Assembly: GCA_030920305.1 (NCBI GenBank)
Contig: JARLUB010000001.1
Location: forward strand, 1 to 64,000
Length of the DNA: 64,000 nt
From: Eubacteriales bacterium SKADARSKE-1
Lineage (GTDB): Bacteria; Bacillota; Clostridia; Oscillospirales; Acutalibacteraceae
Reading direction: 5' to 3'
Position 1 is the first letter of the stretch. Each line of letters starts with the position of its first letter. Shown piece by piece: positions 1 to 64,000 of this stretch. The position numbers and the translations under genes are program-made. The notes beneath the pieces are model-generated. The model searched no databases and had not been told where the DNA came from. It saw nothing but the letters and a program-made list of their open reading frames with translations.

Positions 1-234
1 AAAATTTTTTAGTTGTTCATAATAAGAGATGCTTGTTTATTAAGGTACCCAATAAAATTATTGTAAATTAGACTGATATTCTAGCCAACTATAATCAATG
101 TCGCCTTCTTTCTGTTATAACGCCAGAAAAAATACCCAATGTCACCTTTTTTATTTATTGTTTCTCTATGTTAAAAAGTAATCGCCATTACATTTGTTTT
201 GCAGTGGTTATTATAAACAAATCACTGCTTGTGT
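1..234. other. AT-rich stretch downstream of the leftward secreted-protein gene
   Basis: No convincing coding region is seen. The stretch follows the stop of the leftward gene and contains two similar short words, AATGTCGCCTT near 98 and AATGTCACCTT near 138. No clear terminator hairpin with a T-run was found. Confidence 0.4.
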
Positions 235-1596
235 TTATATTGCTAATTTAATGTTTGCCAAACCCTTTATTATAAGGCATATTGTTCCTACTGTTCCTGC
301 TCCCACTGCCGCTGCAGCTGTCGCTACTGGATGTGCTTTTACCGTATCGACAGCTGCAGAACCGGCATCTTTTACGGCAGTTGCGACTGTAGAGCCAACA
401 CTTTTAACTTGGCATAATGTTAATTCATTAGATGCCTTTATATAAGTGTCATACTTTTCTTGATGCTGTTTTTCTAACGAAATGTCACCTGGATTTTTTA
501 AAAATTCACCAGTAGTTTTTTCAAGATCATTAATGGCAGCGTCACTTTTTTTATACAACTCTTCACAATCAGCATTTACATGCCACATAGCTTTCCATAC
601 TGTTGAAGCTGTACTGGAAATACCGCCACATACTGCAGAACCGGCATCTTTTAAGGCTTTTTCGAGTGCAGCGGCATTCTCTTTACAAAAAATCGTTTCG
701 GTTTTAGGAATAGTAGATGAATGATCAGCTTCTGTATCTTTATTGTCTATTAAGCACATGTCTTCTTTTCCAGATGAATGTATAGGATTGCATTTACCTA
801 CTTTATTACTTGCAGATATATATCTTTCATCAGCTTTTTGATATTGATTTTTTGCCATAGGGTCAATTGGATTTTTGAGACGTTCGAGGTAAGCGTTTTT
901 TAAATCTTCAAGAGCAGCTTCTGCCTCTTTAGACGCGATGTCACAACTCATTTGATTTTCAGGAGTAACAACAGCTTGCTCTCCAGTTGGGTCTCCTGTT
1001 TGGCCTTTAGTTGGTGATTCAGTTGAGTTTGCAAATAGATTTTGATTTGTGCTTATAGATGAACCTGCATCATGTGAGTTTGCAGATACATCTGCAGTGT
1101 TTATTATATCTTTATCAACCGGTAAGCAGATGTTTTCTTCTTCCGGTAAACATACATCAGTGTTTACTGGAGTTTCTTTAGATTGTATACCTTCAACTTG
1201 TGTGGTTGGGGTTTGATCTGAGTTTGCAGCTGGGTCTTCAGTTGGGTTTCCTATTTGGTCTCCAGCTGGGTTTACTGGAAATATTTCATTAGTCCCTAAA
1301 TATTTGTAGCCAAAATACAAGGTTGCTGCAGTTGCGGCGGCCGCTACCACGCCACCAGTAACTTTTAAAATTGTGCCTTTATTTCTTTCCCAGAAAGATT
1401 TTACTTCTAATTTTGTTATGTTTTCTTTAAGTTTTCCTATAGCTTCACCTAGTTCTGTTTCAGTAGAGCTAGTTTCGGGATTTGCTTCTGCGGTAGCCGA
1501 AAAGCTTGTTTCTGTTCCATCAGCAAAAATCGATATGGCTCCCATGGAACTAATTAACATGGTACCAACTAAAATACTTGATAATACCTTTTTCAT
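235..1596 (-). CDS. Secreted/membrane-anchored protein with internal duplication, function unknown
   Basis: I do not recognise this 453-residue protein. It has a signal peptide (MKKVLSSILVGTML..., cleavage probably near ASIFA-DG at residue 25), an Ala/Gly-rich hydrophobic segment at about 72-97, and a long Thr/Pro/Asn/Asp-rich linker. Two related helical units follow, about residues 218-272 and 344-398, sharing the pattern C..... A...L.........LKNP.D.....Q....Y..AS....C. The C-terminus is again Ala/Gly-rich and hydrophobic. The start ATG lies 8 bases after AAGGAGG (minus strand, about 1606-1612). The signal peptide resembles those of the genes at 56294-57984, so it is probably a member of the same exported family. 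Cell-envelope location is inferred. Confidence 0.75.
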   Translation of the reverse strand: MKKVLSSILVGTMLISSMGAISIFADGTETSFSATAEANPETSSTETELGEAIGKLKENITKLEVKSFWERNKGTILKVTGGVVAAAATAATLYFGYKYLGTNEIFPVNPAGDQIGNPTEDPAANSDQTPTTQVEGIQSKETPVNTDVCLPEEENICLPVDKDIINTADVSANSHDAGSSISTNQNLFANSTESPTKGQTGDPTGEQAVVTPENQMSCDIASKEAEAALEDLKNAYLERLKNPIDPMAKNQYQKADERYISASNKVGKCNPIHSSGKEDMCLIDNKDTEADHSSTIPKTETIFCKENAAALEKALKDAGSAVCGGISSTASTVWKAMWHVNADCEELYKKSDAAINDLEKTTGEFLKNPGDISLEKQHQEKYDTYIKASNELTLCQVKSVGSTVATAVKDAGSAAVDTVKAHPVATAAAAVGAGTVGTICLIIKGLANIKLAI

Positions 1597-2016
1597 TTTT
1601 GTTTTCCTCCTTATTAAATATAAAAATTAAGTCCATACAATGTAAAGATTTACAAAGACTTAACTATTTTATCACAAGGGGAACGATTTATAATTCTAAT
1701 TTAGAAATATGGTGAAAATTTGGTTGTTAGCAATACTTTTAACAAGAATTTACAATCAATTTATGAAGTATTGACAACAAAAACTTTCACCTATAAAAAT
1801 ACTAACATTAGAAAAGTAGTTTGAGATAAAAGTTGAAACACTTAAAATTTTTGTTGTGAACTACTCCAGCGTACTAAATTATCCAGCTATAGCATGGTAC
1901 AAAGTCTATGATATCGATTTGACAGAGTTGTTCTAAAAAAGGAACAGCTACAGTTTGTTAGCTTTAATTGTTAAAAACTGAAATACAAAAGTAAACTAAA
2001 ATCTTAAGGTTTTATC

Positions 2017-2053
2017 GAGAGCAGCGCATGCGTTGTTCTCTTTTTTTCTTTTT
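2017..2053 (+). terminator. Rho-independent terminator
   Basis: GAGAGCAGCGC pairs with GCGTTGTTCTC with wobbles around an AT loop and is followed by a run of seven T. No plus-strand gene precedes it, which is why a non-coding transcript is suspected. Confidence 0.75.
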
Positions 2054-2074
2054 GTAATAATAAATTTTTATTTT

Positions 2075-2109
2075 CCTGAGCTGCTACGCTGCGGTTCAGG
2101 GAGGTTTTT
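2075..2109 (+). terminator. Second terminator-like hairpin
   Basis: CCTGAGCTGC pairs over 10 positions with GCGGTTCAGG (two G-U pairs), followed by GAGGTTTTT. It sits just after the first terminator, either as a back-up or for read-through from it. Confidence 0.5.
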
Positions 2110-2324
2110 CGGGTTTAAACATCGGGAAGATAAATAATTTTTTTGGTAAATTAAGTATATTTTGTCGGAAAGGTAGAATTTTTCTTATCCTCTTGCTTTT
2201 AGAAACTGTAAAATGATACTATTATCTGGCGGAAAATTTTCCCTATGAGCAAATAAAAAGGTATGTTAAATCTTACACAATTATATTTTTGTCTATAAAT
2301 TTAATTTCGAAGGAGTTTGTAAAA

Positions 2325-3272
2325 ATGCTAAAAAAATGTATTAGTTTAGTGTTAAGTTTAATTATGCTTTCTGGAATCGGAAGTATGGGTGCCTCAGCAT
2401 TGAGTTTACCGTGGAGTGAAAAAGAAAAAGTTGATATCGATATTTGTGATCAGAGAAATGAAGCAGGGGGCTATTTTGATTTAGATTGTGCCGAATCAGC
2501 CGGAATAAGAGACATCCGAAAATTTTCTGATAAATTAAAAAAAATAGAAAATGTGGGGCCAAATGCAGAATATACTTTACACTTTTGGCCATACGAAACT
2601 TTAGTAAAATTTGCAACACAGTTTAAAAAAGATTTATTTAATGCAGATAAGTCTAGAGAATACGGGGCTTCGAGAGAGAAAGCTGTGCAGGAAATTATGT
2701 ATAGCTTTGGCCTTCGAAGAGCAACAGCAGAAGAGGTTGCTAACCGATTAATTTCACAACTTAATTTGTCAAAAGCAAAATCAGATTCAATAGCTAATGG
2801 AGTTAGAGATGATGCAATATCTGTGAAAAAGTGGAGTTTTGTTGGCGCTATTGCATTAGCTTTAGGCGGGGGTGCGCTTTCCGTTTTTTGCCCTCCTGTT
2901 GCAGCAGTAGCTGCTTCTGCTGCGGTGAAAGCAGGTATTGTTGCAGGTGGGGCTGCTGTTGGGGGGAGCATTGGAGGAATTTTTTCAGCTTCTGCAAGAT
3001 CTTCTGAACACGCCAAGGATGCACTTTCTAGCGAAATAGACGTTGATAATTATGTGTCGGCTATAGAACAAGTTTTGGATTACATAAAAAAGGATTCTTG
3101 GAAAGATAAGGACATTATTTATATAGAATTTAGTTCTAATCCTAAAAAATATTATGCCAATGCTTGTTTTAGAAAAATTAATGTTTTAAATGAAAAAGGT
3201 TATGAATATTATTCTAAACAAATTGAAGAATTGAAATCTAAATTACCTGAAATTTTGAATCAGTATAGGTAA
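2325..3272 (+). CDS. Secreted protein with Gly/Ala-rich hydrophobic core, operon gene 1
   Basis: Function unknown. The ATG at 2325 is chosen over an upstream TTG at 2289 because AAGGAG (2310-2315) sits just before it and a signal peptide then starts at once (MLKKCISLVLSLIMLSG, cleavage near GASA). The 315-residue product has an N-terminal module containing EYTLHF, a central glycine-zipper-like hydrophobic stretch (GALSVF to VGGSIGGIF), and a C-terminal module with DYIKK, KDIIYIE and YYANACF. The next gene shares the first and last modules, so the two are paralogues. Spacing to the next gene is 13 bases, indicating an operon. A membrane-inserting role is only a guess from the hydrophobic centre. 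Confidence 0.8.
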   Translation: MLKKCISLVLSLIMLSGIGSMGASALSLPWSEKEKVDIDICDQRNEAGGYFDLDCAESAGIRDIRKFSDKLKKIENVGPNAEYTLHFWPYETLVKFATQFKKDLFNADKSREYGASREKAVQEIMYSFGLRRATAEEVANRLISQLNLSKAKSDSIANGVRDDAISVKKWSFVGAIALALGGGALSVFCPPVAAVAASAAVKAGIVAGGAAVGGSIGGIFSASARSSEHAKDALSSEIDVDNYVSAIEQVLDYIKKDSWKDKDIIYIEFSSNPKKYYANACFRKINVLNEKGYEYYSKQIEELKSKLPEILNQYR

Positions 3273-3285
3273 GGAGAGTGATATT

Positions 3286-4173
3286 GTGAATATTGTAAAA
3301 AAAATTGTTTCAGTTATTTTATGTTTATCATTTTTGATGGCTAGTGTATCGATTACAAGTTTTGCATCAACTTATGAAGAGTGTTTACAGGAAAGCAATG
3401 GAATTAGTTCAAAAATGCTTGATTGTGCAGAAGAAGAAATTATAACCAGAGTGAGGAATGGAGAACCTTACGTTAAAATGGATAATTTAGGGATAAATGG
3501 TGAGTACACTTTGCATATATTTGATTACAGCAAATTGAATGAGGTAATTTCTAAATTAGCACCAGAACAAAAAGCTTTAACAAATGAAGAAATTTATAAA
3601 ATGGATAATTGGAAATTCAATATTGCCACCATTGCATCCGGGATTTTTGCAGCTGGAGTTGCAAGTTTAGGTGTATTTTTTTATAACAAAAAATCCGAAC
3701 AAGGAATTCAAAAACAACTTTCTGGCTTAGTTACGACAGGCATTGAAGGTGCCGAGTTAATAGCATACTTACATAATAAAAAAATCGAGCTTGAAAAGCA
3801 AAACCTTCTTTCTCCTTTAGGCATCTTTAGTATTATAAGCTCAGCTGCACTGCTTGTTATGTCAAGTGTAAAAGTTTGTATTGATTCTTTTCCCACAAAT
3901 AAAAAGACCGAACAATCAAATATGAGAGAGATTAATAATTCCAACTACCAATCTGCGTTAGAACAAATAAGCGATTATATAAAAAAGAGTAAGTTTGCTG
4001 ACAAAGATAGTATCTATATAGAAATTAATTCTCAAAATAAAAAATATTATGCTAATGCTTGTTTTATTAAAACAGGGAAAATCTACACTGACGCAGAAAA
4101 AGAACAGTATGAACAGAACATGATGACACTGGGCGAAAATATAAGTCAAATTTTAAATAAATCTAATAATTAA
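3286..4173 (+). CDS. Secreted protein, paralogue of upstream gene, operon gene 2
   Basis: Function unknown; 295 residues with GTG start after AAGGAGAG (3271-3278). The signal peptide is MNIVKKIVSVILCLSFL..., cleavage near SFA-ST. It shares EYTLHIFDYSKL with EYTLHFWPYETL of the upstream gene, and a C-terminal module with SALEQISDYIKK, DSIYIE and KKYYANACF. The middle region differs: two shorter hydrophobic segments (about 110-125 and 180-197) replace the long Gly/Ala stretch. It lies between its two relatives in one operon. Divergence of the middle with conserved ends suggests modular evolution. Confidence 0.8.
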   Translation: MNIVKKIVSVILCLSFLMASVSITSFASTYEECLQESNGISSKMLDCAEEEIITRVRNGEPYVKMDNLGINGEYTLHIFDYSKLNEVISKLAPEQKALTNEEIYKMDNWKFNIATIASGIFAAGVASLGVFFYNKKSEQGIQKQLSGLVTTGIEGAELIAYLHNKKIELEKQNLLSPLGIFSIISSAALLVMSSVKVCIDSFPTNKKTEQSNMREINNSNYQSALEQISDYIKKSKFADKDSIYIEINSQNKKYYANACFIKTGKIYTDAEKEQYEQNMMTLGENISQILNKSNN

Positions 4174-4187
4174 GGGGAACTTTATAA

Positions 4188-5048
4188 ATGAAAAGAATAA
4201 TACCAATTATTCTAATGTTAGCTTTAATTTTAGCTACCGGAAATGTAAGTGTAATGGCTAATCAATCTGATTTAGATATGAGTCACAACTGGAAAGAAGA
4301 AGACTTTCTATTGGATAGCACTTGGCATGAGGGACCATGCAAAAATCATAAGCCGACCTGCAAAAAGTATTTAATTCGTTATGATGATGCTGAAAAAATA
4401 ATAGATTACTTTACAAAATTAGCTAATAAGGCTGAAGATTTTGTTGTTGAAGATGGGTCTATTAAACAAGAGCTGGCCCTAGCTGTAGGCGGACTTGCTG
4501 GATTGCTAGGAACGGGCGCTGTAATATATTTTAGCCCATTTGCAGCAATTCCAGCTTCCATAATGGCGTTGGGCTCAGCCGGCATTTGCGCTGCTCGAAA
4601 CGGCATTATAGCCCCTATGGAAGAGACTGCAACTGGGGTATTCGGTTTTCCTGGACGTGCAGCCGGGTGGGTTAAGAGTTGGTTTGCAAAAACCGAAGGT
4701 TTAAATAATCCAGACAAGGGAGTTGTTGGGGAGTTTTGGGATTTATTGTGCGGAGATAAATCTAAGGAAAGCAAAGACGCTGGTTATATTGAATCACTTC
4801 GATTTAGGTTATTTGGCGACAAAATAGAAAAAGTTATACCTAAAGAGGAAATTGCAAAACCATTTAAGCAGGTAGTGGAAGACTTTTCTAAAATGGTTAA
4901 AGAAAAGCAGTGGGAGCACAAAGATATAATAGTTGTGACGGTAGACACAGATCCAACAAGCCCCGGTGCTAAAGTAGCTTTTGATATGAGTGGTTTTCAA
5001 ATTCCATACGATAAAGATAAATCTGAATATTTCAAAAATATAATATAA
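4188..5048 (+). CDS. Secreted protein with Gly/Ala-rich hydrophobic core, operon gene 3
   Basis: Function unknown; 286 residues. AAGGGGAA precedes the ATG. The N-terminus (MKRIIPIILMLALILATG) is a signal peptide, followed by an acidic, Cys/His-containing stretch (CKNHKPTCKK). A Gly/Ala-rich hydrophobic region at about 95-145 comes next. The C-terminal module, with VVEDFSKMVKEKQWEHKDII and a following short beta-like segment, matches the DYIKK...DKDIIYIE module of the two upstream genes in position and pattern, but has lost YYANACF. It ends the operon, directly before a strong hairpin. Confidence 0.78.
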   Translation: MKRIIPIILMLALILATGNVSVMANQSDLDMSHNWKEEDFLLDSTWHEGPCKNHKPTCKKYLIRYDDAEKIIDYFTKLANKAEDFVVEDGSIKQELALAVGGLAGLLGTGAVIYFSPFAAIPASIMALGSAGICAARNGIIAPMEETATGVFGFPGRAAGWVKSWFAKTEGLNNPDKGVVGEFWDLLCGDKSKESKDAGYIESLRFRLFGDKIEKVIPKEEIAKPFKQVVEDFSKMVKEKQWEHKDIIVVTVDTDPTSPGAKVAFDMSGFQIPYDKDKSEYFKNII

Positions 5049-5092
5049 ATAATAAGAGGTGCAAAGCTTTAAGCTAGCACCTCTTATTATTT
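5048..5092. terminator. Terminator of the three-gene secreted-protein operon
   Basis: A 15-bp perfect stem (AATAATAAGAGGTGC / GCACCTCTTATTATT) with a 14-base loop directly after the stop codon of the third gene. The following T-run is weak (TTATTATTTGT), but position and stem quality support termination. Confidence 0.8.
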
Positions 5093-5229
5093 GTCCATAA
5101 AAATGTTTTAATTGAAAAAGTTGTCTAAATCAAATATATTTTAATATAAGTCTTTGTTCTTGTCAATACTAATCTTTAATTTACTTAATCTGTGGCAAAA
5201 AACCTTATATTCCCTGCTATATATAGCAG

Positions 5230-5262
5230 CCCCCTATTGTAGTTATTTTCTACAGTAGGGGG
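5230..5262. terminator. Hairpin between convergent genes
   Basis: CCCCCTATTGTAG pairs with CTACAGTAGGGGG (one G-U pair). A smaller palindrome, CTGCTATATATAGCAG, lies immediately upstream. It sits between the secreted-protein operon and the leftward XRE gene and can serve the leftward gene. Confidence 0.6.
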
Positions 5263-5300
5263 TTGTCTATTGTCTGTTTTTTGGACCTGGTCATTCTACT

Positions 5301-5561
5301 TTATAGCTTTGAAGTTGTATATAAATCATTTGTTTCTCCTAAAAGCCAAGCTGCACTCGTTTTTAGCACTTTAGCTATAGCTACTAATTGTATATCAGTA
5401 ACTGGCCTAATACATAATTCGATTTTTCCAATAGAACTTTCACTAAGATAGATCCCATCTAATTCTAGGCGAGCACTTATATCTTTTTGAGTTGCTTTAG
5501 GTTTCTCTAAAAGTCGAGCTTCTCTCATTCTAGGCCCTATAATATTTCTGCCTTTATGCAT
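5301..5561 (-). CDS. XRE-family transcriptional regulator
   Basis: An 86-residue Cro/CI-type DNA-binding protein. The helix-turn-helix covers about residues 10-70: TQKDISARLELDG, LSESSIGKIE, then VAIAKVLKTSAAWLLG typical of the last helix. A weak AAAGGAAAAA ribosome binding site precedes the ATG. It is divergent from the XRE gene at 5658, the arrangement of a repressor/activator pair around a shared control region. By position it resembles the leftward XRE regulator (orf9) of Tn916-like elements. That it represses the element is inferred. Confidence 0.8.
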   Translation of the reverse strand: MHKGRNIIGPRMREARLLEKPKATQKDISARLELDGIYLSESSIGKIELCIRPVTDIQLVAIAKVLKTSAAWLLGETNDLYTTSKL

Positions 5562-5584
5562 AATTAAAATTTTTCCTTTTTTTA

Positions 5585-5614
5585 TTGATTATATAAAATA
5601 AAAAATGTTATAAT
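5585..5614 (+). promoter_or_regulatory. Promoter for the rightward XRE gene
   Basis: TTGATT at 5585-5590 and TATAAT at 5609-5614, spacer 18, with an extended -10 TG. It reads toward the regulator gene at 5658. Confidence 0.7.
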
Positions 5615-5615
5615 C

Positions 5616-5628
5616 GGACTGTTAGTCC
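5616..5628. promoter_or_regulatory. Candidate operator palindrome
   Basis: A perfect inverted repeat, GGACT-GTT-AGTCC, lies two bases after the -10 box, in the position expected for a repressor site. One of the two flanking XRE proteins is the likely binder (inference). Confidence 0.5.
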
Positions 5629-5657
5629 TTTAAATTAATTAAAAAGGAGGTCTTACT

Positions 5658-5939
5658 ATATCCACTTACATCACTGATAAAGCTGATTTAGCAGAAAATA
5701 TAAGAAACATTCGGGTAAGTTTTAGATTAACTCAAGAGGAAGTAGCTGAAATTCTGGTGGTAGAGCGCTCTACTCATGCGTACTATGAAACGGGAAAAGT
5801 ACAGCCGAACGCATTTCATTTAATAAAATTAGCAATGCATTTTAAAATTCCTTTGGAAACTTTTTACACAAAGGATGGCGGTCTAAAACAGTTAAAAGAA
5901 ATTTGCAAACAGGCACAACTAGGAGACAAATTATGGTAA
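5658..5939 (+). CDS. XRE-family regulator with apparent ATA start codon
   Basis: Reads as a complete 93-residue HTH protein: LAENIRNIRVSFRLTQEEVA, then the recognition helix VERSTHAYYETGKVQPN, then IKLAMHFKIPLETFY. A strong AAAAAGGAGG at 5641-5650 is followed after 7 bases by ATA. No ATG, GTG or TTG exists in frame upstream of the HTH; the first, GTG at 5757, would remove half the domain. Either ATA initiates weakly, or an original ATG mutated and expression is reduced. Its stop overlaps the next gene's ATG (ATGGTAA), suggesting translational coupling. Confidence 0.65.
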   Translation: MSTYITDKADLAENIRNIRVSFRLTQEEVAEILVVERSTHAYYETGKVQPNAFHLIKLAMHFKIPLETFYTKDGGLKQLKEICKQAQLGDKLW

Positions 5940-6085
5940 ATTTGATTTTATTGGCCCTTGTTCTTATTTTAAATTTATTTTATTTATGGGAAAGCATAAA
6001 AAAACACAAAAAATGGGAGATGGCATTGTATGCAATTTTCTCGATTTCATTATTTTTAACTATTTTAAATCATCTTATGAAATAA
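5933..6085 (+). CDS. Small two-helix membrane protein
   Basis: A 50-residue protein with two predicted transmembrane segments (VNLILLALVLILNLFYLW and MALYAIFSISLFLTILNHL) separated by a basic loop KKHKKW. The ATG at 5933 overlaps the stop of the XRE gene and has AGGAG just upstream, so it is chosen over an ATG at 5903 lacking one. Function unknown; coupling to the regulator suggests a shared function in the element. Confidence 0.6.
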   Translation: MVNLILLALVLILNLFYLWESIKKHKKWEMALYAIFSISLFLTILNHLMK

Positions 6086-6318
6086 AAGAAAACTGTTAAT
6101 TAATTCTCGGAAATTGTTTATTTAAAAAAGGAAAAATACAAACTTATTTTTGTCTTTTAAATTAACACTGCTGATTTTAAAAAATATTGCAGATTTGCGT
6201 CTTAGAAAATATCCAACTTAACTTTGCAAGATCATTCTAACCGTTTGGAAAACATATGAAAGATGCCAAAGCAAAGGTCGTAGGATAATATGCATGTTCG
6301 TGTCATCAATTAATTATT

Positions 6319-6358
6319 AAGGTGAGACTTACTCATTTGAGTAGGCCTTGCCTTTTTT
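6319..6358 (+). terminator. Terminator/attenuator hairpin
   Basis: AAGGTGAGACTTACTC pairs, with several wobbles and one or two mismatches, to GAGTAGGCCTTGCCTT around ATTT and runs into six T. An upstream sequence (6266-6277) can pair with the 3' part, so read-through may be conditional. Confidence 0.55.
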
Positions 6359-6402
6359 GCTTTGGCGCGAGGGAAGCAAATTGTGAAACGCTGGATTTTA
6401 TA

Positions 6403-6467
6403 TTACGCACGGTTCCCATAGAGCCGCTCTAGATCATTTCAAAATTAATGATTTGGAGCGTGCGTAA
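6403..6467 (+). promoter_or_regulatory. Hairpin sequestering the ribosome binding site of the sigma-like gene
   Basis: TTACGCACG (6403-6411) pairs with CGTGCGTAA (6459-6467), ending two bases before the ATG at 6469. Inner pairs GCTC/GAGC and ATCATT/AATGAT extend it, burying TTGGAG. A smaller alternative hairpin, GGTTC-CCATA-GAGCC, uses the 5' arm. This is the layout of translational attenuation. Confidence 0.55.
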
Positions 6468-6468
6468 A

Positions 6469-6825
6469 ATGGAAAAAAGTAATGCTTACTACTATAAGGT
6501 TGTTGAAAGGATGGATATCAGGGACTTTAACAACCAAACGAAGATAGAAAAACATGAGTATTTATTTGATGAGGACAAACATAGTGGGCACTTCAAAGAG
6601 ACCTATTTTGACAGAAGTTTAACAGGTTGGATTGAGATGATAGAAAGCCCAAAACTTTATAAAGCAATCAAAGACTTACCGGTAGAAGACCAGATATTTA
6701 TCAGCTACATAGTTAAAGAGGGGAAAACACAAGAGGATTTGTCTAAAGTTTATAAAACCTCACAGCCAAATATAGCAAGACGCCTTAATTCAATAACACA
6801 AATAATAAAAAGAAATTTGTCTTAA
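6469..6825 (+). CDS. Sigma-70 region 4-like DNA-binding protein of integrative element
   Basis: A 118-residue protein whose C-terminal half (LPVEDQIFISYIVKEGKTQE, LSKVYKTSQPNIARRLNSIT) has the spacing of a sigma-70 region 4 helix-turn-helix. The N-terminal half is charged and unrecognised. ATG at 6469 is preferred to an in-frame ATG at 6448 because GGAG lies 10 bases upstream and the RNA hairpin ends there. Such proteins in Tn916-like elements act as activators of element gene expression; the role here is inferred from position before xis and int. Confidence 0.65.
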   Translation: MEKSNAYYYKVVERMDIRDFNNQTKIEKHEYLFDEDKHSGHFKETYFDRSLTGWIEMIESPKLYKAIKDLPVEDQIFISYIVKEGKTQEDLSKVYKTSQPNIARRLNSITQIIKRNLS

Positions 6826-6880
6826 ACGTAGAATTTTAAGATTTTTTTGAATTTCCCCTTGCAACACGATATAAAAAATA

Positions 6881-6917
6881 CCTCTAATTTCCTTTATATA
6901 TATAGAGGGTTTTTTAG
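6881..6917 (+). terminator. Terminator after the sigma-like gene
   Basis: CCTCTA (6881-6886) pairs with TAGAGG (6903-6908) and is followed by GTTTTTTAG. A repeat of AGAGG follows at 6916-6920. Confidence 0.55.
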
Positions 6918-6984
6918 AGGTTAAAAAACTTAAACACATTCAATCCTCTATTTAACAAAATGCGCGAACCTTGAAAATTAAATA

Positions 6985-7225
6985 ATCAACACTCAGCTAC
7001 GTTAAGCTGTTGGACAAGCGTCTTATCAAGTGCGCCTTGAGCGACAAACACTTAGATATAAAACTAATTGGTTATTAGTCCGCCAAGAATCCAGCAGCCC
7101 ATAATGATACTCCCGCACGCAGTCGAGATTAAGTTCCAGAGCGCGGTTCCAATGAGGGAAAGGTTAAATTCCTGTGTTACCGTTAACCAGCGGTAGGTTG
7201 AGAGGTTGAAAGTTTTTATAAACTA
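6985..7225 (+). ncRNA. Candidate structured RNA or long leader upstream of excisionase
   Basis: Several hairpins can be drawn: CAGC-TACGTTA-AGCTG near 6994, CAAG/CTTG near 7014-7040, ACTAAT/ATTAGT near 7063-7079, and GGTTAA/TTAACC at about 7163-7190. GC content is clearly above that of the surroundings. No ORF is present. Family not recognised; it could be a leader controlling xis or a trans-acting element RNA. Confidence 0.4.
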
Positions 7226-7241
7226 TTAAGAGGTAATGATT

Positions 7242-7424
7242 ATGAAAAGAATGTTTTCGCAATATCCAGATGTTGTTTCTATAAATGAACTCATGGATAT
7301 GCTTAAGATTGGAAAGAATACTGCTTATTCCCTATTGCGTGAAGAAAAAATTAAAAACATAAAGATTGGCAAGCAATATAGGATTCCTAAGCGTTATATC
7401 ATAGAATATTTAAATTGCGGCTGA
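7242..7424 (+). CDS. xis: Excisionase-type helix-turn-helix protein
   Basis: A 60-residue HTH_17/MerR-like protein of the excisionase family: VVSINELMDMLKIGKNTAYS, LLREEKIKNIKIGKQYRIPK, YIIEYLN. This is the standard pattern of DNA-binding directionality factors of Tn916/Tn1549-like elements, which bend the element ends for excision. ATG 7242 is preferred over 7236 because AGAGG at 7229-7233 is too close to the latter. It lies 79 bases before the integrase, as in these elements. Confidence 0.8.
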   Translation: MKRMFSQYPDVVSINELMDMLKIGKNTAYSLLREEKIKNIKIGKQYRIPKRYIIEYLNCG

Positions 7425-7475
7425 CACCTATTCCTCGACAGACGTGGTATAATTAAATATGTCAACAATAGGTGT
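7424..7475 (+). promoter_or_regulatory. Inverted repeat and -10 box between xis and int
   Basis: ACACCTATT (7424-7432) and AATAGGTGT (7467-7475) form a 9-bp inverted repeat that encloses TATAAT at 7448-7453. It may be an int promoter with an operator, or a hairpin in the xis-int message. No good -35 was found. Confidence 0.45.
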
Positions 7476-7503
7476 TTGTCTATTAAGGAGGATATAAATT
7501 AAA

Positions 7504-8664
7504 ATGACAGGCACTTTACAAATTAAAAGAGATAAATACTATTGTGTATTAGATTTTAAAAATGAGGAGGGTGAAAGAAAATTAAAGTGGGTTAGCACTG
7601 GCTTAGATGTTAAAGGAAACAAGAGAAAAGCAACAGAATTTTTGAATGACCTTCTTGTTCAACAAAGTGTAAAAATCCAACAGGGGACTAATGATAATGA
7701 TATCTTCTTCTCTGATTATCTAATGCACTGGCTTGAGAAAAAGAAAAATAAGGTTGAGCTAACAACTTACGATGGGTATAGAATGCAGATAGAAAAGCAT
7801 ATCCTTCCATATTTTGAAAAGAGAAAGCTCAAATTGTCAGAGATAAAGCCCTTTCATATTGGAGAATTTTACGAATTTGAATTTGAATCCGGAAAGCGAA
7901 TTGGAGAAGGAGGACTTTCAACCCGTACGATAAAGTTACAGAGATTTGTTATTAAAGCTTGTTTAGATGAAGCAGTTTTTTATGAATTTATAAACAGAAA
8001 CCCTGCAACTAACATACCATTGCCTAAAAAAGATACTAAGGTTCAAAAGGTGACTTTTTTAGATGCAGAAAGCGCCAATAAAGTACTACGACTATTCAAA
8101 GGTCATCCTTTGCAGCCTTTAATATATGTGACTTTATACTATGGTTTACGCCGCAGTGAAGTATTAGGACTTAAATGGTCAGCTATAGACTTTAAAAACA
8201 ATACTATTGAAATAAGTCATACAGTTGTACAAAATCTTTCTATTGTAGCAAAAGATAAAACAAAAACAAACTCAAGTCAAAGAAAATATGTGCTATTACC
8301 AGAAATCAAAGAAATATTATTGGATCTATTTAAAAGGTCTAAAGAAAATAAAAAGTTGTTTGGAAACACTTATATAAGTACTGACTATGTCTTTACTTGG
8401 CAAGATGGAAGACCTTACAGGCCAGATTATATAACACAAGAATTTCAAAAAGTGTTGGCAAAAAATAGTTTTCCTAAAATGAGGTTTCATGATTTACGTC
8501 ACAGTTGTGCGAGTGTATTGCATGATAAAGGCTGGGAATTAAAAGATATACAAACTTGGTTAGGACATGCAAACATTGCGACAACAGCAGACATTTATAC
8601 TCACATAAGCAACTCAAGGAAAAATGAAATGGCTAAAGACATTCAAAATACTTTTTCTTTATAG
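7504..8664 (+). CDS. int: Tyrosine recombinase (integrase) of a Tn916-like element
   Basis: A 386-residue site-specific integrase that cuts and joins element and chromosomal attachment sites. The N-terminal arm-binding domain (about 1-60) is followed by a SAM-like core-binding domain (about 70-165) and the catalytic domain. Active-site residues are visible: Arg in YGLRRSEVLG, His and Arg in FHDLRHS, His in WLGHANIATT, and Tyr in DIYTHI. AAGGAGG precedes the ATG. It appears intact and lies about 120 bases from the 3' end of tRNA-Arg, a frequent integration target, though a terminator separates them. Confidence 0.93.
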   Translation: MTGTLQIKRDKYYCVLDFKNEEGERKLKWVSTGLDVKGNKRKATEFLNDLLVQQSVKIQQGTNDNDIFFSDYLMHWLEKKKNKVELTTYDGYRMQIEKHILPYFEKRKLKLSEIKPFHIGEFYEFEFESGKRIGEGGLSTRTIKLQRFVIKACLDEAVFYEFINRNPATNIPLPKKDTKVQKVTFLDAESANKVLRLFKGHPLQPLIYVTLYYGLRRSEVLGLKWSAIDFKNNTIEISHTVVQNLSIVAKDKTKTNSSQRKYVLLPEIKEILLDLFKRSKENKKLFGNTYISTDYVFTWQDGRPYRPDYITQEFQKVLAKNSFPKMRFHDLRHSCASVLHDKGWELKDIQTWLGHANIATTADIYTHISNSRKNEMAKDIQNTFSL

Positions 8665-8738
8665 TTATAAAAACTATTAGGAAAAATAATTCTTAGAAAA
8701 ATTCTTAGAAAAACAGTTTTTGTAACAAAAACAAAACC

Positions 8739-8777
8739 CCGCACAAACACTGAAAATTCAGTATTTATGCGGCTTTT
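8739..8777. terminator. Bidirectional terminator between int and tRNA-Arg
   Basis: CCGCA-CAAA-CACTGAA pairs with TTCAGTA-TTTA-TGCGG. T-rich tails occur on both strands (CTTTTTGA to the right; GGTTTTGTTTTTG to the left), so it can end both the integrase and the leftward tRNA transcript. Confidence 0.75.
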
Positions 8778-8781
8778 TGAT

Positions 8782-8858
8782 TGGCGTGCCTGAAGGGATT
8801 TGAACCCCCGACATCTTCCTTAGGAGGGAAGCGCGCTATCCAGCTGCGCTACAGGCAC
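8782..8858 (-). tRNA. tRNA-Arg (anticodon CCU)
   Basis: The minus strand folds as a standard tRNA: GTGCCTG acceptor with encoded CCA, anticodon stem CTTCC/GGAAG with loop CTCCTAA giving anticodon CCT, and T-arm GGTTCAAATCC. tRNA-Arg(CCU) genes are common insertion sites for integrative elements. Its 3' end faces the integrase gene. Confidence 0.95.
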
Positions 8859-8932
8859 AAACACTTAATTTAAGTTTATATTAAACCAGAAAATTTGTCA
8901 ATGGAATGAAAAATTCATCATAAAGAAAAAAA

Positions 8933-8972
8933 CCTTCAGCAATAAATTTTTACTACTGCTGAAGGCTTTTTA
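8933..8972 (-). terminator. Terminator of gap
   Basis: CCTTCAGCA pairs with TGCTGAAGG around a 15-base loop. On the minus strand the stem is followed by seven T. It lies 22 bases after the gap stop codon. Confidence 0.8.
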
Positions 8973-8986
8973 TTTATAAAAGTAGC

Positions 8987-10051
<1,065 letters not shown>

Positions 10052-10067
10052 TTAATATTTAATTATT

Positions 10068-10988
10068 CTATACGCTTTCATTTTTTATTGTGTCAACTAG
10101 TTGGTTAATTTGAGACATATTCATAGCATCAGTATTTTCTGAGTCAGTTTTAAGAGGTTTGCTTTCAACTATATTTTCTTCTTTAGTTGACTGATGATTA
10201 GTTTCTTTTTCAAGTTTAATTGAATTTATAATCATAATTATATAGGCGGCAAGTAGTAAATCCATTATCAATGTTATGGAGCTTGAAGTTAAGATAGTAC
10301 CGGTTGATAAAACTTTGTTTATAAACCCAAGTGTAGTGTAGTTAAAAGTAAATATCACTGATGAAAGTCCGCAGAAAATTAATTTAACAAGATCTTTATG
10401 ATTATTTAATTTTGCTAGGCTTTTTGCTAGATTCAATAAAAATAGAAGCAAAAATATAGCCGCAAATTCGTCGGGCACGGCCCAGATTTTATTAGAAGTT
10501 GAATAATAAGTAAAGAACAACTCAAGAAGTCTAAATATACCCCAAATTACAGGAATTAAAGTAAGAATGCCTCTATGTTCAAATGGAACTTTACCATTAA
10601 TAAAACTTATGCTCATAAAAATAAGAATTATTCCTGTTGCGACACCCAAAATGCCTAAAAGTAAATGCATAATGTCTCGGTCTTCATTAATATACTGAAA
10701 TAGCTTGTAAATACTGTGGAAAACAATAAGAAAACTAGATAAAAGACCAATTATGCCTGTAGATGTACTTTTTCCAAAGCTAAAGTAAAAGATAACTCCT
10801 TTTGGACGAATAGATAAAATAAACATTACCAATACACTAATAGCCGCTATTGCAAAAAGTGCTATTTCTATAGTATTCCAATTACTTCTTGCCACAGAAT
10901 CTTTTATAAAAATTAGCTGATAAACCCTAGATAGCAAAATGGCTATCATCGTTAAAAAAAATGGAATATTCATGAATTTTGCTTTCAT
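10068..10988 (-). CDS. Polytopic membrane protein, function unknown
   Basis: A 306-residue protein with about eight hydrophobic segments spaced along residues 10-260 and a polar, acidic cytoplasmic-type tail (about 262-306). The ATG at 10988 is used rather than an upstream TTG at 11009, because GGAGGA (minus strand) lies between them at the right distance. I recognise no family motif. It lies between spoIID (divergent) and gap (same strand, 61 bases downstream), but the link is not informative. Confidence 0.75.
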   Translation of the reverse strand: MKAKFMNIPFFLTMIAILLSRVYQLIFIKDSVARSNWNTIEIALFAIAAISVLVMFILSIRPKGVIFYFSFGKSTSTGIIGLLSSFLIVFHSIYKLFQYINEDRDIMHLLLGILGVATGIILIFMSISFINGKVPFEHRGILTLIPVIWGIFRLLELFFTYYSTSNKIWAVPDEFAAIFLLLFLLNLAKSLAKLNNHKDLVKLIFCGLSSVIFTFNYTTLGFINKVLSTGTILTSSSITLIMDLLLAAYIIMIINSIKLEKETNHQSTKEENIVESKPLKTDSENTDAMNMSQINQLVDTIKNESV

Positions 10989-11180
10989 TTTTATATTTCC
11001 TCCACTCAAAAAATATTTAAATTTGCAGATATATTTTACTTCTTTATATGTTTTTTGTAAATACCTATAAAAATATTGGAAATAAATTTTAAAAAGCTAA
11101 ATAGATTAAATCGTAGAATAAGAGTAAGAAAAAGATTAAATTTATAGTTAAACATTTTTTATAAAAAGAAAGGATAATTT

Positions 11181-12221
11181 ATGAAACGAAAAATTTTTTT
11201 TCTAGCTACATTACTTATTTTAATGGTGCTAATTCCGTTAATTACAGTTAATAATTTAAAAGGGTTTAATTTTGAAGATGCTTTAAAATTAAGCTCTTTT
11301 GAAAATAAGGGGAATATAAAGTCCAGTTTAAGCCAAATTGATAAAAAAAATAATCTTAATTTGCCCACCTTTAAAATTTTAGACAAATCAACAAATGAAA
11401 TAAAAGAAGTTTTGTATCGAGATTTTATAGGTGGAACAGTTGCAGTTGAAATGTCTCCGGACTCGCAAATTGAGGCTTTGAAAGCGCAAAGTGTTGCTGC
11501 GTTAACTTACTTTTGCAATCTAAAGCAAAAACAAGCAGAAAGCCACTCAATTGATTTAAAGGGAGCAGATTTTTCTATTGGAAATGACTGTTGGATACAT
11601 TATTTAGACCGCAATCAAATGAAAGAAAAGTGGGGATCAAACTTTGATTCTTATTATGAAAAAATATTTTCTGCTGTTGATAGTGTGTTGGGTCAAACCT
11701 TGAAAAAGGACGGTAAATTTGTTGAGGCTTTATATCACTCAATTTCTAGCGGTAATACTGAAAATATAAAGGATGTATTTGGTGGAGATGAAAGCTGTTT
11801 GGTTTCGGTTCCAAGCCCATTTGATAAATTGTCTCCAGAGTATAAAACAGTAAAGGAGTTTTCAGCTGACGAATTTAAAAAGATAGTAGAAACAAAATGG
11901 CAAAATGCAAATTTATCTTCTGAGCCGGCATCTTGGATTAGTGAGCCAAATAGAACCGATTCAAACATGGTGAGATCAATGAAGATAGGAAATATTGAAG
12001 CAACAGGAAGAGAAATTAGGCAAACCTTTTCACTTAGATCATCTAACTTTGATGTTACCTTTTCTGAGAATAAGTTTATTTTTACCGTAAGAGGATATGG
12101 ACATGGAGTTGGAATGAGTCAATATGGAGCTGAGCAAATGGCTAAACACGGGGCTGATTATAAACAAATATTAGCATGGTATTACCCAGGATCAAGCTTA
12201 TCATCAGAAACCTTGACTTAA
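11181..12221 (+). CDS. spoIID: Stage II sporulation protein D (SpoIID/LytB domain)
   Basis: A membrane-anchored lytic transglycosylase that thins septal peptidoglycan during engulfment of the forespore. One N-terminal transmembrane helix (about 5-24) is followed by the SpoIID domain, with [20 protein letters not shown] carrying the catalytic Glu, a [14 protein letters not shown] segment, and the conserved [13 protein letters not shown] near the C-terminus. Length of 346 residues is normal. The start follows AAAGAAAGGA. Partner SpoIIM/SpoIIP genes are not in this window. It is strong evidence for an endospore-forming host. Confidence 0.92.
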
Positions 12222-12321
12222 AATATAGAAGTATTTTTAGCATAAAATTCCTTTTATTTGTAAATACTTAAGCTATACATTAAAGTTTTTAAAAATAAAA
12301 CAAATAAAAGGAGAACAAAAT

Positions 12322-13707
12322 ATGGACAAAAAAATTTTAAATGTAAAAGGCTTGGAAATATTAGATTCTCGTGGCTTTCCCACTGTAAGAGCGCAAGTAA
12401 CATTATCAGATGGAACGGTTGGAAGTGCGAGTGTTCCATCGGGTGCTTCTACTGGAATGTTTGAAGCATTTGAACTAAGAGACCAAGATGAAAAAAAGTA
12501 TGGAGGAAAAGGTGTTACAAAAGCAGTAAACAACATAAATGAAATTATTTCACCGGCACTTACAAAACTTCAAAACCCTAATCTATGGGCAGTTGATAAT
12601 TTATTAATAGAACTTGACGGAACAAAAGATAAAACAAATCTTGGGGCCAATACTATTTTAGCTGTTTCTTTAGCATTTGCCACGGCTGCTTCAAAGTCGT
12701 TTAATATCCCCTTATACCGTTATCTTGGAGGATTTTCAAGCAAAAAAATGCCTGTGCCTATGATGAACATATTAAATGGTGGGATTCATGCAACAAACAA
12801 CATTGATATTCAAGAATTTATGATTATACCAATTTCTGCACCGAGTTTTAAAGAGGGAATTCGTTGGTGTAGTGAAATTTACCATACATTAGGCAAGATT
12901 TTAAAAAATAATGGATTTGAAACATCTGTTGGAGATGAAGGTGGTTTTGCGCCAAACCTTTCTTCGGACGAAGAAGCTTTGGAGGCAATATTAGAAGCTA
13001 TAAATCAAGCAGGTTACAACACAGAAGAGATAAAATTAGCAGTTGACGCGGCAAGTAGTAGGTGGTATTTTGGTAATGAATATAAAATGCCAAAACGTCA
13101 AAAAACTTTTACTAAAAATGAATTAATTAAATATTGGGCTAACCTGTGCAATAAATACCCTATTTTTTCAATAGAAGATGGAATGGGTGAGCAAGATTTT
13201 GAAGGGTGGTCAATGCTTACACAAAAGCTTGGTAATAAGGTACAATTAATTGGTGATGATTTGTTTGTTACAAATTCAGAAAGTTTAAGGCAAGGTATTC
13301 GCGAAAAAATAGCAAATTCTGTTTTAATAAAACCAAATCAAGTTGGAACTTTAACTGAAACTTTTGAAACTATAGACACAGCTAAATCAGCCGGTTATGC
13401 GACGGTAGCATCACACAGATCAGGTGAAACGGAGGACACTTCAATTGCAGATATTTCAGTTGCAGCTGGTTGTTGGCAAATTAAAGCTGGCGCGCCATGC
13501 CGTAGCGAAAGAGTAGCAAAATATAATCGTCTTTTACAAATTGAGGATGAACTAGAATCTCAAGAAACACAAGAAAAATTTTTTGGTTTAAATAATCGCT
13601 CAATAAGATCCAATAGTTGGACATTTAACAGAAAATTCTTTGAAATACCATCTTATAAGAGCAAAAAACCGGTTGCGTTAAATCCTGATTATTTATTAGA
13701 AGTTTAA
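12322..13707 (+). CDS. eno: Enolase
   Basis: Interconverts 2-phosphoglycerate and phosphoenolpyruvate. The family's residues are present: SRGFPTV, PSGASTGMFEA, VGDEGGFAPNL, metal ligands in AVDAAS, SIEDGM and IGDDL, the catalytic Lys in VLIKPNQ, and ASHRSGETEDT. At 461 residues it is about 30 longer than typical bacterial enolases: after the usual SERVAKYNRLLQIEDEL end there is a basic tail finishing in LNPDYLLEV. The start has AAAGGAG. It is followed by an intergenic region with the 5S rRNA gene. Confidence 0.95.
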   Translation: MDKKILNVKGLEILDSRGFPTVRAQVTLSDGTVGSASVPSGASTGMFEAFELRDQDEKKYGGKGVTKAVNNINEIISPALTKLQNPNLWAVDNLLIELDGTKDKTNLGANTILAVSLAFATAASKSFNIPLYRYLGGFSSKKMPVPMMNILNGGIHATNNIDIQEFMIIPISAPSFKEGIRWCSEIYHTLGKILKNNGFETSVGDEGGFAPNLSSDEEALEAILEAINQAGYNTEEIKLAVDAASSRWYFGNEYKMPKRQKTFTKNELIKYWANLCNKYPIFSIEDGMGEQDFEGWSMLTQKLGNKVQLIGDDLFVTNSESLRQGIREKIANSVLIKPNQVGTLTETFETIDTAKSAGYATVASHRSGETEDTSIADISVAAGCWQIKAGAPCRSERVAKYNRLLQIEDELESQETQEKFFGLNNRSIRSNSWTFNRKFFEIPSYKSKKPVALNPDYLLEV

Positions 13708-13750
13708 TTTGCAACTAAAAAAAGATTTTAAAAAATTTTAAAAAAAGTAC

Positions 13751-13779
13751 TTGATTTTAATTTTTTGTTGTGATATACT
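13751..13779 (+). promoter_or_regulatory. Promoter of 5S rRNA
   Basis: TTGATT (13751-13756) and TATACT (13774-13779) with a 17-base spacer, placing the start of transcription at about the first base of the 5S gene. Confidence 0.75.
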
Positions 13780-13785
13780 AATGAT

Positions 13786-13901
13786 GTTGGTGTTAATGAC
13801 ATTGAGGGTCCACCCGTTCCCATACCGAACACGGAAGTTAAGCTCAATGATGCCGAAGATACTTGGCTGGTAACGGCCTGGAAAAATAGGAAGATGCCAA
13901 C
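13786..13901 (+). rRNA. rrf: 5S ribosomal RNA (orphan)
   Basis: Contains the 5S core CCCGTTCCCATACCGAACAC and GAAGTTAAGCTC, with terminal pairing GTTGG/CCAAC. It stands alone without 16S or 23S genes in the window and has its own promoter and terminator. Confidence 0.95.
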
Positions 13902-13920
13902 TTTTTTATTTTAAAATTAT

Positions 13921-13964
13921 CTTCTCTTGCCTTAATTCTTTAATTTTGGAAAGAGAAGTTTTTG
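13921..13964 (+). terminator. Terminator of 5S rRNA
   Basis: CTTCTCTT (13921-13928) pairs with AAGAGAAG (13951-13958), followed by TTTTTG. Confidence 0.7.
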
Positions 13965-14033
13965 TTTTATTAAGGCTGCATTACAATTACCATAACTCAA
14001 AGAGAAAAATAAGTTATAAAAGCTGAAAGTTTA

Positions 14034-14063
14034 TTGACAACTTAAAAAAGATTGTGATAAAAT
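14034..14063 (+). promoter_or_regulatory. Promoter of tRNA-Ser
   Basis: TTGACA (14034-14039) and TAAAAT (14058-14063), spacer 18, about 50 bases before the tRNA. Confidence 0.7.
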
Positions 14064-14112
14064 GTAAGTAGACAAAAACTATTTGCTAGCTACTATTTAT
14101 TGAGTACTATCT

Positions 14113-14205
14113 GGAGAGGTGTCCGAGCTGGCCGAAGGAGCACGATTGGAAATCGTGTAAACCGTTAAAGCGGTTTCTGGGGTTCGAATCCCCATCTCTC
14201 CGCCA
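14113..14205 (+). tRNA. tRNA-Ser (anticodon GGA)
   Basis: Class II tRNA with GGAGAGG acceptor, long variable arm (AACCGTTAAAGCGGTT), anticodon stem CACGA/TCGTG with loop TTGGAAA, and encoded CCA. Confidence 0.95.
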
Positions 14206-14216
14206 AAATATTTGCA

Positions 14217-14257
14217 AAAAGGAGTTATCTTTTATAGTAGCTCCTTTTATTTTTTGA
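14217..14257 (+). terminator. Terminator of tRNA-Ser
   Basis: AAAAGGAG (14217-14224) pairs with CTCCTTTT (14241-14248), followed by ATTTTTTG. Confidence 0.65.
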
Positions 14258-14287
14258 TAAAATTAAATATATTAAGAAAAGAGTGAC

Positions 14288-15211
14288 GTGAGCATAGGTA
14301 AGTATATATGCGTCGTAGGTGGCGCAAATATTGATATAACTGCATGCCCGATGGAAAACCCCCTTCCTCATGATTCTACTCCCGGCAAAGTAACTTGGGG
14401 GTTAGGCGGAGTTGGTAGAAATATTTCAGAAAATTTAACTGCATTAAATCAGGGCGTTGAATTTATAACGGTATTTGGAACTGATTATTATAGTCAAAAA
14501 ATAAAAAAAGATTGTAACGACAAAAATATAAAATTAAATTATAATTCTGATGTAATAACCGGAGATACACCAACCTATGTATGTTTAAATGACAAGTTTG
14601 GTGAAATGTTGTATGCTGTTTCTGACATGAGCATTTATGATAATATTACGCCTGAGTTTTTAAGAGAAAGAATAGATATTATTAATAATTCCAAAGCTTG
14701 TGTTTTTGATACTAATATACCAGAAGAGTCTATAAAATATTTAACAAACAATTGTTGTGTTCCTCTTTTTGCAGAAACGGTTTCTACTAATAAAGCAAAA
14801 AAGTTAAAGAGGCACTTAGGGAAAATTTATGCGATAAAACCTAATTTATTAGAGGCTGAAGTTTTATCAGGTATAAAAATAAAAGATAGAAAGACTTTAG
14901 ACTCGGCCGCAGCTGTGCTTTTAAGCGGGGGGCTTAAAAGCATATTTATATCACTCGGGAAAGATGGAACCTATTATGCTAATGAACAAGAAAGTGGGAT
15001 AGTTCCATGTTTTAAAATCCCAGTTATAAATACAACCGGCGCCGGGGATAGTTTTATGGCAGGTTTAATTTTTTCGTTTATAAAAAATGGCGCTAATATA
15101 AAAATGATGGCACTGCACGGCACCGCAGCTGCGGCCCTTACAGTTTCTTCAAAATTTTCGGTTAGTGAAAATATGTCATGTCAAAATATTGAAAATATTT
15201 TATCTTTATAA
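14288..15211 (+). CDS. psuK: Pseudouridine kinase (PfkB family)
   Basis: Ribokinase/PfkB-family kinase of 307 residues. The N-terminal nucleoside-binding part reads VVGGANIDI and GGVGRNISENLTALN, and the C-terminal ATP/anion-hole signature is NTTGAGDSFMAGLIF. Specificity for pseudouridine, giving pseudouridine 5'-phosphate, is inferred from the adjacent psuG 27 bases downstream; the pair forms the known two-step pseudouridine breakdown route. Start is GTG with only a weak AAAAGAG site. An HTH domain found at the N-terminus of some homologues is absent here. Confidence 0.88.
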   Translation: MSIGKYICVVGGANIDITACPMENPLPHDSTPGKVTWGLGGVGRNISENLTALNQGVEFITVFGTDYYSQKIKKDCNDKNIKLNYNSDVITGDTPTYVCLNDKFGEMLYAVSDMSIYDNITPEFLRERIDIINNSKACVFDTNIPEESIKYLTNNCCVPLFAETVSTNKAKKLKRHLGKIYAIKPNLLEAEVLSGIKIKDRKTLDSAAAVLLSGGLKSIFISLGKDGTYYANEQESGIVPCFKIPVINTTGAGDSFMAGLIFSFIKNGANIKMMALHGTAAAALTVSSKFSVSENMSCQNIENILSL

Positions 15212-15238
15212 AATTAAATAAATCTAAGGAGAAAATTA

Positions 15239-16159
15239 ATGAATTTAAAAAACATCTTACAAATATCACCTGAGGTTCAAAAAGCACTTGATGAAAATCG
15301 ACCAGTTGTAGCACTTGAGTCTACAATTATATCTCATGGCATGCCGTACCCCAAAAATGTTGAAACTGCACTTAAAGTTGAAAAAATTGTTAGAACAAAT
15401 GGTGCGGTGCCAGCAACAATAGCTATAATTGGAGGCATTTTAACTGTTGGAATCTCAAATGAGCAAATTGATTATTTAGGTCAAAAAGGCACAGCTGTTA
15501 TTAAAGCTAGCCGCAGAGACATTCCTATTTTAGTATCAAAAAAAGAAGACGGCGCCACAACAGTTGCTGCAACAATGATAATAGCACAACTAGCCGGCAT
15601 AAAAGTGTTTGCAACTGGCGGCATTGGAGGAGTTCATAGGGGTGCTGAGACTACAATGGACATTTCAGCAGATTTAGAAGAACTTGCAAAGACCAATGTG
15701 TGTGTAGTTTGCGCTGGAGCTAAATCTATTTTAGATTTAGGGCTAACTATGGAATATTTAGAAACTCGCGGAGTCCCAGTTATAGGGTATAAAACAGAAA
15801 CTCTTCCAGCATTTTATTCGAGGGAAAGTGACTTTAAAGTTACATATAAAATAGATTCACCGCTTGAAATAGCAAAGGCGATTAAGGCTCAAGATACTTT
15901 AAATTTTAATGGTGGAATGGTGGTTACAAATCCAATCCCCGAAGAATTTTCAATGGATAGCAAGTACATATCTTCAGTTATAGACAAAGCTTTAATTGAA
16001 GCTAATGAGCTTTTAATAAAAGGCAAAGATACTACACCATATCTTCTGGAAAAGATTCAGCAATTATCTGGAGGAAAAAGTTTAGAAGCTAACATCGAGC
16101 TAGTATATAACAACGTAAAATTAGGTGCCAAAATAGCAGCAGAACTCTGCAAACTCTAA
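15239..16159 (+). CDS. psuG: Pseudouridine-5'-phosphate glycosidase
   Basis: Cleaves the C-C glycosidic bond of pseudouridine 5'-phosphate to uracil and ribose 5-phosphate. Family signatures are clear: VALESTIISHGMPYPKNVET, GIGGVHRGAETTMDISADL, CAGAKSILDLGLTMEYLET and VPVIGYKTETLPAFYSR. Length of 306 residues is normal. AAGGAG precedes the ATG. Cotranscribed with psuK; the ribose 5-phosphate formed could feed Prs, encoded elsewhere in the window, but this is only a metabolic connection. Confidence 0.95.
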   Translation: MNLKNILQISPEVQKALDENRPVVALESTIISHGMPYPKNVETALKVEKIVRTNGAVPATIAIIGGILTVGISNEQIDYLGQKGTAVIKASRRDIPILVSKKEDGATTVAATMIIAQLAGIKVFATGGIGGVHRGAETTMDISADLEELAKTNVCVVCAGAKSILDLGLTMEYLETRGVPVIGYKTETLPAFYSRESDFKVTYKIDSPLEIAKAIKAQDTLNFNGGMVVTNPIPEEFSMDSKYISSVIDKALIEANELLIKGKDTTPYLLEKIQQLSGGKSLEANIELVYNNVKLGAKIAAELCKL

Positions 16160-16284
16160 ACTTGTGGAAGATTAATTGTTAAAATTATTATTAGTTTTTA
16201 GTTTATAAAATGAGCTAATAAGCTTGACTTGCATTTTCCTTTATGATATAATTATTTTCAGTTGCTGGAATGCAAGTCTTTTGT

Positions 16285-16360
16285 GGGGGTATAGCTCAGC
16301 TGGGAGAGCACCTGCTTTGCAAGCAGGGGGTCAGCGGTTCGATCCCGCTTATCTCCACCA
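16285..16360 (+). tRNA. tRNA-Ala (anticodon UGC)
   Basis: Cloverleaf with GGGGGTA/TATCTCC acceptor, D-arm GCTCAGCTGGGAGAGC, anticodon stem CCTGC/GCAGG with loop TTTGCAA, T-loop GGTTCGATCC, and encoded CCA. Confidence 0.95.
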
Positions 16361-16375
16361 AATATAATTTATAAT

Positions 16376-16421
16376 AAAAAGCTTTTGATTGTAAATAATA
16401 AAACAACCAAGGGCTTTTTTG
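16376..16421 (+). terminator. Terminator of tRNA-Ala
   Basis: AAAAAGC (16376-16382) pairs with GCTTTTT (16413-16419); the stem extends inward with wobbles, and T-run follows. Confidence 0.6.
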
Positions 16422-16472
16422 TTTGCATTAAAATTTCACTTAAAAGTGTTATAAATATAAAATTTTTATGCA

Positions 16473-16501
16473 TTGACTTAAATTTAGTACCGGTTTATAA
16501 T
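16473..16501 (+). promoter_or_regulatory. Promoter of double-glycine peptide gene at 16539
   Basis: TTGACT (16473-16478) and TATAAT (16496-16501) with a 17-base spacer, 37 bases before the start codon. Confidence 0.8.
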
Positions 16502-16538
16502 TATACACAAAGTTAGGTTAAAGGAGGAAAATAAAACT

Positions 16539-16712
16539 ATGGATAAAGACAAGAAAGGTCTTAATGAGGAACAATTAAATCAAGTTTTAGGTGGAATGGC
16601 AAATCCTATTTATACAGCTTATTTTAAAGATGGAGCACTTCGAAACCCTGAAAGTGGTAAGCCATTTAAAGATGATAAAGAAGCGTGGGAATATTTTAGA
16701 GCCCATAAATAA
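16539..16712 (+). CDS. Small peptide with double-glycine leader
   Basis: A 57-residue peptide beginning MDKDKKGLNEEQLNQVLGG, which fits the bacteriocin-type double-glycine leader (LxxxxLxxVxGG). Cleavage after GG would release a 38-residue core, starting MANPIYTAYF, rich in Lys/Asp and aromatics and ending EYFRAHK. AAAGGAGG precedes the ATG. The gene is monocistronic with its own promoter and a strong terminator. The core is not an obvious match to the array at 48813-50942, though both contain a Trp/Phe-rich segment (EAWEYF vs DWKWFKKQY). Function unknown; a secreted signal or bacteriocin-like peptide is inferred. Confidence 0.7.
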   Translation: MDKDKKGLNEEQLNQVLGGMANPIYTAYFKDGALRNPESGKPFKDDKEAWEYFRAHK

Positions 16713-16716
16713 AAAG

Positions 16717-16751
16717 AGGTAGCATGCTAACTTTAGTATGCTACCTTTTGT
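16717..16751. terminator. Terminator between peptide gene and ogg
   Basis: A 14-bp stem AGGTAGCATGCTAA / TTAGTATGCTACCT (one G-U) with a tiny loop. It lies between converging genes and can serve both. Confidence 0.8.
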
Positions 16752-16760
16752 AATTTTACT

Positions 16761-17597
16761 TTAAAATTCTTTTAATTTTGTCATCCGGGCATAGTGAAAT
16801 ATGTATTGTTGAGCAATTCCTGCATATTTACCAAAGTCTGCCGGAGATTTTTCGGGAAAAATATTTTGCATAGCTTTTTTCATCCATACGTCAATCGGAA
16901 ATGCATCTAGCCGATGCATTCCATAAAGAAGTGTACATTCAGCAACTTTTGGACCAACACCTTTTATTTTCATCAATTCCGATCTAGCAATATTTAAAGG
17001 AAGGGTTTTTATTTTTTGTAAATTTATTTCACCAGATGCCACTTTTTTAGCAGCATCTATAATATATGATGATCTAAATCCACATCGTAATGGTGCTAAA
17101 TCATTTTCATTAAGTTCAGCTATTGTTTGGGCGGTTGGGAATGAAAAAAAACTATCTTCTATTTTCTCTCCAAAGCTTTGACATAATCTTTCTATTATTC
17201 CTTTAATTCTGGGAATATTATTATTTTGAGAAATAATAAATGAGCATAAAGCTTCCCATGAATCTTGTTTTAAAATGCGAATGCCAGGAGAAAACAAAGT
17301 GACGGTCTTTAAGTGTGAGTCTATTTTTGCGATTTCTCGCTCAATTAAATCATAATTAAGATTTAAATCAAAATAGTCAGCCCAAATATTTTCAAAATCA
17401 TTCATAGTTGTTTTTTTAAAAACTAATTTATTTTCATCAGTTTTTATAGATAATACTTTTCCAAAAGCAACTCCTACAAAAGAGCCATCAAAAAGCCTAT
17501 TCCATCTAAAACATTGGCCGCAATTAAAAGTATTTTCTAAATTTATTTTAAAAGAATTTTCCACAGTTATATTGTTTTTTGTTAAAAGATAGTTCAA
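16761..17597 (-). CDS. ogg: 8-oxoguanine DNA glycosylase/AP lyase (OGG1 type)
   Basis: Removes 8-oxoguanine from DNA and nicks the abasic site. The 278-residue protein has an N-terminal beta domain with FNCGQCFRWNRL, then the HhH-GPD domain: SFIISQNNNIPRIKGII, RCGFRSSYIIDAAK, and LMKIKGVGPKVAECTLLYGM carrying the catalytic Lys, followed by the Asp in AFPIDVW. This matches the eukaryote-like OGG1 form found in many clostridia rather than MutM. Start follows AAAAAGGAG. It appears monocistronic. Confidence 0.92.
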   Translation of the reverse strand: MNYLLTKNNITVENSFKINLENTFNCGQCFRWNRLFDGSFVGVAFGKVLSIKTDENKLVFKKTTMNDFENIWADYFDLNLNYDLIEREIAKIDSHLKTVTLFSPGIRILKQDSWEALCSFIISQNNNIPRIKGIIERLCQSFGEKIEDSFFSFPTAQTIAELNENDLAPLRCGFRSSYIIDAAKKVASGEINLQKIKTLPLNIARSELMKIKGVGPKVAECTLLYGMHRLDAFPIDVWMKKAMQNIFPEKSPADFGKYAGIAQQYIFHYARMTKLKEF

Positions 17598-17680
17598 AAT
17601 TTTTCTCCTTTTTTAAAACTATCTATATTATACACCAGCTCAACATTTCCTGAGAAATAAATTTTATTCCCAGTAACAGT

Positions 17681-18586
17681 TTACATAATCGTGGCAAAAA
17701 CCAACATTTCTTCTAACCTGGAATAAATATTATGAATATCATTTATTGGAAGCGGGTTTTTTCCTTTACCTATTTCTATAGTAAATGCAGGTTTATTAAA
17801 TCTTTCAATAAACCAGTCTTTAAAACCCCCACCCACAGCAAGACCCTCCGGTTCAGATAATTTATATCCGCTACTTCTTGCAAATATATGAGCCATTAAT
17901 TCTGAGTTTTTAGAGACAGTATTTCCATATTTCCAATATATTTCTTCACCTTGGCTATGGAACGCTATTGCATGTCTGAAATTTTTTTCTAGACAAAAAT
18001 CAACCAAGGCTTTTGTTTCTATTTCACTTTCTGGGGTAGGACCACCATAGCGAGTTGGCGCAGGAAGCTTTATTCCCCTTTTTTCTTCTAATTTGTGAAG
18101 TTCTTCCCACCCTGCATTAAAGTTGTGATTTAAATCAACGCCCCTAGCATTAGCTTGCCAAGAGGAAGTTATACCTCCACTTACGCTTTCCACAAGGGTA
18201 TCATATGGCCCTGCACTATTTTTGCCATTAATAGAAATTTCAACACCGTCTGGATTTATGCATGGAATTATAACAATTCCTTTTTTTTGGAGAAAAGGTT
18301 TTATACTTATTCCAGCAACTTTTTCATCATTTTTTATAGATTGACAAACCCTTTCTGCAAAAACAAGTAATAATAAACTAGTTAGCCACTCCATACCATG
18401 AAAAGCACCAACAAACAACGCTGATTTTTTTGCTGCCCCAATTTGAATGCTATGTATGTTACGACCACAGGAACTCTTTGAAATTATTGAACATTTTGCA
18501 AATGGATATTTTTCTGAAATTGCAAAAATTAGCTTTTCACGGCTTTTTTCATCAAAAGCAGAACCTTGAATAAAGTTACTCAACAT
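17681..18586 (-). CDS. M14-family zinc carboxypeptidase, probable gamma-D-glutamyl-diamino acid endopeptidase
   Basis: A 301-residue M14 peptidase. Zinc ligands are in GAFHGMEW (HxxE) and AIAFHSQGEE; substrate-binding GVDLNHNF and the catalytic Glu in FTIEIGKG are present. The lack of a signal peptide and the overall sequence fit the ENP1/YqgT-like group that cuts cell-wall muropeptides inside the cell or forespore. ATG at 18586 is preferred over GTG 18598, since AAGGTGG lies at the right distance upstream of the ATG. It sits 83 bases upstream of ogg on the same strand. Confidence 0.85.
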   Translation of the reverse strand: MLSNFIQGSAFDEKSREKLIFAISEKYPFAKCSIISKSSCGRNIHSIQIGAAKKSALFVGAFHGMEWLTSLLLLVFAERVCQSIKNDEKVAGISIKPFLQKKGIVIIPCINPDGVEISINGKNSAGPYDTLVESVSGGITSSWQANARGVDLNHNFNAGWEELHKLEEKRGIKLPAPTRYGGPTPESEIETKALVDFCLEKNFRHAIAFHSQGEEIYWKYGNTVSKNSELMAHIFARSSGYKLSEPEGLAVGGGFKDWFIERFNKPAFTIEIGKGKNPLPINDIHNIYSRLEEMLVFATIM

Positions 18587-18665
18587 AATAAATTCCACCT
18601 TACTATTATTGTTTTGGGAACCCTTATATTATATGAGTGGACGAAATTTAAGGAAACAAAAAAAG

Positions 18666-18711
18666 AGTCAGAAATCAAAAAGAAATGTAATTTTCACTTT
18701 GATTGCTGATT
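18666..18711 (-). terminator. Terminator of spoVS
   Basis: On the minus strand AATCAGCAATCAAA pairs with TTTGATTTCTGACT around an 18-base loop, followed by CTTTTTTTG. Confidence 0.75.
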
Positions 18712-18753
18712 CCTTATAATATGTAAAACAAATTATATATGCTTTTAGTTTAC

Positions 18754-19023
18754 TTACGAGGGGCGTTTTGTTTCTACAACTAACTTAATAGCTGTTCTGT
18801 CTTCACCTTCTATGGTTACATTAACAAACGCAGGAACACAAAAAAGTTCTATTCCGGTTGGTGCCAGGTATCCACGGGCTATAGCAACAGCTTTTAATGC
18901 TTGATTCGCAGCACTTGCTCCTACCGATTGAATTTCAACACAGCCGCTTTCACGAACCACCCCTGCAATAGCGCCGGCAACAGAATTCGGTGTAGATTTT
19001 GATGAAACTTTTAAGATTTCCAT
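18754..19023 (-). CDS. spoVS: Stage V sporulation protein S
   Basis: A small conserved nucleic-acid-binding (Alba-like) protein needed for efficient progress to stage V of sporulation. The 89-residue sequence is near-canonical: MEILKVSSKSTPNSVAGAIA, GVVRESGCVEIQSVGASAAN, QALKAVAIARGYLAPTGIEL. GGAGGAAGT precedes the ATG. It lies downstream of ymdB on the same strand, as in other Firmicutes, but separated by about 220 bases and a weak hairpin, so it may be transcribed independently. Confidence 0.96.
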   Translation of the reverse strand: MEILKVSSKSTPNSVAGAIAGVVRESGCVEIQSVGASAANQALKAVAIARGYLAPTGIELFCVPAFVNVTIEGEDRTAIKLVVETKRPS

Positions 19024-19205
19024 TCATACTTCCTCCATTTTTATCAATATACGGTGTCTATAAAAATATAATATATGCAAATTTTATATTTTGCAATAGT
19101 AAATTTAAAAAAATTTATATTTTTTTAAAACTTTGTTATTTATGCACATATAAATGTAAACCTTTAGCTAAATAAACTTAAAAAACTGTGTATAATACGA
19201 AAAAT

Positions 19206-19232
19206 CAAGCTTTAACGACATAACTCGGCTTG
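19206..19232 (-). terminator. Weak hairpin after ymdB
   Basis: CAAGC/GCTTG stem, followed on the minus strand by ATTTTTC. Short stem, so low confidence. Confidence 0.35.
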
Positions 19233-19243
19233 TTTCACAAAAT

Positions 19244-20020
19244 TTAATTATTTACTTTTAATCTTTCTATAGCAATAGCTTTTTTTGTTTTTTCATCTAC
19301 TTCAAGCAAAATACAGTCCATCTTGCAGTCACCCGAAGCAAAATCAAATCTAACTGGCATTTTAGTGGTTAACTTTTTTATTATTATTTCCGGCTTAACC
19401 CCTAAAACTGAATTGATGGGCCCTGTCATGCCTACATCAGTAACATAACCGGTGCCTTTAGGCAAAATGCACTCATCAGCGGTTGCAACATGAGTATGTG
19501 TTCCTAAAACCGCCGAAACCCGGCCATCTAAATAAAATCCCATAGCTCTTTTTTCAGAGGTTGTTTCGGCGTGAAAGTCCACAATTACTATTGCGGACTC
19601 ACCATATTTTTCTAAAATATTGTCTATCGTTTTAAATGGGCAAGGTAAGCTTTCCATAAAAATTGTGCCTAAAAGATTTATGATTAAAATTTTAGTTTTT
19701 AGCGTATCAATTATACAAAAGCCATTGCCAGGTGCAGCACCTTCTGGGAAGTTTGCAGGTCTTATTAAATTTTTATCTTCGTCAAATAAGCTATAAATCT
19801 CTTTTCGGCGAAACGCATGGTTCCCAGTTGTTATAATATCAACCCCGCTATCAAAAAGAAAGTTTGCTGATGATAGTGTTATTCCGTTGCCATCAGCTGA
19901 ATTTTCGCCATTAGCGATAACAAAATCAATACCATTTTCTTTTTTTAGTGCAGAAAGCTTCTTCCTTAAAAAAGAACTGCCATTGCTTCCAACTACGTCA
20001 CCTATCATTAGTATTTTCAA
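19244..20020 (-). CDS. ymdB: YmdB-family metallophosphoesterase
   Basis: Calcineurin-like phosphodiesterase of the TIGR00282/YmdB family, known to hydrolyse 2',3'-cyclic nucleotides in Bacillus and to influence RNA turnover and biofilm choice. Metal-site motifs are GDVVGSNG, NGENSADG, TTGNHAFR, VDFHAETTSEK and GTHTHV. Length of 258 residues is normal. The TTG start overlaps the mfd stop (TTGA), so the two genes are translationally coupled. Confidence 0.92.
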   Translation of the reverse strand: MKILMIGDVVGSNGSSFLRKKLSALKKENGIDFVIANGENSADGNGITLSSANFLFDSGVDIITTGNHAFRRKEIYSLFDEDKNLIRPANFPEGAAPGNGFCIIDTLKTKILIINLLGTIFMESLPCPFKTIDNILEKYGESAIVIVDFHAETTSEKRAMGFYLDGRVSAVLGTHTHVATADECILPKGTGYVTDVGMTGPINSVLGVKPEIIIKKLTTKMPVRFDFASGDCKMDCILLEVDEKTKKAIAIERLKVNN

Positions 20021-23000
20021 CTTTTGACACCTTCTTTTCTATAAGATAATATGCTTTTTATGTTCTCAATAAGGGTTTTATTTTTATCAATTTTTATAGA
20101 TATATGTGGTTTTGTTCCACCAGCTAAAGTTACACAAGTTTTAAATTTATCTAAAAGACTTAGAGTTAATTCCTTGCTTATTTTTTCTCCCAATAAGAAT
20201 ATCTTATCATTTTGCTGCTTTATTTCATTTATACCAGATGCTGCAGCTACATTTCGTATTAAAGCTATATCAATTAAACCTAAAACAGAGTTTGGTACAT
20301 CGCCAAAGCGGTCAATCAATTCATCAATAACATCTTGCGAATCTTCAACGGTTCGAATATCTGAAATTTTTCTGTAAACGTCTAGCCTTTGATTGATATT
20401 TTTTATATAATTCTCAGGGATATAAGCAGGAACTTGAACATCTACTAAACATTCTAGCTCAACCTTTTCTATTTTTTCGCCCTTTTCCAATTTAATAGCT
20501 TCACCTAAAAGCTTTAAATACATATCATACCCAACATCAGCCATGTGCCCGTGCTGAGCACCCGATAAAATATTTCCGGCGCCTCTAAGTTCCAAGTCGC
20601 GCATAGCAATTTTAAAACCAGAGCCGAATTCAGTAAACTCACGAATGGCACTAAGCCTTTTTTGAGAGATTTCTGATAAGACTTTGCTCTTTTTGAAAGT
20701 AAAATAAGCATAAGCCCGCCGAGAAGACCTGCCAACTCGTCCTCTTATTTGATGCAATTGGGATAATCCCATCCGGTCGGCATTATCTATTATTAACGTA
20801 TTTACATTTGGAACGTCTACACCGGTTTCAATTATAGTGGTACAAACCAAAATATCAACTTCATGATTTATAACCATTTGCCATACGTCAGACAACTCTT
20901 GTTCTGACATTTTACCGTGGCCATAAGCCACCCTAGCTTCTGGAACTTGAAGTTCAAGTTTTGCAGCCAGCTGAGAAATTGAACCTACATTATTGTGTAA
21001 ATAATAAACTTGACCCCCACGGCGAAGTTCACGGCGTATAGCTTCATTTATTATAACTTCGTCGTATTCTAAAACATATGTTTGAACAGGATAGCGATTT
21101 TGAGGGGCTTCTTCAAGTGTTGACATATCCCGGATTCCTGACATTGCCATGTTTAAAGTCCTAGGAATGGGTGTTGCAGAAAGTGTTAAAACATCAACAT
21201 TTTTAGAAAGAGCTTTAAATCTTTCTTTTTGTTTAACGCCAAATCGTTGCTCTTCATCGATTACAGCAAGACCTAAATCGCGAAATTCTACGTCTTTCTG
21301 AACTAACCTGTGAGTGCCAACAACTATATCGGTTTCACCGCTTTTTAAGTGCTTTAAAGTTTCTTTTTGTTGCTTAGGTGTTCTAAATCTTGATAAAAGT
21401 TCAATCTTTATTGGAAACCCTTCAAACCGTTTAAGAGCAGTTTGAAAATGTTGCCATGCAAGAATTGTTGTTGGGACTAAAATTGCACATTGTTTAGATT
21501 CTGCAACACATTTAAATGCTGCTCTAAGGGCGACTTCTGTTTTGCCAAATCCTACGTCGCCGCACAAAAGCCTATCCATAGGCGCTATGTTTTCCATATC
21601 TTTTTTTATTTCCGCTACGCATCTTAGCTGATCTTGTGTTTCCTCATATTCAAAATGTGCTTCAAAGTCTCGTTGAAGTTCATTGTCCGGCATAAATGCG
21701 TTGCCTTTTGTATGCATCCTTTCGGAGTATAATTTTATGAGTTCTTTTGCTATATCTTGAGTGGCTAAACGTACCCTAGCTTTTGCCTTTTGCCAGTCAT
21801 TTGAACCCAATCGATTTAAAGATATTTTAACATTTTCATGAGGGCCAATATATTTATCAACCATATCAAGTTGCGTTACAGGAACATATAAAGTATCTGA
21901 TTTGGCATATTCGATTTTTATATAGTCTTTTTTTATTCCCTGAACTTCAACTTCCTGAATTCCTTTAAAAACGCCAATTCCGTGAGAAACATGTACAACA
22001 TAATCGCCAACGTTTAAATCGGACAAACTATAAAGGCTTTGAGTATTTTTTTTCTTTTTGCGCTTTATAGATTTTGTTGTTTCAAAGTGAGCATAAGTGA
22101 TTAATGAAAACCGAAGGCTGGGATATTCAAAGCCAGACGATAAGGCACCGAAAGTAACATATATTTTCCCCGGCAATACTTCGTTTAAAGTTTCTATATA
22201 TTCAGCTTTAAAATTTTCTTTATTTAAATCATTGCAAACGCACTTAGCATTTTTATCAGTTCCGGCAAGAATTACAATTGATGAATTTTGGGTGTATATA
22301 GATTTTAAATCATCACATAAAAGTGAAATGCTGCCATTCCAAGTGGGCAACTGCTTTGCAGAAATATTTATTTTTTGAATGGGCGCAATTTCATAGTTAC
22401 TATGGATAAATGTATCAAGATAAATCGTTTTAAATTTATTTATTTGATCAGTAAAATACACTTTGTCTTCGCTGTACTTACAAAGGCCTGGGCATAATGT
22501 ACCATCCTCGAAATAGCTTTGCAAATCTTCTTTAAATTGCCAAGAAACTGCTTTTAGCCTATCGTTTATAGCACTTGGTTCAGAAAGAAACAACAAGGAG
22601 TTTTTTTCAAAATAATCAAAAAGTGTAGTTTTGTTTTCGTAGATTAAATTAATAAATTTATCACTCGATGTTATATTGCCACTATTTTTTAAAGTTTCTC
22701 GTTCTTGATTTAATTTTAAAATAGCCTTTTCTGATTGTTTGTTCTTCTTTAAAGATGCAATAATCTTATCAATTTTCTCAATAAGTGCGGGTACATCGGT
22801 AATGGTTACTTCTCGAGCAGGTGTAATAGTGATTGATTTTATGGTTTTGGTGCGTCGTTGAGTTAATATATCAAACTCAGAAATAGTGTCTATTTCATCG
22901 CCCCAAAACTCGAGTCTAGTAGGCATTAGTGTATCAGGTGTGAAAAAATCAAGGATCCCGCCACGATTTGAAAATTGCCCAGGACCTTCAACTTGATCAT

Positions 23001-23487
23001 ATCTTTCATAACCCGAGATGAGCAACGTGCCTATAACTTTTTCTATAGAAATATTTTGAGAAGACGATATTTTTAAGATATTTTTAGAAAGGCTTTCTTT
23101 TGGGATAGTATACTGTAAAGCTGCGTCAATACAGGATATAACAACATCTACGTTCCCTTTTATGATACTGGATAGAACATGAAGCCTTTTGTGTTCATAT
23201 TCGTTTGATTGACCTGCTACATCATGAAAAGTGAAGTCTCTCGATGGGTATATAAGAGCCGAAATCCCCATTGAATTTAAATCATTACAAAACTTTTGGC
23301 TGATGTTTTCGCTAGGCGAAATAAGCAAAATAGGGCTACTTTTTTTGTCTATTAATGAAGCTACAAGATTAGATTTATGTACATCAGAAAGGCCCGATAC
23401 ACTAAAAGGTACATCAGAGCGACTAAGCGCTTTTAATATGCGCTGATATTCAGTTAAATCATTCAGAATTGTTTTTAAAAATTTCAT
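20017..23487 (-). CDS. mfd: Transcription-repair coupling factor Mfd
   Basis: DNA translocase that removes RNA polymerase stalled at lesions and recruits UvrA. The 1156-residue protein has the UvrB-like N-terminal part (about 1-400), the RNA polymerase interaction domain (VGDYVVHVSHGIGVFKGI), a helicase core with Walker A CGDVGFGKTEVALRA, DEEQRFGVKQKE and TLSATPIPRTLNMAMSG, motif VI QIRGRVGRSSRRAYAYF, and the C-terminal TRCF domain. A hairpin lies 24 bases upstream of the ATG. Gene order prs-pth-mfd is conserved in Firmicutes. Confidence 0.96.
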   Translation of the reverse strand: MKFLKTILNDLTEYQRILKALSRSDVPFSVSGLSDVHKSNLVASLIDKKSSPILLISPSENISQKFCNDLNSMGISALIYPSRDFTFHDVAGQSNEYEHKRLHVLSSIIKGNVDVVISCIDAALQYTIPKESLSKNILKISSSQNISIEKVIGTLLISGYERYDQVEGPGQFSNRGGILDFFTPDTLMPTRLEFWGDEIDTISEFDILTQRRTKTIKSITITPAREVTITDVPALIEKIDKIIASLKKNKQSEKAILKLNQERETLKNSGNITSSDKFINLIYENKTTLFDYFEKNSLLFLSEPSAINDRLKAVSWQFKEDLQSYFEDGTLCPGLCKYSEDKVYFTDQINKFKTIYLDTFIHSNYEIAPIQKINISAKQLPTWNGSISLLCDDLKSIYTQNSSIVILAGTDKNAKCVCNDLNKENFKAEYIETLNEVLPGKIYVTFGALSSGFEYPSLRFSLITYAHFETTKSIKRKKKKNTQSLYSLSDLNVGDYVVHVSHGIGVFKGIQEVEVQGIKKDYIKIEYAKSDTLYVPVTQLDMVDKYIGPHENVKISLNRLGSNDWQKAKARVRLATQDIAKELIKLYSERMHTKGNAFMPDNELQRDFEAHFEYEETQDQLRCVAEIKKDMENIAPMDRLLCGDVGFGKTEVALRAAFKCVAESKQCAILVPTTILAWQHFQTALKRFEGFPIKIELLSRFRTPKQQKETLKHLKSGETDIVVGTHRLVQKDVEFRDLGLAVIDEEQRFGVKQKERFKALSKNVDVLTLSATPIPRTLNMAMSGIRDMSTLEEAPQNRYPVQTYVLEYDEVIINEAIRRELRRGGQVYYLHNNVGSISQLAAKLELQVPEARVAYGHGKMSEQELSDVWQMVINHEVDILVCTTIIETGVDVPNVNTLIIDNADRMGLSQLHQIRGRVGRSSRRAYAYFTFKKSKVLSEISQKRLSAIREFTEFGSGFKIAMRDLELRGAGNILSGAQHGHMADVGYDMYLKLLGEAIKLEKGEKIEKVELECLVDVQVPAYIPENYIKNINQRLDVYRKISDIRTVEDSQDVIDELIDRFGDVPNSVLGLIDIALIRNVAAASGINEIKQQNDKIFLLGEKISKELTLSLLDKFKTCVTLAGGTKPHISIKIDKNKTLIENIKSILSYRKEGVKS

Positions 23488-23510
23488 TGTTAAGTCCTTC
23501 TAAAAATTAA

Positions 23511-23535
23511 AGGAGGTGATTGTAAAACACCTCCT
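23511..23535 (-). promoter_or_regulatory. Hairpin pairing SD-like and anti-SD-like sequences upstream of mfd
   Basis: AGGAGGTG pairs perfectly with CACCTCCT around a 9-base loop, 24-48 bases before the mfd start. On the mfd strand the second arm reads CACCTCCTTT, as in the 3' end of 16S rRNA. It may be a weak terminator after pth or simply a leader hairpin. Confidence 0.45.
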
Positions 23536-23598
23536 GGGCAGTAACTTGAAGCTGTAAGACGATATTTTTACCTGCAACCTTTAACGGTTAGTTTAAAA

Positions 23599-24216
23599 CT
23601 AAGAATTAAATTTATTCATAGCTTCACTGGTTTTGTCATTAACCATTAGCTTTAAAGCCTCATATGAATTTTCTATTGCGCTTTGGAGTTTTTTTAAATC
23701 TTCAGTTGGCATTTGTGAAGTTACCCAGTTAGCAAGGTCCCAACCGGCTGGCTTTTTACCAATGCCTAATTTTATTCTAGGAAAATTATCAGTTCCGGTT
23801 AACTCAATAATATTTTTTATACCGTTGTGACCACCCGCGCTGCCTTTTTGTCTTATTCTTAAAAGCCCTAGAGAAAGTGAAATATCATCAAAAATAATTA
23901 TAACTTTTTCGCTTGGTATTTTATAAAAAGACATAAATTGTGTAACGGCTTCTCCACTTAAGTTCATAAAAGTTTGTGGCTTTATAAGAAGTACACGTTT
24001 ATTCTCTATTACCGCATCGCAAAAAAGAGCTTTAAATTTTATTTTATTAATTTCAGAATTGCATTTATTGGCAATATAATCTGCGGCCATAAATCCAGCG
24101 TTGTGGCGCGTGTTTTCATATTTTTTACCGGGGTTTCCAAGACCAATAATTAAAAATTCTATTTTCCCACTCTTTTCAATTTTATGGGTAGTAATCTTTT
24201 TAAATATATCAAACAC
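23599..24216 (-). CDS. pth: Peptidyl-tRNA hydrolase
   Basis: Hydrolyses peptidyl-tRNA released from stalled ribosomes. Family signatures include LIIGLGNPGKKYENTRHNAG with the catalytic His, KPQTFMNLSGEAV, DDISLSLG and KGSAGGHNGIKNI. At 205 residues it carries an N-terminal extension of about 18 residues (MFDIFKKITTHKIEKSGK). The extension appears genuine, because AAAGGAG sits 8 bases before the GTG start and none precedes the usual start point. It lies between prs and mfd in the conserved block. Confidence 0.95.
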   Translation of the reverse strand: MFDIFKKITTHKIEKSGKIEFLIIGLGNPGKKYENTRHNAGFMAADYIANKCNSEINKIKFKALFCDAVIENKRVLLIKPQTFMNLSGEAVTQFMSFYKIPSEKVIIIFDDISLSLGLLRIRQKGSAGGHNGIKNIIELTGTDNFPRIKLGIGKKPAGWDLANWVTSQMPTEDLKKLQSAIENSYEALKLMVNDKTSEAMNKFNS

Positions 24217-24313
24217 AAATGGCGCTCCTTTAAAAAGTTAAGAACAGATGACTAATTGTATTACTTAATAATACACAAACTAAATGTTTTTAAGGCGTTA
24301 TATATACCTACTT

Positions 24314-25273
24314 TTAATTGAACATAGACGAAACGGGCATGTCCTCATAAATTCGTTCAATAGCTTCTGCAAAAAGAGAAGAAACAGAAAGAATATTAAA
24401 CTTATCGATAAACTTGCTTTCGGGAATAGGTATAGTATCAAGCAAATATAGTTTGTCTATAGGGCTATCTTTTAGCCGTTCAATTGCAGGACCAGATAAA
24501 ACCGCATGTGTTGCGCAAGCGCTAACTTCTATTGCGCCGCCTTTTTCAATAACTGCCTTAGCTGAATTACAGAGCGTTCCGGCAGTGTCTATCATATCAT
24601 CTACTAAAATTACTCTTTTGCCCTTAACATCACCTATTATGTTCATGACCTCAGAAACATTTGCTTTTTGACGCCTTTTATCAACTATTGCAAGTGGGAG
24701 AGAAAGTCTGGTTGCAAAATTTCTAGCTCTTGTAACAGAGCCTAAATCGGGTGATACAACAATATATTCATCAGCATTTGATTGAATTTTATTTTTAATA
24801 AAAGAAGCTAAAAGTGGCGCGCCTACTAAGTGGTCAACAGGAATATTAAAAAACCCTTGAATTTGTTGGGCGTGTAAATCCATTGTTAAAACTCTATCAG
24901 CACCGGCGGTGGTTATAAGATCTGCTACAAGCTTTGCAGAAATTGGATCACGAGCCTTTGATTTTCTATCTTGTCTTGCATATCCAAAATAAGGAATAAC
25001 GGCTGTAATTCTAGCAGCTGAAGCTCGTTTCATGGCATCTATCATAATAAGAAGTTCCATTAAATTTTGATTAACGGGGTTGCACGTGGATTGAACTATA
25101 AAGCAATCAGATCCCCTAACAGATTCTTGAAGAGAAATAGAAATTTCCCCATCGCTAAAGGTTTTAACTTCTGCTTTTCCTAGCGGAAGCTTCAAAGCAT
25201 TAGCAATTCGTTTGGCTACTCGGATATTAGAGTTTGCTGCAAAAATTTTAATTCCTTTGCCATGAAAATTCAT
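24314..25273 (-). CDS. prs: Ribose-phosphate pyrophosphokinase
   Basis: Makes PRPP from ribose 5-phosphate and ATP for nucleotide, His and Trp synthesis. Motifs: [18 protein letters not shown], the [15 protein letters not shown] loop, [19 protein letters not shown] and the PRPP-binding [14 protein letters not shown]. Length of 319 residues is normal. AAGGAG precedes the ATG. It is 30 bases downstream of glmU, the usual Firmicutes arrangement. Confidence 0.96.
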
Positions 25274-25303
25274 ATTTTTATCTCCTTAATATTTTTTATC
25301 CTG

Positions 25304-26320
25304 TTAATATATAACAGAGAATGGGGAGACTTTTTCACCTCTTTTGATTCTGCAGTTGTCACAATATGTCGAAATTAAGGTGATACTGTCTTCTATGTGG
25401 GAGTTTATTATAGTTGAATTAGGACCAATTATACAACCACTTCCAATAGATGATTTGCCTCTTACTATTGTACCTGGAAGAATGCAGGTGTCCGGTCCGA
25501 CTTCAACTTGGCCTTCAATTATTATCCCGTCTTTAAGTGGTATATCTACTCCGCCTAACATTAATTTTTCTAAAACTTTTTCCCTTGCTATTTTATTTAA
25601 AGCATTTAATTGAACATGATCATTAGCCCCAAGGATAATTTCTTCATTTTTAACAACATAGGCATCAACAGGCAACCCTTTACTTAAAAGATGCGCAATT
25701 GCATCTGGCAAATAAAATTCATTTTGCGCATTATTGTTGGATATATCATAAATAACACTTAATAATGCTTCAATATTAAACCAATAAGCCCCTGAATTTA
25801 CTTCAGTTATCAGTCGAGTCTCTTCATCTGCATCCTTTTGTTCAACAATTGATAAAATTTTATTGTTTCCAATGTTACGAACAATTCTGCCAAACCCAAA
25901 AGGGTTATTAACCTTAGCAGAAATAATTGTTGCAACGTTGTTTTGTGATCTGTGAAGCTGTAAAGATTCGATAATAGTGTTAGGGTCAATAAATGGAGTA
26001 TCTCCGCCTACAATTAAAACATCCTTTTTAAGGTTTCTTTTTAAAAAATTGTCTGCCATAATAACAGCATGGGCTGTGCCACGCCGCTCTTGTTGTGTAG
26101 CAGTTTCAACTCCCTTGCAAAAATTATTAATATATTTTTCTAGGATTTCATGTTTATAACCACAAACTGCGCAAATATTATTAATACCAGCTTCATTTAA
26201 GGCGTCAACAACCCATTTAATCATAGGTCTAAAAAGAACCTCCGACAAAACCTTTGGCCTCTCTGTTTTCATTCTTTTGCCATCACCAGCGGCTAGAATA
26301 ATTGAACAAGTGTTAAGCAT
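25304..26320 (-). CDS. glmU: GlmU-like UTP-GlcNAc-1-P uridylyltransferase with shortened left-handed beta helix
   Basis: The N-terminal pyrophosphorylase domain is complete: IILAAGDGKRMKTERPKVL, QQERRGTAHAVIMA, GGDTPFI, and EVNSGAYWFN. The C-terminal hexapeptide-repeat domain covers only about residues 255-338 and stops at SPFSVIY, where full-length GlmU (450-460 residues) continues into the acetyltransferase active site. So the protein should make UDP-GlcNAc from GlcNAc-1-P but not acetylate glucosamine-1-P. No second reading frame continues the domain downstream. Another acetyltransferase would be needed. It heads the glmU-prs-pth-mfd block. Confidence 0.88.
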   Translation of the reverse strand: MLNTCSIILAAGDGKRMKTERPKVLSEVLFRPMIKWVVDALNEAGINNICAVCGYKHEILEKYINNFCKGVETATQQERRGTAHAVIMADNFLKRNLKKDVLIVGGDTPFIDPNTIIESLQLHRSQNNVATIISAKVNNPFGFGRIVRNIGNNKILSIVEQKDADEETRLITEVNSGAYWFNIEALLSVIYDISNNNAQNEFYLPDAIAHLLSKGLPVDAYVVKNEEIILGANDHVQLNALNKIAREKVLEKLMLGGVDIPLKDGIIIEGQVEVGPDTCILPGTIVRGKSSIGSGCIIGPNSTIINSHIEDSITLISTYCDNCRIKRGEKVSPFSVIY

Positions 26321-26742
26321 TAATAGTAAATCTCCCTTTTATTAATAATAACTCAAATGGATGGAATAGAGTATAGCTGCCGTAAATATGTATTGGTAGA
26401 AGAACTTTTTGAAATTATATGAAGAAAGCTTATAGCATATTTCTTAACATTACATGTTGGTAAGATTCCATTGAATATATTGTGAAGTAGTTATAAATAT
26501 TGATCTAAGATTCAACTTTTTACTTTTACTAATATAATTATCTCAGTTTGTTATGAATTTTTCAAGAGGGTAAGCACAATTTTACACATTATGCTTATTT
26601 TTATGCACTATGTCTGTAAATTATATATTGTTTTGGCACTTACAAATAGTAGAAAAAGTAATTTCTGTTTGATATAATGATAAACGGGTTTTAATGTGAA
26701 CAATAAATATTCTTAATAATAATTTTAGGAGGTATTTTATCA
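26321..26742. other. Divergent intergenic region of glmU and ppdK
   Basis: No gene is seen. The glmU ribosome binding site (AAAGGGAG, minus strand) is at one edge and the ppdK promoter and AGGAGG at the other. A 14-codon open stretch near 26418 has no ribosome binding site. Confidence 0.5.
26670..26678 (+). promoter_or_regulatory. Extended -10 promoter of ppdK
   Basis: TGATATAAT (26670-26678), an extended -10 box; no good -35 box was found. Transcription would start near 26685, giving a leader of about 58 bases. Confidence 0.55.
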
Positions 26743-29376
26743 ATGAGCCACAAATATGTATATCTTTTTTCTGAAGGTAACGGATCAATGAAAGAGCTTC
26801 TCGGCGGAAAAGGTGCAAACTTAGCTGAAATGACATGTCTTTCTATGCCGGTACCTCAAGGATTTACAGTTTCAACAGAAGCTTGTACACGTTATTATGA
26901 TGATGGAAAAAAAATAGCACCTGAAATAGAAAATGAAATTTTTCAAAACCTTTCTAAAATAGAAGAAGTTACACAAAAAAAGTTTGGCGACCCTAAAAAC
27001 CCTCTACTAGTTTCTGTAAGATCTGGTGCTAGAGCATCTATGCCAGGAATGATGGACACAATTTTAAATTTAGGGCTTAATGATGAAGTTGTTAAAGGAC
27101 TTTCAGAGTTAACCACTAACGAACGTTTTGCCTATGATTCTTATCGTAGGTTTATTCAAATGTTTTCAGATGTTGTTATGGAACTACCTAAATCTTCTTT
27201 TGAAAAAATAATTGATGAGGTAAAAGAAGAAAAGGGTGTAAATTTAGATACAGAGCTTACAGCAGATGACTTAAAAGAATTAGTATTAAAATTTAAAAAT
27301 TATTATAAAGAGAAAAAAGGAATAGATTTTCCGATTGACCCAAAGGAACAATTATTTGAAGCTATAAAAGCAGTTTTTAGATCTTGGGACAATCCGCGAG
27401 CTAATGTATATCGCAGAATGAATGATATTCCATATAGCTGGGGTACAGCTGTAAATGTACAATCAATGGTATTTGGAAACACTGGGGAAAACTCTGGAAC
27501 AGGTGTTGCTTTTACTCGTGACCCTGGAACCGGAGAAAAAAAGCTATTTGGCGAATTTTTAATGAATGCACAGGGCGAAGATGTTGTAGCCGGAATTAGA
27601 ACACCTCAACCAATTAATAAATTAGCTGAGGTTATGCCAGATGTATATAACCAATTTTCAAACCTTGCACAAAAACTTGAAGATCATTATTCTGATATGC
27701 AAGACATGGAATTTACAATTGAAAATAGGAAACTTTATATGCTTCAAACCAGAAATGGAAAAAGAACTGCAACAGCAGCCATAAAAATTGCTGTTGATTT
27801 AGTTGATGAAGGTAAAATTACAGAAGAAGAAGCTGTTTTAAGGGTAGAGCCAAAACAACTAGATGCCCTTTTACATCCTCAATTTGATGCTAAGGCTTTA
27901 GCCGAAGCTAAGCCTATAGGAAAAGGTCTTGCAGCATCACCAGGTGCAGCATGTGGTAGGGTAGTATTTGAGGCAGCTGATGCTAAGGCTTGGGCCAAAA
28001 AAGGAGAAAAAGTGATTTTGGTTCGTCTTGAAACGTCTCCTGAAGACATTGAAGGCATGGCAGTAGCTAAAGGAATTTTAACAGTTCGTGGTGGAATGAC
28101 CTCACATGCAGCAGTGGTTGCCAGAGGAATGGGAACTTGCTGTGTTTCTGGTTGCGATGAAATTAAGATGAATTATGATGAAAGATATTTTGTACTTAGG
28201 GGAGAAAAAATTAAAGAGGGAGACTGGATTTCCCTTGACGGATCAACTGGTCAAGTTTATGCTAAGGCTTTAGCAACCGTACCACCGAGCATTTCCGGAA
28301 ACTTTAACCGATTAATGAAATGGGCAGATGAAAGACGGACATTGAAAGTCCGAACAAATGCTGATACTCCAAAAGACGCTATGCAGGCGCTAGAGTTTGG
28401 AGCAGAAGGAATAGGTCTTTGCCGAACCGAACACATGTTTTTCAGTGGAGAGCGAATTAAGGCAATTCGTGAAATGATTGTAGCCGCAACTAAAGAAGCT
28501 CGTGAAAAGGCACTTTCAAAGCTTTTACCATATCAACAAAAAGACTTTGAAGAAATGTACCGTGTTATGGGTGAAAGACCGATGACGATTCGATATTTGG
28601 ATCCACCACTTCATGAATTTTTGCCATCAAAACAAGAAGATATAGAAGAAATGGCAAATGATTTACATTTAACTATTGATGACCTAAAAACGTTGATAAT
28701 TAGTTTACATGAGTTCAATCCAATGATGGGGCATAGGGGCTGTCGTTTAGCTGTGTCTTACCCCGAAATAGCTAAAATGCAGACAACCGCGGTGATTAAT
28801 GCAGCGCTTACTGTTAATAGTGAGCATCCCGAGTATCATATTAAGCCAGAAATTATGATTCCGCTAATAGGTGAAGAAAAGGAGCTTAAATTTGTAAAAA
28901 ATATAGTTACAACTACTGCCGATGAGATAATATCAAGCGCAGGCTCAGATATGAAATACTCGGTTGGCACGATGATTGAAATACCACGGGCTGCACTTAC
29001 GGCTGATGACATAGCAAAAGAAGCTGAGTTCTTTAGTTTTGGTACTAATGATTTGACTCAAATGGTATTTGGATTTAGCCGCGATGATGCAGGAAAATTT
29101 TTAGATTATTATTATGATAATAAGATATATGAATTTGACCCGTTTGCTAAATTAGACCAGCGTGGAGTTGGGCAGCTTGTTGAGATGGCAGTAAAACTTG
29201 GAAAGAAAGAGCGGCCAAACATAAAACTTGGAGTATGTGGAGAACATGGAGGAGACCCAAGTTCAGTTGAATTTTTCCACAAAGTGGGGTTAGATTATGT
29301 TTCCTGCTCTCCGTTTAGAGTGCCTATTGCACGACTTGCTGCATCTCAAGCAGCTATACGCAACAAGAAGAATTAG
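26743..29376 (+). CDS. ppdK: Pyruvate, phosphate dikinase
   Basis: Interconverts pyruvate, ATP and phosphate with PEP, AMP and pyrophosphate; in anaerobes it often replaces or supplements pyruvate kinase. Domains in order: N-terminal ATP-grasp (GGKGANLAEM, SVRSGARASMPGMMDTILNL), the central phospho-His domain with GGMTSHAAVVARGMG, and the C-terminal PEP/pyruvate barrel (EGIGLCRTEHMFF, FSFGTNDLTQM, GVCGEHGGDP). Length of 877 residues is normal. AGGAGG precedes the ATG. Monocistronic. Confidence 0.97.
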   Translation: MSHKYVYLFSEGNGSMKELLGGKGANLAEMTCLSMPVPQGFTVSTEACTRYYDDGKKIAPEIENEIFQNLSKIEEVTQKKFGDPKNPLLVSVRSGARASMPGMMDTILNLGLNDEVVKGLSELTTNERFAYDSYRRFIQMFSDVVMELPKSSFEKIIDEVKEEKGVNLDTELTADDLKELVLKFKNYYKEKKGIDFPIDPKEQLFEAIKAVFRSWDNPRANVYRRMNDIPYSWGTAVNVQSMVFGNTGENSGTGVAFTRDPGTGEKKLFGEFLMNAQGEDVVAGIRTPQPINKLAEVMPDVYNQFSNLAQKLEDHYSDMQDMEFTIENRKLYMLQTRNGKRTATAAIKIAVDLVDEGKITEEEAVLRVEPKQLDALLHPQFDAKALAEAKPIGKGLAASPGAACGRVVFEAADAKAWAKKGEKVILVRLETSPEDIEGMAVAKGILTVRGGMTSHAAVVARGMGTCCVSGCDEIKMNYDERYFVLRGEKIKEGDWISLDGSTGQVYAKALATVPPSISGNFNRLMKWADERRTLKVRTNADTPKDAMQALEFGAEGIGLCRTEHMFFSGERIKAIREMIVAATKEAREKALSKLLPYQQKDFEEMYRVMGERPMTIRYLDPPLHEFLPSKQEDIEEMANDLHLTIDDLKTLIISLHEFNPMMGHRGCRLAVSYPEIAKMQTTAVINAALTVNSEHPEYHIKPEIMIPLIGEEKELKFVKNIVTTTADEIISSAGSDMKYSVGTMIEIPRAALTADDIAKEAEFFSFGTNDLTQMVFGFSRDDAGKFLDYYYDNKIYEFDPFAKLDQRGVGQLVEMAVKLGKKERPNIKLGVCGEHGGDPSSVEFFHKVGLDYVSCSPFRVPIARLAASQAAIRNKKN

Positions 29377-30096
29377 TGCAATTGTTATGGCCAATTCAAT
29401 TTAATAAATACAACCAAAAAAAGAGAGATTGAATCTTAGAGAACCTTTAGGTAGCAGCTTAAAACTCCTGCCTCTCACAAAGTGTATACACAAACAAGTT
29501 TGGCGCCATCGCCTCCTACCCTCCTTTATAAACTAGGGTGCAGGATGTACGATGGCGCCCGAGCATTAAGATGGCATATAGTGAGAATTTAAAGAAATAT
29601 AAAGTGCAACATATAATTCGATTAGTGTTATAGTGATAAACAAGTAGCATCAAAACACATGAAAGATAAAGATTAAGGTTTAATTTTTAATGACTTTTCA
29701 GCTTTATTTTTTGATTATAAAAATATTATTTCATTTTTATAATATTTTGCGTGTTAAAGTTAACCTTAAAAAACCCAATTTCTTCAAAAATTCTTAGCCA
29801 TAAATTTACTAACTTAGATCCTTGCTTTATTTAAAACTTTAGGCTCATTGTAGATTTTTTTTACATGTATTTTTTCATAATTTTAAAACATCATAACATT
29901 AAAGTAATAAAAAAGATGACATACTCCTTGTTAAAATTATTTGTGTTTTTAGTTTTAATTTTATTTGACTTTTTATGCTTTTTATATTATTCTAAAATTT
30001 ATATAGATTAACTATTTTAATTTAATGGATTATAAGTAAAAATTTAAATATATTACCTTTTATATTATTAACTTATGGATCTAGGGGGTAAGTTTT
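29377..30096. other. 720-base gap with one GC-rich hairpin, otherwise very AT-rich
   Basis: No gene is supported. A 31-codon hydrophobic open stretch near 29917-30012 lacks a ribosome binding site and lies in biased AT sequence. The only strong structure is the hairpin at 29502-29559. Confidence 0.5.
29502..29559. repeat. Strong GC-rich hairpin downstream of ppdK
   Basis: GGCGCCATCG (29502-29511) pairs perfectly with CGATGGCGCC (29550-29559). Inside, CCTCCTACCCT pairs with AGGGTGCAGG around a 12-base loop. It stands out in AT-rich surroundings. No T-run follows, so it is not a normal terminator; it may be a repeat element or an RNA-stabilising 3' end. Confidence 0.6.
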
Positions 30097-31383
30097 TTGG
30101 ATAAATTTGTAATAAATGGCCAAAAAAAATTAAGTGGCGAAGTAAGTATCAGTGGTGCAAAAAATGCTGCTGTTGCTATAATTCCAGCAGCCATTCTTTC
30201 TGACGGAATCTGCCGTATAGAAAACATACCAAACATAAACGATGTAACACTCATTTCACGTATTTTAGCTAAAATGGGTACAGATATTAAAATGATTGAT
30301 AAAACCACTTTACAAATAAATGCTAAAGGAATAAAGTCTCCTGAAGCCTCTTGTGACTTAGTAAGGCAAATGAGGGCTTCTTCTTATTTATTAGGAGCAC
30401 TTCTTGGTAGATTTCATAAAGCCATGGTATCTTTTCCTGGCGGTTGCGATTTCGGAGTTAGACCAATTGATCAACACTTAAAAGGATTTACAGCACTTGG
30501 TGCTAGTTACAAAGTTGAAAGTGGTATTGTTGATGTTGAGGCAAAAGAATTAATCGGTAATACTATTTATATGGATATTGTCTCGGTTGGGGCAACTATT
30601 AATATCATGTTAGCTGCTGTTAAAGCTAAAGGGCTGACTGTAATAGAAAATGCTGCCAAAGAGCCTCACATAGTTGACCTTGCTAACTTTTTAAATTCTA
30701 TGGGCGCTGACATAACTGGTGCCGGAACTGACTGTATAAAAATACGCGGTGTATCTTCACTTCAAGGAACAACTTATTCAATAATTCCAGATCAAATTGA
30801 AGCTGGAACCTACATGGTAGCTGCTGCTGCAACTGGTGGAAACGTTCTTATTAAAAATGTTATTCCAAAACACTTAGAAGCTATTAGCGCTAAATTGCAA
30901 GAAATAGGGGTTGTTATTGAAGAATTTGATGAATCTGTCCGGGTAAGTCGTCCTTCTAAATTAAATAAATGCAACGTTAAGACAATGCCTCACCCTGGTT
31001 TCCCAACCGATATGCAACCACAAATAGCTGTTTTACTATCTATGGCTAGCGGAACAAGTATGATAAATGAAGGCGTTTGGGATAACAGATTTAAGTATAT
31101 TGAAGAATTAAATCGAATGGGCACAAAAATTTCCGTTGATGGAAAAATTGCTGTTATAGATGGGATTGAAGAACTAATTGGAGCCCCTGTCAAAGCAATT
31201 GATTTAAGGGCCGGTGCTGCTATGATTATTGCTGGACTTGCTGCAAAGGGAACAACAACAATTGAAAATGTTCACTACATTGAAAGAGGCTATGAAAATA
31301 TTATAAATAAGCTTAAAAGTTTAGGCGCAGACATAAAAAAAGTAGAAATTGAAAATCAAAACTTCATGCCAAAAGCATTATAA
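30097..31383 (+). CDS. murA: UDP-N-acetylglucosamine 1-carboxyvinyltransferase
   Basis: First committed step of peptidoglycan synthesis, transferring enolpyruvyl from PEP to UDP-GlcNAc. Signatures: SGAKNAAVAIIPAAILSDG, RQMRASSYLLGALLGRF, and the active-site Cys loop FPGGCDFGVRPIDQHLKG, the fosfomycin-sensitive form. Length of 428 residues is normal. TTG start after AGGGGG. It heads a row with walJ and rlmH; spacing to walJ is 75 bases. Confidence 0.96.
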   Translation: MDKFVINGQKKLSGEVSISGAKNAAVAIIPAAILSDGICRIENIPNINDVTLISRILAKMGTDIKMIDKTTLQINAKGIKSPEASCDLVRQMRASSYLLGALLGRFHKAMVSFPGGCDFGVRPIDQHLKGFTALGASYKVESGIVDVEAKELIGNTIYMDIVSVGATINIMLAAVKAKGLTVIENAAKEPHIVDLANFLNSMGADITGAGTDCIKIRGVSSLQGTTYSIIPDQIEAGTYMVAAAATGGNVLIKNVIPKHLEAISAKLQEIGVVIEEFDESVRVSRPSKLNKCNVKTMPHPGFPTDMQPQIAVLLSMASGTSMINEGVWDNRFKYIEELNRMGTKISVDGKIAVIDGIEELIGAPVKAIDLRAGAAMIIAGLAAKGTTTIENVHYIERGYENIINKLKSLGADIKKVEIENQNFMPKAL

Positions 31384-31458
31384 GTTTTTATTATACATTT
31401 AAGAAATTCAAACAGATATTTTCTGTTTGAATTTTAATATATTTTAGGATGTGAAGTA

Positions 31459-32253
31459 TTGGCTAGATTATGTCCTTTATTTAGTGGAAGTAAAGGTAAT
31501 AGCATATATGTTGAATCAAAAAATAGAGGAATATTAGTAGATGCTGGGCGCTCAGCAAAACAAGTAGAAAAAGCATTATTTGAAAATAACATTGATATTA
31601 AAAATATTAATGGCATTTTTTTAACTCATGAACACAGTGATCATATTAGCGGAGTAAAAGTTTTAGCTTCTAGATACGGCATAAAAGTTTTTGCATCAAA
31701 AGGGACTATGAGTGCCATACAAAAATTGGGAATTCTAAATGGGAAATTTCCATTTGAAGTTGTAGAATCTTGCGGAGTAGAAGTTTCTAATATGTTTATA
31801 AAACCATTTAAAACCCCACATGACAGTTTAGAAAGTACCGGGTACATAATTGAAACAAGTGATAGCAAACGAGCTGTTGTTGCAACAGATATTGGCTATA
31901 TATCAGATGCTGTTAAAGATGCTATTACTGGAGCCGATACCGTTGTTATAGAATCAAACCACGATGTAAAAATGCTTCAAAATGGACCTTATCCATACTT
32001 TTTAAAAAAGCGAATTTTATCTAATACCGGCCATCTTTCAAACGAATCTTGCGCTGATATGCTACCATTTTTTATAAAAAATGGTACAACTCGCTTTATA
32101 TTGGCCCACTTAAGTCAAGAAAACAATATGCCTGATTTAGCATATCAAACAGCTATATGTAACTTAGCTATGCATAAAATGAAGGAAAATATAGATTTCT
32201 CTCTTGATGTAGCACCTGTTCAAAATTTTGGAGAAAAAAATTTGGTTTTTTAG
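31459..32253 (+). CDS. walJ: WalJ/YycJ-family metallo-beta-lactamase-fold hydrolase
   Basis: A 264-residue MBL-fold enzyme with LCPLFSGSKGNSIYVES, the metal-binding THEHSDHISG and VVATDIGYIS, typical of YycJ/WalJ, thought to be a 5'-to-3' exonuclease-type enzyme linked with DNA repair and cell-wall regulation in Bacillus. In this genome it is followed, 9 bases on, by rlmH, as in the distal part of the walRK region of Bacilli. The walRK genes themselves are not here. TTG start with a poor GGATG site. Confidence 0.88.
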   Translation: MARLCPLFSGSKGNSIYVESKNRGILVDAGRSAKQVEKALFENNIDIKNINGIFLTHEHSDHISGVKVLASRYGIKVFASKGTMSAIQKLGILNGKFPFEVVESCGVEVSNMFIKPFKTPHDSLESTGYIIETSDSKRAVVATDIGYISDAVKDAITGADTVVIESNHDVKMLQNGPYPYFLKKRILSNTGHLSNESCADMLPFFIKNGTTRFILAHLSQENNMPDLAYQTAICNLAMHKMKENIDFSLDVAPVQNFGEKNLVF

Positions 32254-32262
32254 GTGTAAAAA

Positions 32263-32745
32263 ATGTTAACAATAAAAATTTTGTGTGTTGGAAACTTAAA
32301 AGAAAATTACTTAAAAGAAGCTTTTTTAGAATATCAAAAAAGACTTTCTTCTTTTTGCCGTTTTGAAGTTAAAGAAATTCCTGAACATAAAGTTTCAAGC
32401 AACCCAACTGAATCTGAAATTAATTTGGCTGTTAGTTCTGAAGGAGAAAAACTTTTATCTTACTTAAATAAAAATAATCATGTCATTTCTCTTTGCATAG
32501 AAGGAAAAGAATTTTCATCAAAAGAATTGTCGCGCCACATTCAAAGCGTTACAATATCAGGTAAAAGTACTATTGTTTTTATAATTGGTGGTTCTTTTGG
32601 ACTATCACAAGAAGTAAAAAGCTCTTCAAATCTAAACTTTTCCATGTCAAAGCTCACTTTTCCTCATCAACTAACAAGAATTATGTTAACAGAACAAATA
32701 TACAGAGCATTTCAAATATTAAGCGGCGGTAAATATCACAAATAG
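32263..32745 (+). CDS. rlmH: 23S rRNA pseudouridine-1915 N3-methyltransferase
   Basis: SPOUT-class methyltransferase acting on 23S helix 69. The 160-residue sequence has the family's C-terminal knot: FIIGGSFGLSQEV, SMSKLTFPHQLTRIMLTEQI and YRAFQILSGGKYHK. Translated closely after walJ, with AGGTG at the end of that gene as ribosome binding site. A terminator follows. Confidence 0.96.
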   Translation: MLTIKILCVGNLKENYLKEAFLEYQKRLSSFCRFEVKEIPEHKVSSNPTESEINLAVSSEGEKLLSYLNKNNHVISLCIEGKEFSSKELSRHIQSVTISGKSTIVFIIGGSFGLSQEVKSSSNLNFSMSKLTFPHQLTRIMLTEQIYRAFQILSGGKYHK

Positions 32746-32776
32746 TAAGTACTTATCAAAAAGATCCGCATATAAA

Positions 32777-32812
32777 AACAAGCTCTTTCTTATTTTGAAA
32801 GAGCTTGTTTAT
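32777..32812. terminator. Bidirectional terminator between rlmH and the peptide gene
   Basis: A 13-bp stem, AACAAGCTCTTTC / GAAAGAGCTTGTT. It separates the converging rlmH gene and the leftward peptide gene. Confidence 0.8.
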
Positions 32813-32817
32813 ATTAT

Positions 32818-32979
32818 TTAATCTTTTGGTATATGCATATAATCTATCCATTCTTCTTCTACTATTTTCGGAGAGTAAATCATATGTCCTCCAGAAATAT
32901 CTGTGGCTTTATCATCTTTTAATGGTTCTTTCTCTTTTTTTGGCAAGTTTTCTTTTTTGTCTTTTTTATTTTCTTCCAT
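32818..32979 (-). CDS. Small peptide with double-glycine motif
   Basis: A 53-residue peptide. A very basic/acidic start (MEENKKDKKENLPKKEKEP) is followed by LKDDKATDISGG, resembling a double-glycine leader end, then a 21-residue core starting HMIYSP and ending DYMHIPKD. AGGAGG lies 7 bases before the ATG, and a TATAAT promoter stands upstream. The leader is longer and less typical than in the 48813-50942 array, so its membership is tentative. It is monocistronic. Function unknown. Confidence 0.6.
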   Translation of the reverse strand: MEENKKDKKENLPKKEKEPLKDDKATDISGGHMIYSPKIVEEEWIDYMHIPKD

Positions 32980-33019
32980 CTTACTATCCTCCTAACTTAT
33001 AATCAAGTCTGCTAAGTAT

Positions 33020-33047
33020 ATTATACCACTATCATTTTAAAAAGCAA
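33020..33047 (-). promoter_or_regulatory. Promoter of the peptide gene at 32979
   Basis: On the minus strand TTGCTT (33042-33047) and TATAAT (33020-33025), spacer 16, with an extended -10 TGG. Confidence 0.7.
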
Positions 33048-33142
33048 CTAATAAATATTTTTTTAAACGCTTGATTTGGTGCATAATAAACAATGGCCTG
33101 ATTTTAATCATTATTAAAAATCTCTTAATGATTTTTATAAAT

Positions 33143-34495
33143 TTACATTACAAGAACACCGTCATCCGAATCTATAATTATAAAAATTTGCTCTTCCAGC
33201 CCAGTTTGAGCGTTTATATAAACTAAAACCCTATCTTCATTTTCCCCAACACATTCAAATTCATAACACAAAGTTTCATTTAACCCATCCGTTGGAATAA
33301 TCGTTAAATTTTTATCTTTTACAACTAAATTTTTACTAAGACTTTTTTGCGCTTTATCTTGCGACATTATTTTTTGGGGAATTTGCCTCTTTGTGTGATT
33401 CATCAGATAACCAGTGGCATTAAAAGATACAATATCTCCATTATCTAAAGCAATACCAATTTTAATTAAATCTGGATAATAAATAACATTATCTTGCGTA
33501 AAAGCATAATTTATAGTACACACACCATTATTTATTATATAATAGCTTTCCTTCATATTGTAGATATTATTCTTAGCCATAAATTCAGCTGCTTTTTGCT
33601 TTGCTGCGTTATAATCTAGTTTAATCGATGTTACGTTTTTTTCGCATAATACGTAATTAATGTAGCCTCCACTTTTTGTCACAGAAATTTCTCCAACGTT
33701 AGTTTTAAATTTATATACCGGCAGATTTCCATTAGTATCTGCTATATATTGAATTTCCGAAACACTTGAACCTAAAAAATTTTCTGCTCTTTTTTGCGCG
33801 TCACCCACACTAACTTCAGGAACATTTTCTAAAAATTTTGATTTTTGTCTCATAATGTGATCTGAAAACGGTCCATCGTATATTAATGTTGGGTACTCTG
33901 TAAAACTATCGTTCATTTCTTTAAAACTAGTTGCCAAAACTGTATCGTCTTGTGTTTTTTCTGAAAGATTGCTATAACTATATGCTGCTGTGCCAAAATC
34001 TATCTTTTCGCTATCAAATCTAGCCATCATTTCTTTTATATTAGAATTAATTGTTTTAGCGTAATTTCCTAGGCTTTTTAGGTTTGCCGTTTCTTCATCT
34101 GTTGCAGTTTTTTCCCGAGAAGTGTTTGAATACAAGTACGAAGAGAAATCTCCTACCTGAGAAATAAATTTATTGATATTGTCAATGCCTTGGTACTCTA
34201 AGGGTAACTGTTCAAGAGCCATTTTTGCTCCCATAGATTGTGTCATTAACTTAGAAGCTAACCCAAACTGCTGTGGTGATGTGTTCGCATATATTCCTTT
34301 GTTTAGTGTTATTTCTAAATTTGAAACATAATCTGAAAGCTCATTAAGTGCTCTTAAATACCCATACTCTAAATCCCTTTTATATTTATGTGCCAATGTG
34401 TATCCTGAAATTGCAAAAGTTATAAGGACAACCAATGTAGCTACTGAAAAGCTTATAATTTTTATATTGTCCCTCAGTTTAATAGTTCTTCCCAT
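33143..34495 (-). CDS. ypeB: Germination protein YpeB
   Basis: A 450-residue spore-membrane protein with one N-terminal transmembrane helix (IKIISFSVATLVVLITFAIS) and C-terminal PepSY-type repeats (AQKRAENFLG, AKQKAAEFMAKNN, AQKSLSKNL). YpeB is required for localisation and stability of the cortex-lytic enzyme SleB. ATG at 34495 is chosen over 34558 because GGGGG sits 5-6 bases upstream and none precedes the longer start. No sleB gene is adjacent, unlike in Bacillus where sleB-ypeB is an operon. Confidence 0.88.
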   Translation of the reverse strand: MGRTIKLRDNIKIISFSVATLVVLITFAISGYTLAHKYKRDLEYGYLRALNELSDYVSNLEITLNKGIYANTSPQQFGLASKLMTQSMGAKMALEQLPLEYQGIDNINKFISQVGDFSSYLYSNTSREKTATDEETANLKSLGNYAKTINSNIKEMMARFDSEKIDFGTAAYSYSNLSEKTQDDTVLATSFKEMNDSFTEYPTLIYDGPFSDHIMRQKSKFLENVPEVSVGDAQKRAENFLGSSVSEIQYIADTNGNLPVYKFKTNVGEISVTKSGGYINYVLCEKNVTSIKLDYNAAKQKAAEFMAKNNIYNMKESYYIINNGVCTINYAFTQDNVIYYPDLIKIGIALDNGDIVSFNATGYLMNHTKRQIPQKIMSQDKAQKSLSKNLVVKDKNLTIIPTDGLNETLCYEFECVGENEDRVLVYINAQTGLEEQIFIIIDSDDGVLVM

Positions 34496-34642
34496 AGATA
34501 CCCCCGTATAAAAGCTAATTTTAAAAATATTTTCTGCTATTTGTTCCCACTTATTCATAGTTTAATATATACTCACTATTTTATTCCCCCGATTTATGGT
34601 GTATAATCATACAAGGGCAAAATAATTAAGGAGGAAGCTTCA

Positions 34643-35779
34643 TTGCGTGAAATTTATTTAGATAACAGTGCAACCACACAAGTCTCTGAAAAAACTATAG
34701 AAAAAGCTGTAGAACTAATGCGCCAAAAATATGGAAACCCATCATCGCTTCATGCTAAAGGTTTAGAAGCACAAAATGAAGTTGAAAATGCAAGAAAAAT
34801 AATTGCAAAAACCTTAAACTGCGACCAAACTGAAATTTATTTTACGTCTGGAGGAACAGAGGCTAATAATTTAGCCGTTTTTGGTGCTGCAAAAGCCATG
34901 AAAAAACGTGGCAATAAAATTGTAACAACAGCAATAGAACATTCGTCAGTTTATGAGTCCCTTAAAGAACTAGAAAACTCCGGATTTGAAGTTGTTTATT
35001 TAAAACCTGATATTTTCGGTATGGTAACAAAAGAACAGTTTATGGAAGAAATTGATGAAAATACAATCTTAGTTACTGTAATGATGGTAAATAATGAAGT
35101 TGGTTCGATTTTACCTGTCGATCAAATAAGAGAATGTATTGATCTAAAAAAATCTCCAGCTTTATTTCATGTTGACGCTGTACAGGCCTTTGGGAAAATG
35201 CCCATTAACATTTCAAAGATAAAACCAGACCTTTTAAGTCTCTCCTCTCATAAAATACACGGCCCTAAAGGAGTTGGAGCCTTATTTAAATCTAAATCAA
35301 AACGGATTTATCCAAGAGCTTTCGGCGGAGAACAACAAGATAAAGTAAGACCTGGCACAGAATCAGCTCCACTTATTGCAGCCCTCGGTGTAGCAGTTAG
35401 TGAAATAGATATTGAAAGCAATTACAAAAAAGTTTTAGAGCTTCGTAATTATCTTGTGAAAAAACTAAATGGTATTTCTGAGATAACTTTGAACTCTGGA
35501 CCTGATTCGCTCCCGTATATTGTTAACTTTTCAGTAGAAAATATAAAAGCTGAAACTATGCTTCATTTTTTAGCTTCTCACAACATTTATGTGTCTGGCG
35601 GGTCAGCTTGTGCTAAAGGTAAAGCTAGTCGAGTATTAAAAAAGCTTGGCATTCCAGATGAAAGAGTCACCTCATCTATTCGTGTTAGCTTCTCGAAATA
35701 TAATTCAAAGGAAGATATTGACGCTTTAATAGAGGGGCTTCTTGATGGAATAAAAAGCTTAGTAAAGATAAAAGAATAG
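34643..35779 (+). CDS. Cysteine desulfurase (NifZ/IscS type) for tRNA thiolation
   Basis: PLP enzyme of 378 residues that moves sulfur from cysteine to an active-site persulfide. Signatures: YLDNSATTQVSEKT, TSGGTEANNLAVFGAA, HVDAVQAFGKM, the PLP-Lys in SLSSHKIHGPKGVGAL, and the mobile Cys loop GGSACAKGKASRVL. TTG start after AAGGAGG. It is followed by thiI, as in the Bacillus nifZ-thiI pair, which makes 4-thiouridine in tRNA, so that partnership is the likely job. Confidence 0.93.
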   Translation: MREIYLDNSATTQVSEKTIEKAVELMRQKYGNPSSLHAKGLEAQNEVENARKIIAKTLNCDQTEIYFTSGGTEANNLAVFGAAKAMKKRGNKIVTTAIEHSSVYESLKELENSGFEVVYLKPDIFGMVTKEQFMEEIDENTILVTVMMVNNEVGSILPVDQIRECIDLKKSPALFHVDAVQAFGKMPINISKIKPDLLSLSSHKIHGPKGVGALFKSKSKRIYPRAFGGEQQDKVRPGTESAPLIAALGVAVSEIDIESNYKKVLELRNYLVKKLNGISEITLNSGPDSLPYIVNFSVENIKAETMLHFLASHNIYVSGGSACAKGKASRVLKKLGIPDERVTSSIRVSFSKYNSKEDIDALIEGLLDGIKSLVKIKE

Positions 35780-35782
35780 TTG

Positions 35783-35825
35783 AGCGCCGCGGAAGTGCTG
35801 CCAACGGCAGCGCGGAAGTGGCGCT
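35783..35825. repeat. Symmetrical GC-rich hairpin between cysteine desulfurase and thiI
   Basis: AGCGCC/GGCGCT outer stem and GCTGCC-AAC-GGCAGC inner hairpin are separated on both sides by the same 8 bases, GCGGAAGT, which would face each other as tandem G-A pairs. Relatives sharing GAAAGTGGC or GGAAGTGGC occur at 43784-43826 and 55078-55127. Confidence 0.65.
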
Positions 35826-35855
35826 ATGATAAATTAACAAAAAAGGATTTTAAAA

Positions 35856-37028
35856 ATGAAAGAAATAATATTAATAAAAATTGGTGAGATTGTTTTAAAG
35901 GGGCTTAATCGAAAAAATTTTGAAGATAAATTAATTAAAAATATAAAACGAAAAATTTCACCACTTGGAGAATTTGAAATTAAAAACCAGCAATCCACCA
36001 TAACATTAATCCCTAAAAATGACGATATCGACTTTGATGACGTTTGTTATAAAATTTCAAAAATCTTTGGTATTGCAGCATTCTCGCGTGCAGCTATTTG
36101 TGAAAAAGAAATGTCTACTATAAAAGAAACCGCCAGGGAATATTTATATAAAAGATTAAAAACTTCTAAAACATTTAAAGTGGAATCGAAGCGATCTGAT
36201 AAGAAATTTTCATTGAAATCTCCACAAATTTCAGCTGATGTTGGAGAATACATACTCGAAAAATTTAATAATCTAACAGTTGACGTTCATAACCCCGATA
36301 TAATTATTACCGTTGAAATCAGAGATTCTTTTGCATATATCAGGGGTGAAAGCCTTCCTGGTGCTGGTGGAATTCCAGTTGGCACCGGCGGGAAAGCTGC
36401 CGTTTTAATTTCTGGCGGAATCGATAGCCCTGTAGCTTCATTTATGATAGCAAAACGAGGTGTGGATTTAGTCGCTATTCATTTTGCAAGTCCTCCTTAC
36501 ACTAGCCCTCGTGCAGAAGAAAAAGTTAAGTTACTTATAGAAAAAGTTTCTTCATTTGCAAATAGAATAGAACTAATTATTGTGCCATTTACTAAAATTC
36601 AGGAAGAAATAAAAAGGGGTTGTCCTGATGAACTCTTTACAATAATAATGAGAAGATTTATGATGAGAATATCTGAGGTTATAGCTAAAAATCATCAGTG
36701 TTTTGCTTTAATTACTGGAGAAAGCTTGGGCCAGGTTGCAAGTCAAACTATAGAAGCTATTGCCTGTACTGATCCTGCAACCTCTATGCCCGTTTTTCGT
36801 CCACTTATCGGGATGGATAAAGATGAAATTGTTCTAATTTCAAGAAAAATCGAAACGTTTGATATTTCAATCTTACCATATGAAGATTGTTGTACTGTAT
36901 TTACTCCAAAGCACCCTAAAACCAAGCCTGTTCTAAGTGCAGTTGTTGAAGCTGAAAGTAAATTAAGCTTAGAAGGCCTTATTAATGATGCTATTTTAAA
37001 TATAAAGTCGCAGATTATATATGGATAA
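35856..37028 (+). CDS. thiI: tRNA 4-thiouridine synthase ThiI
   Basis: ATP-dependent enzyme that adenylates and thiolates U8 of tRNA. The 390-residue protein has the N-terminal ferredoxin-like/THUMP part (about 1-165) and a PP-loop domain with ISGGIDSPVASFMI. The C-terminal rhodanese domain of E. coli ThiI is absent, as usual in Firmicutes, so sulfur comes from the upstream cysteine desulfurase. AAGGA precedes the ATG. Twenty bases separate it from the sortase gene, so these may be cotranscribed. Confidence 0.94.
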   Translation: MKEIILIKIGEIVLKGLNRKNFEDKLIKNIKRKISPLGEFEIKNQQSTITLIPKNDDIDFDDVCYKISKIFGIAAFSRAAICEKEMSTIKETAREYLYKRLKTSKTFKVESKRSDKKFSLKSPQISADVGEYILEKFNNLTVDVHNPDIIITVEIRDSFAYIRGESLPGAGGIPVGTGGKAAVLISGGIDSPVASFMIAKRGVDLVAIHFASPPYTSPRAEEKVKLLIEKVSSFANRIELIIVPFTKIQEEIKRGCPDELFTIIMRRFMMRISEVIAKNHQCFALITGESLGQVASQTIEAIACTDPATSMPVFRPLIGMDKDEIVLISRKIETFDISILPYEDCCTVFTPKHPKTKPVLSAVVEAESKLSLEGLINDAILNIKSQIIYG

Positions 37029-37047
37029 ATAAAGGGGAATAAGTTGT

Positions 37048-37959
37048 ATGAAAAAAATGATACATTGTAAAAAACATACTAATTCAAAAAAGAAAAAAGT
37101 GCTTTATAATATATTATTTTTCATTGCTTTAATCGCATTTATTATATCCGCTTACATGTTAATTAAAATACTAATTTTAGACCCAAATGCTAACAAAGAT
37201 TTAAATAAAGAAATTCAAGATGTTCATTATTCCGAGCCTTCCCCTTTTGAAAAATTGCTCACTATAAATAGCGACATTAAGGGTTGGATAAAAATAGATA
37301 ATACCCCCATAGACTACCCTGTATTGTATTCTGATTACTACTTGCGCCGTGATTATAATAAACAATACACTAAGTACGGTAGTATTTTTATCGATAATAC
37401 TTGCAAATTAGAAAATAATCCACAAAACATTTTACTACATGGCCACCACATGCAAGATGGCAGTATGTTTGCAAAAATATGCGACTTTACAGATCTAAAC
37501 TTTTATAAAACTACACCTGTTTTTACCTTTGATACAATTTATGAATCTGGAATATGGAAAATAATTTCTATTTATAGAACTAACACTAATTCAGCGCAAG
37601 GAGAAATTTTTAATTACTTGCAATCAGAATTTGAATCCGATCATTCAGATTTTTTAGAATATGTTTATCAAGTTAAAATAAGATCAAATATAGACACCCC
37701 GGTAGATATTGCAAAAGATGATAAGCTTGTAACGCTTTCTACCTGTTCTTATGAACTGCCAGATTTTAGAACAGTACTTGTTGCTAGAAAAGCTCGCGCG
37801 GGTGAATCTCAAGAGGTAGATACCTCACGTGCAAGATATAGCGATGCCCCCCTCATGCCGGATGCCTATTACCAAAAATATGGTGGATCAAAACCTAATG
37901 TTACAAGCTTTAAAGACGCTTTATCTAAAAATAAAATAAATTGGTATAAAGAGACTTAA
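37048..37959 (+). CDS. srtB: Class B sortase
   Basis: A membrane-bound transpeptidase joining sorting-signal proteins to the cell wall or to pilins. The 303-residue protein has a basic N-terminus, one transmembrane helix (about 18-42), DIKGWIKIDNTPIDYPVLYS, the catalytic His in LLHGHHMQDGSMF, Cys in TLSTCSYEL and Arg in DFRTVLVARK. AAAGGGG precedes the ATG. No LPxTG or NPxTN substrate gene is seen nearby, so this is probably a housekeeping class B enzyme. Confidence 0.93.
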   Translation: MKKMIHCKKHTNSKKKKVLYNILFFIALIAFIISAYMLIKILILDPNANKDLNKEIQDVHYSEPSPFEKLLTINSDIKGWIKIDNTPIDYPVLYSDYYLRRDYNKQYTKYGSIFIDNTCKLENNPQNILLHGHHMQDGSMFAKICDFTDLNFYKTTPVFTFDTIYESGIWKIISIYRTNTNSAQGEIFNYLQSEFESDHSDFLEYVYQVKIRSNIDTPVDIAKDDKLVTLSTCSYELPDFRTVLVARKARAGESQEVDTSRARYSDAPLMPDAYYQKYGGSKPNVTSFKDALSKNKINWYKET

Positions 37960-38016
37960 ATTTTGTTTTGAAGAGCTCTTCCTTCGGTCCTTCAAAGAAA
38001 ACCATTCTAAAAAGTA

Positions 38017-38056
38017 AAACGCCTATCCTAAAATGGACAGGCGTTTCTCTATTTTT
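38017..38056. terminator. Terminator between srtB and fba
   Basis: AAACGCCT / AGGCGTTT with inner TCC/GGA pairs; T-rich on the right (TTTCTCTATTTTTT). It lies between convergent genes. Confidence 0.8.
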
Positions 38057-38068
38057 TCTAAACTTTTG

Positions 38069-39007
38069 TTAATTTGCTTTATTGCTGCTACCTAAAACAG
38101 TTTTTATTTTGTGAGTTACCATATTATAAATTGCTTCTCTAGCAGGCCCTAAATATTGACGGGGATCAAAGTGCGATGGATGTTCATCAAAGTGTTTTCT
38201 GATGGTTGCAGTCATAGCAAGCCGCAAATCAGAATCAATATTAATTTTGCACACTGCCATTTTAGCAGCCTCTCTTAACATTTCTTCAGGTATTCCTATG
38301 GCACCTGGCATAGCACCGCCATGTTCATTTATCATTTTAACAAATTCAGGTATTACAGAGGATGCACCATGTAAAACTATTGGGAATCCAGGAAGTTTTT
38401 TCTCTATTTCTTTTAATATATCAAACCTTAATTGCGGTTTTTGACCCGGTTTAAATTTATATGCTCCATGACTTGTTCCAATTGCAATGGCAAGTGAGTC
38501 AACACCAGTTCGTTCAACAAAATCTTGAACTTGTGCTGGATTTGTATAGGAAGCATCTTCTGTGGACACATCAATTGCATCTTCTATTCCAGCTAACCTT
38601 CCTAATTCTGCTTCAACCGTTACATTTTTGGGGTGTGCATATTCAACTACTTTTTTAGCCAACGCAATGTTTTCTTCATAGCCTAGGTGTGAGCCATCGA
38701 TCATAACTGATGTAAATCCACCGTCTATGCAGCTTTTGCAAAGTTCAAAGCTATCACCATGATCTAAATGCAAAGCTATAGGAATAGGCGTTTCATGGAG
38801 TGCTGCTTCAACTAATTTTACAAGATATGTATGATTTGCATACTTCCTAGCTCCTGCTGAGACTTGCAGTATAAGTGGAGAATTTAAATCTTTGCAGGCA
38901 TTCGTTATTCCCTGAACTATTTCCATATTGTTTACATTGAATGCACCTATAGCGTACCCTTCATCATAAGCTTTTTTAAACATCTCTTTCGTATTTACAA
39001 GTGGCAT
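38069..39007 (-). CDS. fba: Fructose-1,6-bisphosphate aldolase, class II
   Basis: Zinc-dependent aldolase splitting fructose 1,6-bisphosphate in glycolysis. Motifs: GAFNVNNMEIVQGI, zinc His in IALHLDHGDS, VTVEAELGRLAG, GTSHGAYK, IVLHGASS and NIDSDLRLAMT. The ATG at 39007, giving MPLVNTKEMF and 312 residues, is chosen since AAAGGAGAG stands before it; the frame runs further upstream without a binding site. Monocistronic, divergent from rplM. Confidence 0.95.
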   Translation of the reverse strand: MPLVNTKEMFKKAYDEGYAIGAFNVNNMEIVQGITNACKDLNSPLILQVSAGARKYANHTYLVKLVEAALHETPIPIALHLDHGDSFELCKSCIDGGFTSVMIDGSHLGYEENIALAKKVVEYAHPKNVTVEAELGRLAGIEDAIDVSTEDASYTNPAQVQDFVERTGVDSLAIAIGTSHGAYKFKPGQKPQLRFDILKEIEKKLPGFPIVLHGASSVIPEFVKMINEHGGAMPGAIGIPEEMLREAAKMAVCKINIDSDLRLAMTATIRKHFDEHPSHFDPRQYLGPAREAIYNMVTHKIKTVLGSSNKAN

Positions 39008-39190
39008 TAGAAGACTCTCCTTTAAATTAAAAATAAAATACACCCTGATTATACACCAACAATTTTAAAAACTCAAAACAAATAAAAAAAATTTTTAAAA
39101 ATAGTGAGTGAGTATAATTTAGATTTTAAGATAAAAACAAAGAAAAATAAAGATTTTCTATTTGTAAATTAAAATAATTCTAAAAAACTA

Positions 39191-39219
39191 TTGACACTCT
39201 TTTCCCCTTGTGGTACTAT
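39191..39219 (+). promoter_or_regulatory. Promoter of rplM-rpsI
   Basis: TTGACA (39191-39196) and TACTAT (39214-39219) with a 17-base spacer. A leader of about 37 bases precedes the rplM start. Confidence 0.8.
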
Positions 39220-39263
39220 CAAACATGATATGTTTTTTAATTTTTTGATTTGGAGGAATAACA

Positions 39264-39692
39264 ATGTCAACTTATATGCCAAAACAACATGAAGTTGTTC
39301 GCAAATGGTATGTTTTAGATGCAAAAGGCAAGCCGCTTGGTAGAGTTGCTGCAAAAGCTGCTGTGCTTCTTCGCGGAAAACATAAAACAACATTTGCACC
39401 ACACGTAGATTGTGGAGACCACGTTATAATTATTAACTGCAAAGATGCTAAATTAACCGGTAATAAATTAACTCAAAAGTATTATCATCACCACACCGGT
39501 TACATTGGTCACTTAAAATCTGTTAGATATGACAGACTGATGAGTGAAAAACCTGAAATGGCAATGATGCTAGCTGTTAAAGGAATGATTCCGGATACAA
39601 CAATTGGACGCGAAGCTCTTACAAGACTTAGAGTCTTTTCAGGAGCTGAGCATTTGCATTCGGCTCAAAAACCTGAAGCTTTAGAAATATAA
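39264..39692 (+). CDS. rplM: 50S ribosomal protein L13
   Basis: A 142-residue early-assembly protein of the large subunit. Recognisable segments: [57 protein letters not shown] and [25 protein letters not shown] precedes the ATG. Operon with rpsI 16 bases downstream, the conserved bacterial arrangement. Confidence 0.97.
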
Positions 39693-39708
39693 GAAAGGGG
39701 ACAACATA

Positions 39709-40110
39709 ATGTACGAGAAAACTTCATATTTTTACGGTACCGGTAGACGTAAAAGCTCTGTTGCAAGGGTTAGAATTTATAAAGGAACCGGTAAAATTAC
39801 AATTAACAATAGAGATATAGACGACTATTTCGGACTTGAAACCTTAAAACTTATTGTTCGTCAGCCTCTTGTCTTAACTGAAACAAATGATAAATTTGAT
39901 ATAGTTTGTACTGTTACTGGAGGGGGTGTCACTGGCCAAGCAGGTGCCATTCGACATGGTATTTCGCGTGCTCTTTTACAGTATGACACCGAAAACCTTC
40001 GTTCTAAACTTAAAAAGGCCGGTTTCTTAACTCGTGATCCAAGAATGAAAGAGCGTAAAAAATACGGACTTAAAGCTGCACGTCGTGCACCACAATTCTC
40101 AAAGAGATAA
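39709..40110 (+). CDS. rpsI: 30S ribosomal protein S9
   Basis: A 133-residue small-subunit protein: [34 protein letters not shown] and the basic tail RAPQFSKR that reaches the P-site tRNA. AGAAAGGGG precedes the ATG. Last gene of the rplM operon. Confidence 0.97.
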
Positions 40111-40225
40111 TACACATCAATATTTCTTTGAAGAAACGAAATTATGTGTTTGCATAACTTTTGTTCTGTAAATTCCACATATTGGCTTATCGTTTCTAAA
40201 GGGATAAGGCTATATAAAAAGCAAA

Positions 40226-40259
40226 AACAGCTAAGTAAGTTTACTTAGTTGTTTTTTTA
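40226..40259 (+). terminator. Terminator of rplM-rpsI
   Basis: AACAGCTAAGTAA (40226-40238) pairs with TTACTTAGTTGTT (40241-40253) around a 2-base nominal loop, followed by T-run. Confidence 0.75.
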
Positions 40260-40321
40260 TACAAATCTAGCAACATACTATTGACAATTCATATAAATTA
40301 TCTCTTTAAAATATAAATAAT

Positions 40322-40350
40322 TTGATTTTTTGCCAAAGTTATTGTATAAT
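40322..40350 (+). promoter_or_regulatory. Promoter of the peptide gene at 40407
   Basis: TTGATT (40322-40327) and TATAAT (40345-40350) with a 17-base spacer. Confidence 0.75.
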
Positions 40351-40406
40351 ATTAATATGTTAAATTTATTTATTTTAATTTTTTTAATATAGAAAGAATG
40401 ATTTAA

Positions 40407-40661
40407 ATGTCAAAAATATCAAAAGAAGATATGAAAGCTGCAAGTGGAGGGCTAAAGGTTTTGATATCAGCTGGTTGGAGGTCTGACCTACCATCGGTAG
40501 TTTGGAAATTGAAAACTCCGGTTCAGGGTCCGGCAGCCGTAGATGGGATATTGATAAACAAGTCCACTTATGAAGATCTTAAAAGCCAGGGAAGAATAGC
40601 AGAATTAGTAACTGTTCGTGGCTTAATGCAATGCCCAAAAGGTATACCAACTGTTGAATAA
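40407..40661 (+). CDS. Small peptide with double-glycine leader
   Basis: An 84-residue peptide. MSKISKEDMKAASGG fits a short double-glycine leader, leaving a 69-residue core beginning LKVLISAGW, with WRSDLPSVVWKLK and an ending of VTVRGLMQCPKGIPTVE containing one Cys. The ribosome binding site is weak (AGAAAGAA). It has its own promoter and a strong terminator, so it is monocistronic, like the peptides at 16539 and 32979. The core does not match the YNYGNF family. Function unknown. Confidence 0.65.
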   Translation: MSKISKEDMKAASGGLKVLISAGWRSDLPSVVWKLKTPVQGPAAVDGILINKSTYEDLKSQGRIAELVTVRGLMQCPKGIPTVE

Positions 40662-40678
40662 AAAAATTTTTTCCAATA

Positions 40679-40712
40679 AAAAGCTGAACAGTTTTAAATG
40701 TTCAGCTTTTTT
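40679..40712 (+). terminator. Terminator of the peptide gene
   Basis: AAAAGCTGAACA (40679-40690) pairs with TGTTCAGCTTTT (40699-40710), continuing into TT. Confidence 0.85.
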
Positions 40713-40876
40713 GTGTTACTTTTTTATCTTGCAACTTTGTAAATAATATGTAACAAAGTCGCTTCAAATTGAAAAATGTTTATATTATGTGATATAATTT
40801 TATTTGATTTTTTATTTTAAACATATATGCCTTTAAAAAACATGTTTTTACTGATAAAAGGAGCCTAAATAACCCT

Positions 40877-41929
40877 ATGAAAAAAGTTATGTTATTAATG
40901 AGTGGTGGCGTAGATTCCTCTGTTTCGGCAATTCTCTTGCAACAACAAGGTTATGATGTTACTGGAGCTACTATGCACCTTAAAACAGACCAAGATGAAA
41001 AATCTAATGCTGAAATAAAAGACGCCAAATTAGTTGCCGAAAAACTTAAAATAAAACATATGGTTGTCAACCTTAGCAACGACTTTTCTGATAAAGTAAT
41101 AAAAAACTTTATTGGTGAATACCTTTTAGGAAGAACCCCTAACCCTTGTGTTGTATGTAATAAATATATAAAGTTTGGCAAAATGTTTAAGCTTGCAAAG
41201 AAGCTAGGGTTTGATTATATAGCTACCGGTCATTATGCCGTTGTTGATTATGATAAAAGTACTGGCAAGTGGCTTTTAAAAAAGTCAGACGAAAAAAAAG
41301 ATCAAAGTTATGTGCTGTATAATTTAAACCAAGAAAAACTTTCACACATACTTTTCCCTGTTGGCAATATGCAAAAAGATGAGATTCGTAAAATTGCAAA
41401 GGAATACGACTTGCCCATTGCTGAGAAAAAAGAAAGCCAAGAAATTTGCTTTATTAAAGATAATGATTATTGCAACTTTATTGAGAGCCACACTAACAAT
41501 TCTCCACCAAAAGGCCTTTTTATTAATGAAAATGGTAGCGTTTTAGGGGAACATCAGGGAATCATGAAATATACAATTGGCCAGCGAAAAGGGTTTGGTA
41601 TTGGTTTTGGTAAACCTATGTATGTTATTTCTATAAATCCCCAAGACAATACTGTAGTACTTGGGGAAGAAGGCAGTCAGTATACAAACGAATTAATTGC
41701 CACTAATTTAAACTTTATTTTATTTGATAAACCCTTAAAAGAAATGGAGATTACTGCAAAAGTAAGATATAAGGCTCCTTGTGCTAAAGCAAAATTAGTT
41801 CCACTTGATGAAAATTTTGTGAAAGTTATATTTTATGAAAAGCAAAGGGCCATAACACCTGGGCAGTCGGTAGTCTTTTATGACGGAGACGTTGTTTTAG
41901 GCGGCGGAGTAATTACCAGTTCAAAATAA
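40877..41929 (+). CDS. mnmA: tRNA-specific 2-thiouridylase MnmA
   Basis: Makes 2-thiouridine at wobble position 34 of Lys, Glu and Gln tRNAs. PP-loop SGGVDSSVSAILL at the N-terminus, the catalytic Cys pair in RTPNPCVVCNKYIKF and ESQEICFIKD, and GQRKGFGIGFGKPMYV. The 350-residue length is normal. AAAAGGAG precedes the ATG. It needs a cysteine desulfurase; the one at 34643 is probably paired with thiI instead. Confidence 0.95.
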   Translation: MKKVMLLMSGGVDSSVSAILLQQQGYDVTGATMHLKTDQDEKSNAEIKDAKLVAEKLKIKHMVVNLSNDFSDKVIKNFIGEYLLGRTPNPCVVCNKYIKFGKMFKLAKKLGFDYIATGHYAVVDYDKSTGKWLLKKSDEKKDQSYVLYNLNQEKLSHILFPVGNMQKDEIRKIAKEYDLPIAEKKESQEICFIKDNDYCNFIESHTNNSPPKGLFINENGSVLGEHQGIMKYTIGQRKGFGIGFGKPMYVISINPQDNTVVLGEEGSQYTNELIATNLNFILFDKPLKEMEITAKVRYKAPCAKAKLVPLDENFVKVIFYEKQRAITPGQSVVFYDGDVVLGGGVITSSK

Positions 41930-42005
41930 TTCTAATATCTTAAATTAAAAGGCGTGCCATTTCATATAGCACATAATATCATAAAAACTTGAGGAGAATT
42001 TTAAA

Positions 42006-42506
42006 ATGGCTGATTCATTAGTAAAAACAATAACTTTATCATTAACAAATATGCCCCCAGAACTAGTTATTTTTTTAATATCTGTTCTCCCTATTCTAGA
42101 GCTTAGGGGCGGACTTATAGCCGCTAGTATTCTGGGTGTTGACTGGCGCATAGCTTTCCCAATTTGTGTTGCCGGAAACCTTTTGCCACTGCCATTTATT
42201 TTATTATTCATTGATAAAATATTTGCATATATGAAAAAAACTAGATTTGCAAAAGTTGCTGAGTTTTTTGAAAAAAAAGCTAATAGTAAAAGTAAATCTG
42301 TTTTAAAATATAAAGAGTGGGGACTGTTTGCATTTGTTGCAGTACCTCTCCCTGGTACCGGTGGCTGGACTGGTGCTTTAATTGCAGCTCTTTTAAGGTT
42401 TGACCTTAAGAGGTCTATGATAATTGTTAGCCTTGGCGTTGTTACTGCTGGAGTTATTATGTCTATCGCGTCATATGTAATTCCAAGCCTTTGTTTTAAC
42501 CGATGA
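42006..42506 (+). CDS. Small integral membrane protein, COG2426-like
   Basis: A 166-residue protein with about four hydrophobic segments. PPELVIFLISVLPILELRGG, followed by an internal charged loop (FEKKANSKSKSVLKYKEWG) and VPLPGTGGWTGALIAALL, resembles the family annotated as putative small multidrug export proteins; the transport substrate is unproven. TGAGGAG precedes the ATG. Its stop overlaps the next gene's start by 4 bases, so the two are coupled. Confidence 0.75.
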   Translation: MADSLVKTITLSLTNMPPELVIFLISVLPILELRGGLIAASILGVDWRIAFPICVAGNLLPLPFILLFIDKIFAYMKKTRFAKVAEFFEKKANSKSKSVLKYKEWGLFAFVAVPLPGTGGWTGALIAALLRFDLKRSMIIVSLGVVTAGVIMSIASYVIPSLCFNR

Positions 42507-43768
42507 AAAGTATAAATACAGACATTGCAGTAATAGGTGGTGGTGCATCTGGGCTTATTGCTGCCATTTGTGCGGCACAGAAAAACAAATTTTCAAAAAT
42601 CATAATTCTTGAAAAAGAACCACGAGTTGGTAAAAAAATATTAGTAACCGGCAATGGCCGATGCAATTTATTAAATACTAATATCAATACCGATGCTTAT
42701 AATTATTCTGCAAAAAAATTTTTAGCTCCCATTTTTAAAAAGTATTCTCCGAATACCATTTTAAGCTTTTTTTCTTCACTTGGCCTTATAATGAAAGCTG
42801 AGCCAGACGGCAAAGTATACCCTTTTTGTGGACAAGCTTCAAGTGTTCTAGATTTATTAAGATTAGAATTAGAACGGCTTGGAATTTTAGAGCTTTGTGA
42901 TTTTAAAATTAAAAATATTAAAAAAGATAATGAAAAATTTCAAATAATTTCTGACGAAACCAAAATTATAGCCAAAAAAGTTATCATAGCTTCTGGTGGT
43001 AAAGCTTTTGTCTCAGGTGCAACTCACTCGGATATTTTTTCAAATATTAAACAGCTTGGTCACACTCTCACCCCATGTTACCCATCCTTAGTACCTATAA
43101 AAACAAACTCTGGCTTTGAAAAGAGCCTTAAAGGTATTCGCAGCCCCTGTTCAGTTAAATTTTTGGCTGACAATAAAATTATTCGAACCGAACTTGGCGA
43201 AGTTCAATTTACCGAGACAGGGCTTTCCGGCATTTGTATATTTCAAATTTCCCGCTTAATTAATGAGTTTTTAACTTTTAAAACTATAAATGGTGTAAAA
43301 TATAAACGCATTAAAATTGTGATTGACTTGCTTCCTATAATGTCTATTGAAGACCTAGTTGATACAATATATAAAAAAATAAAAGTAATGCCGAATTTAT
43401 CCTCTGAAGATTTATTTACTGGCATCATAAATAAACGGCTCGGAAATTGTATATTAAAGTCGTGTGGCATAAAATCAAATCATGAATTGATTAAAAACCT
43501 TTCAGACGATGATGTTTTAAAAATTGCAAATGCAGTAAAAAATCTAGAGTTTAATCCAGTTGGAACACTTCCTTTTAAAAACGCACAAGTTATGTCTGGT
43601 GGTGTTAGCCTTTGTGAAATAAATCACGAAACTATGGAATCTTTAAAAGTAAAGAATCTATATTTTTGCGGCGAAATTTTAGATGTAGATGGAGACTGTG
43701 GAGGGTTTAACCTTTATTGGGCATGGCTTTCTGGGCTTATTGCCGGGGAAGCTTCGGTTAATGACTAA
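42503..43768 (+). CDS. HI0933-family FAD-dependent oxidoreductase
   Basis: A 421-residue flavoprotein. The N-terminal FAD fold reads DIAVIGGGASGLIAAICAAQ, followed by LEKEPRVGKKILVTGNGRCN; the C-terminal part has TGLSGICIFQISR and VMSGGVSLCEI with CGEILDVDGDCGGFNLYWAW. This matches the HI0933/YhiN (BaiN-like) family, whose physiological substrate is mostly unknown. It starts within the stop of the preceding membrane-protein gene (ATGA). Confidence 0.88.
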   Translation: MKSINTDIAVIGGGASGLIAAICAAQKNKFSKIIILEKEPRVGKKILVTGNGRCNLLNTNINTDAYNYSAKKFLAPIFKKYSPNTILSFFSSLGLIMKAEPDGKVYPFCGQASSVLDLLRLELERLGILELCDFKIKNIKKDNEKFQIISDETKIIAKKVIIASGGKAFVSGATHSDIFSNIKQLGHTLTPCYPSLVPIKTNSGFEKSLKGIRSPCSVKFLADNKIIRTELGEVQFTETGLSGICIFQISRLINEFLTFKTINGVKYKRIKIVIDLLPIMSIEDLVDTIYKKIKVMPNLSSEDLFTGIINKRLGNCILKSCGIKSNHELIKNLSDDDVLKIANAVKNLEFNPVGTLPFKNAQVMSGGVSLCEINHETMESLKVKNLYFCGEILDVDGDCGGFNLYWAWLSGLIAGEASVND

Positions 43769-43783
43769 AAAGGTATTAGTAAA

Positions 43784-43830
43784 GGCACCGCCTGAAAGCG
43801 CTCACGACAGTGAGCGCGAAAGTGGCAACC
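43784..43830. repeat. GC-rich hairpin before the P-type ATPase gene
   Basis: GCGCTCA / TGAGCGC inner hairpin (43798-43817) is flanked by GCC...TGAAA and GAAAGT...GGC. The segment GAAAGTGGC recurs, with one change, at 35783-35825 and 55078-55127. Confidence 0.55.
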
Positions 43831-43920
43831 AAGAAGCTATATTTTACGTAATTAATTTCCTTTTCTTATTGTCCAAGTTAAATGCGCCATGTTTTAACCC
43901 ATACCAAAGGAGTGATTCAT

Positions 43921-46002
43921 TTGTTTTCAGGCAAATATAAACTCTCAAATATTGATTGCTCAAGTTGCGCTAAAGAAATAGAAAAGTCCATCTCTAAAAT
44001 TGATGGCATTGCTCATGTTAAAATCAATCTTTTTCGCAAAACGTTAACTATTGAATCAGAAGATCCTATAAACTCTCAAGTCATTTCTAATATTCAACAA
44101 GTAATTTCCTCTATAGAAAGTGATGGGAAAATTTCACCTTTCAATTTTATAAAAGAAAGGTCTTTTAAATCTAAGTTAAATTTACTTTTTTCAATAATAA
44201 ACAATAGTTTAATTGAAATTGTTATCTCATCTTTGCTGTTAATTGTTTGTATTTTCACAAAAGATTTTAACTTTATTTTAAGTGCTATTTTTGCAGTTTT
44301 ATCTATTATAATTTGCGGATATAAGATTTTTTTTGATGGAGTAAAATCAATATTAAAGTTAAAACTAGATGAAACCTCGTTAATGACAATTGCAATAATT
44401 GCAGCATTTTTCATTGGCGATACCGTAGATGCTGTAATTGTTATATTGCTTTTTAGAATTGGGTCGTTGTTAGAAAGCAAAGCCATCCATAATTCTCGAC
44501 ACAGCATAAAATCAATTGCAAAAATTATTCCCGACACCGCTTGGCTCGTTTTAGATAGTGAAGAAAAAAAGATCTCAATACAAGATCTTAATGTTGATGA
44601 TATTTTTTCTGTGCATCCGTTTGAAAGAGTTCCTTGCGATGGTGTTGTGGTTAGCGGCTCGTCATCATTAGACTTGTCTGCTTTAACTGGTGAAAGTCTG
44701 CCAGAGTTGGTGTTTACCGGCAAAAAAGTTTTGTCAGGCAGCGTAAATACTTCTGGGCTTCTTTTTATAAAAGCTACAAAAGCGCCAAAAGACTCTGCTG
44801 CCAGTAGAATTTTGCAATTACTTGAAAACGCCAATGAGACCAAGGCAGACACTGAAAATATAATCACTCGTTTTGCTAGAATATATACGCCTATTGTTAT
44901 TTTATTGGCATTAATTTTAATTCTGGTTTTCCCTCTTTTGGGACTGGGAGCGTTTACTCTTTGGCTAAAACAGGCTTTAGTTTTACTTGTAGCTTCATGT
45001 CCATGTGCTATTGTGATTTCCGTTCCGTTAGCATTTTACTCTGGAGTAGGTGCAGCTTCTAAATTTGGTGTTTTATTTAAAGGCAGTAAGCATATTGAAA
45101 CATTAGCAATTGCAGATTCATTTGTTTTTGATAAAACTGCAACTCTTACAAATGGTAAATTAGCTGTTACGAAGGTACATTGCTTTGATAAAATATCTGA
45201 AGATGAAATACTAAAAATCAGCGCATCAGTTGAAATGTATTCGGATCACCCGATAGCTAGAGCTATTAAAGAAAAAGTTAAATTTGATATGTTAAAATCT
45301 TTTAATATTCAAGAAGTTCCGGGTTTTGGCATAAAAGCAAAAGATGAGCAAGATGAAATCATGTGTGGCCGACGAGAATTATTTGAGAATAATGGATTTA
45401 ATATGGAAAGTTTTCCAAACTTGCCTTTTTATGTAGCTATAAATGAAAAAATTGTAGGTGGAATTGACTTTGCCGATTCTTTGAGAGAAGATACACCGGA
45501 AACCATTGACTCTTTGAAAAAACTAGGAATAAAAAACATTACTATTTTAAGCGGAGATTCAAAAGAAACCACTTCAAAAATTGCTAAAGAATGTGGTATT
45601 AGCAAATACTATTATAAATTAATGCCCGAAGATAAAGTTGAAATTTTAAAAAAGATAAAATCAAAAAGCAAAAAAACTATATTTGTTGGTGACGGAATAA
45701 ACGATACTCCAACTTTAGCTTGCGCAGATTGTGGTATTGCTATGGGTTTTGGTAGCCAAGCTGCAATAGAAACAGGCGATATAGTATTAACAAATGATAG
45801 CATTAAAAATATTCCAAAGGCTGTTTTACTTGCTCGAAAAACAATTTCAATAATTAAATTCAATATAACTTTCTCTTTATTAATTAAACTTATTGTTCTT
45901 GTGTTAGCAATTTTAGGGTTTTCTCCTATGTGGCTTGCGGTTTTAGCTGATACTGGGCTAACTGTTATAGCTGTAATATTGTCTTCATTACCTAAGAGAT
46001 AA
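43921..46002 (+). CDS. Heavy-metal translocating P1B-type ATPase
   Basis: A 693-residue metal-transporting ATPase. TTG at 43921 is selected because AAAGGAG stands 8 bases upstream; an ATG at 43882 has none. Order: HMA metal-binding domain with DCSSCAK (CxxC, residues 13-16), membrane helices, actuator LTGES, the transmembrane CPC motif (ASCPCAIVIS), phosphorylation site, SDHPIARAI, and VGDGINDTPTLACADCGIAM. The CPC type and general look fit Zn/Cd/Pb export, but the ion is inferred. The phosphorylation motif reads DKTATLT instead of DKTGTLT. Confidence 0.92.
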   Translation: MFSGKYKLSNIDCSSCAKEIEKSISKIDGIAHVKINLFRKTLTIESEDPINSQVISNIQQVISSIESDGKISPFNFIKERSFKSKLNLLFSIINNSLIEIVISSLLLIVCIFTKDFNFILSAIFAVLSIIICGYKIFFDGVKSILKLKLDETSLMTIAIIAAFFIGDTVDAVIVILLFRIGSLLESKAIHNSRHSIKSIAKIIPDTAWLVLDSEEKKISIQDLNVDDIFSVHPFERVPCDGVVVSGSSSLDLSALTGESLPELVFTGKKVLSGSVNTSGLLFIKATKAPKDSAASRILQLLENANETKADTENIITRFARIYTPIVILLALILILVFPLLGLGAFTLWLKQALVLLVASCPCAIVISVPLAFYSGVGAASKFGVLFKGSKHIETLAIADSFVFDKTATLTNGKLAVTKVHCFDKISEDEILKISASVEMYSDHPIARAIKEKVKFDMLKSFNIQEVPGFGIKAKDEQDEIMCGRRELFENNGFNMESFPNLPFYVAINEKIVGGIDFADSLREDTPETIDSLKKLGIKNITILSGDSKETTSKIAKECGISKYYYKLMPEDKVEILKKIKSKSKKTIFVGDGINDTPTLACADCGIAMGFGSQAAIETGDIVLTNDSIKNIPKAVLLARKTISIIKFNITFSLLIKLIVLVLAILGFSPMWLAVLADTGLTVIAVILSSLPKR

Positions 46003-46107
46003 TATTTACAACACGTTTTGACTATCATTCATTTTCATTGTATACTTTTATTATTCTGTTTTATATTGTTCTCGTTGGATTTATTAAGTCACAAAAGGAG
46101 AATTACA

Positions 46108-46404
46108 ATGTGGTTTTCAATAATTTCTTCATTAGTTTGTTTTGCTATTGCTACGGCATTATTTACCCCTGAATTGAGAGACTTTAAAGCCTATCGAGAA
46201 TTTTCTTTTTATTTTTTATTTGAAGGTTTTTGGTCTTTAATTAGCTTTGTAGTAAATGAAGTTTGGCCTGGTAGTACTGTTATGTTATGGGTCCAATTTA
46301 TTGGAAGCTTAATTTTTGGCCTATATATTTTAGTTCGGCTATATACATGTTTTTTCAAAAAACATTTTGAAAACAACAGTTCCAATATTGACAAGAAAAG
46401 TTAA
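46108..46404 (+). CDS. Small membrane protein, function unknown
   Basis: A 98-residue protein with about three hydrophobic segments (MWFSIISSLVCFAIATALF, FYFLFEGFWSLISFVVN, VMLWVQFIGSLIFGLYILV) and a polar C-terminus. AAAGGAG at the correct distance picks ATG 46108 over an ATG at 46018. It is 105 bases downstream of the metal ATPase and is followed by a terminator, so it may be the last gene of that operon; any link to metal transport is unproven. Confidence 0.65.
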   Translation: MWFSIISSLVCFAIATALFTPELRDFKAYREFSFYFLFEGFWSLISFVVNEVWPGSTVMLWVQFIGSLIFGLYILVRLYTCFFKKHFENNSSNIDKKS

Positions 46405-46445
46405 AATACAAATAGATTAAGGTGCAATTCATTTTAGGTACCTAA

Positions 46446-46484
46446 GGTGCCGCACTATACCGCGCGGCGCCTGTTGCTTTTTTA
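46446..46484 (+). terminator. Terminator before recD2
   Basis: GGTGCCGC (46446-46453) pairs with GCGGCGCC (46464-46471), followed by TGTTGCTTTTTT. Confidence 0.7.
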
Positions 46485-46536
46485 GCAAAATAATAAATCT
46501 TCAAAAATATTTAGAGAGGTTGCTATAAAACTCACT

Positions 46537-48735
46537 ATGCAAAAAAGGACGATGCTTGAACTTATTGGTTCTGTTGAAAGAATTATTTTTAAAAATGAAC
46601 AAAATGGATACAGTGTTATAGAACTTATGGCAGAAACTGAAACCGTAACTGTTGTTGGAACTATGCCAAACATTAGTGTTGGAGAAAACTTAAAATTGAT
46701 TGGCAACTGGAAAAACCACCCTACTTTTGGTGAACAATTTAGCGCTGAAATATGTGAAGTATCTATGCCAACTTCAACTGTATCAATTTTAAAATATCTT
46801 TCATCTGGTGCAATAAAAGGCATTGGTCCATCTACTGCTACAAAGCTTGTAGAAACCTTTGCGGAAAACACTCTCGAAGTAATGGAAAAATCACCCGAAA
46901 GGCTTGCTCAAATTCCTGGAATAAGCAAATCTAAAGCTTTAAAAATAGCTGAAGAATTCACTAAATTATTTGGTATTAAAGATTTAATGGCTTATCTTGG
47001 CAAATACGGCATAACACCTGAAGAAACTGTTAAAATATTTAAAGTATATGGGATAAATTCAAAAGATCTTATAAGTTCTAATCCATACATACTTTGTGAC
47101 GAACCAATTAACATAGATTTTGATAAAGCTGACAAAATAGCTATTGAATCAAACACTGAAAACGATAATATTTGTAGGATTAGAGCGGGAATTATTTTCG
47201 TTTTGACCCACAATATGAATAATGGACACACTTGTCTTCCAAAAGATAGGTTAAACGAAGCTTGTACCAAATTTTTAGAAATAGATATAGAAAAGGTAAA
47301 CTCAGCGTTAACCCAGCTTTTAAACGAAGGAAATTTGCAATCCGATATTATTTCTGAGCGTGAATTTATTTTTTTAAACAAGATGTATATGAGTGAAACT
47401 TATATAGCAAGCAGATTAAATATGATAATAAAATTTACTGCTCAAAGAATAGACTCAATTGAAGATAAAATAATATCCATAGAAAAAGAACAAAACCTTT
47501 TATATGCTGATTTGCAAAAAGAAGCTATTAGAAAAGCTCTTCAAGAGGGCATATTGATATTAACCGGGGGGCCGGGCACTGGAAAAACTACTACGCTCAA
47601 TGCAATAATCAAAATTTTAGAAGCTAAGGGCGAAAAGGTATTTTTAGCAGCACCTACAGGCAGGGCTGCTAAGCGAATGTCTGAACTTACAAAAAAAGAA
47701 TCTAAAACCATCCACCGAATGCTAGAAGTTGCTTGGGACAATGAAGACAAACCTATATTCAAACGCAATGAAAAAAATCTATTAAAGTGCGATACCTTGA
47801 TTTTAGATGAGCTTTCAATGATTGATGTTACTTTATTTGAGGGCGTTTTAAAGGCTTTGCCACTTGGGTGCCGTCTTATAATGGTAGGCGACAGCAACCA
47901 ATTGCCATCAGTGGGTGCTGGAAATGTTTTAGATGATTTAATAAAATCTGAAATTTTACCCGTAGTTGAATTAAAAGAGATATTCCGGCAAGCTTCTACC
48001 AGCTTAATCGTTACTAACGCTCATAAAATAGTAAATGGAGAACTTCCTGACTTATCTATTAAGGACAATGATTTTTTCTTCCTGCAAACATCTCAGCCCG
48101 AAAATATAAGTGAAACAATAAAAGATTTGTGTAAAAACAGGTTACCTAACGCTTATGGCTATTCTCCTCTTTTTGACATACAAGTTATAGCTCCCGGTAG
48201 AAAAGGTCCTCTTGGCACTTTTAATTTAAATAAAATATTGCAAGACACTTTGAATCCTAAATCGTCTCAAAAGACTGAAATTATTGTAAATGGCAATGTC
48301 TTTCGTGTGGGTGACAAAGTTATGCAAATAAAAAATAATTACGATATACCATTTATAAAAGACGATACTAGTATGGGTGAAGGCATTTTTAACGGTGATA
48401 TTGGAATACTCACAGGAATAGATAATTCAAACTCTACTGTGAGTGTAAAGTTTGACGACAAGCTAGCCCATTATGATATGGAAACCATAACTGATTTGGA
48501 GCTAGCTTATGCAGTAACAGTACATAAAAGCCAAGGCAGTGAATTTTGCGCTGTAGTTATGCCCATGTATTATGGCGCACCACAACTTTATTATAGAAAT
48601 TTACTTTACACGGGAGTCACCCGCGCTAAAAACCTTCTAATAATGGTTGGTACTCCCTGGACAATTGCAAAAATGGTAGAAAACAATAAAAAGACCAGGC
48701 GTTACTCTGGACTTTGTGAATTCTTAAGAAAATAA
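46537..48735 (+). CDS. recD2: ATP-dependent RecD2-type DNA helicase
   Basis: SF1B 5'-to-3' helicase found in bacteria lacking RecBC partners and involved in repair. The 732-residue protein has an N-terminal OB-like part (GSVERIIFKNEQNGYSVIEL), HhH segments (GIGPSTATKLVETF, IPGISKSKALKIAEEF), Walker A ILTGGPGTGKTTTLNAI, motif II LDELSMIDV, and C-terminal AYAVTVHKSQGSEFCAV. ATG 46537 has no close binding site; AAAGGA before ATG 46552 is an alternative giving 5 fewer residues. Confidence 0.93.
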   Translation: MQKRTMLELIGSVERIIFKNEQNGYSVIELMAETETVTVVGTMPNISVGENLKLIGNWKNHPTFGEQFSAEICEVSMPTSTVSILKYLSSGAIKGIGPSTATKLVETFAENTLEVMEKSPERLAQIPGISKSKALKIAEEFTKLFGIKDLMAYLGKYGITPEETVKIFKVYGINSKDLISSNPYILCDEPINIDFDKADKIAIESNTENDNICRIRAGIIFVLTHNMNNGHTCLPKDRLNEACTKFLEIDIEKVNSALTQLLNEGNLQSDIISEREFIFLNKMYMSETYIASRLNMIIKFTAQRIDSIEDKIISIEKEQNLLYADLQKEAIRKALQEGILILTGGPGTGKTTTLNAIIKILEAKGEKVFLAAPTGRAAKRMSELTKKESKTIHRMLEVAWDNEDKPIFKRNEKNLLKCDTLILDELSMIDVTLFEGVLKALPLGCRLIMVGDSNQLPSVGAGNVLDDLIKSEILPVVELKEIFRQASTSLIVTNAHKIVNGELPDLSIKDNDFFFLQTSQPENISETIKDLCKNRLPNAYGYSPLFDIQVIAPGRKGPLGTFNLNKILQDTLNPKSSQKTEIIVNGNVFRVGDKVMQIKNNYDIPFIKDDTSMGEGIFNGDIGILTGIDNSNSTVSVKFDDKLAHYDMETITDLELAYAVTVHKSQGSEFCAVVMPMYYGAPQLYYRNLLYTGVTRAKNLLIMVGTPWTIAKMVENNKKTRRYSGLCEFLRK

Positions 48736-48761
48736 AACTTACTTTAGTTAACGTTCCAAGC

Positions 48762-48807
48762 AAACAATGCTCATGCGATTTATAAATCACGTGAGCATTG
48801 TTTTTTT
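48762..48807. terminator. Terminator between recD2 and the peptide array
   Basis: AAACAATGCTCA (48762-48773) pairs with TGAGCATTGTTT (48792-48803), with a further inner GATTTATAAATC palindrome, then T-run. It lies between convergent units and ends the peptide array transcript on the minus strand too. Confidence 0.85.
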
Positions 48808-48812
48808 AACCT

Positions 48813-49055
48813 TTAAAAATTACCATAGTTATAATATTTTTCTAAGTCTTGTAAACTATTAATTTTTTTTTCTATGTACTGCCTTTTAAACCATTTCCAA
48901 TCATATTCAACTGCGCCATAAAAATCATGGCCAAATTCTAGCCATCTTTTACGGTTTTTATCATCTCTCCCGCATAAAATATACGAACCATCACCCCCAC
49001 GCGATAAATCTCCACCTGAAACCATCTCAAGATCTTTGTCACTTAACTTTCTCAC
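48813..49055 (-). CDS. Double-glycine-leader peptide, array copy 1 (YNYGNF family)
   Basis: An 80-residue peptide with leader MRKLSDKDLEMVSGG and a 65-residue core of pattern R-G-DGSY...G.DD....F...F..A...DWKWFK.QY......SLQ.LEKYYNYGNF. GTG at 49055 is chosen, matching the starts of its relatives and preceded by AAAGGAGG; a longer reading from 49100 is artefactual. The core has one Cys (YILCGRDD), is rich in Asp, Lys and aromatics, and does not look like a typical lantibiotic. It is 31 bases downstream of copy 2 and probably cotranscribed. Function unknown. Confidence 0.8.
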   Translation of the reverse strand: MRKLSDKDLEMVSGGDLSRGGDGSYILCGRDDKNRKRWLEFGHDFYGAVEYDWKWFKRQYIEKKINSLQDLEKYYNYGNF

Positions 49056-49086
49056 TATTTGAGTATCCTCCTTTAAAATAGGTAAT

Positions 49087-49329
49087 TTAAAAATTTCCAT
49101 AATTATAGTACTTTTCTAGCTCTTGTAAGCTAAAGATTCCTCTTTCTTGGTATTGTTTTTCAAACCATTTCCAATCATACCCAATTGCCTCGTAAAAATC
49201 ATTACCAAATTCTATTCCCCGGTTACGATTTTTATCATCTCTCCCACATATAACATACGAACCATCACCTCTGCGAAACAAATCTCCTCCCAAAACCATC
49301 TCCAACTCTTTGTCATTTAACTTATTCAC
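49087..49329 (-). CDS. Double-glycine-leader peptide, array copy 2
   Basis: An 80-residue peptide, leader MNKLNDKELEMVLGG, core starting DLFRRGDGSYVICGRDD and ending LQELEKYYNYGNF. It is the closest relative of copy 1 (same CGRDDKNR, YDWKWF). GTG start preceded by GGGAGGATTCTCAAATA, nearly identical to the copy 1 leader, so the duplication included the ribosome binding site. The upstream sequence also resembles that of copy 3. Confidence 0.82.
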   Translation of the reverse strand: MNKLNDKELEMVLGGDLFRRGDGSYVICGRDDKNRNRGIEFGNDFYEAIGYDWKWFEKQYQERGIFSLQELEKYYNYGNF

Positions 49330-49447
49330 TATTTGAGAATCCTCCCTTAAGTAATAATGAGCAATTTATAAACCCACAATATAAAGATACTTGTACAATC
49401 GTTTTTTGTCTCGCGTTTTTTGTAGATAAACATTTATCTTGAAAAAA

Positions 49448-49476
49448 GCTGACCTCAAATAAATTATGAGATCAGC
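49448..49476 (-). terminator. Terminator after array copy 3
   Basis: GCTGACCTCA pairs with TGAGATCAGC around a 9-base loop; on the minus strand it is followed by TTTTTTC. It separates copy 3 from copies 2-1. Confidence 0.75.
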
Positions 49477-49533
49477 CTTTAAAATATTAATATTTTTTAA
49501 ACTAGGATAAAACCACTAAGTTTTTATTTATTG

Positions 49534-49776
49534 CTAAAAACATCCGTAATTGTAATACTCTTCAAGTTCCTGTAGACTAAAGATTCCCTTTTCGTTGTAC
49601 TGTTTTTTAAACCACTCCCAATCACACTCTAGTGCCAAATGAAACTTGTCACCAAAAATAAATGTTACATTATTCCCGTTATCATCTTTTCCTACTACAT
49701 TATATGAACCGTTCTTTCCTCGGCATATATATCCGCCTAAAATCTTTTCTAGTCCCTTATCATCTAACTTTTTCAC
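49534..49776 (-). CDS. Double-glycine-leader peptide, array copy 3
   Basis: An 80-residue peptide, leader MKKLDDKGLEKILGG, core YICRGKNGSYNVVGKDD... ending LQELEEYYNYGCF, with Cys in place of Asn in the terminal motif and another Cys in ECDWEWF. GTG start after GGAGG. It is the most divergent in the middle (NNVTFIFGDKFHLALE). It has its own terminator, so it is probably an independent unit. Confidence 0.8.
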   Translation of the reverse strand: MKKLDDKGLEKILGGYICRGKNGSYNVVGKDDNGNNVTFIFGDKFHLALECDWEWFKKQYNEKGIFSLQELEEYYNYGCF

Positions 49777-49889
49777 TATAAAAATCCTCCATTTTTCAAA
49801 TACTGATTAATTTGTAAACCCGTACTAAAAACATTTTATTGTTCAGATTCCTTTGACTTTCACTAGATTTATATTTTTCAAAAAATAAA

Positions 49890-49914
49890 CTGACACCTTT
49901 TTGTTTGATGCCAG
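49890..49914 (-). terminator. Terminator-like hairpin after array copy 4
   Basis: CTGACACC pairs with GATGCCAG (two wobbles); the minus strand continues TTTATTTTTTG. Confidence 0.5.
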
Positions 49915-49969
49915 CCCTCAAATATACCCACCTGTTTTATATAAAAACTATCTATTAATTATTTATTTG

Positions 49970-50218
49970 TTATTTAAAATTCCCATAATTGTAGTGCTTT
50001 TCAAGTTCTTGTACGCTAAAAATCCCACTTTTTTGATACTGTTTTTTAAACAGCATCCAGTCCCATTTAACTGCCCTAAAAAAATTATGCCCCATATCCA
50101 TGAACCTATCACACCCACCATCATCCACTCCAAATAATACATATGCACCATTTTCCCCGCGAAACAAATCTCCTCCTGCAACTAATTTTAATTCTTTATC
50201 ATTTAATATCTTTTTCAA
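49970..50218 (-). CDS. Double-glycine-leader peptide, array copy 4
   Basis: An 82-residue peptide, leader MKKILNDKELKLVAGG, core DLFRGENGAYVLFGVDDGG, KWDWMLFKKQY and VQELEKHYNYGNFK. TTG start after AAGGAG. The core resembles copy 6 (FFRAVKWDW vs FFKAAKWDW). Its upstream region is similar to that of copy 5 (ATATGATAAAAAT followed by TTCTTATTTAAGGAG), showing that the promoter was copied with the gene. Confidence 0.8.
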   Translation of the reverse strand: MKKILNDKELKLVAGGDLFRGENGAYVLFGVDDGGCDRFMDMGHNFFRAVKWDWMLFKKQYQKSGIFSVQELEKHYNYGNFK

Positions 50219-50305
50219 AGTAAAGTTCTCCTTAAATAAGAATTTCTTAAAGTATTATTTTTATCATATAAAAACAATCTATTGTTTGACTTTTATCTTT
50301 AGATT

Positions 50306-50551
50306 TTAAAAATTTCCATAATTATAATATTTACGAAGTTCCTCTAAAGTTTTAATATTTCTTTCTTTATACTGCTTTTTAAACCAACTCCAATCTTCAG
50401 CAACAGCTGAATCAAAATCTTTTTTTAAGTTCATTTGCATTTCAAAACCAACATCAGATTCTCCCACCACTATATATGATCCATCCTTGTCTCGTAATAA
50501 AAATCCACCTGTAACTAATTCTAACTCCTCGTCACTTAACATCCTTTTCAT
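50306..50551 (-). CDS. Double-glycine-leader peptide, array copy 5
   Basis: An 81-residue peptide, leader MKRMLSDEELELVTGG, core FLLRDKDGSYIVVGESD, EDWSWFKKQYKERNIK and LRKYYNYGNF. ATG start after AAGGAGG. A promoter-like TAGACA/TATGAT pair (spacer 17) lies upstream. It lacks the DD and the GNxF-type middle of the other copies (VGFEMQMNLKKDFD), while the DW.WFKKQY and YNYGNF parts are kept. Confidence 0.8.
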   Translation of the reverse strand: MKRMLSDEELELVTGGFLLRDKDGSYIVVGESDVGFEMQMNLKKDFDSAVAEDWSWFKKQYKERNIKTLEELRKYYNYGNF

Positions 50552-50678
50552 AACAAAATCCTCCTTAAATAAGAAAGTCTTAAAATATAATTTTTATCAT
50601 ATTAAAAAAATTTTTTATTGTCTAGTACCTTTTATTGGAAAAACTTATAATTATTACTGTATTCCATTAAAAAATCTA

Positions 50679-50942
50679 CTAGCTACTTTTTATTCGTAAA
50701 GTAAAATTTCCATAATTGTAGTATTGCTCAAGCTCTTGTAAAGTAGCAATCCCCATTGCTTGATATTGTTTTTTAAATAACTTCCAGTCCCATTTAGCCG
50801 CCTTAAAAAAATTATTTCCCATCTCCAGCAACCTATCACCTCCATTATCATCCATCCCGAATAATACATATTCACCATCTTGATCACGACATATGTATCC
50901 ACCTAAAACCAATTCCATATCCTCGCTACATAATTTTCTCAT
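50679..50942 (-). CDS. Double-glycine-leader peptide, array copy 6
   Basis: An 87-residue peptide, leader MRKLCSEDMELVLGG, core YICRDQDGEYVLFGMDDNGG, KWDWKLFKKQY, LQELEQYYNYGNF and a 7-residue tail TLRIKSS not found in the others. ATG start after AAGGGGG. First intact gene of the array, downstream of a consensus promoter at 51197-51225 and a decayed copy. Confidence 0.82.
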   Translation of the reverse strand: MRKLCSEDMELVLGGYICRDQDGEYVLFGMDDNGGDRLLEMGNNFFKAAKWDWKLFKKQYQAMGIATLQELEQYYNYGNFTLRIKSS

Positions 50943-51057
50943 TATAAATACCCCCTTTTTAAGTATGCATCGGCCCCTAACATTTAAATTAAAAGAAATA
51001 ATTTATTAAAATCATGATCCTTCATTTTATTAGAACCAGTAAATTAGGCTAAATAGT

Positions 51058-51110
51058 TAAAATTCCCATTGCTATATTTTCTAGCATAAACCTGCCAACC
51101 CAAAAGTACC
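51058..51110 (-). pseudogene. Decayed seventh copy of the YNYGNF peptide gene
   Basis: On the minus strand CTAGAAAATATAGCAATGGG with ATTTTAA aligns by eye to the 3' end of functional copies (codons for LEKYYNYGNF and stop) with small gaps. Just upstream GTACTTTTGGGTTGGCAGG resembles the VLFGMDDNGG region. The reading frame is broken and the middle is missing. Confidence 0.45.
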
Positions 51111-51196
51111 TATAAATACCAAAACAAACAAAAATATGAGTGGGTCTCTAAAACCAATGATGTAAAGAATTAAAAATTCATCTAATTCTATTGTAA

Positions 51197-51225
51197 ATTT
51201 TAACATAAATAAATTGTTTTGTCAA
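51197..51225 (-). promoter_or_regulatory. Consensus promoter at the head of the peptide array
   Basis: On the minus strand TTGACA (51220-51225) and TAAAAT (51197-51202) with a 17-base spacer, reading toward the decayed copy and copy 6. Confidence 0.75.
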
Positions 51226-51506
51226 GTATTTATAGTAATTTTGCAATACATTTGATGGTTATCAAATTACAATTTAGAAAAGATAGTAACCTACCAATGT
51301 AATAATAGCTATAAATAATAAATCAATTTTTATCTATAAAATAGTTTTTGTGAAATGCTAAAAAACACTACATATGGTAACTAAAACTTTCATAGGTTAC
51401 CTCATAATAAAAATTATTAATACTATAGCTTATATACTTTAATAATTTATTTTATTGTAATTTATATTTCCAAAAATGGGTACAGCTTTATTTTTTGTAT
51501 TCACAA

Positions 51507-51515
51507 TGCTATAAT
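51507..51515 (+). promoter_or_regulatory. Extended -10 promoter of dnaE
   Basis: TGCTATAAT (about 51507-51515); no strong -35 box. Transcription would start near 51522, 49 bases before the start codon. Confidence 0.5.
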
Positions 51516-51570
51516 AACTTATTCATACTATATTTTTTAAAATATTGATATAAAGCTTTGGAGGCACATT

Positions 51571-54500
51571 ATGAGTGGTTTTGTACATTTACATGTACAT
51601 AGCGAATATAGTTTATTAGATGGCGCAACTAAAATTAAAGGTCTTATAAAAAAAGTAAAAGAAATGGGTCAACCAGCAGTTGCCATAACTGATCATGGCG
51701 CTATGTATGGCATAATTGACTTTTACAAAGAAGCTATGAAAAATGGTATAAAGCCGATTATTGGATGCGAAGTTTATGTTGCCGCTAGATCTCTATTTGA
51801 TAAAGTAAGAGAGTATGATTCAGAACGATACCATTTAGTGCTGCTTTGCAAAAACAATAAAGGGTATGAAAATTTAATGAAAATTGTGTCTAAATCTTTT
51901 ATTGATGGGTTTTACACTAAGCCCCGAGTTGATGAAGCTCTGTTGCGTGAACATAGTGAGGGACTTATCGCACTATCAGCTTGTTTAGCGGGAGAGATCC
52001 CTAGGGCTATTTTAAAAAATGATTATAACCTAGCAAAAAGCACTGCTATTAAATATTGTAATATCTTTGGCAAAGATAACTTTTGCATTGAGCTGCAAGA
52101 CCATAACTTAAGCAATCAAAAAAAGGTAAACCCCGAATTGATTAAGCTATCAAAGGAAACTGGGATTCCGCTGGTTGCAACGAATGATTGCCACTATTTG
52201 TTGCAAGAAGATAGTCGCGCTCATGAGATTTTACTGTGCATCCAAACAAACCACACCATGGACGATGAAAACCGAATGGCCTTCGGAAGTGATCAGTTTT
52301 ATGTGAAATCTGAAAATGAAATGCGATCCCTTTTTCCACAATGCCCGGAAGCCTTTGACAATACAGTAGAAATTGCCAACAGGTGCAATGTTAACATAGA
52401 ATTTGGCAACACTAAATTGCCATCATTTGATGTTCCTGGCGGACAAGACCATTTTGAGTACTTTAAAGACCAGTGCTATGCTGGATTATATAAAAATTAT
52501 GGAGAAAATCCTGACAAAAAATTAATAGATCGCCTTGAATATGAGCTTTCTATGATCAACAAAATGGGTTACGTTGACTATTACTTAATAGTTAATGATT
52601 TTGTGCAGTACGCAAAAAGTGTGGGAATACCCGTTGGCCCAGGAAGGGGTTCAGGAGCTGGAAGCCTAGCAGCTTTTTGTATTGGAATAACTGGAATTGA
52701 CCCGATAAAATATAATCTTATTTTTGAACGTTTTTTAAACCCCGAACGAGTTAGCATGCCTGATTTTGATATTGATTTTTGTTATGTGCGACGGCAAGAG
52801 GTAATAGATTATGTTATTAGAAAATATGGCACTAACAGGGTTGCTCAAATTATAACCTTTGGAACAATGGCAGCAAGAGCAGCTATTAAAGATGTGGGTC
52901 GAGCTTTAAATGTTCCTTATGGAATAGTTGACTCTGCTGCAAAGCTTGTACCGTCTGAACTCAACGTTACTATTTCAAAGGCGCTAAATACTTCAAGTGA
53001 ATTAAAGGCAAAATATGAAACGAACCCTCAAATTCATGAAATAATAGATATGGCACAAAAGCTAGAGGGTATGCCCCGCCATGCTTCAACTCATGCAGCA
53101 GGTGTGGTTATAACAGACCGCCCTGTAAGTGATTATGTTCCACTAGCTAAAAACGATGAAGCTACTGTAACCCAATACACCATGACAACTTTAGAAGAAT
53201 TAGGCCTTTTAAAAATGGACTTTTTAGGTCTTCGAACTTTAACCGTTATCAGCGATACTGAAAAAATGGTTAGAAAATTGGATCCTAGTTTTGATATTGA
53301 TAAGATAGATACCGCCGACAGTGACGTTTTTAAAATGATCTCAAAAGGAGACACTCAGGGCGTTTTTCAGTTTGAATCTGCTGGTATGAAAAATGTATTA
53401 AAACAGCTAAAACCAAATTGCATTGAAGATTTAATTGCTGTTATATCTTTATATAGGCCAGGACCTATGAATTCTATTCCTAAATATATAGAAAATAGGC
53501 ACCACCCTGAAAAAATTAAATACGATCATGAAAGTCTTGCCAAAATATTGGATGTAACTTATGGATGTATAATTTATCAAGAACAAGTTATGCAAATTTT
53601 CAGGGATTTAGCTGGGTTTTCTTTAGGGCGAGCAGATATTGTAAGGCGAGCAATGTCGAAAAAGAAAAAAGATGTTATGGAACGCGAACATCAAATTTTT
53701 ATACATGGTCTTGTAAATGATTCTGGGGAAGTTGAAGTTGAAGGCTGTATTCGTCGTGGAATTGATGAAAAAACAGCCGCTAAAATTTATTCTGAAATGG
53801 AAAGCTTTACATTATATGCATTTCCAAAAGCCCATGCAGCTGCATATTCTTTAATTTCTTACAGAACTGCGTTTTTAAAGTGCCATTATAAAGGCGAATT
53901 TATGGCCGCACTTCTAACCAGTGTTCTTGATAACAGCGATAAAATATCTGAATATATTGCTGAATGCAATAATTTAGGTGTAAAAGTTTTGCCACCAAAT
54001 ATTAATGAAAGCCAAGAATCATTTATTGTTTCTAAAAAAAATATTTGTTTTGGGATTTTAGCTGTAAAGGGGCTTGGAAGAGGCGTTATAAAGTCAATTT
54101 TATTTGAAAGAGAAAACGGTAAGTTTCGGTCACTTTATGATTTTTGTAACCGCATGTGCTCAAAAGATATAAGCAAAAAGGCTATTGAAAATTTAATTAA
54201 AGCCGGTGCTTTTGATAATCTTTCTGCTAACAGGCATCAGATGCTAGTATCTGTGGACACTATGGTGGACTCAATAGAAGCTACCAAAAGAAATAACTTA
54301 GACGGACAAATAGGTTTTTTTGATATGGCCGAAAGCACATCACAATATGCCGAACCAAGATTGCCAGCAGTTGATGAGTTCCCTATTCTAGATTTGTTAA
54401 GGATGGAAAAAGACGTGACCGGTATGTATCTTTCAGGGCATCCTTTGGCACAATATAATAATCTAATAAAGCAGCAAAGTTGCGTTCAATTAGCCCATGT

Positions 54501-55035
54501 GCAAAAATGCCAAGATAGCCAAAAATTTATAGTTTTAGCAATTATATCTGATGTAAAATTAAAAACTACTAAAAATAATAGTTCAATGGCTTTTGTAAAA
54601 GTAGAAGATATGTCTGGTCAAATGGAATTAATAGTATTTCCAAAAGTTTTTGAAGAAAACTCTTATTTATTAAAAGATGGCAGTATAATTAAAATCTATG
54701 CCAGGGTTTCAAAAAAAGATGACTCTGAAGCTAAACTTATATGTGATAAAATTAGCAATGTTGAGGATGCTGATGTTGAGGTTGTGCCCACCAAAAAGCC
54801 TAAATTTGCACATGCTGGGCTTTATATAAAAGTTAAAAACAAAGATTGTGATGAATACAAAAAGGCTGAAAATATGATAAGCATTTTCGATGGTAATACA
54901 CCGGTTTATTTTTTCTTTGAAGAAAATAAAAAGCTTCTATTAGCGCCAAAAAAGTTTTGGGTTGATCCTGCAAACATATTAATTTTTGAACTTAAAAGAC
55001 AGTTGGGGGAGCAAAATGTTGTCTTAAAAAACTAA
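51571..55035 (+). CDS. dnaE: DNA polymerase III alpha subunit
   Basis: Replicative polymerase of the DnaE type, 1154 residues. The PHP domain opens with HLHVHSEYSLLDGATKIKGL, followed by the palm with PGRGSGAGSLAAFCIGITGI and catalytic MPDFDIDF, then FPKAHAAAYSLISYRTAFLK, HhH region and a C-terminal OB domain (MAFVKVEDMSGQMELIVFP). The PolC-type exonuclease domain is absent; Firmicutes usually have PolC as well. TTGGAGG precedes the ATG. Followed by pfkA after a hairpin. Confidence 0.96.
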   Translation: MSGFVHLHVHSEYSLLDGATKIKGLIKKVKEMGQPAVAITDHGAMYGIIDFYKEAMKNGIKPIIGCEVYVAARSLFDKVREYDSERYHLVLLCKNNKGYENLMKIVSKSFIDGFYTKPRVDEALLREHSEGLIALSACLAGEIPRAILKNDYNLAKSTAIKYCNIFGKDNFCIELQDHNLSNQKKVNPELIKLSKETGIPLVATNDCHYLLQEDSRAHEILLCIQTNHTMDDENRMAFGSDQFYVKSENEMRSLFPQCPEAFDNTVEIANRCNVNIEFGNTKLPSFDVPGGQDHFEYFKDQCYAGLYKNYGENPDKKLIDRLEYELSMINKMGYVDYYLIVNDFVQYAKSVGIPVGPGRGSGAGSLAAFCIGITGIDPIKYNLIFERFLNPERVSMPDFDIDFCYVRRQEVIDYVIRKYGTNRVAQIITFGTMAARAAIKDVGRALNVPYGIVDSAAKLVPSELNVTISKALNTSSELKAKYETNPQIHEIIDMAQKLEGMPRHASTHAAGVVITDRPVSDYVPLAKNDEATVTQYTMTTLEELGLLKMDFLGLRTLTVISDTEKMVRKLDPSFDIDKIDTADSDVFKMISKGDTQGVFQFESAGMKNVLKQLKPNCIEDLIAVISLYRPGPMNSIPKYIENRHHPEKIKYDHESLAKILDVTYGCIIYQEQVMQIFRDLAGFSLGRADIVRRAMSKKKKDVMEREHQIFIHGLVNDSGEVEVEGCIRRGIDEKTAAKIYSEMESFTLYAFPKAHAAAYSLISYRTAFLKCHYKGEFMAALLTSVLDNSDKISEYIAECNNLGVKVLPPNINESQESFIVSKKNICFGILAVKGLGRGVIKSILFERENGKFRSLYDFCNRMCSKDISKKAIENLIKAGAFDNLSANRHQMLVSVDTMVDSIEATKRNNLDGQIGFFDMAESTSQYAEPRLPAVDEFPILDLLRMEKDVTGMYLSGHPLAQYNNLIKQQSCVQLAHVQKCQDSQKFIVLAIISDVKLKTTKNNSSMAFVKVEDMSGQMELIVFPKVFEENSYLLKDGSIIKIYARVSKKDDSEAKLICDKISNVEDADVEVVPTKKPKFAHAGLYIKVKNKDCDEYKKAENMISIFDGNTPVYFFFEENKKLLLAPKKFWVDPANILIFELKRQLGEQNVVLKN

Positions 55036-55077
55036 TTATATTAAATTTTTTTAATATAAGATATAATAAAAAATAGT

Positions 55078-55127
55078 GAGCTGGGCGTCTTTAAAGTGTA
55101 AATTAATGCGGAAGTGGCACCCGGCTC
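55078..55127. repeat. Hairpin between dnaE and pfkA with GCGGAAGTGGC motif
   Basis: GAGCTGGG pairs with CCCGGCTC (8 pairs, one wobble). The loop side carries GCGGAAGTGGCA, shared with the hairpins at 35783 and 43784. It may be a common 3'-end or inter-gene RNA element of this genome. Confidence 0.5.
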
Positions 55128-55174
55128 TTCTATTGGCACATTAATATAATTTTTACTAAATAGGGGGTCTTAAT

Positions 55175-56143
55175 TTGAATAAGAAAACTATAGCTGTACT
55201 GACAAGTGGCGGAGACGCTCCTGGAATGAATGCTGCAATTCGTGCAATTGTTAGATCTGGAATTGGAGCTGATATGAAAATTTTAGGCGTAAAACGTGGC
55301 TACAATGGTCTTATTAAGTCTGACTTAATTGAATTAAACCTTCGAAGCGTATCTGACATTATTCATCGTGGTGGAACTGTTCTTTATACTGCCAGGAGCC
55401 CAGAATTTTTAATGCCAAGCGGCATACAAAAAGCTAAAGAAACTTGTGAAAAGGCTGGTATTGATGCGGTTGTCGTTATAGGAGGAGATGGTTCTTTTAG
55501 AGGTGCTAGAGAATTATCTCTCACTGGTGTTCCTTGCATTGGAATCCCCGGCACTATTGACAATGACGTAGGTTGTAGTGAATATACTATTGGATTTGAT
55601 ACCGCTATGAATACCGCTATGGAGATGGTAGACAAGCTACGTGACACAGCTCAATCTCATGATAGATGCAGCGTAGTTGAAGTTATGGGCAGGCGTTGTG
55701 GACAAATTGCTCTAAAAACCGGAATATCAGCTGGGGCAACTGCAATACTTGTACCTGAAATTCCATATGATTTTAACAAAGATATTTTAGAGCGATTAAT
55801 TTCAACTCAAAAGATGGGTAAAAAACATTTTATAATTGTTGTTGCAGAAGGTGTTGGAGGAATAAAAGACATCGCTGAAAAAATATTTATAAAAACTGGA
55901 ATTCAAACGAGGACTACCGTTTTAGGCCACGTACAGCGCGGTGGATCTCCAACTTTAATGGACAGAGTTGTTGCTAGTGAAATGGGAAGACATGCTATTA
56001 GATTACTTGAAAAAAATATAAAAAATAGGATTATCGCAATGGACTGCAACAAAGTGGTTGATTATGATATAAAGGAAGCACTTAAAATGAAAAAGCCATT
56101 TGATATGGAACTTTTTAAAGTTGCCTTAGATATTTCTATTTAA
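55175..56143 (+). CDS. pfkA: ATP-dependent 6-phosphofructokinase
   Basis: Phosphorylates fructose 6-phosphate in glycolysis. Signatures: LTSGGDAPGMNAAIRAIVR, GGTVLYTARSPEF, VVIGGDGSFRGA, GIPGTIDNDVGCSEYTIGFD, and LGHVQRGGSPTLMDRVVAS. Gly in GGDGS at the ATP/PPi-deciding position fits the ATP-dependent type. Length of 322 residues is normal. TTG start after AGGGGG. No pyruvate kinase gene follows, unlike the pfkA-pyk pair of many Firmicutes, consistent with use of ppdK. Confidence 0.95.
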   Translation: MNKKTIAVLTSGGDAPGMNAAIRAIVRSGIGADMKILGVKRGYNGLIKSDLIELNLRSVSDIIHRGGTVLYTARSPEFLMPSGIQKAKETCEKAGIDAVVVIGGDGSFRGARELSLTGVPCIGIPGTIDNDVGCSEYTIGFDTAMNTAMEMVDKLRDTAQSHDRCSVVEVMGRRCGQIALKTGISAGATAILVPEIPYDFNKDILERLISTQKMGKKHFIIVVAEGVGGIKDIAEKIFIKTGIQTRTTVLGHVQRGGSPTLMDRVVASEMGRHAIRLLEKNIKNRIIAMDCNKVVDYDIKEALKMKKPFDMELFKVALDISI

Positions 56144-56293
56144 AAATTTGTCTGTTTTTAACTAATTATCAGTTTTGATATGGTAAAATTTTATTAAAAC
56201 GTAGAATTTGCCTTTTTTCTATATTCGAATTTAAACTAGATTTTTTCATGTTACAATATATAGTAAGTTGTATAAAAAGGAGTTTTACGTATT

Positions 56294-56752
56294 ATGAAAA
56301 AATTAATGTCAAGCATCTTGATTGTCACCATGTCATTTTGTTCTTTTGGTGCCTCTGCTTGTTTTGCTGATGGTACAACACCTGAAACTCAGGAAGTGCG
56401 AGCAGAACAAATTGTCGATCAAAAAGTAGATTTTTGCGGAACACCTAAAGATTTAAAAAAAGTCGGAGAAGAAATTCAACAAATATCAAAACCAGCAAAA
56501 TCACACTCAACTCCTCACACTCCAAAAACAAATGCAGTACAAGAATCAAATGATAATCACGCCTCTAATAAGCGTTTAGAAACAAAACGCGAAGCCGCTA
56601 AAAAATTGGGAAAAGCTATCGGAGGACTTTCCGGAATTCTTTTGGGAGCATTTGCAGGTTTTACTTTTTTAGGTTATGTGCTTTGTTTCGCTGTAGGGTC
56701 TTCAATAGGTTCTGAACTCGCAGATTCAATTATCTTTTTTAAAAATTGTTAG
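56294..56752 (+). CDS. Exported protein of signal-peptide family, copy 1
   Basis: Function unknown; 152 residues. The signal peptide MKKLMSSILIVTMSFCSFGA, cleavage near CFA-DG, and the following TTPETQEVRAEQIVDQKV are almost identical to the next gene, after which they diverge. A polar Lys/Ser/Asn-rich part leads to a Gly-rich hydrophobic C-terminus (GLSGILLGAFAGFTFLGYVL). AAAAGGAG precedes the ATG. The signal peptide resembles that of the 453-residue protein at 235-1596. Confidence 0.75.
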   Translation: MKKLMSSILIVTMSFCSFGASACFADGTTPETQEVRAEQIVDQKVDFCGTPKDLKKVGEEIQQISKPAKSHSTPHTPKTNAVQESNDNHASNKRLETKREAAKKLGKAIGGLSGILLGAFAGFTFLGYVLCFAVGSSIGSELADSIIFFKNC

Positions 56753-56822
56753 TAACCTCAATTTATTAAAGCTACTACAAATATATACAATATTTCATTT
56801 TACAAAAAGAAGGGATTAAACC

Positions 56823-57340
56823 ATGAAAAATTAATATCAAGTATTTTAATTGCCGCCATGTCACTTTGTTCTTTTGCTGTCTCTACCTGTTTTGCAGATG
56901 GTACAACACCTGAAACTCAGGAAGTGCGAGCAGAACAAGTTGTCGATCAAAAAGTAGAAAAGCTAGCTAAAGAGGAAGTAGCATCCGCATTGAAAAATTT
57001 ATCCAAAGAGGAAATAACAGCTATACTTGAAGCAACTAAATCACAAGGTAAAGAGAAACCAAACCTTAACACACCAGACTCTGCTAAATCTGATAGTCTG
57101 ACTGCAAGCAGACAACTTGCTAAAGACATGGTAAGAGGTGCATGGAATGGCTTTAAATTTACCGCCAAACTAGGTGCTTATCTTGGCGCGATTGGCGGTT
57201 TCTTTGCTGGTACAGCATCCACTGCAAACCTCGCATTTGGACTTTTATGTGCACTACCAGGGGCTATAGTTGGTTCTATCGGCACTGTAGCAATTGCAGG
57301 TTGGGTGCCAATTGTTATTGGAGCTTTATTTGCAATATAA
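56823..57340 (+). pseudogene. Exported protein of signal-peptide family, copy 2, frameshifted at the start
   Basis: The expected start ATG at 56823, with AAGAAGGG upstream, runs into a stop after three codons (ATG AAA AAT TAA), because the A-tract has five A where its two neighbours have six. With the missing A restored the product begins MKKLISSILIAAMSLCSFAV and continues to 57340 (about 172 residues). Without it, only an internal ATG at 56858 remains, giving 160 residues with a crippled signal peptide. The body carries a coiled-coil-like EEVASALKNLSKEEITAI and a Gly/Ala hydrophobic C-terminus. Confidence 0.7.
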
Positions 57341-57399
57341 TAACGTTAAAAAATAATAACTAATGCCGTTAAATTTAATAATAGGAGTTTATAATCATC

Positions 57400-57984
57400 A
57401 TGAAAAAATTAATATCAAGTATCTTAATCGTTACCACGTCGTTCTGCTCTTTTGGCTTATCTACTTGTTTTGCAGAAAAATCTAGCGAGAATGCTCAACA
57501 AGCACAAGTTTCAGAAATAGAACAGTCAGAACAATATAGAGAAATAAAAGAGCAATTAGAGAATTTATCAGTAGAGATAAAAGCTCAAAAAGAAACAAAA
57601 AGTGAAAATAAAAAAAATAATCTTATTGAAAAACTTAATAAAATATTAGACGCGTCAATAGGCATTGCAAAGTTCGCAGGAATAGGAGCTTTAATTGGTG
57701 CAGTTATATACAAACTGGAAGAAAACTTTGTAGCAACACCTAAAAACTCTGGTTTCTGGATGTCACTTGCACACCTTACAAGTCCCTTTAGTTCCCTTGA
57801 AAATGGTATTTCTTTTTTAAGTAAAAGGGCTGCAGTGTTTGGGTTGGGTGTTGAAATTCTATCGTTATATTCACCAAGATTACTTTCCCATTTAATAGTC
57901 ACCGGAGTAACTCTTGCTTTAAATAAAGATTCGTTAAAAGAACTATATAATGAATTTCAAAAACCATCTAATAATTATAGATAA
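57400..57984 (+). CDS. Exported protein of signal-peptide family, copy 3
   Basis: Function unknown; 194 residues. Signal peptide MKKLISSILIVTTSFCSFGL, cleavage near CFA-EK, almost the same as in the two genes upstream, then an acidic coiled-coil-like part (about 30-80). Hydrophobic segments follow (IAKFAGIGALIGAVIY and near VFGLGVEILSLYS). TAGGAG precedes the ATG. The mature part differs from the others, so only the export signal is conserved across the set. Confidence 0.75.
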   Translation: MKKLISSILIVTTSFCSFGLSTCFAEKSSENAQQAQVSEIEQSEQYREIKEQLENLSVEIKAQKETKSENKKNNLIEKLNKILDASIGIAKFAGIGALIGAVIYKLEENFVATPKNSGFWMSLAHLTSPFSSLENGISFLSKRAAVFGLGVEILSLYSPRLLSHLIVTGVTLALNKDSLKELYNEFQKPSNNYR

Positions 57985-58022
57985 AAAAATCTCGCAGTTA
58001 ATAAAGACTGCGAGATTTTTCT
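57985..58022 (+). terminator. Terminator of the exported-protein genes
   Basis: AAAAATCTCGCAGT (57985-57998) pairs with ACTGCGAGATTTTT (58007-58020). Confidence 0.85.
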
Positions 58023-58053
58023 TCCGTAAAAGGATCTAAACTCTTTCATTAAA

Positions 58054-58082
58054 TTGACAATCAAGGTAACAAATAATATAAT
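58054..58082 (+). promoter_or_regulatory. Promoter of alaS
   Basis: TTGACA (58054-58059) and TATAAT (58077-58082), spacer 17: a perfect consensus. No T-box leader fits in the 70 bases up to the start codon. Confidence 0.85.
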
Positions 58083-58152
58083 TTATTTATATATATAAAA
58101 ATTCTGTAAATTTAACTTTATAGTATTTATTTTTAGTTTTGGAGTGTTATAA

Positions 58153-60774
58153 ATGGAATGGACAGGTCTTAATGAACTGCGAGAAAAATTTCTTTCTTTC
58201 TTTGAAAGCAAAGGGCATTTAAAGTTGCCAAGTTTTTCGCTAATACCAAAAGATGATAATAGTTTGCTTTTAATAAATTCTGGAATGGCCCCTATGAAAA
58301 AGTTCTTTACTGGCGAAGCTACCCCCCCTAGGGCAAGAGTCACTACCTGCCAAAAATGTATAAGGACTCCAGACATTGAGCGTGTTGGGGTCACGGCAAG
58401 GCATATAACTTATTTTGAAATGCTTGGGAACTTTTCTTTCGGTGATTATTTTAAAAATGAAGTAACCGCTTGGGCATGGGAGTTTTGCACTAAGGTTTTA
58501 AACCTTCCCGAAGATAAGCTATGGGTCACTATTTATGAAAACGATGACGAAGCTTGTGACATCTGGACAAAAAAAGTTGGAGTCAACCCTTCCCATATGG
58601 TGAGACTTGGTAAGGAAGATAACTTTTGGGAACATGGCACTGGCCCTTGTGGCCCTTGTTCTGAACTGTATTTTGACAGAGGCAAAAAATATTCTTGCGG
58701 CAAACCAACTTGCAGCGTTGGCTGTGATTGTGATAGATATGTAGAGTTTTGGAACTTGGTTTTTACTCAGTTTGAAAAAGATGAGGACGGTAACTATAAT
58801 CCCTTAGAGCACCCCAATATTGATACTGGTATGGGCTTAGAGCGTCTTGCTTGCATAATGCAAGGCGTTGATAATGTGTTTTTAATAGATACCATGCAAA
58901 ACATAATGAAACATGTTTGCAAAATTGCTGGTATCGAATACGGCAATAACCCAAAAACCGATGTTTCACTTAGAGTCATAACTGATCACGTCAGGAGCAC
59001 TTCTGTTATGATAGCAGACGGGGTTTTACCATCTAATGAAGGCCGAGGCTATGTTTTAAGAAGGCTTTTAAGGCGCGCTGCGCGTCAGGGGCGACTTATT
59101 GGAATAACTGAGCCTTTCTTATATAAAGTCTGTGAAACTGTTATAGAAGAAAATCAAAAAGCTTACCCAGAACTAGTTGAAAAAAGTGCATTTATTAAAA
59201 AGCTTATAAAGGTAGAAGAAGAAAACTTTTCAAAGACAATCGATCAGGGCCTTTTGCTTTTAAATGAATTAATTGAAAACTCTAATGGGAAAACTTTATC
59301 TGGTGAAGATGCTTTTAAATTAAACGACACTTATGGCTTCCCTATTGACTTAACAAAAGAAATTTTAGAAGAAAATTCAATGTCTGTTGATGAAAAAAGG
59401 TTTAATGAACTTTTATTAGAACAAAAAAATAGAGCAAGAAACGCCCGCCAAGATGCCGGAGCTGACGCCTGGAAAGCGGATGGAGCTGAAAACTTAAATT
59501 TATTACCAACAGAATTTGTCGGATACGAAACACTTTCCTCTAAGTCAAAAATTATTGCGATTTTAAAGGATAACGAAGATGTGCCCTTTGCTAATAAAGG
59601 TGATTGTGTAAACATTGTTTTGGATGTAACTCCCTTTTATGCTGAAAGTGGCGGCCAATCTTATGACATTGGTGTAATGAAAAACGAATTAGCAACTTTA
59701 AATGTTGAAACTGTAACAAAAAATCTTTCGGGAGTTTACTTTCATAAAGTTAAAGTTGCCAGCGGAACAATTAGCGTTGGTGATTCTATAACTGCTCAGG
59801 TCAATCAAAATAATAGATTGGCAACAGCTAAAAACCATACTGCAGCGCATTTATTGCAAGCTGCACTAAGATCAGTTTTAGGAGAACATGTTGAGCAAGC
59901 TGGCCAATTGGTAAATGCAAAAGAAATGCGATTTGATTTTACACATTTTTCAGCTCTTACTAAAGAAGAAATTTCTAAGGTTGAAAAATTGGTCAACGAG
60001 CAAATTTTAAAGGGCATAAACTTAGAAATGCGGGAAATGCCTATAGAAAGAGCAAAGGAACTTGGCGCTATGGCGCTTTTTGGCGATAAATATGGCGAAA
60101 TGGTTCGAGTTGTTAAAATTGATGACTTTTCAATTGAGCTTTGTGGCGGAACGCATATTGACAATACCGCAAAACTAGGCGGATTTAAAATAGTTTCTGA
60201 AAACTCTGTTGCATCAGGTGTTAGAAGGATTGAAGCTGTAACCGGTACTGGCATTTTAAATCTTTTAAATAATTATATTGAAAAGACTTCAGAATGTGCC
60301 AAAATTCTAAAAATTTCAAACACAGATGAAATTTTTAGAGCTTGTGCCCAGATGTTGGATGACATTAAGGATAAAGAAAAAATTATTGACCAGCTAAACT
60401 CTGAGTTAGCTGCTTTTAGAGTAGAGGATCTATTGAAAAAAGAAAAAGATATAAATGGAACTAAATTAATAGTAGCAAAGTTTTCCGGTATATCGGTTGA
60501 ATCATTAAAGTCTATGTGTGATAAAATAAAAGATAAATTAGATAATTTTGTAGCGGTATTGGCTTCGGTTACAGATGATAAAGCAAATATTATTTGTTGT
60601 GTCGCTAAAAAGACTCAAGCTTCAGGCTTTGACGCTGGAAAGATAGTCAGGGAAGTTGCTCATTTGGCTGGTGGAAATGGCGGCGGAAAGCCAGATATGG
60701 CTATGGCGGGAATCAAAAATTTAAATCTTTTAGATAGGGCTTTGGACTCCGTCGAAAATATTCTGACAAATTAA
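58153..60774 (+). CDS. alaS: Alanyl-tRNA synthetase
   Basis: Charges tRNA-Ala. The 873-residue protein has the class II core (LREKFLSFFESKGHLKLPSF, VTARHITYFEMLGNFSFGDY), the anticodon-independent tRNA recognition part, the editing domain with NHTAAHLLQAALRSVLG and ELCGGTHIDNTAKLG (zinc/editing residues), and the C-Ala domain with GGNGGGKPDMAMAG. TTTGGAG precedes the ATG. Not preceded by a T-box leader. Confidence 0.97.
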   Translation: MEWTGLNELREKFLSFFESKGHLKLPSFSLIPKDDNSLLLINSGMAPMKKFFTGEATPPRARVTTCQKCIRTPDIERVGVTARHITYFEMLGNFSFGDYFKNEVTAWAWEFCTKVLNLPEDKLWVTIYENDDEACDIWTKKVGVNPSHMVRLGKEDNFWEHGTGPCGPCSELYFDRGKKYSCGKPTCSVGCDCDRYVEFWNLVFTQFEKDEDGNYNPLEHPNIDTGMGLERLACIMQGVDNVFLIDTMQNIMKHVCKIAGIEYGNNPKTDVSLRVITDHVRSTSVMIADGVLPSNEGRGYVLRRLLRRAARQGRLIGITEPFLYKVCETVIEENQKAYPELVEKSAFIKKLIKVEEENFSKTIDQGLLLLNELIENSNGKTLSGEDAFKLNDTYGFPIDLTKEILEENSMSVDEKRFNELLLEQKNRARNARQDAGADAWKADGAENLNLLPTEFVGYETLSSKSKIIAILKDNEDVPFANKGDCVNIVLDVTPFYAESGGQSYDIGVMKNELATLNVETVTKNLSGVYFHKVKVASGTISVGDSITAQVNQNNRLATAKNHTAAHLLQAALRSVLGEHVEQAGQLVNAKEMRFDFTHFSALTKEEISKVEKLVNEQILKGINLEMREMPIERAKELGAMALFGDKYGEMVRVVKIDDFSIELCGGTHIDNTAKLGGFKIVSENSVASGVRRIEAVTGTGILNLLNNYIEKTSECAKILKISNTDEIFRACAQMLDDIKDKEKIIDQLNSELAAFRVEDLLKKEKDINGTKLIVAKFSGISVESLKSMCDKIKDKLDNFVAVLASVTDDKANIICCVAKKTQASGFDAGKIVREVAHLAGGNGGGKPDMAMAGIKNLNLLDRALDSVENILTN

Positions 60775-60818
60775 ATTGCTTATTAGTTCTAAATTTAAAA
60801 AATGTGGAGGGTTCAATT

Positions 60819-61157
60819 ATGGATTGTGTTTTTTGCAAAATAGTAAATAACCAAATATCCGCAAAAAAAGTTTATGAAGATGAAAAAGTATTGGCATTTT
60901 ATGATTTAGAACCTGCAGCGCCGGAACATATTTTGATAATTCCAAAAGAGCATATTTCATCAGCCAACCAATTAACTAAAGAAAATTGCAATTTAGTTGG
61001 ACATATCTTTTTTGTCGCGTCTAAACTTGCATCCGAGCTTGGTATTGATGATGGTTATAGAATAGTAAATAATTGTGGAGAAGATGCCGGTCAATCTGTA
61101 AAACATCTTCATTTTCACTTGCTAGGTGGCAGAAAATTTACTTGGCCGCCAGGATAA
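60819..61157 (+). CDS. hinT: HIT-family nucleotide hydrolase (HinT-like)
   Basis: A 112-residue histidine-triad protein, likely a purine nucleoside phosphoramidase. CVFCKIVNNQI has the family's N-terminal CxxC zinc pattern, followed by AFYDLEPAAPEHILIIPKEH, and the triad in SVKHLHFHLLGGRKF. ATG 60819 is chosen over GTG 60804 because GGAGGG lies between them. It follows alaS by 44 bases and is probably cotranscribed. Confidence 0.93.
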   Translation: MDCVFCKIVNNQISAKKVYEDEKVLAFYDLEPAAPEHILIIPKEHISSANQLTKENCNLVGHIFFVASKLASELGIDDGYRIVNNCGEDAGQSVKHLHFHLLGGRKFTWPPG

Positions 61158-61170
61158 TTAGGTACTTTAA

Positions 61171-61216
61171 AACAAAAAGGAACCAGATAAATGTTTTGGT
61201 TCCTTTTTGTTATTTT
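61171..61216 (+). terminator. Terminator after hinT
   Basis: AACAAAAAGGAACCA (61171-61185) pairs with TGGTTCCTTTTTGTT (61197-61211). Confidence 0.85.
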
Positions 61217-61279
61217 CATGTCAGAATATCTCTAAAACTTAATAGATCAATTTGCCATAATTATAATTGGTGATGCTGC

Positions 61280-61510
61280 TTGAACAGATTAAAAATGTTA
61301 AGAAAAAAATTAGGATACACCCAAACCAAAATGGAAATTCTTACGGGAATTTATCAAAGTGACTATTCTAAAATAGAAAGAGGAACTAGATACTTGACCT
61401 TTGAGCAATGCAAAAGAGTTGCAATTGCGCTTAACACAAGCATGGATTATTTAGCGGGATTAACAGATGAAGAAAACCCTTACCCTAGATCTAAAAATTT
61501 CGTTGAATAA
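61280..61510 (+). CDS. Small XRE-family regulator
   Basis: A 76-residue protein that is little more than a Cro/CI HTH: LRKKLGYTQTKMEILTGI, YQSDYSKIERGTRYLTFEQC and VAIALNTSMDYLAGLTDE. The start is TTG with only a poor GGTGAT site. Target unknown; nearest neighbours are hinT and comEC. It is not obviously part of a mobile element. Confidence 0.8.
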   Translation: MNRLKMLRKKLGYTQTKMEILTGIYQSDYSKIERGTRYLTFEQCKRVAIALNTSMDYLAGLTDEENPYPRSKNFVE

Positions 61511-61707
61511 AATACTTTATTAGTAGCACTCGGTATATTGCGCCACAATAAAGAAATATTTAGTGGATTGGTTTACCTTTCTAATGTTTCAAGTTTTGCG
61601 TAAAATTATATGCTTTTCAATTCATAAACACGCTTTTAATACCTCTTACTATAATTTTTTTGCACATACACAGGCGTCGATTTTATCATAAAAGGTAAGG
61701 TGAATTT

Positions 61708-63957
61708 ATGAAGCGACCCTTTGCACTTATCGGCTTTACATATTTATCTGCATTAATATTGTCAGTTTATTGTACTGCTGAAATAACAAGAGTATTAATC
61801 TTTGTTTTTCTGGGGCTATTCATAATCTCGCTTTTTTTTAAAAAAATCAGAAAACCAAAAACTATTCCTATTGCATTTTTAACAATTGCTATTGCTATGC
61901 TTGTTTATAGTTTAACGTCAGAAAATATAGTAAAACCAATTGAAGCTTTAAACGGAAAAGATGCGGTAATATCCGGAACAATTTGCGAAATCCCATATAA
62001 ATCATATAATAAATACTACTATGTTATAGAAACCGATAGTGTTAAAATAGATGGCGTAGATGACGCTCCACAAAACATTAAAATGCGGCTTTCCATTTCA
62101 AAAGCATTCGATGCAGATGTGTATGATAAAGTTAATGGAAAGGTCCATCTTTTTACTAAAGACCCAGACGGCGCTTTTTCATCAAAAAGTTCTTATGCTG
62201 CAAAAGGTATACATATATTCTCTTATCTTTACGAATTTGAAGATTATAGCACACAAGATGGTGACCAAAAACCAATTTACTATTATTGTTTGAAATGCCG
62301 TCAAGCTTTAGAATCTTCACTTAGAATGATATTTCCCAGTAAATATTGGCCTGTTGCCGAAGGGATTTTATTGGGAGACACATATGCAATTGACGAAGAT
62401 ATAAAATCAGATTTTAGAGATGTAGGAATATCACATTTATTATCTGTTTCAGGGTTTAATGTCTCTATTATTGCACAATTTTTTATAATGATTTTACTAT
62501 TCTTTAAAGTGCCAAGAAGGTGGGCTTGTCTTTTTTCTTGTTTTGGAATACTATTATTCATGGGTATTACTGGGTTTACTCCCTCTGTTGTCAGAGCAGG
62601 TATTATGTTAATACTTTGTTTTATTGCACCAATTTTCAAATTAACTGCTGATTCATTAAATTCTTTAGGTTTTGCTGTTTTAATTTTTACTATCTTTAAA
62701 CCTTTTTCTGGCGGAGATATTGGTCTTTTATTATCGTTTTTTGCAACACTCGGAATAATATTGCTATCAGCTAAATTAGAACTACTTTTAAAAAGCACTG
62801 CAGACCATTTAAAATATGGCAAAAAAGCATTAAGTTATCTTATACCATCAATTTCAGTTACCATGAGCGCAACAATATTTATTCTTCCAATTACTATGCT
62901 ATTTTTTAAAAAATTTTCATTAGTTAATATAATTGCAAATATGTTGGTGGTTTTTCCTTCCATGATAATGCTGATTTTAACCCTGATTGCTGCTATCTTA
63001 TATCTTTTATGGCCACTTCAGTTTATCGCTATGCCACTAGGTTTAATTTCTGGAGTCTTAATAAACTACATAACTGCTTGTGCAAATATTTTAGCTAAAT
63101 TCCCGTTTGCTACTGTCTCAACATCACAACCATTTATAGTTTTTTGGTTGGGTTGTGCTGCCTTGCTGCTGGCTGTTTCTTTGTTTATTGGAAAAGGTAC
63201 AAGCCTTGTTAAAATATCAGCTATACTATCTTGTATATTGCTTTTTACTGGAGTGATATCTTACCAACTTGTTACAAGAGACCTTACCAGCCTGGCCGTT
63301 TTAGATACTGGTGACGGCTGCTCTCTTGTTCTTACTAAAGCTAATCGTTCAGCCGTTATTTCTTGCGGCGGCGATAAAATTAAATACAATAAGTTGTCAC
63401 AGTATTTAGATTCGCAAAACATATCAAATTTAGATTGTGTTCTTTTAAGCGACTTTGAAGACGAAACTTCGCGTTATGCTCAAAATGTAATAGATGAATA
63501 TAACCCTTACTATGTGGTTCTGCCCGACCGAGACGACATAGATAGTAAGCTTTCTAAATCTATTTCGGACAGCAGCACAGCTCAATATTTCACTTCTAAG
63601 TCAACACTAAACTTTTGGAACAATATAAAAATTTGTGCTATAAATTCTGATGATCAGAGTTTTTTGTTTCTTACTGTTAATGATATTAATATTTTGATTT
63701 GTCCGTCTGGCGGTAACGCTGGATATATTCCAAATGAATATAGAAATTGTCAAATTTTTATAGAAGGTAATTTAACTACTTCCCTAGATAAAATAAATTC
63801 AACTTATGCTATTATGGGAAACAGTTTGGATGTTGCAACTAAAAATGTGAATGCAGTTGCGCAATCTGGTAAAATACCCATAGCTACCGCTGGCGATGGT
63901 AATGTTATTGTTGACTTTTTAGGCGGACAAAATGTTTCTATGAGAAGGGTAAAATAA
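61708..63957 (+). CDS. comEC: DNA internalisation protein ComEC/Rec2 with degenerate C-terminal hydrolase domain
   Basis: Membrane channel for uptake of transforming single-stranded DNA; 749 residues. Order: two to three N-terminal helices, an OB-like extracellular domain (about 65-190), the competence domain with ISHLLSVSGFNVSIIAQFF and GITGFTPSVVRAGIML, and about eight further helices. The C-terminal metallo-beta-lactamase-like part (from LAVLDTGDGCSLVL) lacks the usual HxHxDH: that position reads LLSDFEDETSRYA. AAGGTAAGGTG precedes the ATG. The next gene overlaps its stop (TAATG). Confidence 0.9.
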   Translation: MKRPFALIGFTYLSALILSVYCTAEITRVLIFVFLGLFIISLFFKKIRKPKTIPIAFLTIAIAMLVYSLTSENIVKPIEALNGKDAVISGTICEIPYKSYNKYYYVIETDSVKIDGVDDAPQNIKMRLSISKAFDADVYDKVNGKVHLFTKDPDGAFSSKSSYAAKGIHIFSYLYEFEDYSTQDGDQKPIYYYCLKCRQALESSLRMIFPSKYWPVAEGILLGDTYAIDEDIKSDFRDVGISHLLSVSGFNVSIIAQFFIMILLFFKVPRRWACLFSCFGILLFMGITGFTPSVVRAGIMLILCFIAPIFKLTADSLNSLGFAVLIFTIFKPFSGGDIGLLLSFFATLGIILLSAKLELLLKSTADHLKYGKKALSYLIPSISVTMSATIFILPITMLFFKKFSLVNIIANMLVVFPSMIMLILTLIAAILYLLWPLQFIAMPLGLISGVLINYITACANILAKFPFATVSTSQPFIVFWLGCAALLLAVSLFIGKGTSLVKISAILSCILLFTGVISYQLVTRDLTSLAVLDTGDGCSLVLTKANRSAVISCGGDKIKYNKLSQYLDSQNISNLDCVLLSDFEDETSRYAQNVIDEYNPYYVVLPDRDDIDSKLSKSISDSSTAQYFTSKSTLNFWNNIKICAINSDDQSFLFLTVNDINILICPSGGNAGYIPNEYRNCQIFIEGNLTTSLDKINSTYAIMGNSLDVATKNVNAVAQSGKIPIATAGDGNVIVDFLGGQNVSMRRVK

Positions 63958-64000
63958 TGCCAAATATTACGGAAAACGACTTAAATACTCAAATAAATTC
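63957..64000 (+). CDS. holA: Start of a gene, probably DNA polymerase III delta subunit (partial)
   Basis: The ATG overlaps the comEC stop codon; the 14 visible residues MPNITENDLNTQIN resemble the N-terminus of HolA proteins, and comEC-holA is a common Firmicutes order. The window ends here, so the call rests mainly on position. Confidence 0.5.
   Translation, partial: MPNITENDLNTQIN

What the first reader, a model, noticed from the sequence alone, without database searches (positions are those of the whole stretch)
48813..50942. Tandem array of six double-glycine-leader peptides with a conserved YNYGNF core
Six leftward genes code for 80-87-residue peptides. Each starts with a 15-16-residue leader of pattern LxDKELExVxGG and has a core with R..(D/N)G.Y...G..D, DW.WFKKQY and LQELEKYYNYGNF. 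The leader fits bacteriocin-type double-glycine signals (established class), cut by peptidase-containing ABC transporters. The core is more conserved than typical bacteriocin cores, is not Cys-rich and is unknown to me. Several copies have their own promoters and terminators. No transporter, modification enzyme or immunity gene lies nearby. A family of exported signals, toxins or colonisation peptides is possible.
Basis: partly seen in the sequence, partly recalled or inferred. Interest (0 to 1): 0.88.

Follow-up and report, generated by a model that had tools for sequence, protein, structure and literature searches.

The report
Seven double-glycine-leader mini-protein genes
A bacterium with a small genome carries six side-by-side genes (and a seventh elsewhere) for a new family of short proteins that bear an export-and-cut tag and are predicted to fold into a compact domain, so they are probably delivered outside the cell; what they do there is not known.

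Summary
In detail: six leftward genes at 48813-50942 encode 80-87-residue precursors, 46-51% identical to copy 5, with 15-16-residue double-glycine leaders. A seventh copy lies on another contig. All seven leaders carry L(-12), L/M/I(-7), V/I(-4) and GG, residues read by C39 peptidase transporters. The genome holds two such transporters, both NHLM-type (TIGR03796 over cut-off). The C17 peptidase is closest to LahT among solved structures (7.5e-49), keeps Cys-His-Asp, and no GG precursor was found in the 20 kb around it. The core shows purifying selection and, predicted without the leader, a compact three-strand, two-helix fold starting at GG (pLDDT 90.9). It matches no family or solved fold and was found in no other searched genome. 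In 22 of 80 NHLM-transporter loci I found short-leader GG genes (45; five controls 0-1); of 47 scanned, three carry CW_7 and one SH3_3 wall-type domains over cut-off. Best reading: PCAT-exported folded mini-proteins acting at or outside the surface. Bacteriocin and pheromone readings are weakened (hydrophilic core, no recognised immunity gene, no LytTR). Cleavage, export and function are untested.

The parts
48813..49055 (-). copy 1, GTG start, 80 aa; leader 49011-49055, core 48816-49010
49087..49329 (-). copy 2, GTG start, 80 aa; leader 49285-49329, core 49090-49284; its core is the chain folded alone by AlphaFold2 (pLDDT 90.9)
49534..49776 (-). copy 3, GTG start, 80 aa (YNYGCF, three Cys in the core); leader 49732-49776
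49970..50218 (-). copy 4, TTG start, 82 aa; leader 50171-50218
50306..50551 (-). copy 5, ATG start, 81 aa; leader 50504-50551
50679..50942 (-). copy 6, ATG start, 87 aa; leader 50898-50942
51197..51225 (-). sigma-70-type promoter match TTGACA-17-TAAAAT ahead of copy 6
   Evidence: 11 of 12 matches
49876..49926 (-). terminator-like hairpin plus T run after copy 4
   Evidence: -12.3 kcal/mol, z -2.7
49438..49482 (-). terminator-like hairpin plus T run after copy 3
   Evidence: -18.8 kcal/mol, z -6.9
48748..48800 (.). hairpin between copy 1 and the convergent recD2 gene, possible shared terminator
   Evidence: -18.5 kcal/mol, z -4.1, folded on the - strand
16539..16712 (+). another, unrelated GG-leader gene in the window (57 aa, 19-residue leader with L-12, L-7, V-4, GG); shares the leader type only

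Best explanation
The array encodes one orphan family of small exported proteins. SHOWN by sequence: six tandem paralogs plus one dispersed paralog, each a 15-16-residue leader ending in GG with the C39-recognition residues, joined to a 65-72-residue conserved core. PREDICTED: the core alone folds as a compact domain of three strands and two helices that begins directly after GG. INFERRED: the precursor is recognised through its leader by an NHLM-type peptidase-containing ABC transporter encoded elsewhere in the genome (most likely the C17 operon, which has no precursor beside it; possibly the C19 one, or both), cut after GG, exported unfolded or partly folded, and folds outside as an unmodified mini-protein at the surface or in the medium, a delivery route like that proposed for MAM of Faecalibacterium. 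Several paralogs in about three transcription units suggest dose or variant diversity. The target is unknown; an envelope role is a guess by analogy with wall-binding cargo found beside a few other NHLM transporters.
For: L(-12) and GG invariant, -7 L/M/I, -4 V/I in 7 of 7 leaders. In LahT150 the 13 residues before the cut suffice and V-4, L-7, L-12 are the contacts (PMC6363468, passages); PCAT1 uses L-7 and L-12 alike (PMC6959990, passages). Two C39 ABC transporters in the genome, both NHLM_micro_ABC1 over cut-off; the C17 peptidase is nearest LahT and keeps Cys19, His92, Asp108. No GG precursor in the 20 kb read around it, nor in the 22 kb around the 70%-identical relative L071. Short-leader GG genes lie near NHLM transporters in 22 of 80 loci, 45 genes, against 0, 0, 0, 1 and 1 for five control motifs. 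Core alone: pLDDT 90.9, pTM 0.73 (five models 76.0-90.9). Core dN < dS in 18 of 18 computable pairs. I judge 34 of 63 leader-pattern matches in the genome to be GG precursors, control pattern 25 matches.
Against: No transporter in the window; which of the two PCATs would act is not decided. The -15 hydrophobic position is met in only 4 of 7. No leader family reaches its cut-off: TIGR01847 14.3 against 15.7 bits (copy 4), NF038167 16.0 against 32 (copy 5). In the C17 operon only the C39 gene passes its NHLM cut-off; the second ABC gene is just under (705.0 against 709.4) and the HlyD-like gene well under (102.4 against 156.2). The relative's genome G457, with the same lone operon, showed two short- and five long-leader precursors in the 30 of 33 loci read, so 'lone transporter with dispersed short-leader genes' is not shown to be general. 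In the full-length model the core scores 83-85 over residues 21-60, so part of the rise to 90.9 reflects leaving out the floppy leader. The fold rests on seven sequences of one genome. GTG, TTG and ATT starts may mean low translation of some copies. No expression, cleavage or secretion data.
Confidence: 0.6

Rival explanations
1. Class II bacteriocins: the cores kill neighbours after export, and the copies are variants with different targets.
For: Bacteriocin-type leader, several paralogs, C39 transporters. Small hydrophobic frames of unknown status exist around the array, for example 51081-51206, so an unrecognised immunity peptide cannot be excluded.
Against: Cores are hydrophilic (GRAVY -0.6 to -1.2) with pI 4.9-8.0 and predicted folded; change is purifying; ten small frames between recD2 and dnaE match no Pfam family over cut-off; no bacteriocin family over cut-off for the six.
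Confidence: 0.12
2. Peptide pheromones (ComC or Blp type) sensed by a histidine kinase.
For: GG leader and C39 export are used by such pheromones; small size.
Against: No LytTR response regulator in the genome (the search rings in 5 of 14 control genomes); a folded core of 65-72 residues is far larger than such pheromones (general knowledge); seven divergent copies. Other sensing systems were not searched.
Confidence: 0.06
3. RiPP precursors: the core is modified before export.
For: NHLM transporters, Nif11 and NHLP precursors and radical SAM/SPASM genes exist in this genome.
Against: One SPASM gene sits beside its own NHLP precursor on C17 and the other at C1:183109, neither in the window; no LanC; cores have 0-3 Cys and are predicted to fold unmodified. 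YcaO and other modification enzymes were not searched.
Confidence: 0.07
4. Cytosolic nucleic-acid-binding proteins (lambda integrase N-domain, AP2 or WGR look) in which GG is incidental.
Confidence: 0.08

Closest known systems
CtA, 90-residue substrate of PCAT1 (Clostridium thermocellum)
   Same: GG leader, L(-7), L(-12), cargo of residues 25-90, C39 ABC transporter (PMC6959990, passages)
   Different: No sequence relation seen: the profile of our seven lists only 4fz4 among PDB chains up to E 10; CtA cargo was seen unstructured in the transporter; one protein, not a paralog array
MAM of Faecalibacterium duncaniae
   Same: GG leader and proposed PCAT export of a folded small protein to the envelope (PMC12184118, abstract and passages)
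   Different: MAM has a core of three helices and lies next to its PCAT; ours has three strands and two helices and no adjacent PCAT. MAM sequence not compared here
LahT / NHLM_micro_ABC1 (TIGR03796) systems with Nif11 and NHLP precursors
   Same: Transporter type present in this genome; same leader contacts
   Different: Their described precursors have long leaders (here 57-77 residues in the C19 set); ours have 15-16 and no maturase beside them
Class II bacteriocin leaders (TIGR01847, PF10439, ComC)
   Same: Short GG leader
   Different: Below the curated cut-off; hydrophilic, predicted-folded core; no recognised immunity gene

Membership tests
C39/PCAT double-glycine substrates | short N-terminal leader ending in GG | tested here: met
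   7 of 7
C39/PCAT double-glycine substrates | hydrophobic residues at -4, -7, -12 | tested here: met
   7 of 7; the further position -15 in only 4 of 7
C39/PCAT double-glycine substrates | C39 peptidase transporter with catalytic residues in the genome | tested here: met
   two, C17 and C19
C39/PCAT double-glycine substrates | cleavage after GG and export | not testable with these tools
   needs peptidase assay or peptidomics
Class II bacteriocin (TIGR01847, PF10439) | score over the curated cut-off | tested here: not met
   TIGR01847 14.3 against 15.7 bits for copy 4 only; PF10439 not listed for copies 1-6
Class II bacteriocin (TIGR01847, PF10439) | cationic or amphipathic unmodified core | tested here: not met
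   pI 4.9-8.0, GRAVY -0.6 to -1.2; amphipathicity as such not computed
Class II bacteriocin (TIGR01847, PF10439) | adjacent immunity gene | tested here: inconclusive
   ten small frames between recD2 and dnaE match no Pfam family over cut-off, but immunity peptides are diverse and one may be unrecognised
Nif11 / NHLP RiPP precursors (TIGR03798, TIGR03793) | long Nif11 or NHLP leader | tested here: not met
   15-16-residue leaders, no such family match for copies 1-6
ComC/Blp-type pheromone system | LytTR response regulator | tested here: not met
   none in own genome at E <= 0.01
AP2/integrase-N type domain | same fold with significant structural match | tested here: inconclusive

The most novel reading that the evidence does not exclude
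NHLM-type transporters of Clostridia, named as bacteriocin or RiPP exporters, are also a general secretion route for small unmodified folded domains carried on short GG leaders: wall-binding CW_7 and SH3 domains, zinc-ribbon-like proteins and orphan folds such as this three-strand, two-helix core. The seven paralogs would then be a lineage-specific coat or surface-interaction set served by a transporter encoded far away.
Probability: 0.3. Interest if true: 0.7.

Novelty: new variant of a known kind. Interest (0 to 1): 0.5.

Why it matters
Double-glycine leaders are usually read as the mark of bacteriocins, pheromones or modified peptides. A paralog family whose core is a predicted compact domain, with no recognised immunity or modification gene beside it and its likely transporter elsewhere, points to another use of the C39 route: export of small folded proteins, as proposed for MAM. 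Gene-cluster mining that looks only beside transporters would miss such arrays. A peptidase assay with the two C39 domains would test it directly.

Tried and rejected

Wider family: the profile found no member in 98 relatives and none in 393 order genomes at E <= 0.001. In 398 further family genomes at E <= 0.01 it gave five weak hits, about what chance gives at that limit: three are GG-leader genes matched through the leader, one lies inside a 337-residue frame, one has four stops. The three sets overlap. None in genome contigs or viral contigs, whose first step needs near-exact peptide patterns so that diverged members can be missed; none in plasmids or phages with copy 2 as query. I first thought that the GG genes of relatives G353, G167 and G219 and the C12 pair shared the core; profile comparison shows a shared leader (probability 89% for the G353/G167 set, 82% for G219, 22% for C12) but no core match (below 2% for each with ours), so I dropped that idea.

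C39 domains reach the cut-off in 27 of 149 relatives, own genome included; this was not taken further. A leader-pattern count across the same 149 (own 9 against control 1) was not used: many relatives exceed the control too, with or without C39, so it does not discriminate. The -4 pocket residue (V128 in C17, I133 in C19) does not decide between the transporters.

For alignment A6 I used 44 of the 45 short-leader genes (one dropped for unknown residues) plus three from the looser scan. Of these 47, three match CW_7, three ComC and three Bacteriocin_IIc at E <= 0.01; ten were looked at singly: three CW_7 and one SH3_3 over cut-off, one zinc-ribbon type below cut-off, five with nothing at E <= 0.001. 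How many of the 47 match nothing is not told.

Full report
WHAT IS THERE. Six leftward ORFs lie between recD2 (46537-48735, +; TIGR01448 over cut-off) and dnaE (51571-55035, +; TIGR00594 over cut-off). They encode 80, 80, 80, 82, 81 and 87 residues with starts GTG, GTG, GTG, TTG, ATG, ATG. Alignment gives 22 invariant columns and 46-51% identity to copy 5. A search of the own genome (1.38 Mb, 23 contigs, 98% complete; unnamed) finds the six and a seventh, alone between a uracil-DNA glycosylase and a trpS gene on contig C17. That copy has no ATG, GTG or TTG before its leader; ATT after a ribosome site is the likely start (sequence reading).

REAL GENES. Among 21 pairs of the seven copies, core dS could be computed in 18, and dN < dS in all 18. 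The two least diverged pairs are 1 v 2 (0.155 / 1.21) and 4 v 6 (0.205 / 0.77); the rest are more diverged (dS 0.93 and above) and less reliable. Hairpins with T runs after copies 4 and 3, and a hairpin after copy 1, would split the array into 6-5-4, 3 and 2-1; the consensus terminator scan does not list them. One strong promoter match lies ahead of copy 6. Copies 1 and 2, and 4 and 5, share upstream DNA (by eye), so duplications seem to have taken the ribosome-site region along.

THE LEADER. Counting from the GG, all seven leaders have L at -12, L/M/I at -7, V/I at -4 and GG. For LahT150, a peptide with the last 13 leader residues is cleaved, V-4, L-7 and L-12 fill the groove, and short leaders are also cut (PMC6363468, passages read). 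In PCAT1, L-7 and L-12 form the hydrophobic knot and -4 tunes specificity (PMC6959990, passages). In pneumococcus the signal sequence directs a GG peptide to its transporter, though one cargo was not accepted by two transporters even with their signal (PMC7018657, abstract and passages). The leader thus has what these C39 domains need; the -15 hydrophobic position is met in only 4 of 7, and no leader family reaches its cut-off.

THE TRANSPORTER. Pfam C39 finds two full C39 ABC transporters in the genome and one sub-threshold match. Both are NHLM_micro_ABC1 over cut-off. The C19 system has fourteen long-leader GG precursors and one short-leader one beside it. The C17 system consists of a short HlyD-like gene (below its cut-off), the C39 ABC gene and a second ABC gene (705.0 against 709.4 bits), with a SpoIIAA/SpoIIAB-like pair upstream (names of that pair by eye), and no GG precursor in the 20 kb read, even with a relaxed motif. 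Its peptidase domain matches LahT first (7.5e-49), then PCAT1 and ComA, with Cys19, His92 and Asp108 kept. Its closest named relative, L071 (70% identical, an uncultured Clostridia bacterium), has the same lone operon; in that genome two short- and five long-leader precursors were seen in the 30 of 33 pattern loci read.

DO NHLM TRANSPORTERS GO WITH SHORT LEADERS? I scanned the best 80 loci of the transporter search (of 586 confirmed, itself a capped list). Same-strand GG genes with a ribosome site and leader of at most 30 residues, from 6 kb before to 8 kb after the transporter gene, occur in 22 of 80 loci (45 genes); longer leaders in 26 of 80 (57 genes); either in 37 of 80. Antisense or farther off there were 1 and 5. 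Five control motifs gave 0, 0, 0, 1 and 1 short-leader and 0, 0, 0, 4 and 2 long-leader genes. Many loci are cut by contig ends. Of 47 such proteins scanned, three carry CW_7 cell-wall-binding repeats and one an SH3_3 domain over cut-off; others have CxxC pairs resembling zinc ribbons, the one checked singly being below cut-off. This was not part of the finding, but it shows that NHLM transporters keep company with short-leader genes, some for known small domains. That those are exported unmodified is inference.

THE OWN GENOME'S SET. A leader pattern gives 63 matches against 25 for the reversed control. By reading frame, ribosome site and length I judge 34 to be precursors: the seven, nine other short-leader genes (one in the window at 16539-16712) and eighteen long-leader ones (my judgement). 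The pattern misses some, for example one of the fourteen of C19. The seven are one family among many in this genome.

HOW FAR IT REACHES. Only the own genome holds the family among 99, 399 and 394 overlapping genomes of family and order, and none was found in genome contigs, viral contigs, plasmids or phages. Three of the five weak hits in relatives proved to be GG-leader genes with unrelated cores. The family looks lineage-specific, within the limits of these searches; metagenomes could not be scanned.

MECHANISM. Shown: gene family, leader signature, transporters present. Predicted: folded core. Inferred: cleavage by an NHLM C39 domain, export, extracellular folding. Export as an unmodified mini-protein is favoured because no LanC was found, the two SPASM genes lie outside the window and one sits with its own NHLP precursor, and the cores hold 0-3 Cys; YcaO was not searched. 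A microcin V type I system exports small proteins largely regardless of cargo chemistry (PMC10231218, abstract), so a foldable cargo is no obstacle in principle. The nearest functional analogue is MAM, proposed to be cut and exported by a PCAT to the envelope (PMC12184118, abstract and passages); its envelope location was measured, its processing rests mainly on modelling. A bacteriocin role is weakened by core chemistry and lack of a recognised immunity gene; a ComC-type pheromone role by absence of LytTR.

NOVELTY. The leader and route are known; NHLP and Nif11 families with TIGR03794, 03796 and 03797 were described in 2010 (PMC2887384, passages). The core family is new to the libraries searched. 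In paper searches for double-glycine with Nif11, NHLP, CW_7, zinc ribbon or PCAT terms none of the papers listed (8 to 20 per search, titles and starts of abstracts) appeared to describe these peptides or CW_7 domains on GG leaders; the library holds open-licence papers only.

Noticed in passing
window 16539-16712 (+): Another GG-leader gene, 57 aa, 19-residue leader with L-12, L-7, V-4, GG and a strong ribosome site, next to an 8-oxoguanine glycosylase-like gene (match below cut-off); no NCBIfam match.
   Followed up: partly
L019 877-11574 (own genome C19): NHLM system (C39 ABC, second ABC and HlyD genes all over cut-off) with fourteen long-leader GG precursors, several with glycine/alanine-rich repetitive cores, and one short-leader precursor.
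   Followed up: partly
L057 593-2296 (own genome C17): NHLP-leader precursor (TIGR03793, 40.5 against 50.9 bits) with a two-Cys core beside a radical SAM/SPASM gene resembling nif11-class maturases (below cut-off); probable small RiPP cluster without its own transporter in the 4 kb read.
   Followed up: partly
L115 7802-8596, L138 4521-4856, L137 1055-1357: Short GG leaders fused to CW_7 cell-wall-binding repeats or an SH3_3 domain, 0.8-2.8 kb from an NHLM C39 transporter gene: small wall-binding-type proteins on a bacteriocin-type export tag.
   Followed up: partly
L136 10107-11669, L072 14911-16951, L098 9092-11750: Tandem short-leader GG arrays beside NHLM transporters, each with its own look of core.
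   Followed up: no
L068 1334-1920 (own genome C12): Tandem pair of short-leader GG genes next to a gene that looks like tsf (by eye); cores show no relation to the array in profile comparison.
   Followed up: partly
L008 8948-9205 (own genome C17): Seventh copy seems to use ATT as start codon.
   Followed up: partly
window 51081-51206 (-): A 41-residue hydrophobic frame overlapping the strong promoter match ahead of the array; no Pfam match; probably not a gene, as its ATG lies upstream of the -10 hexamer.
   Followed up: partly
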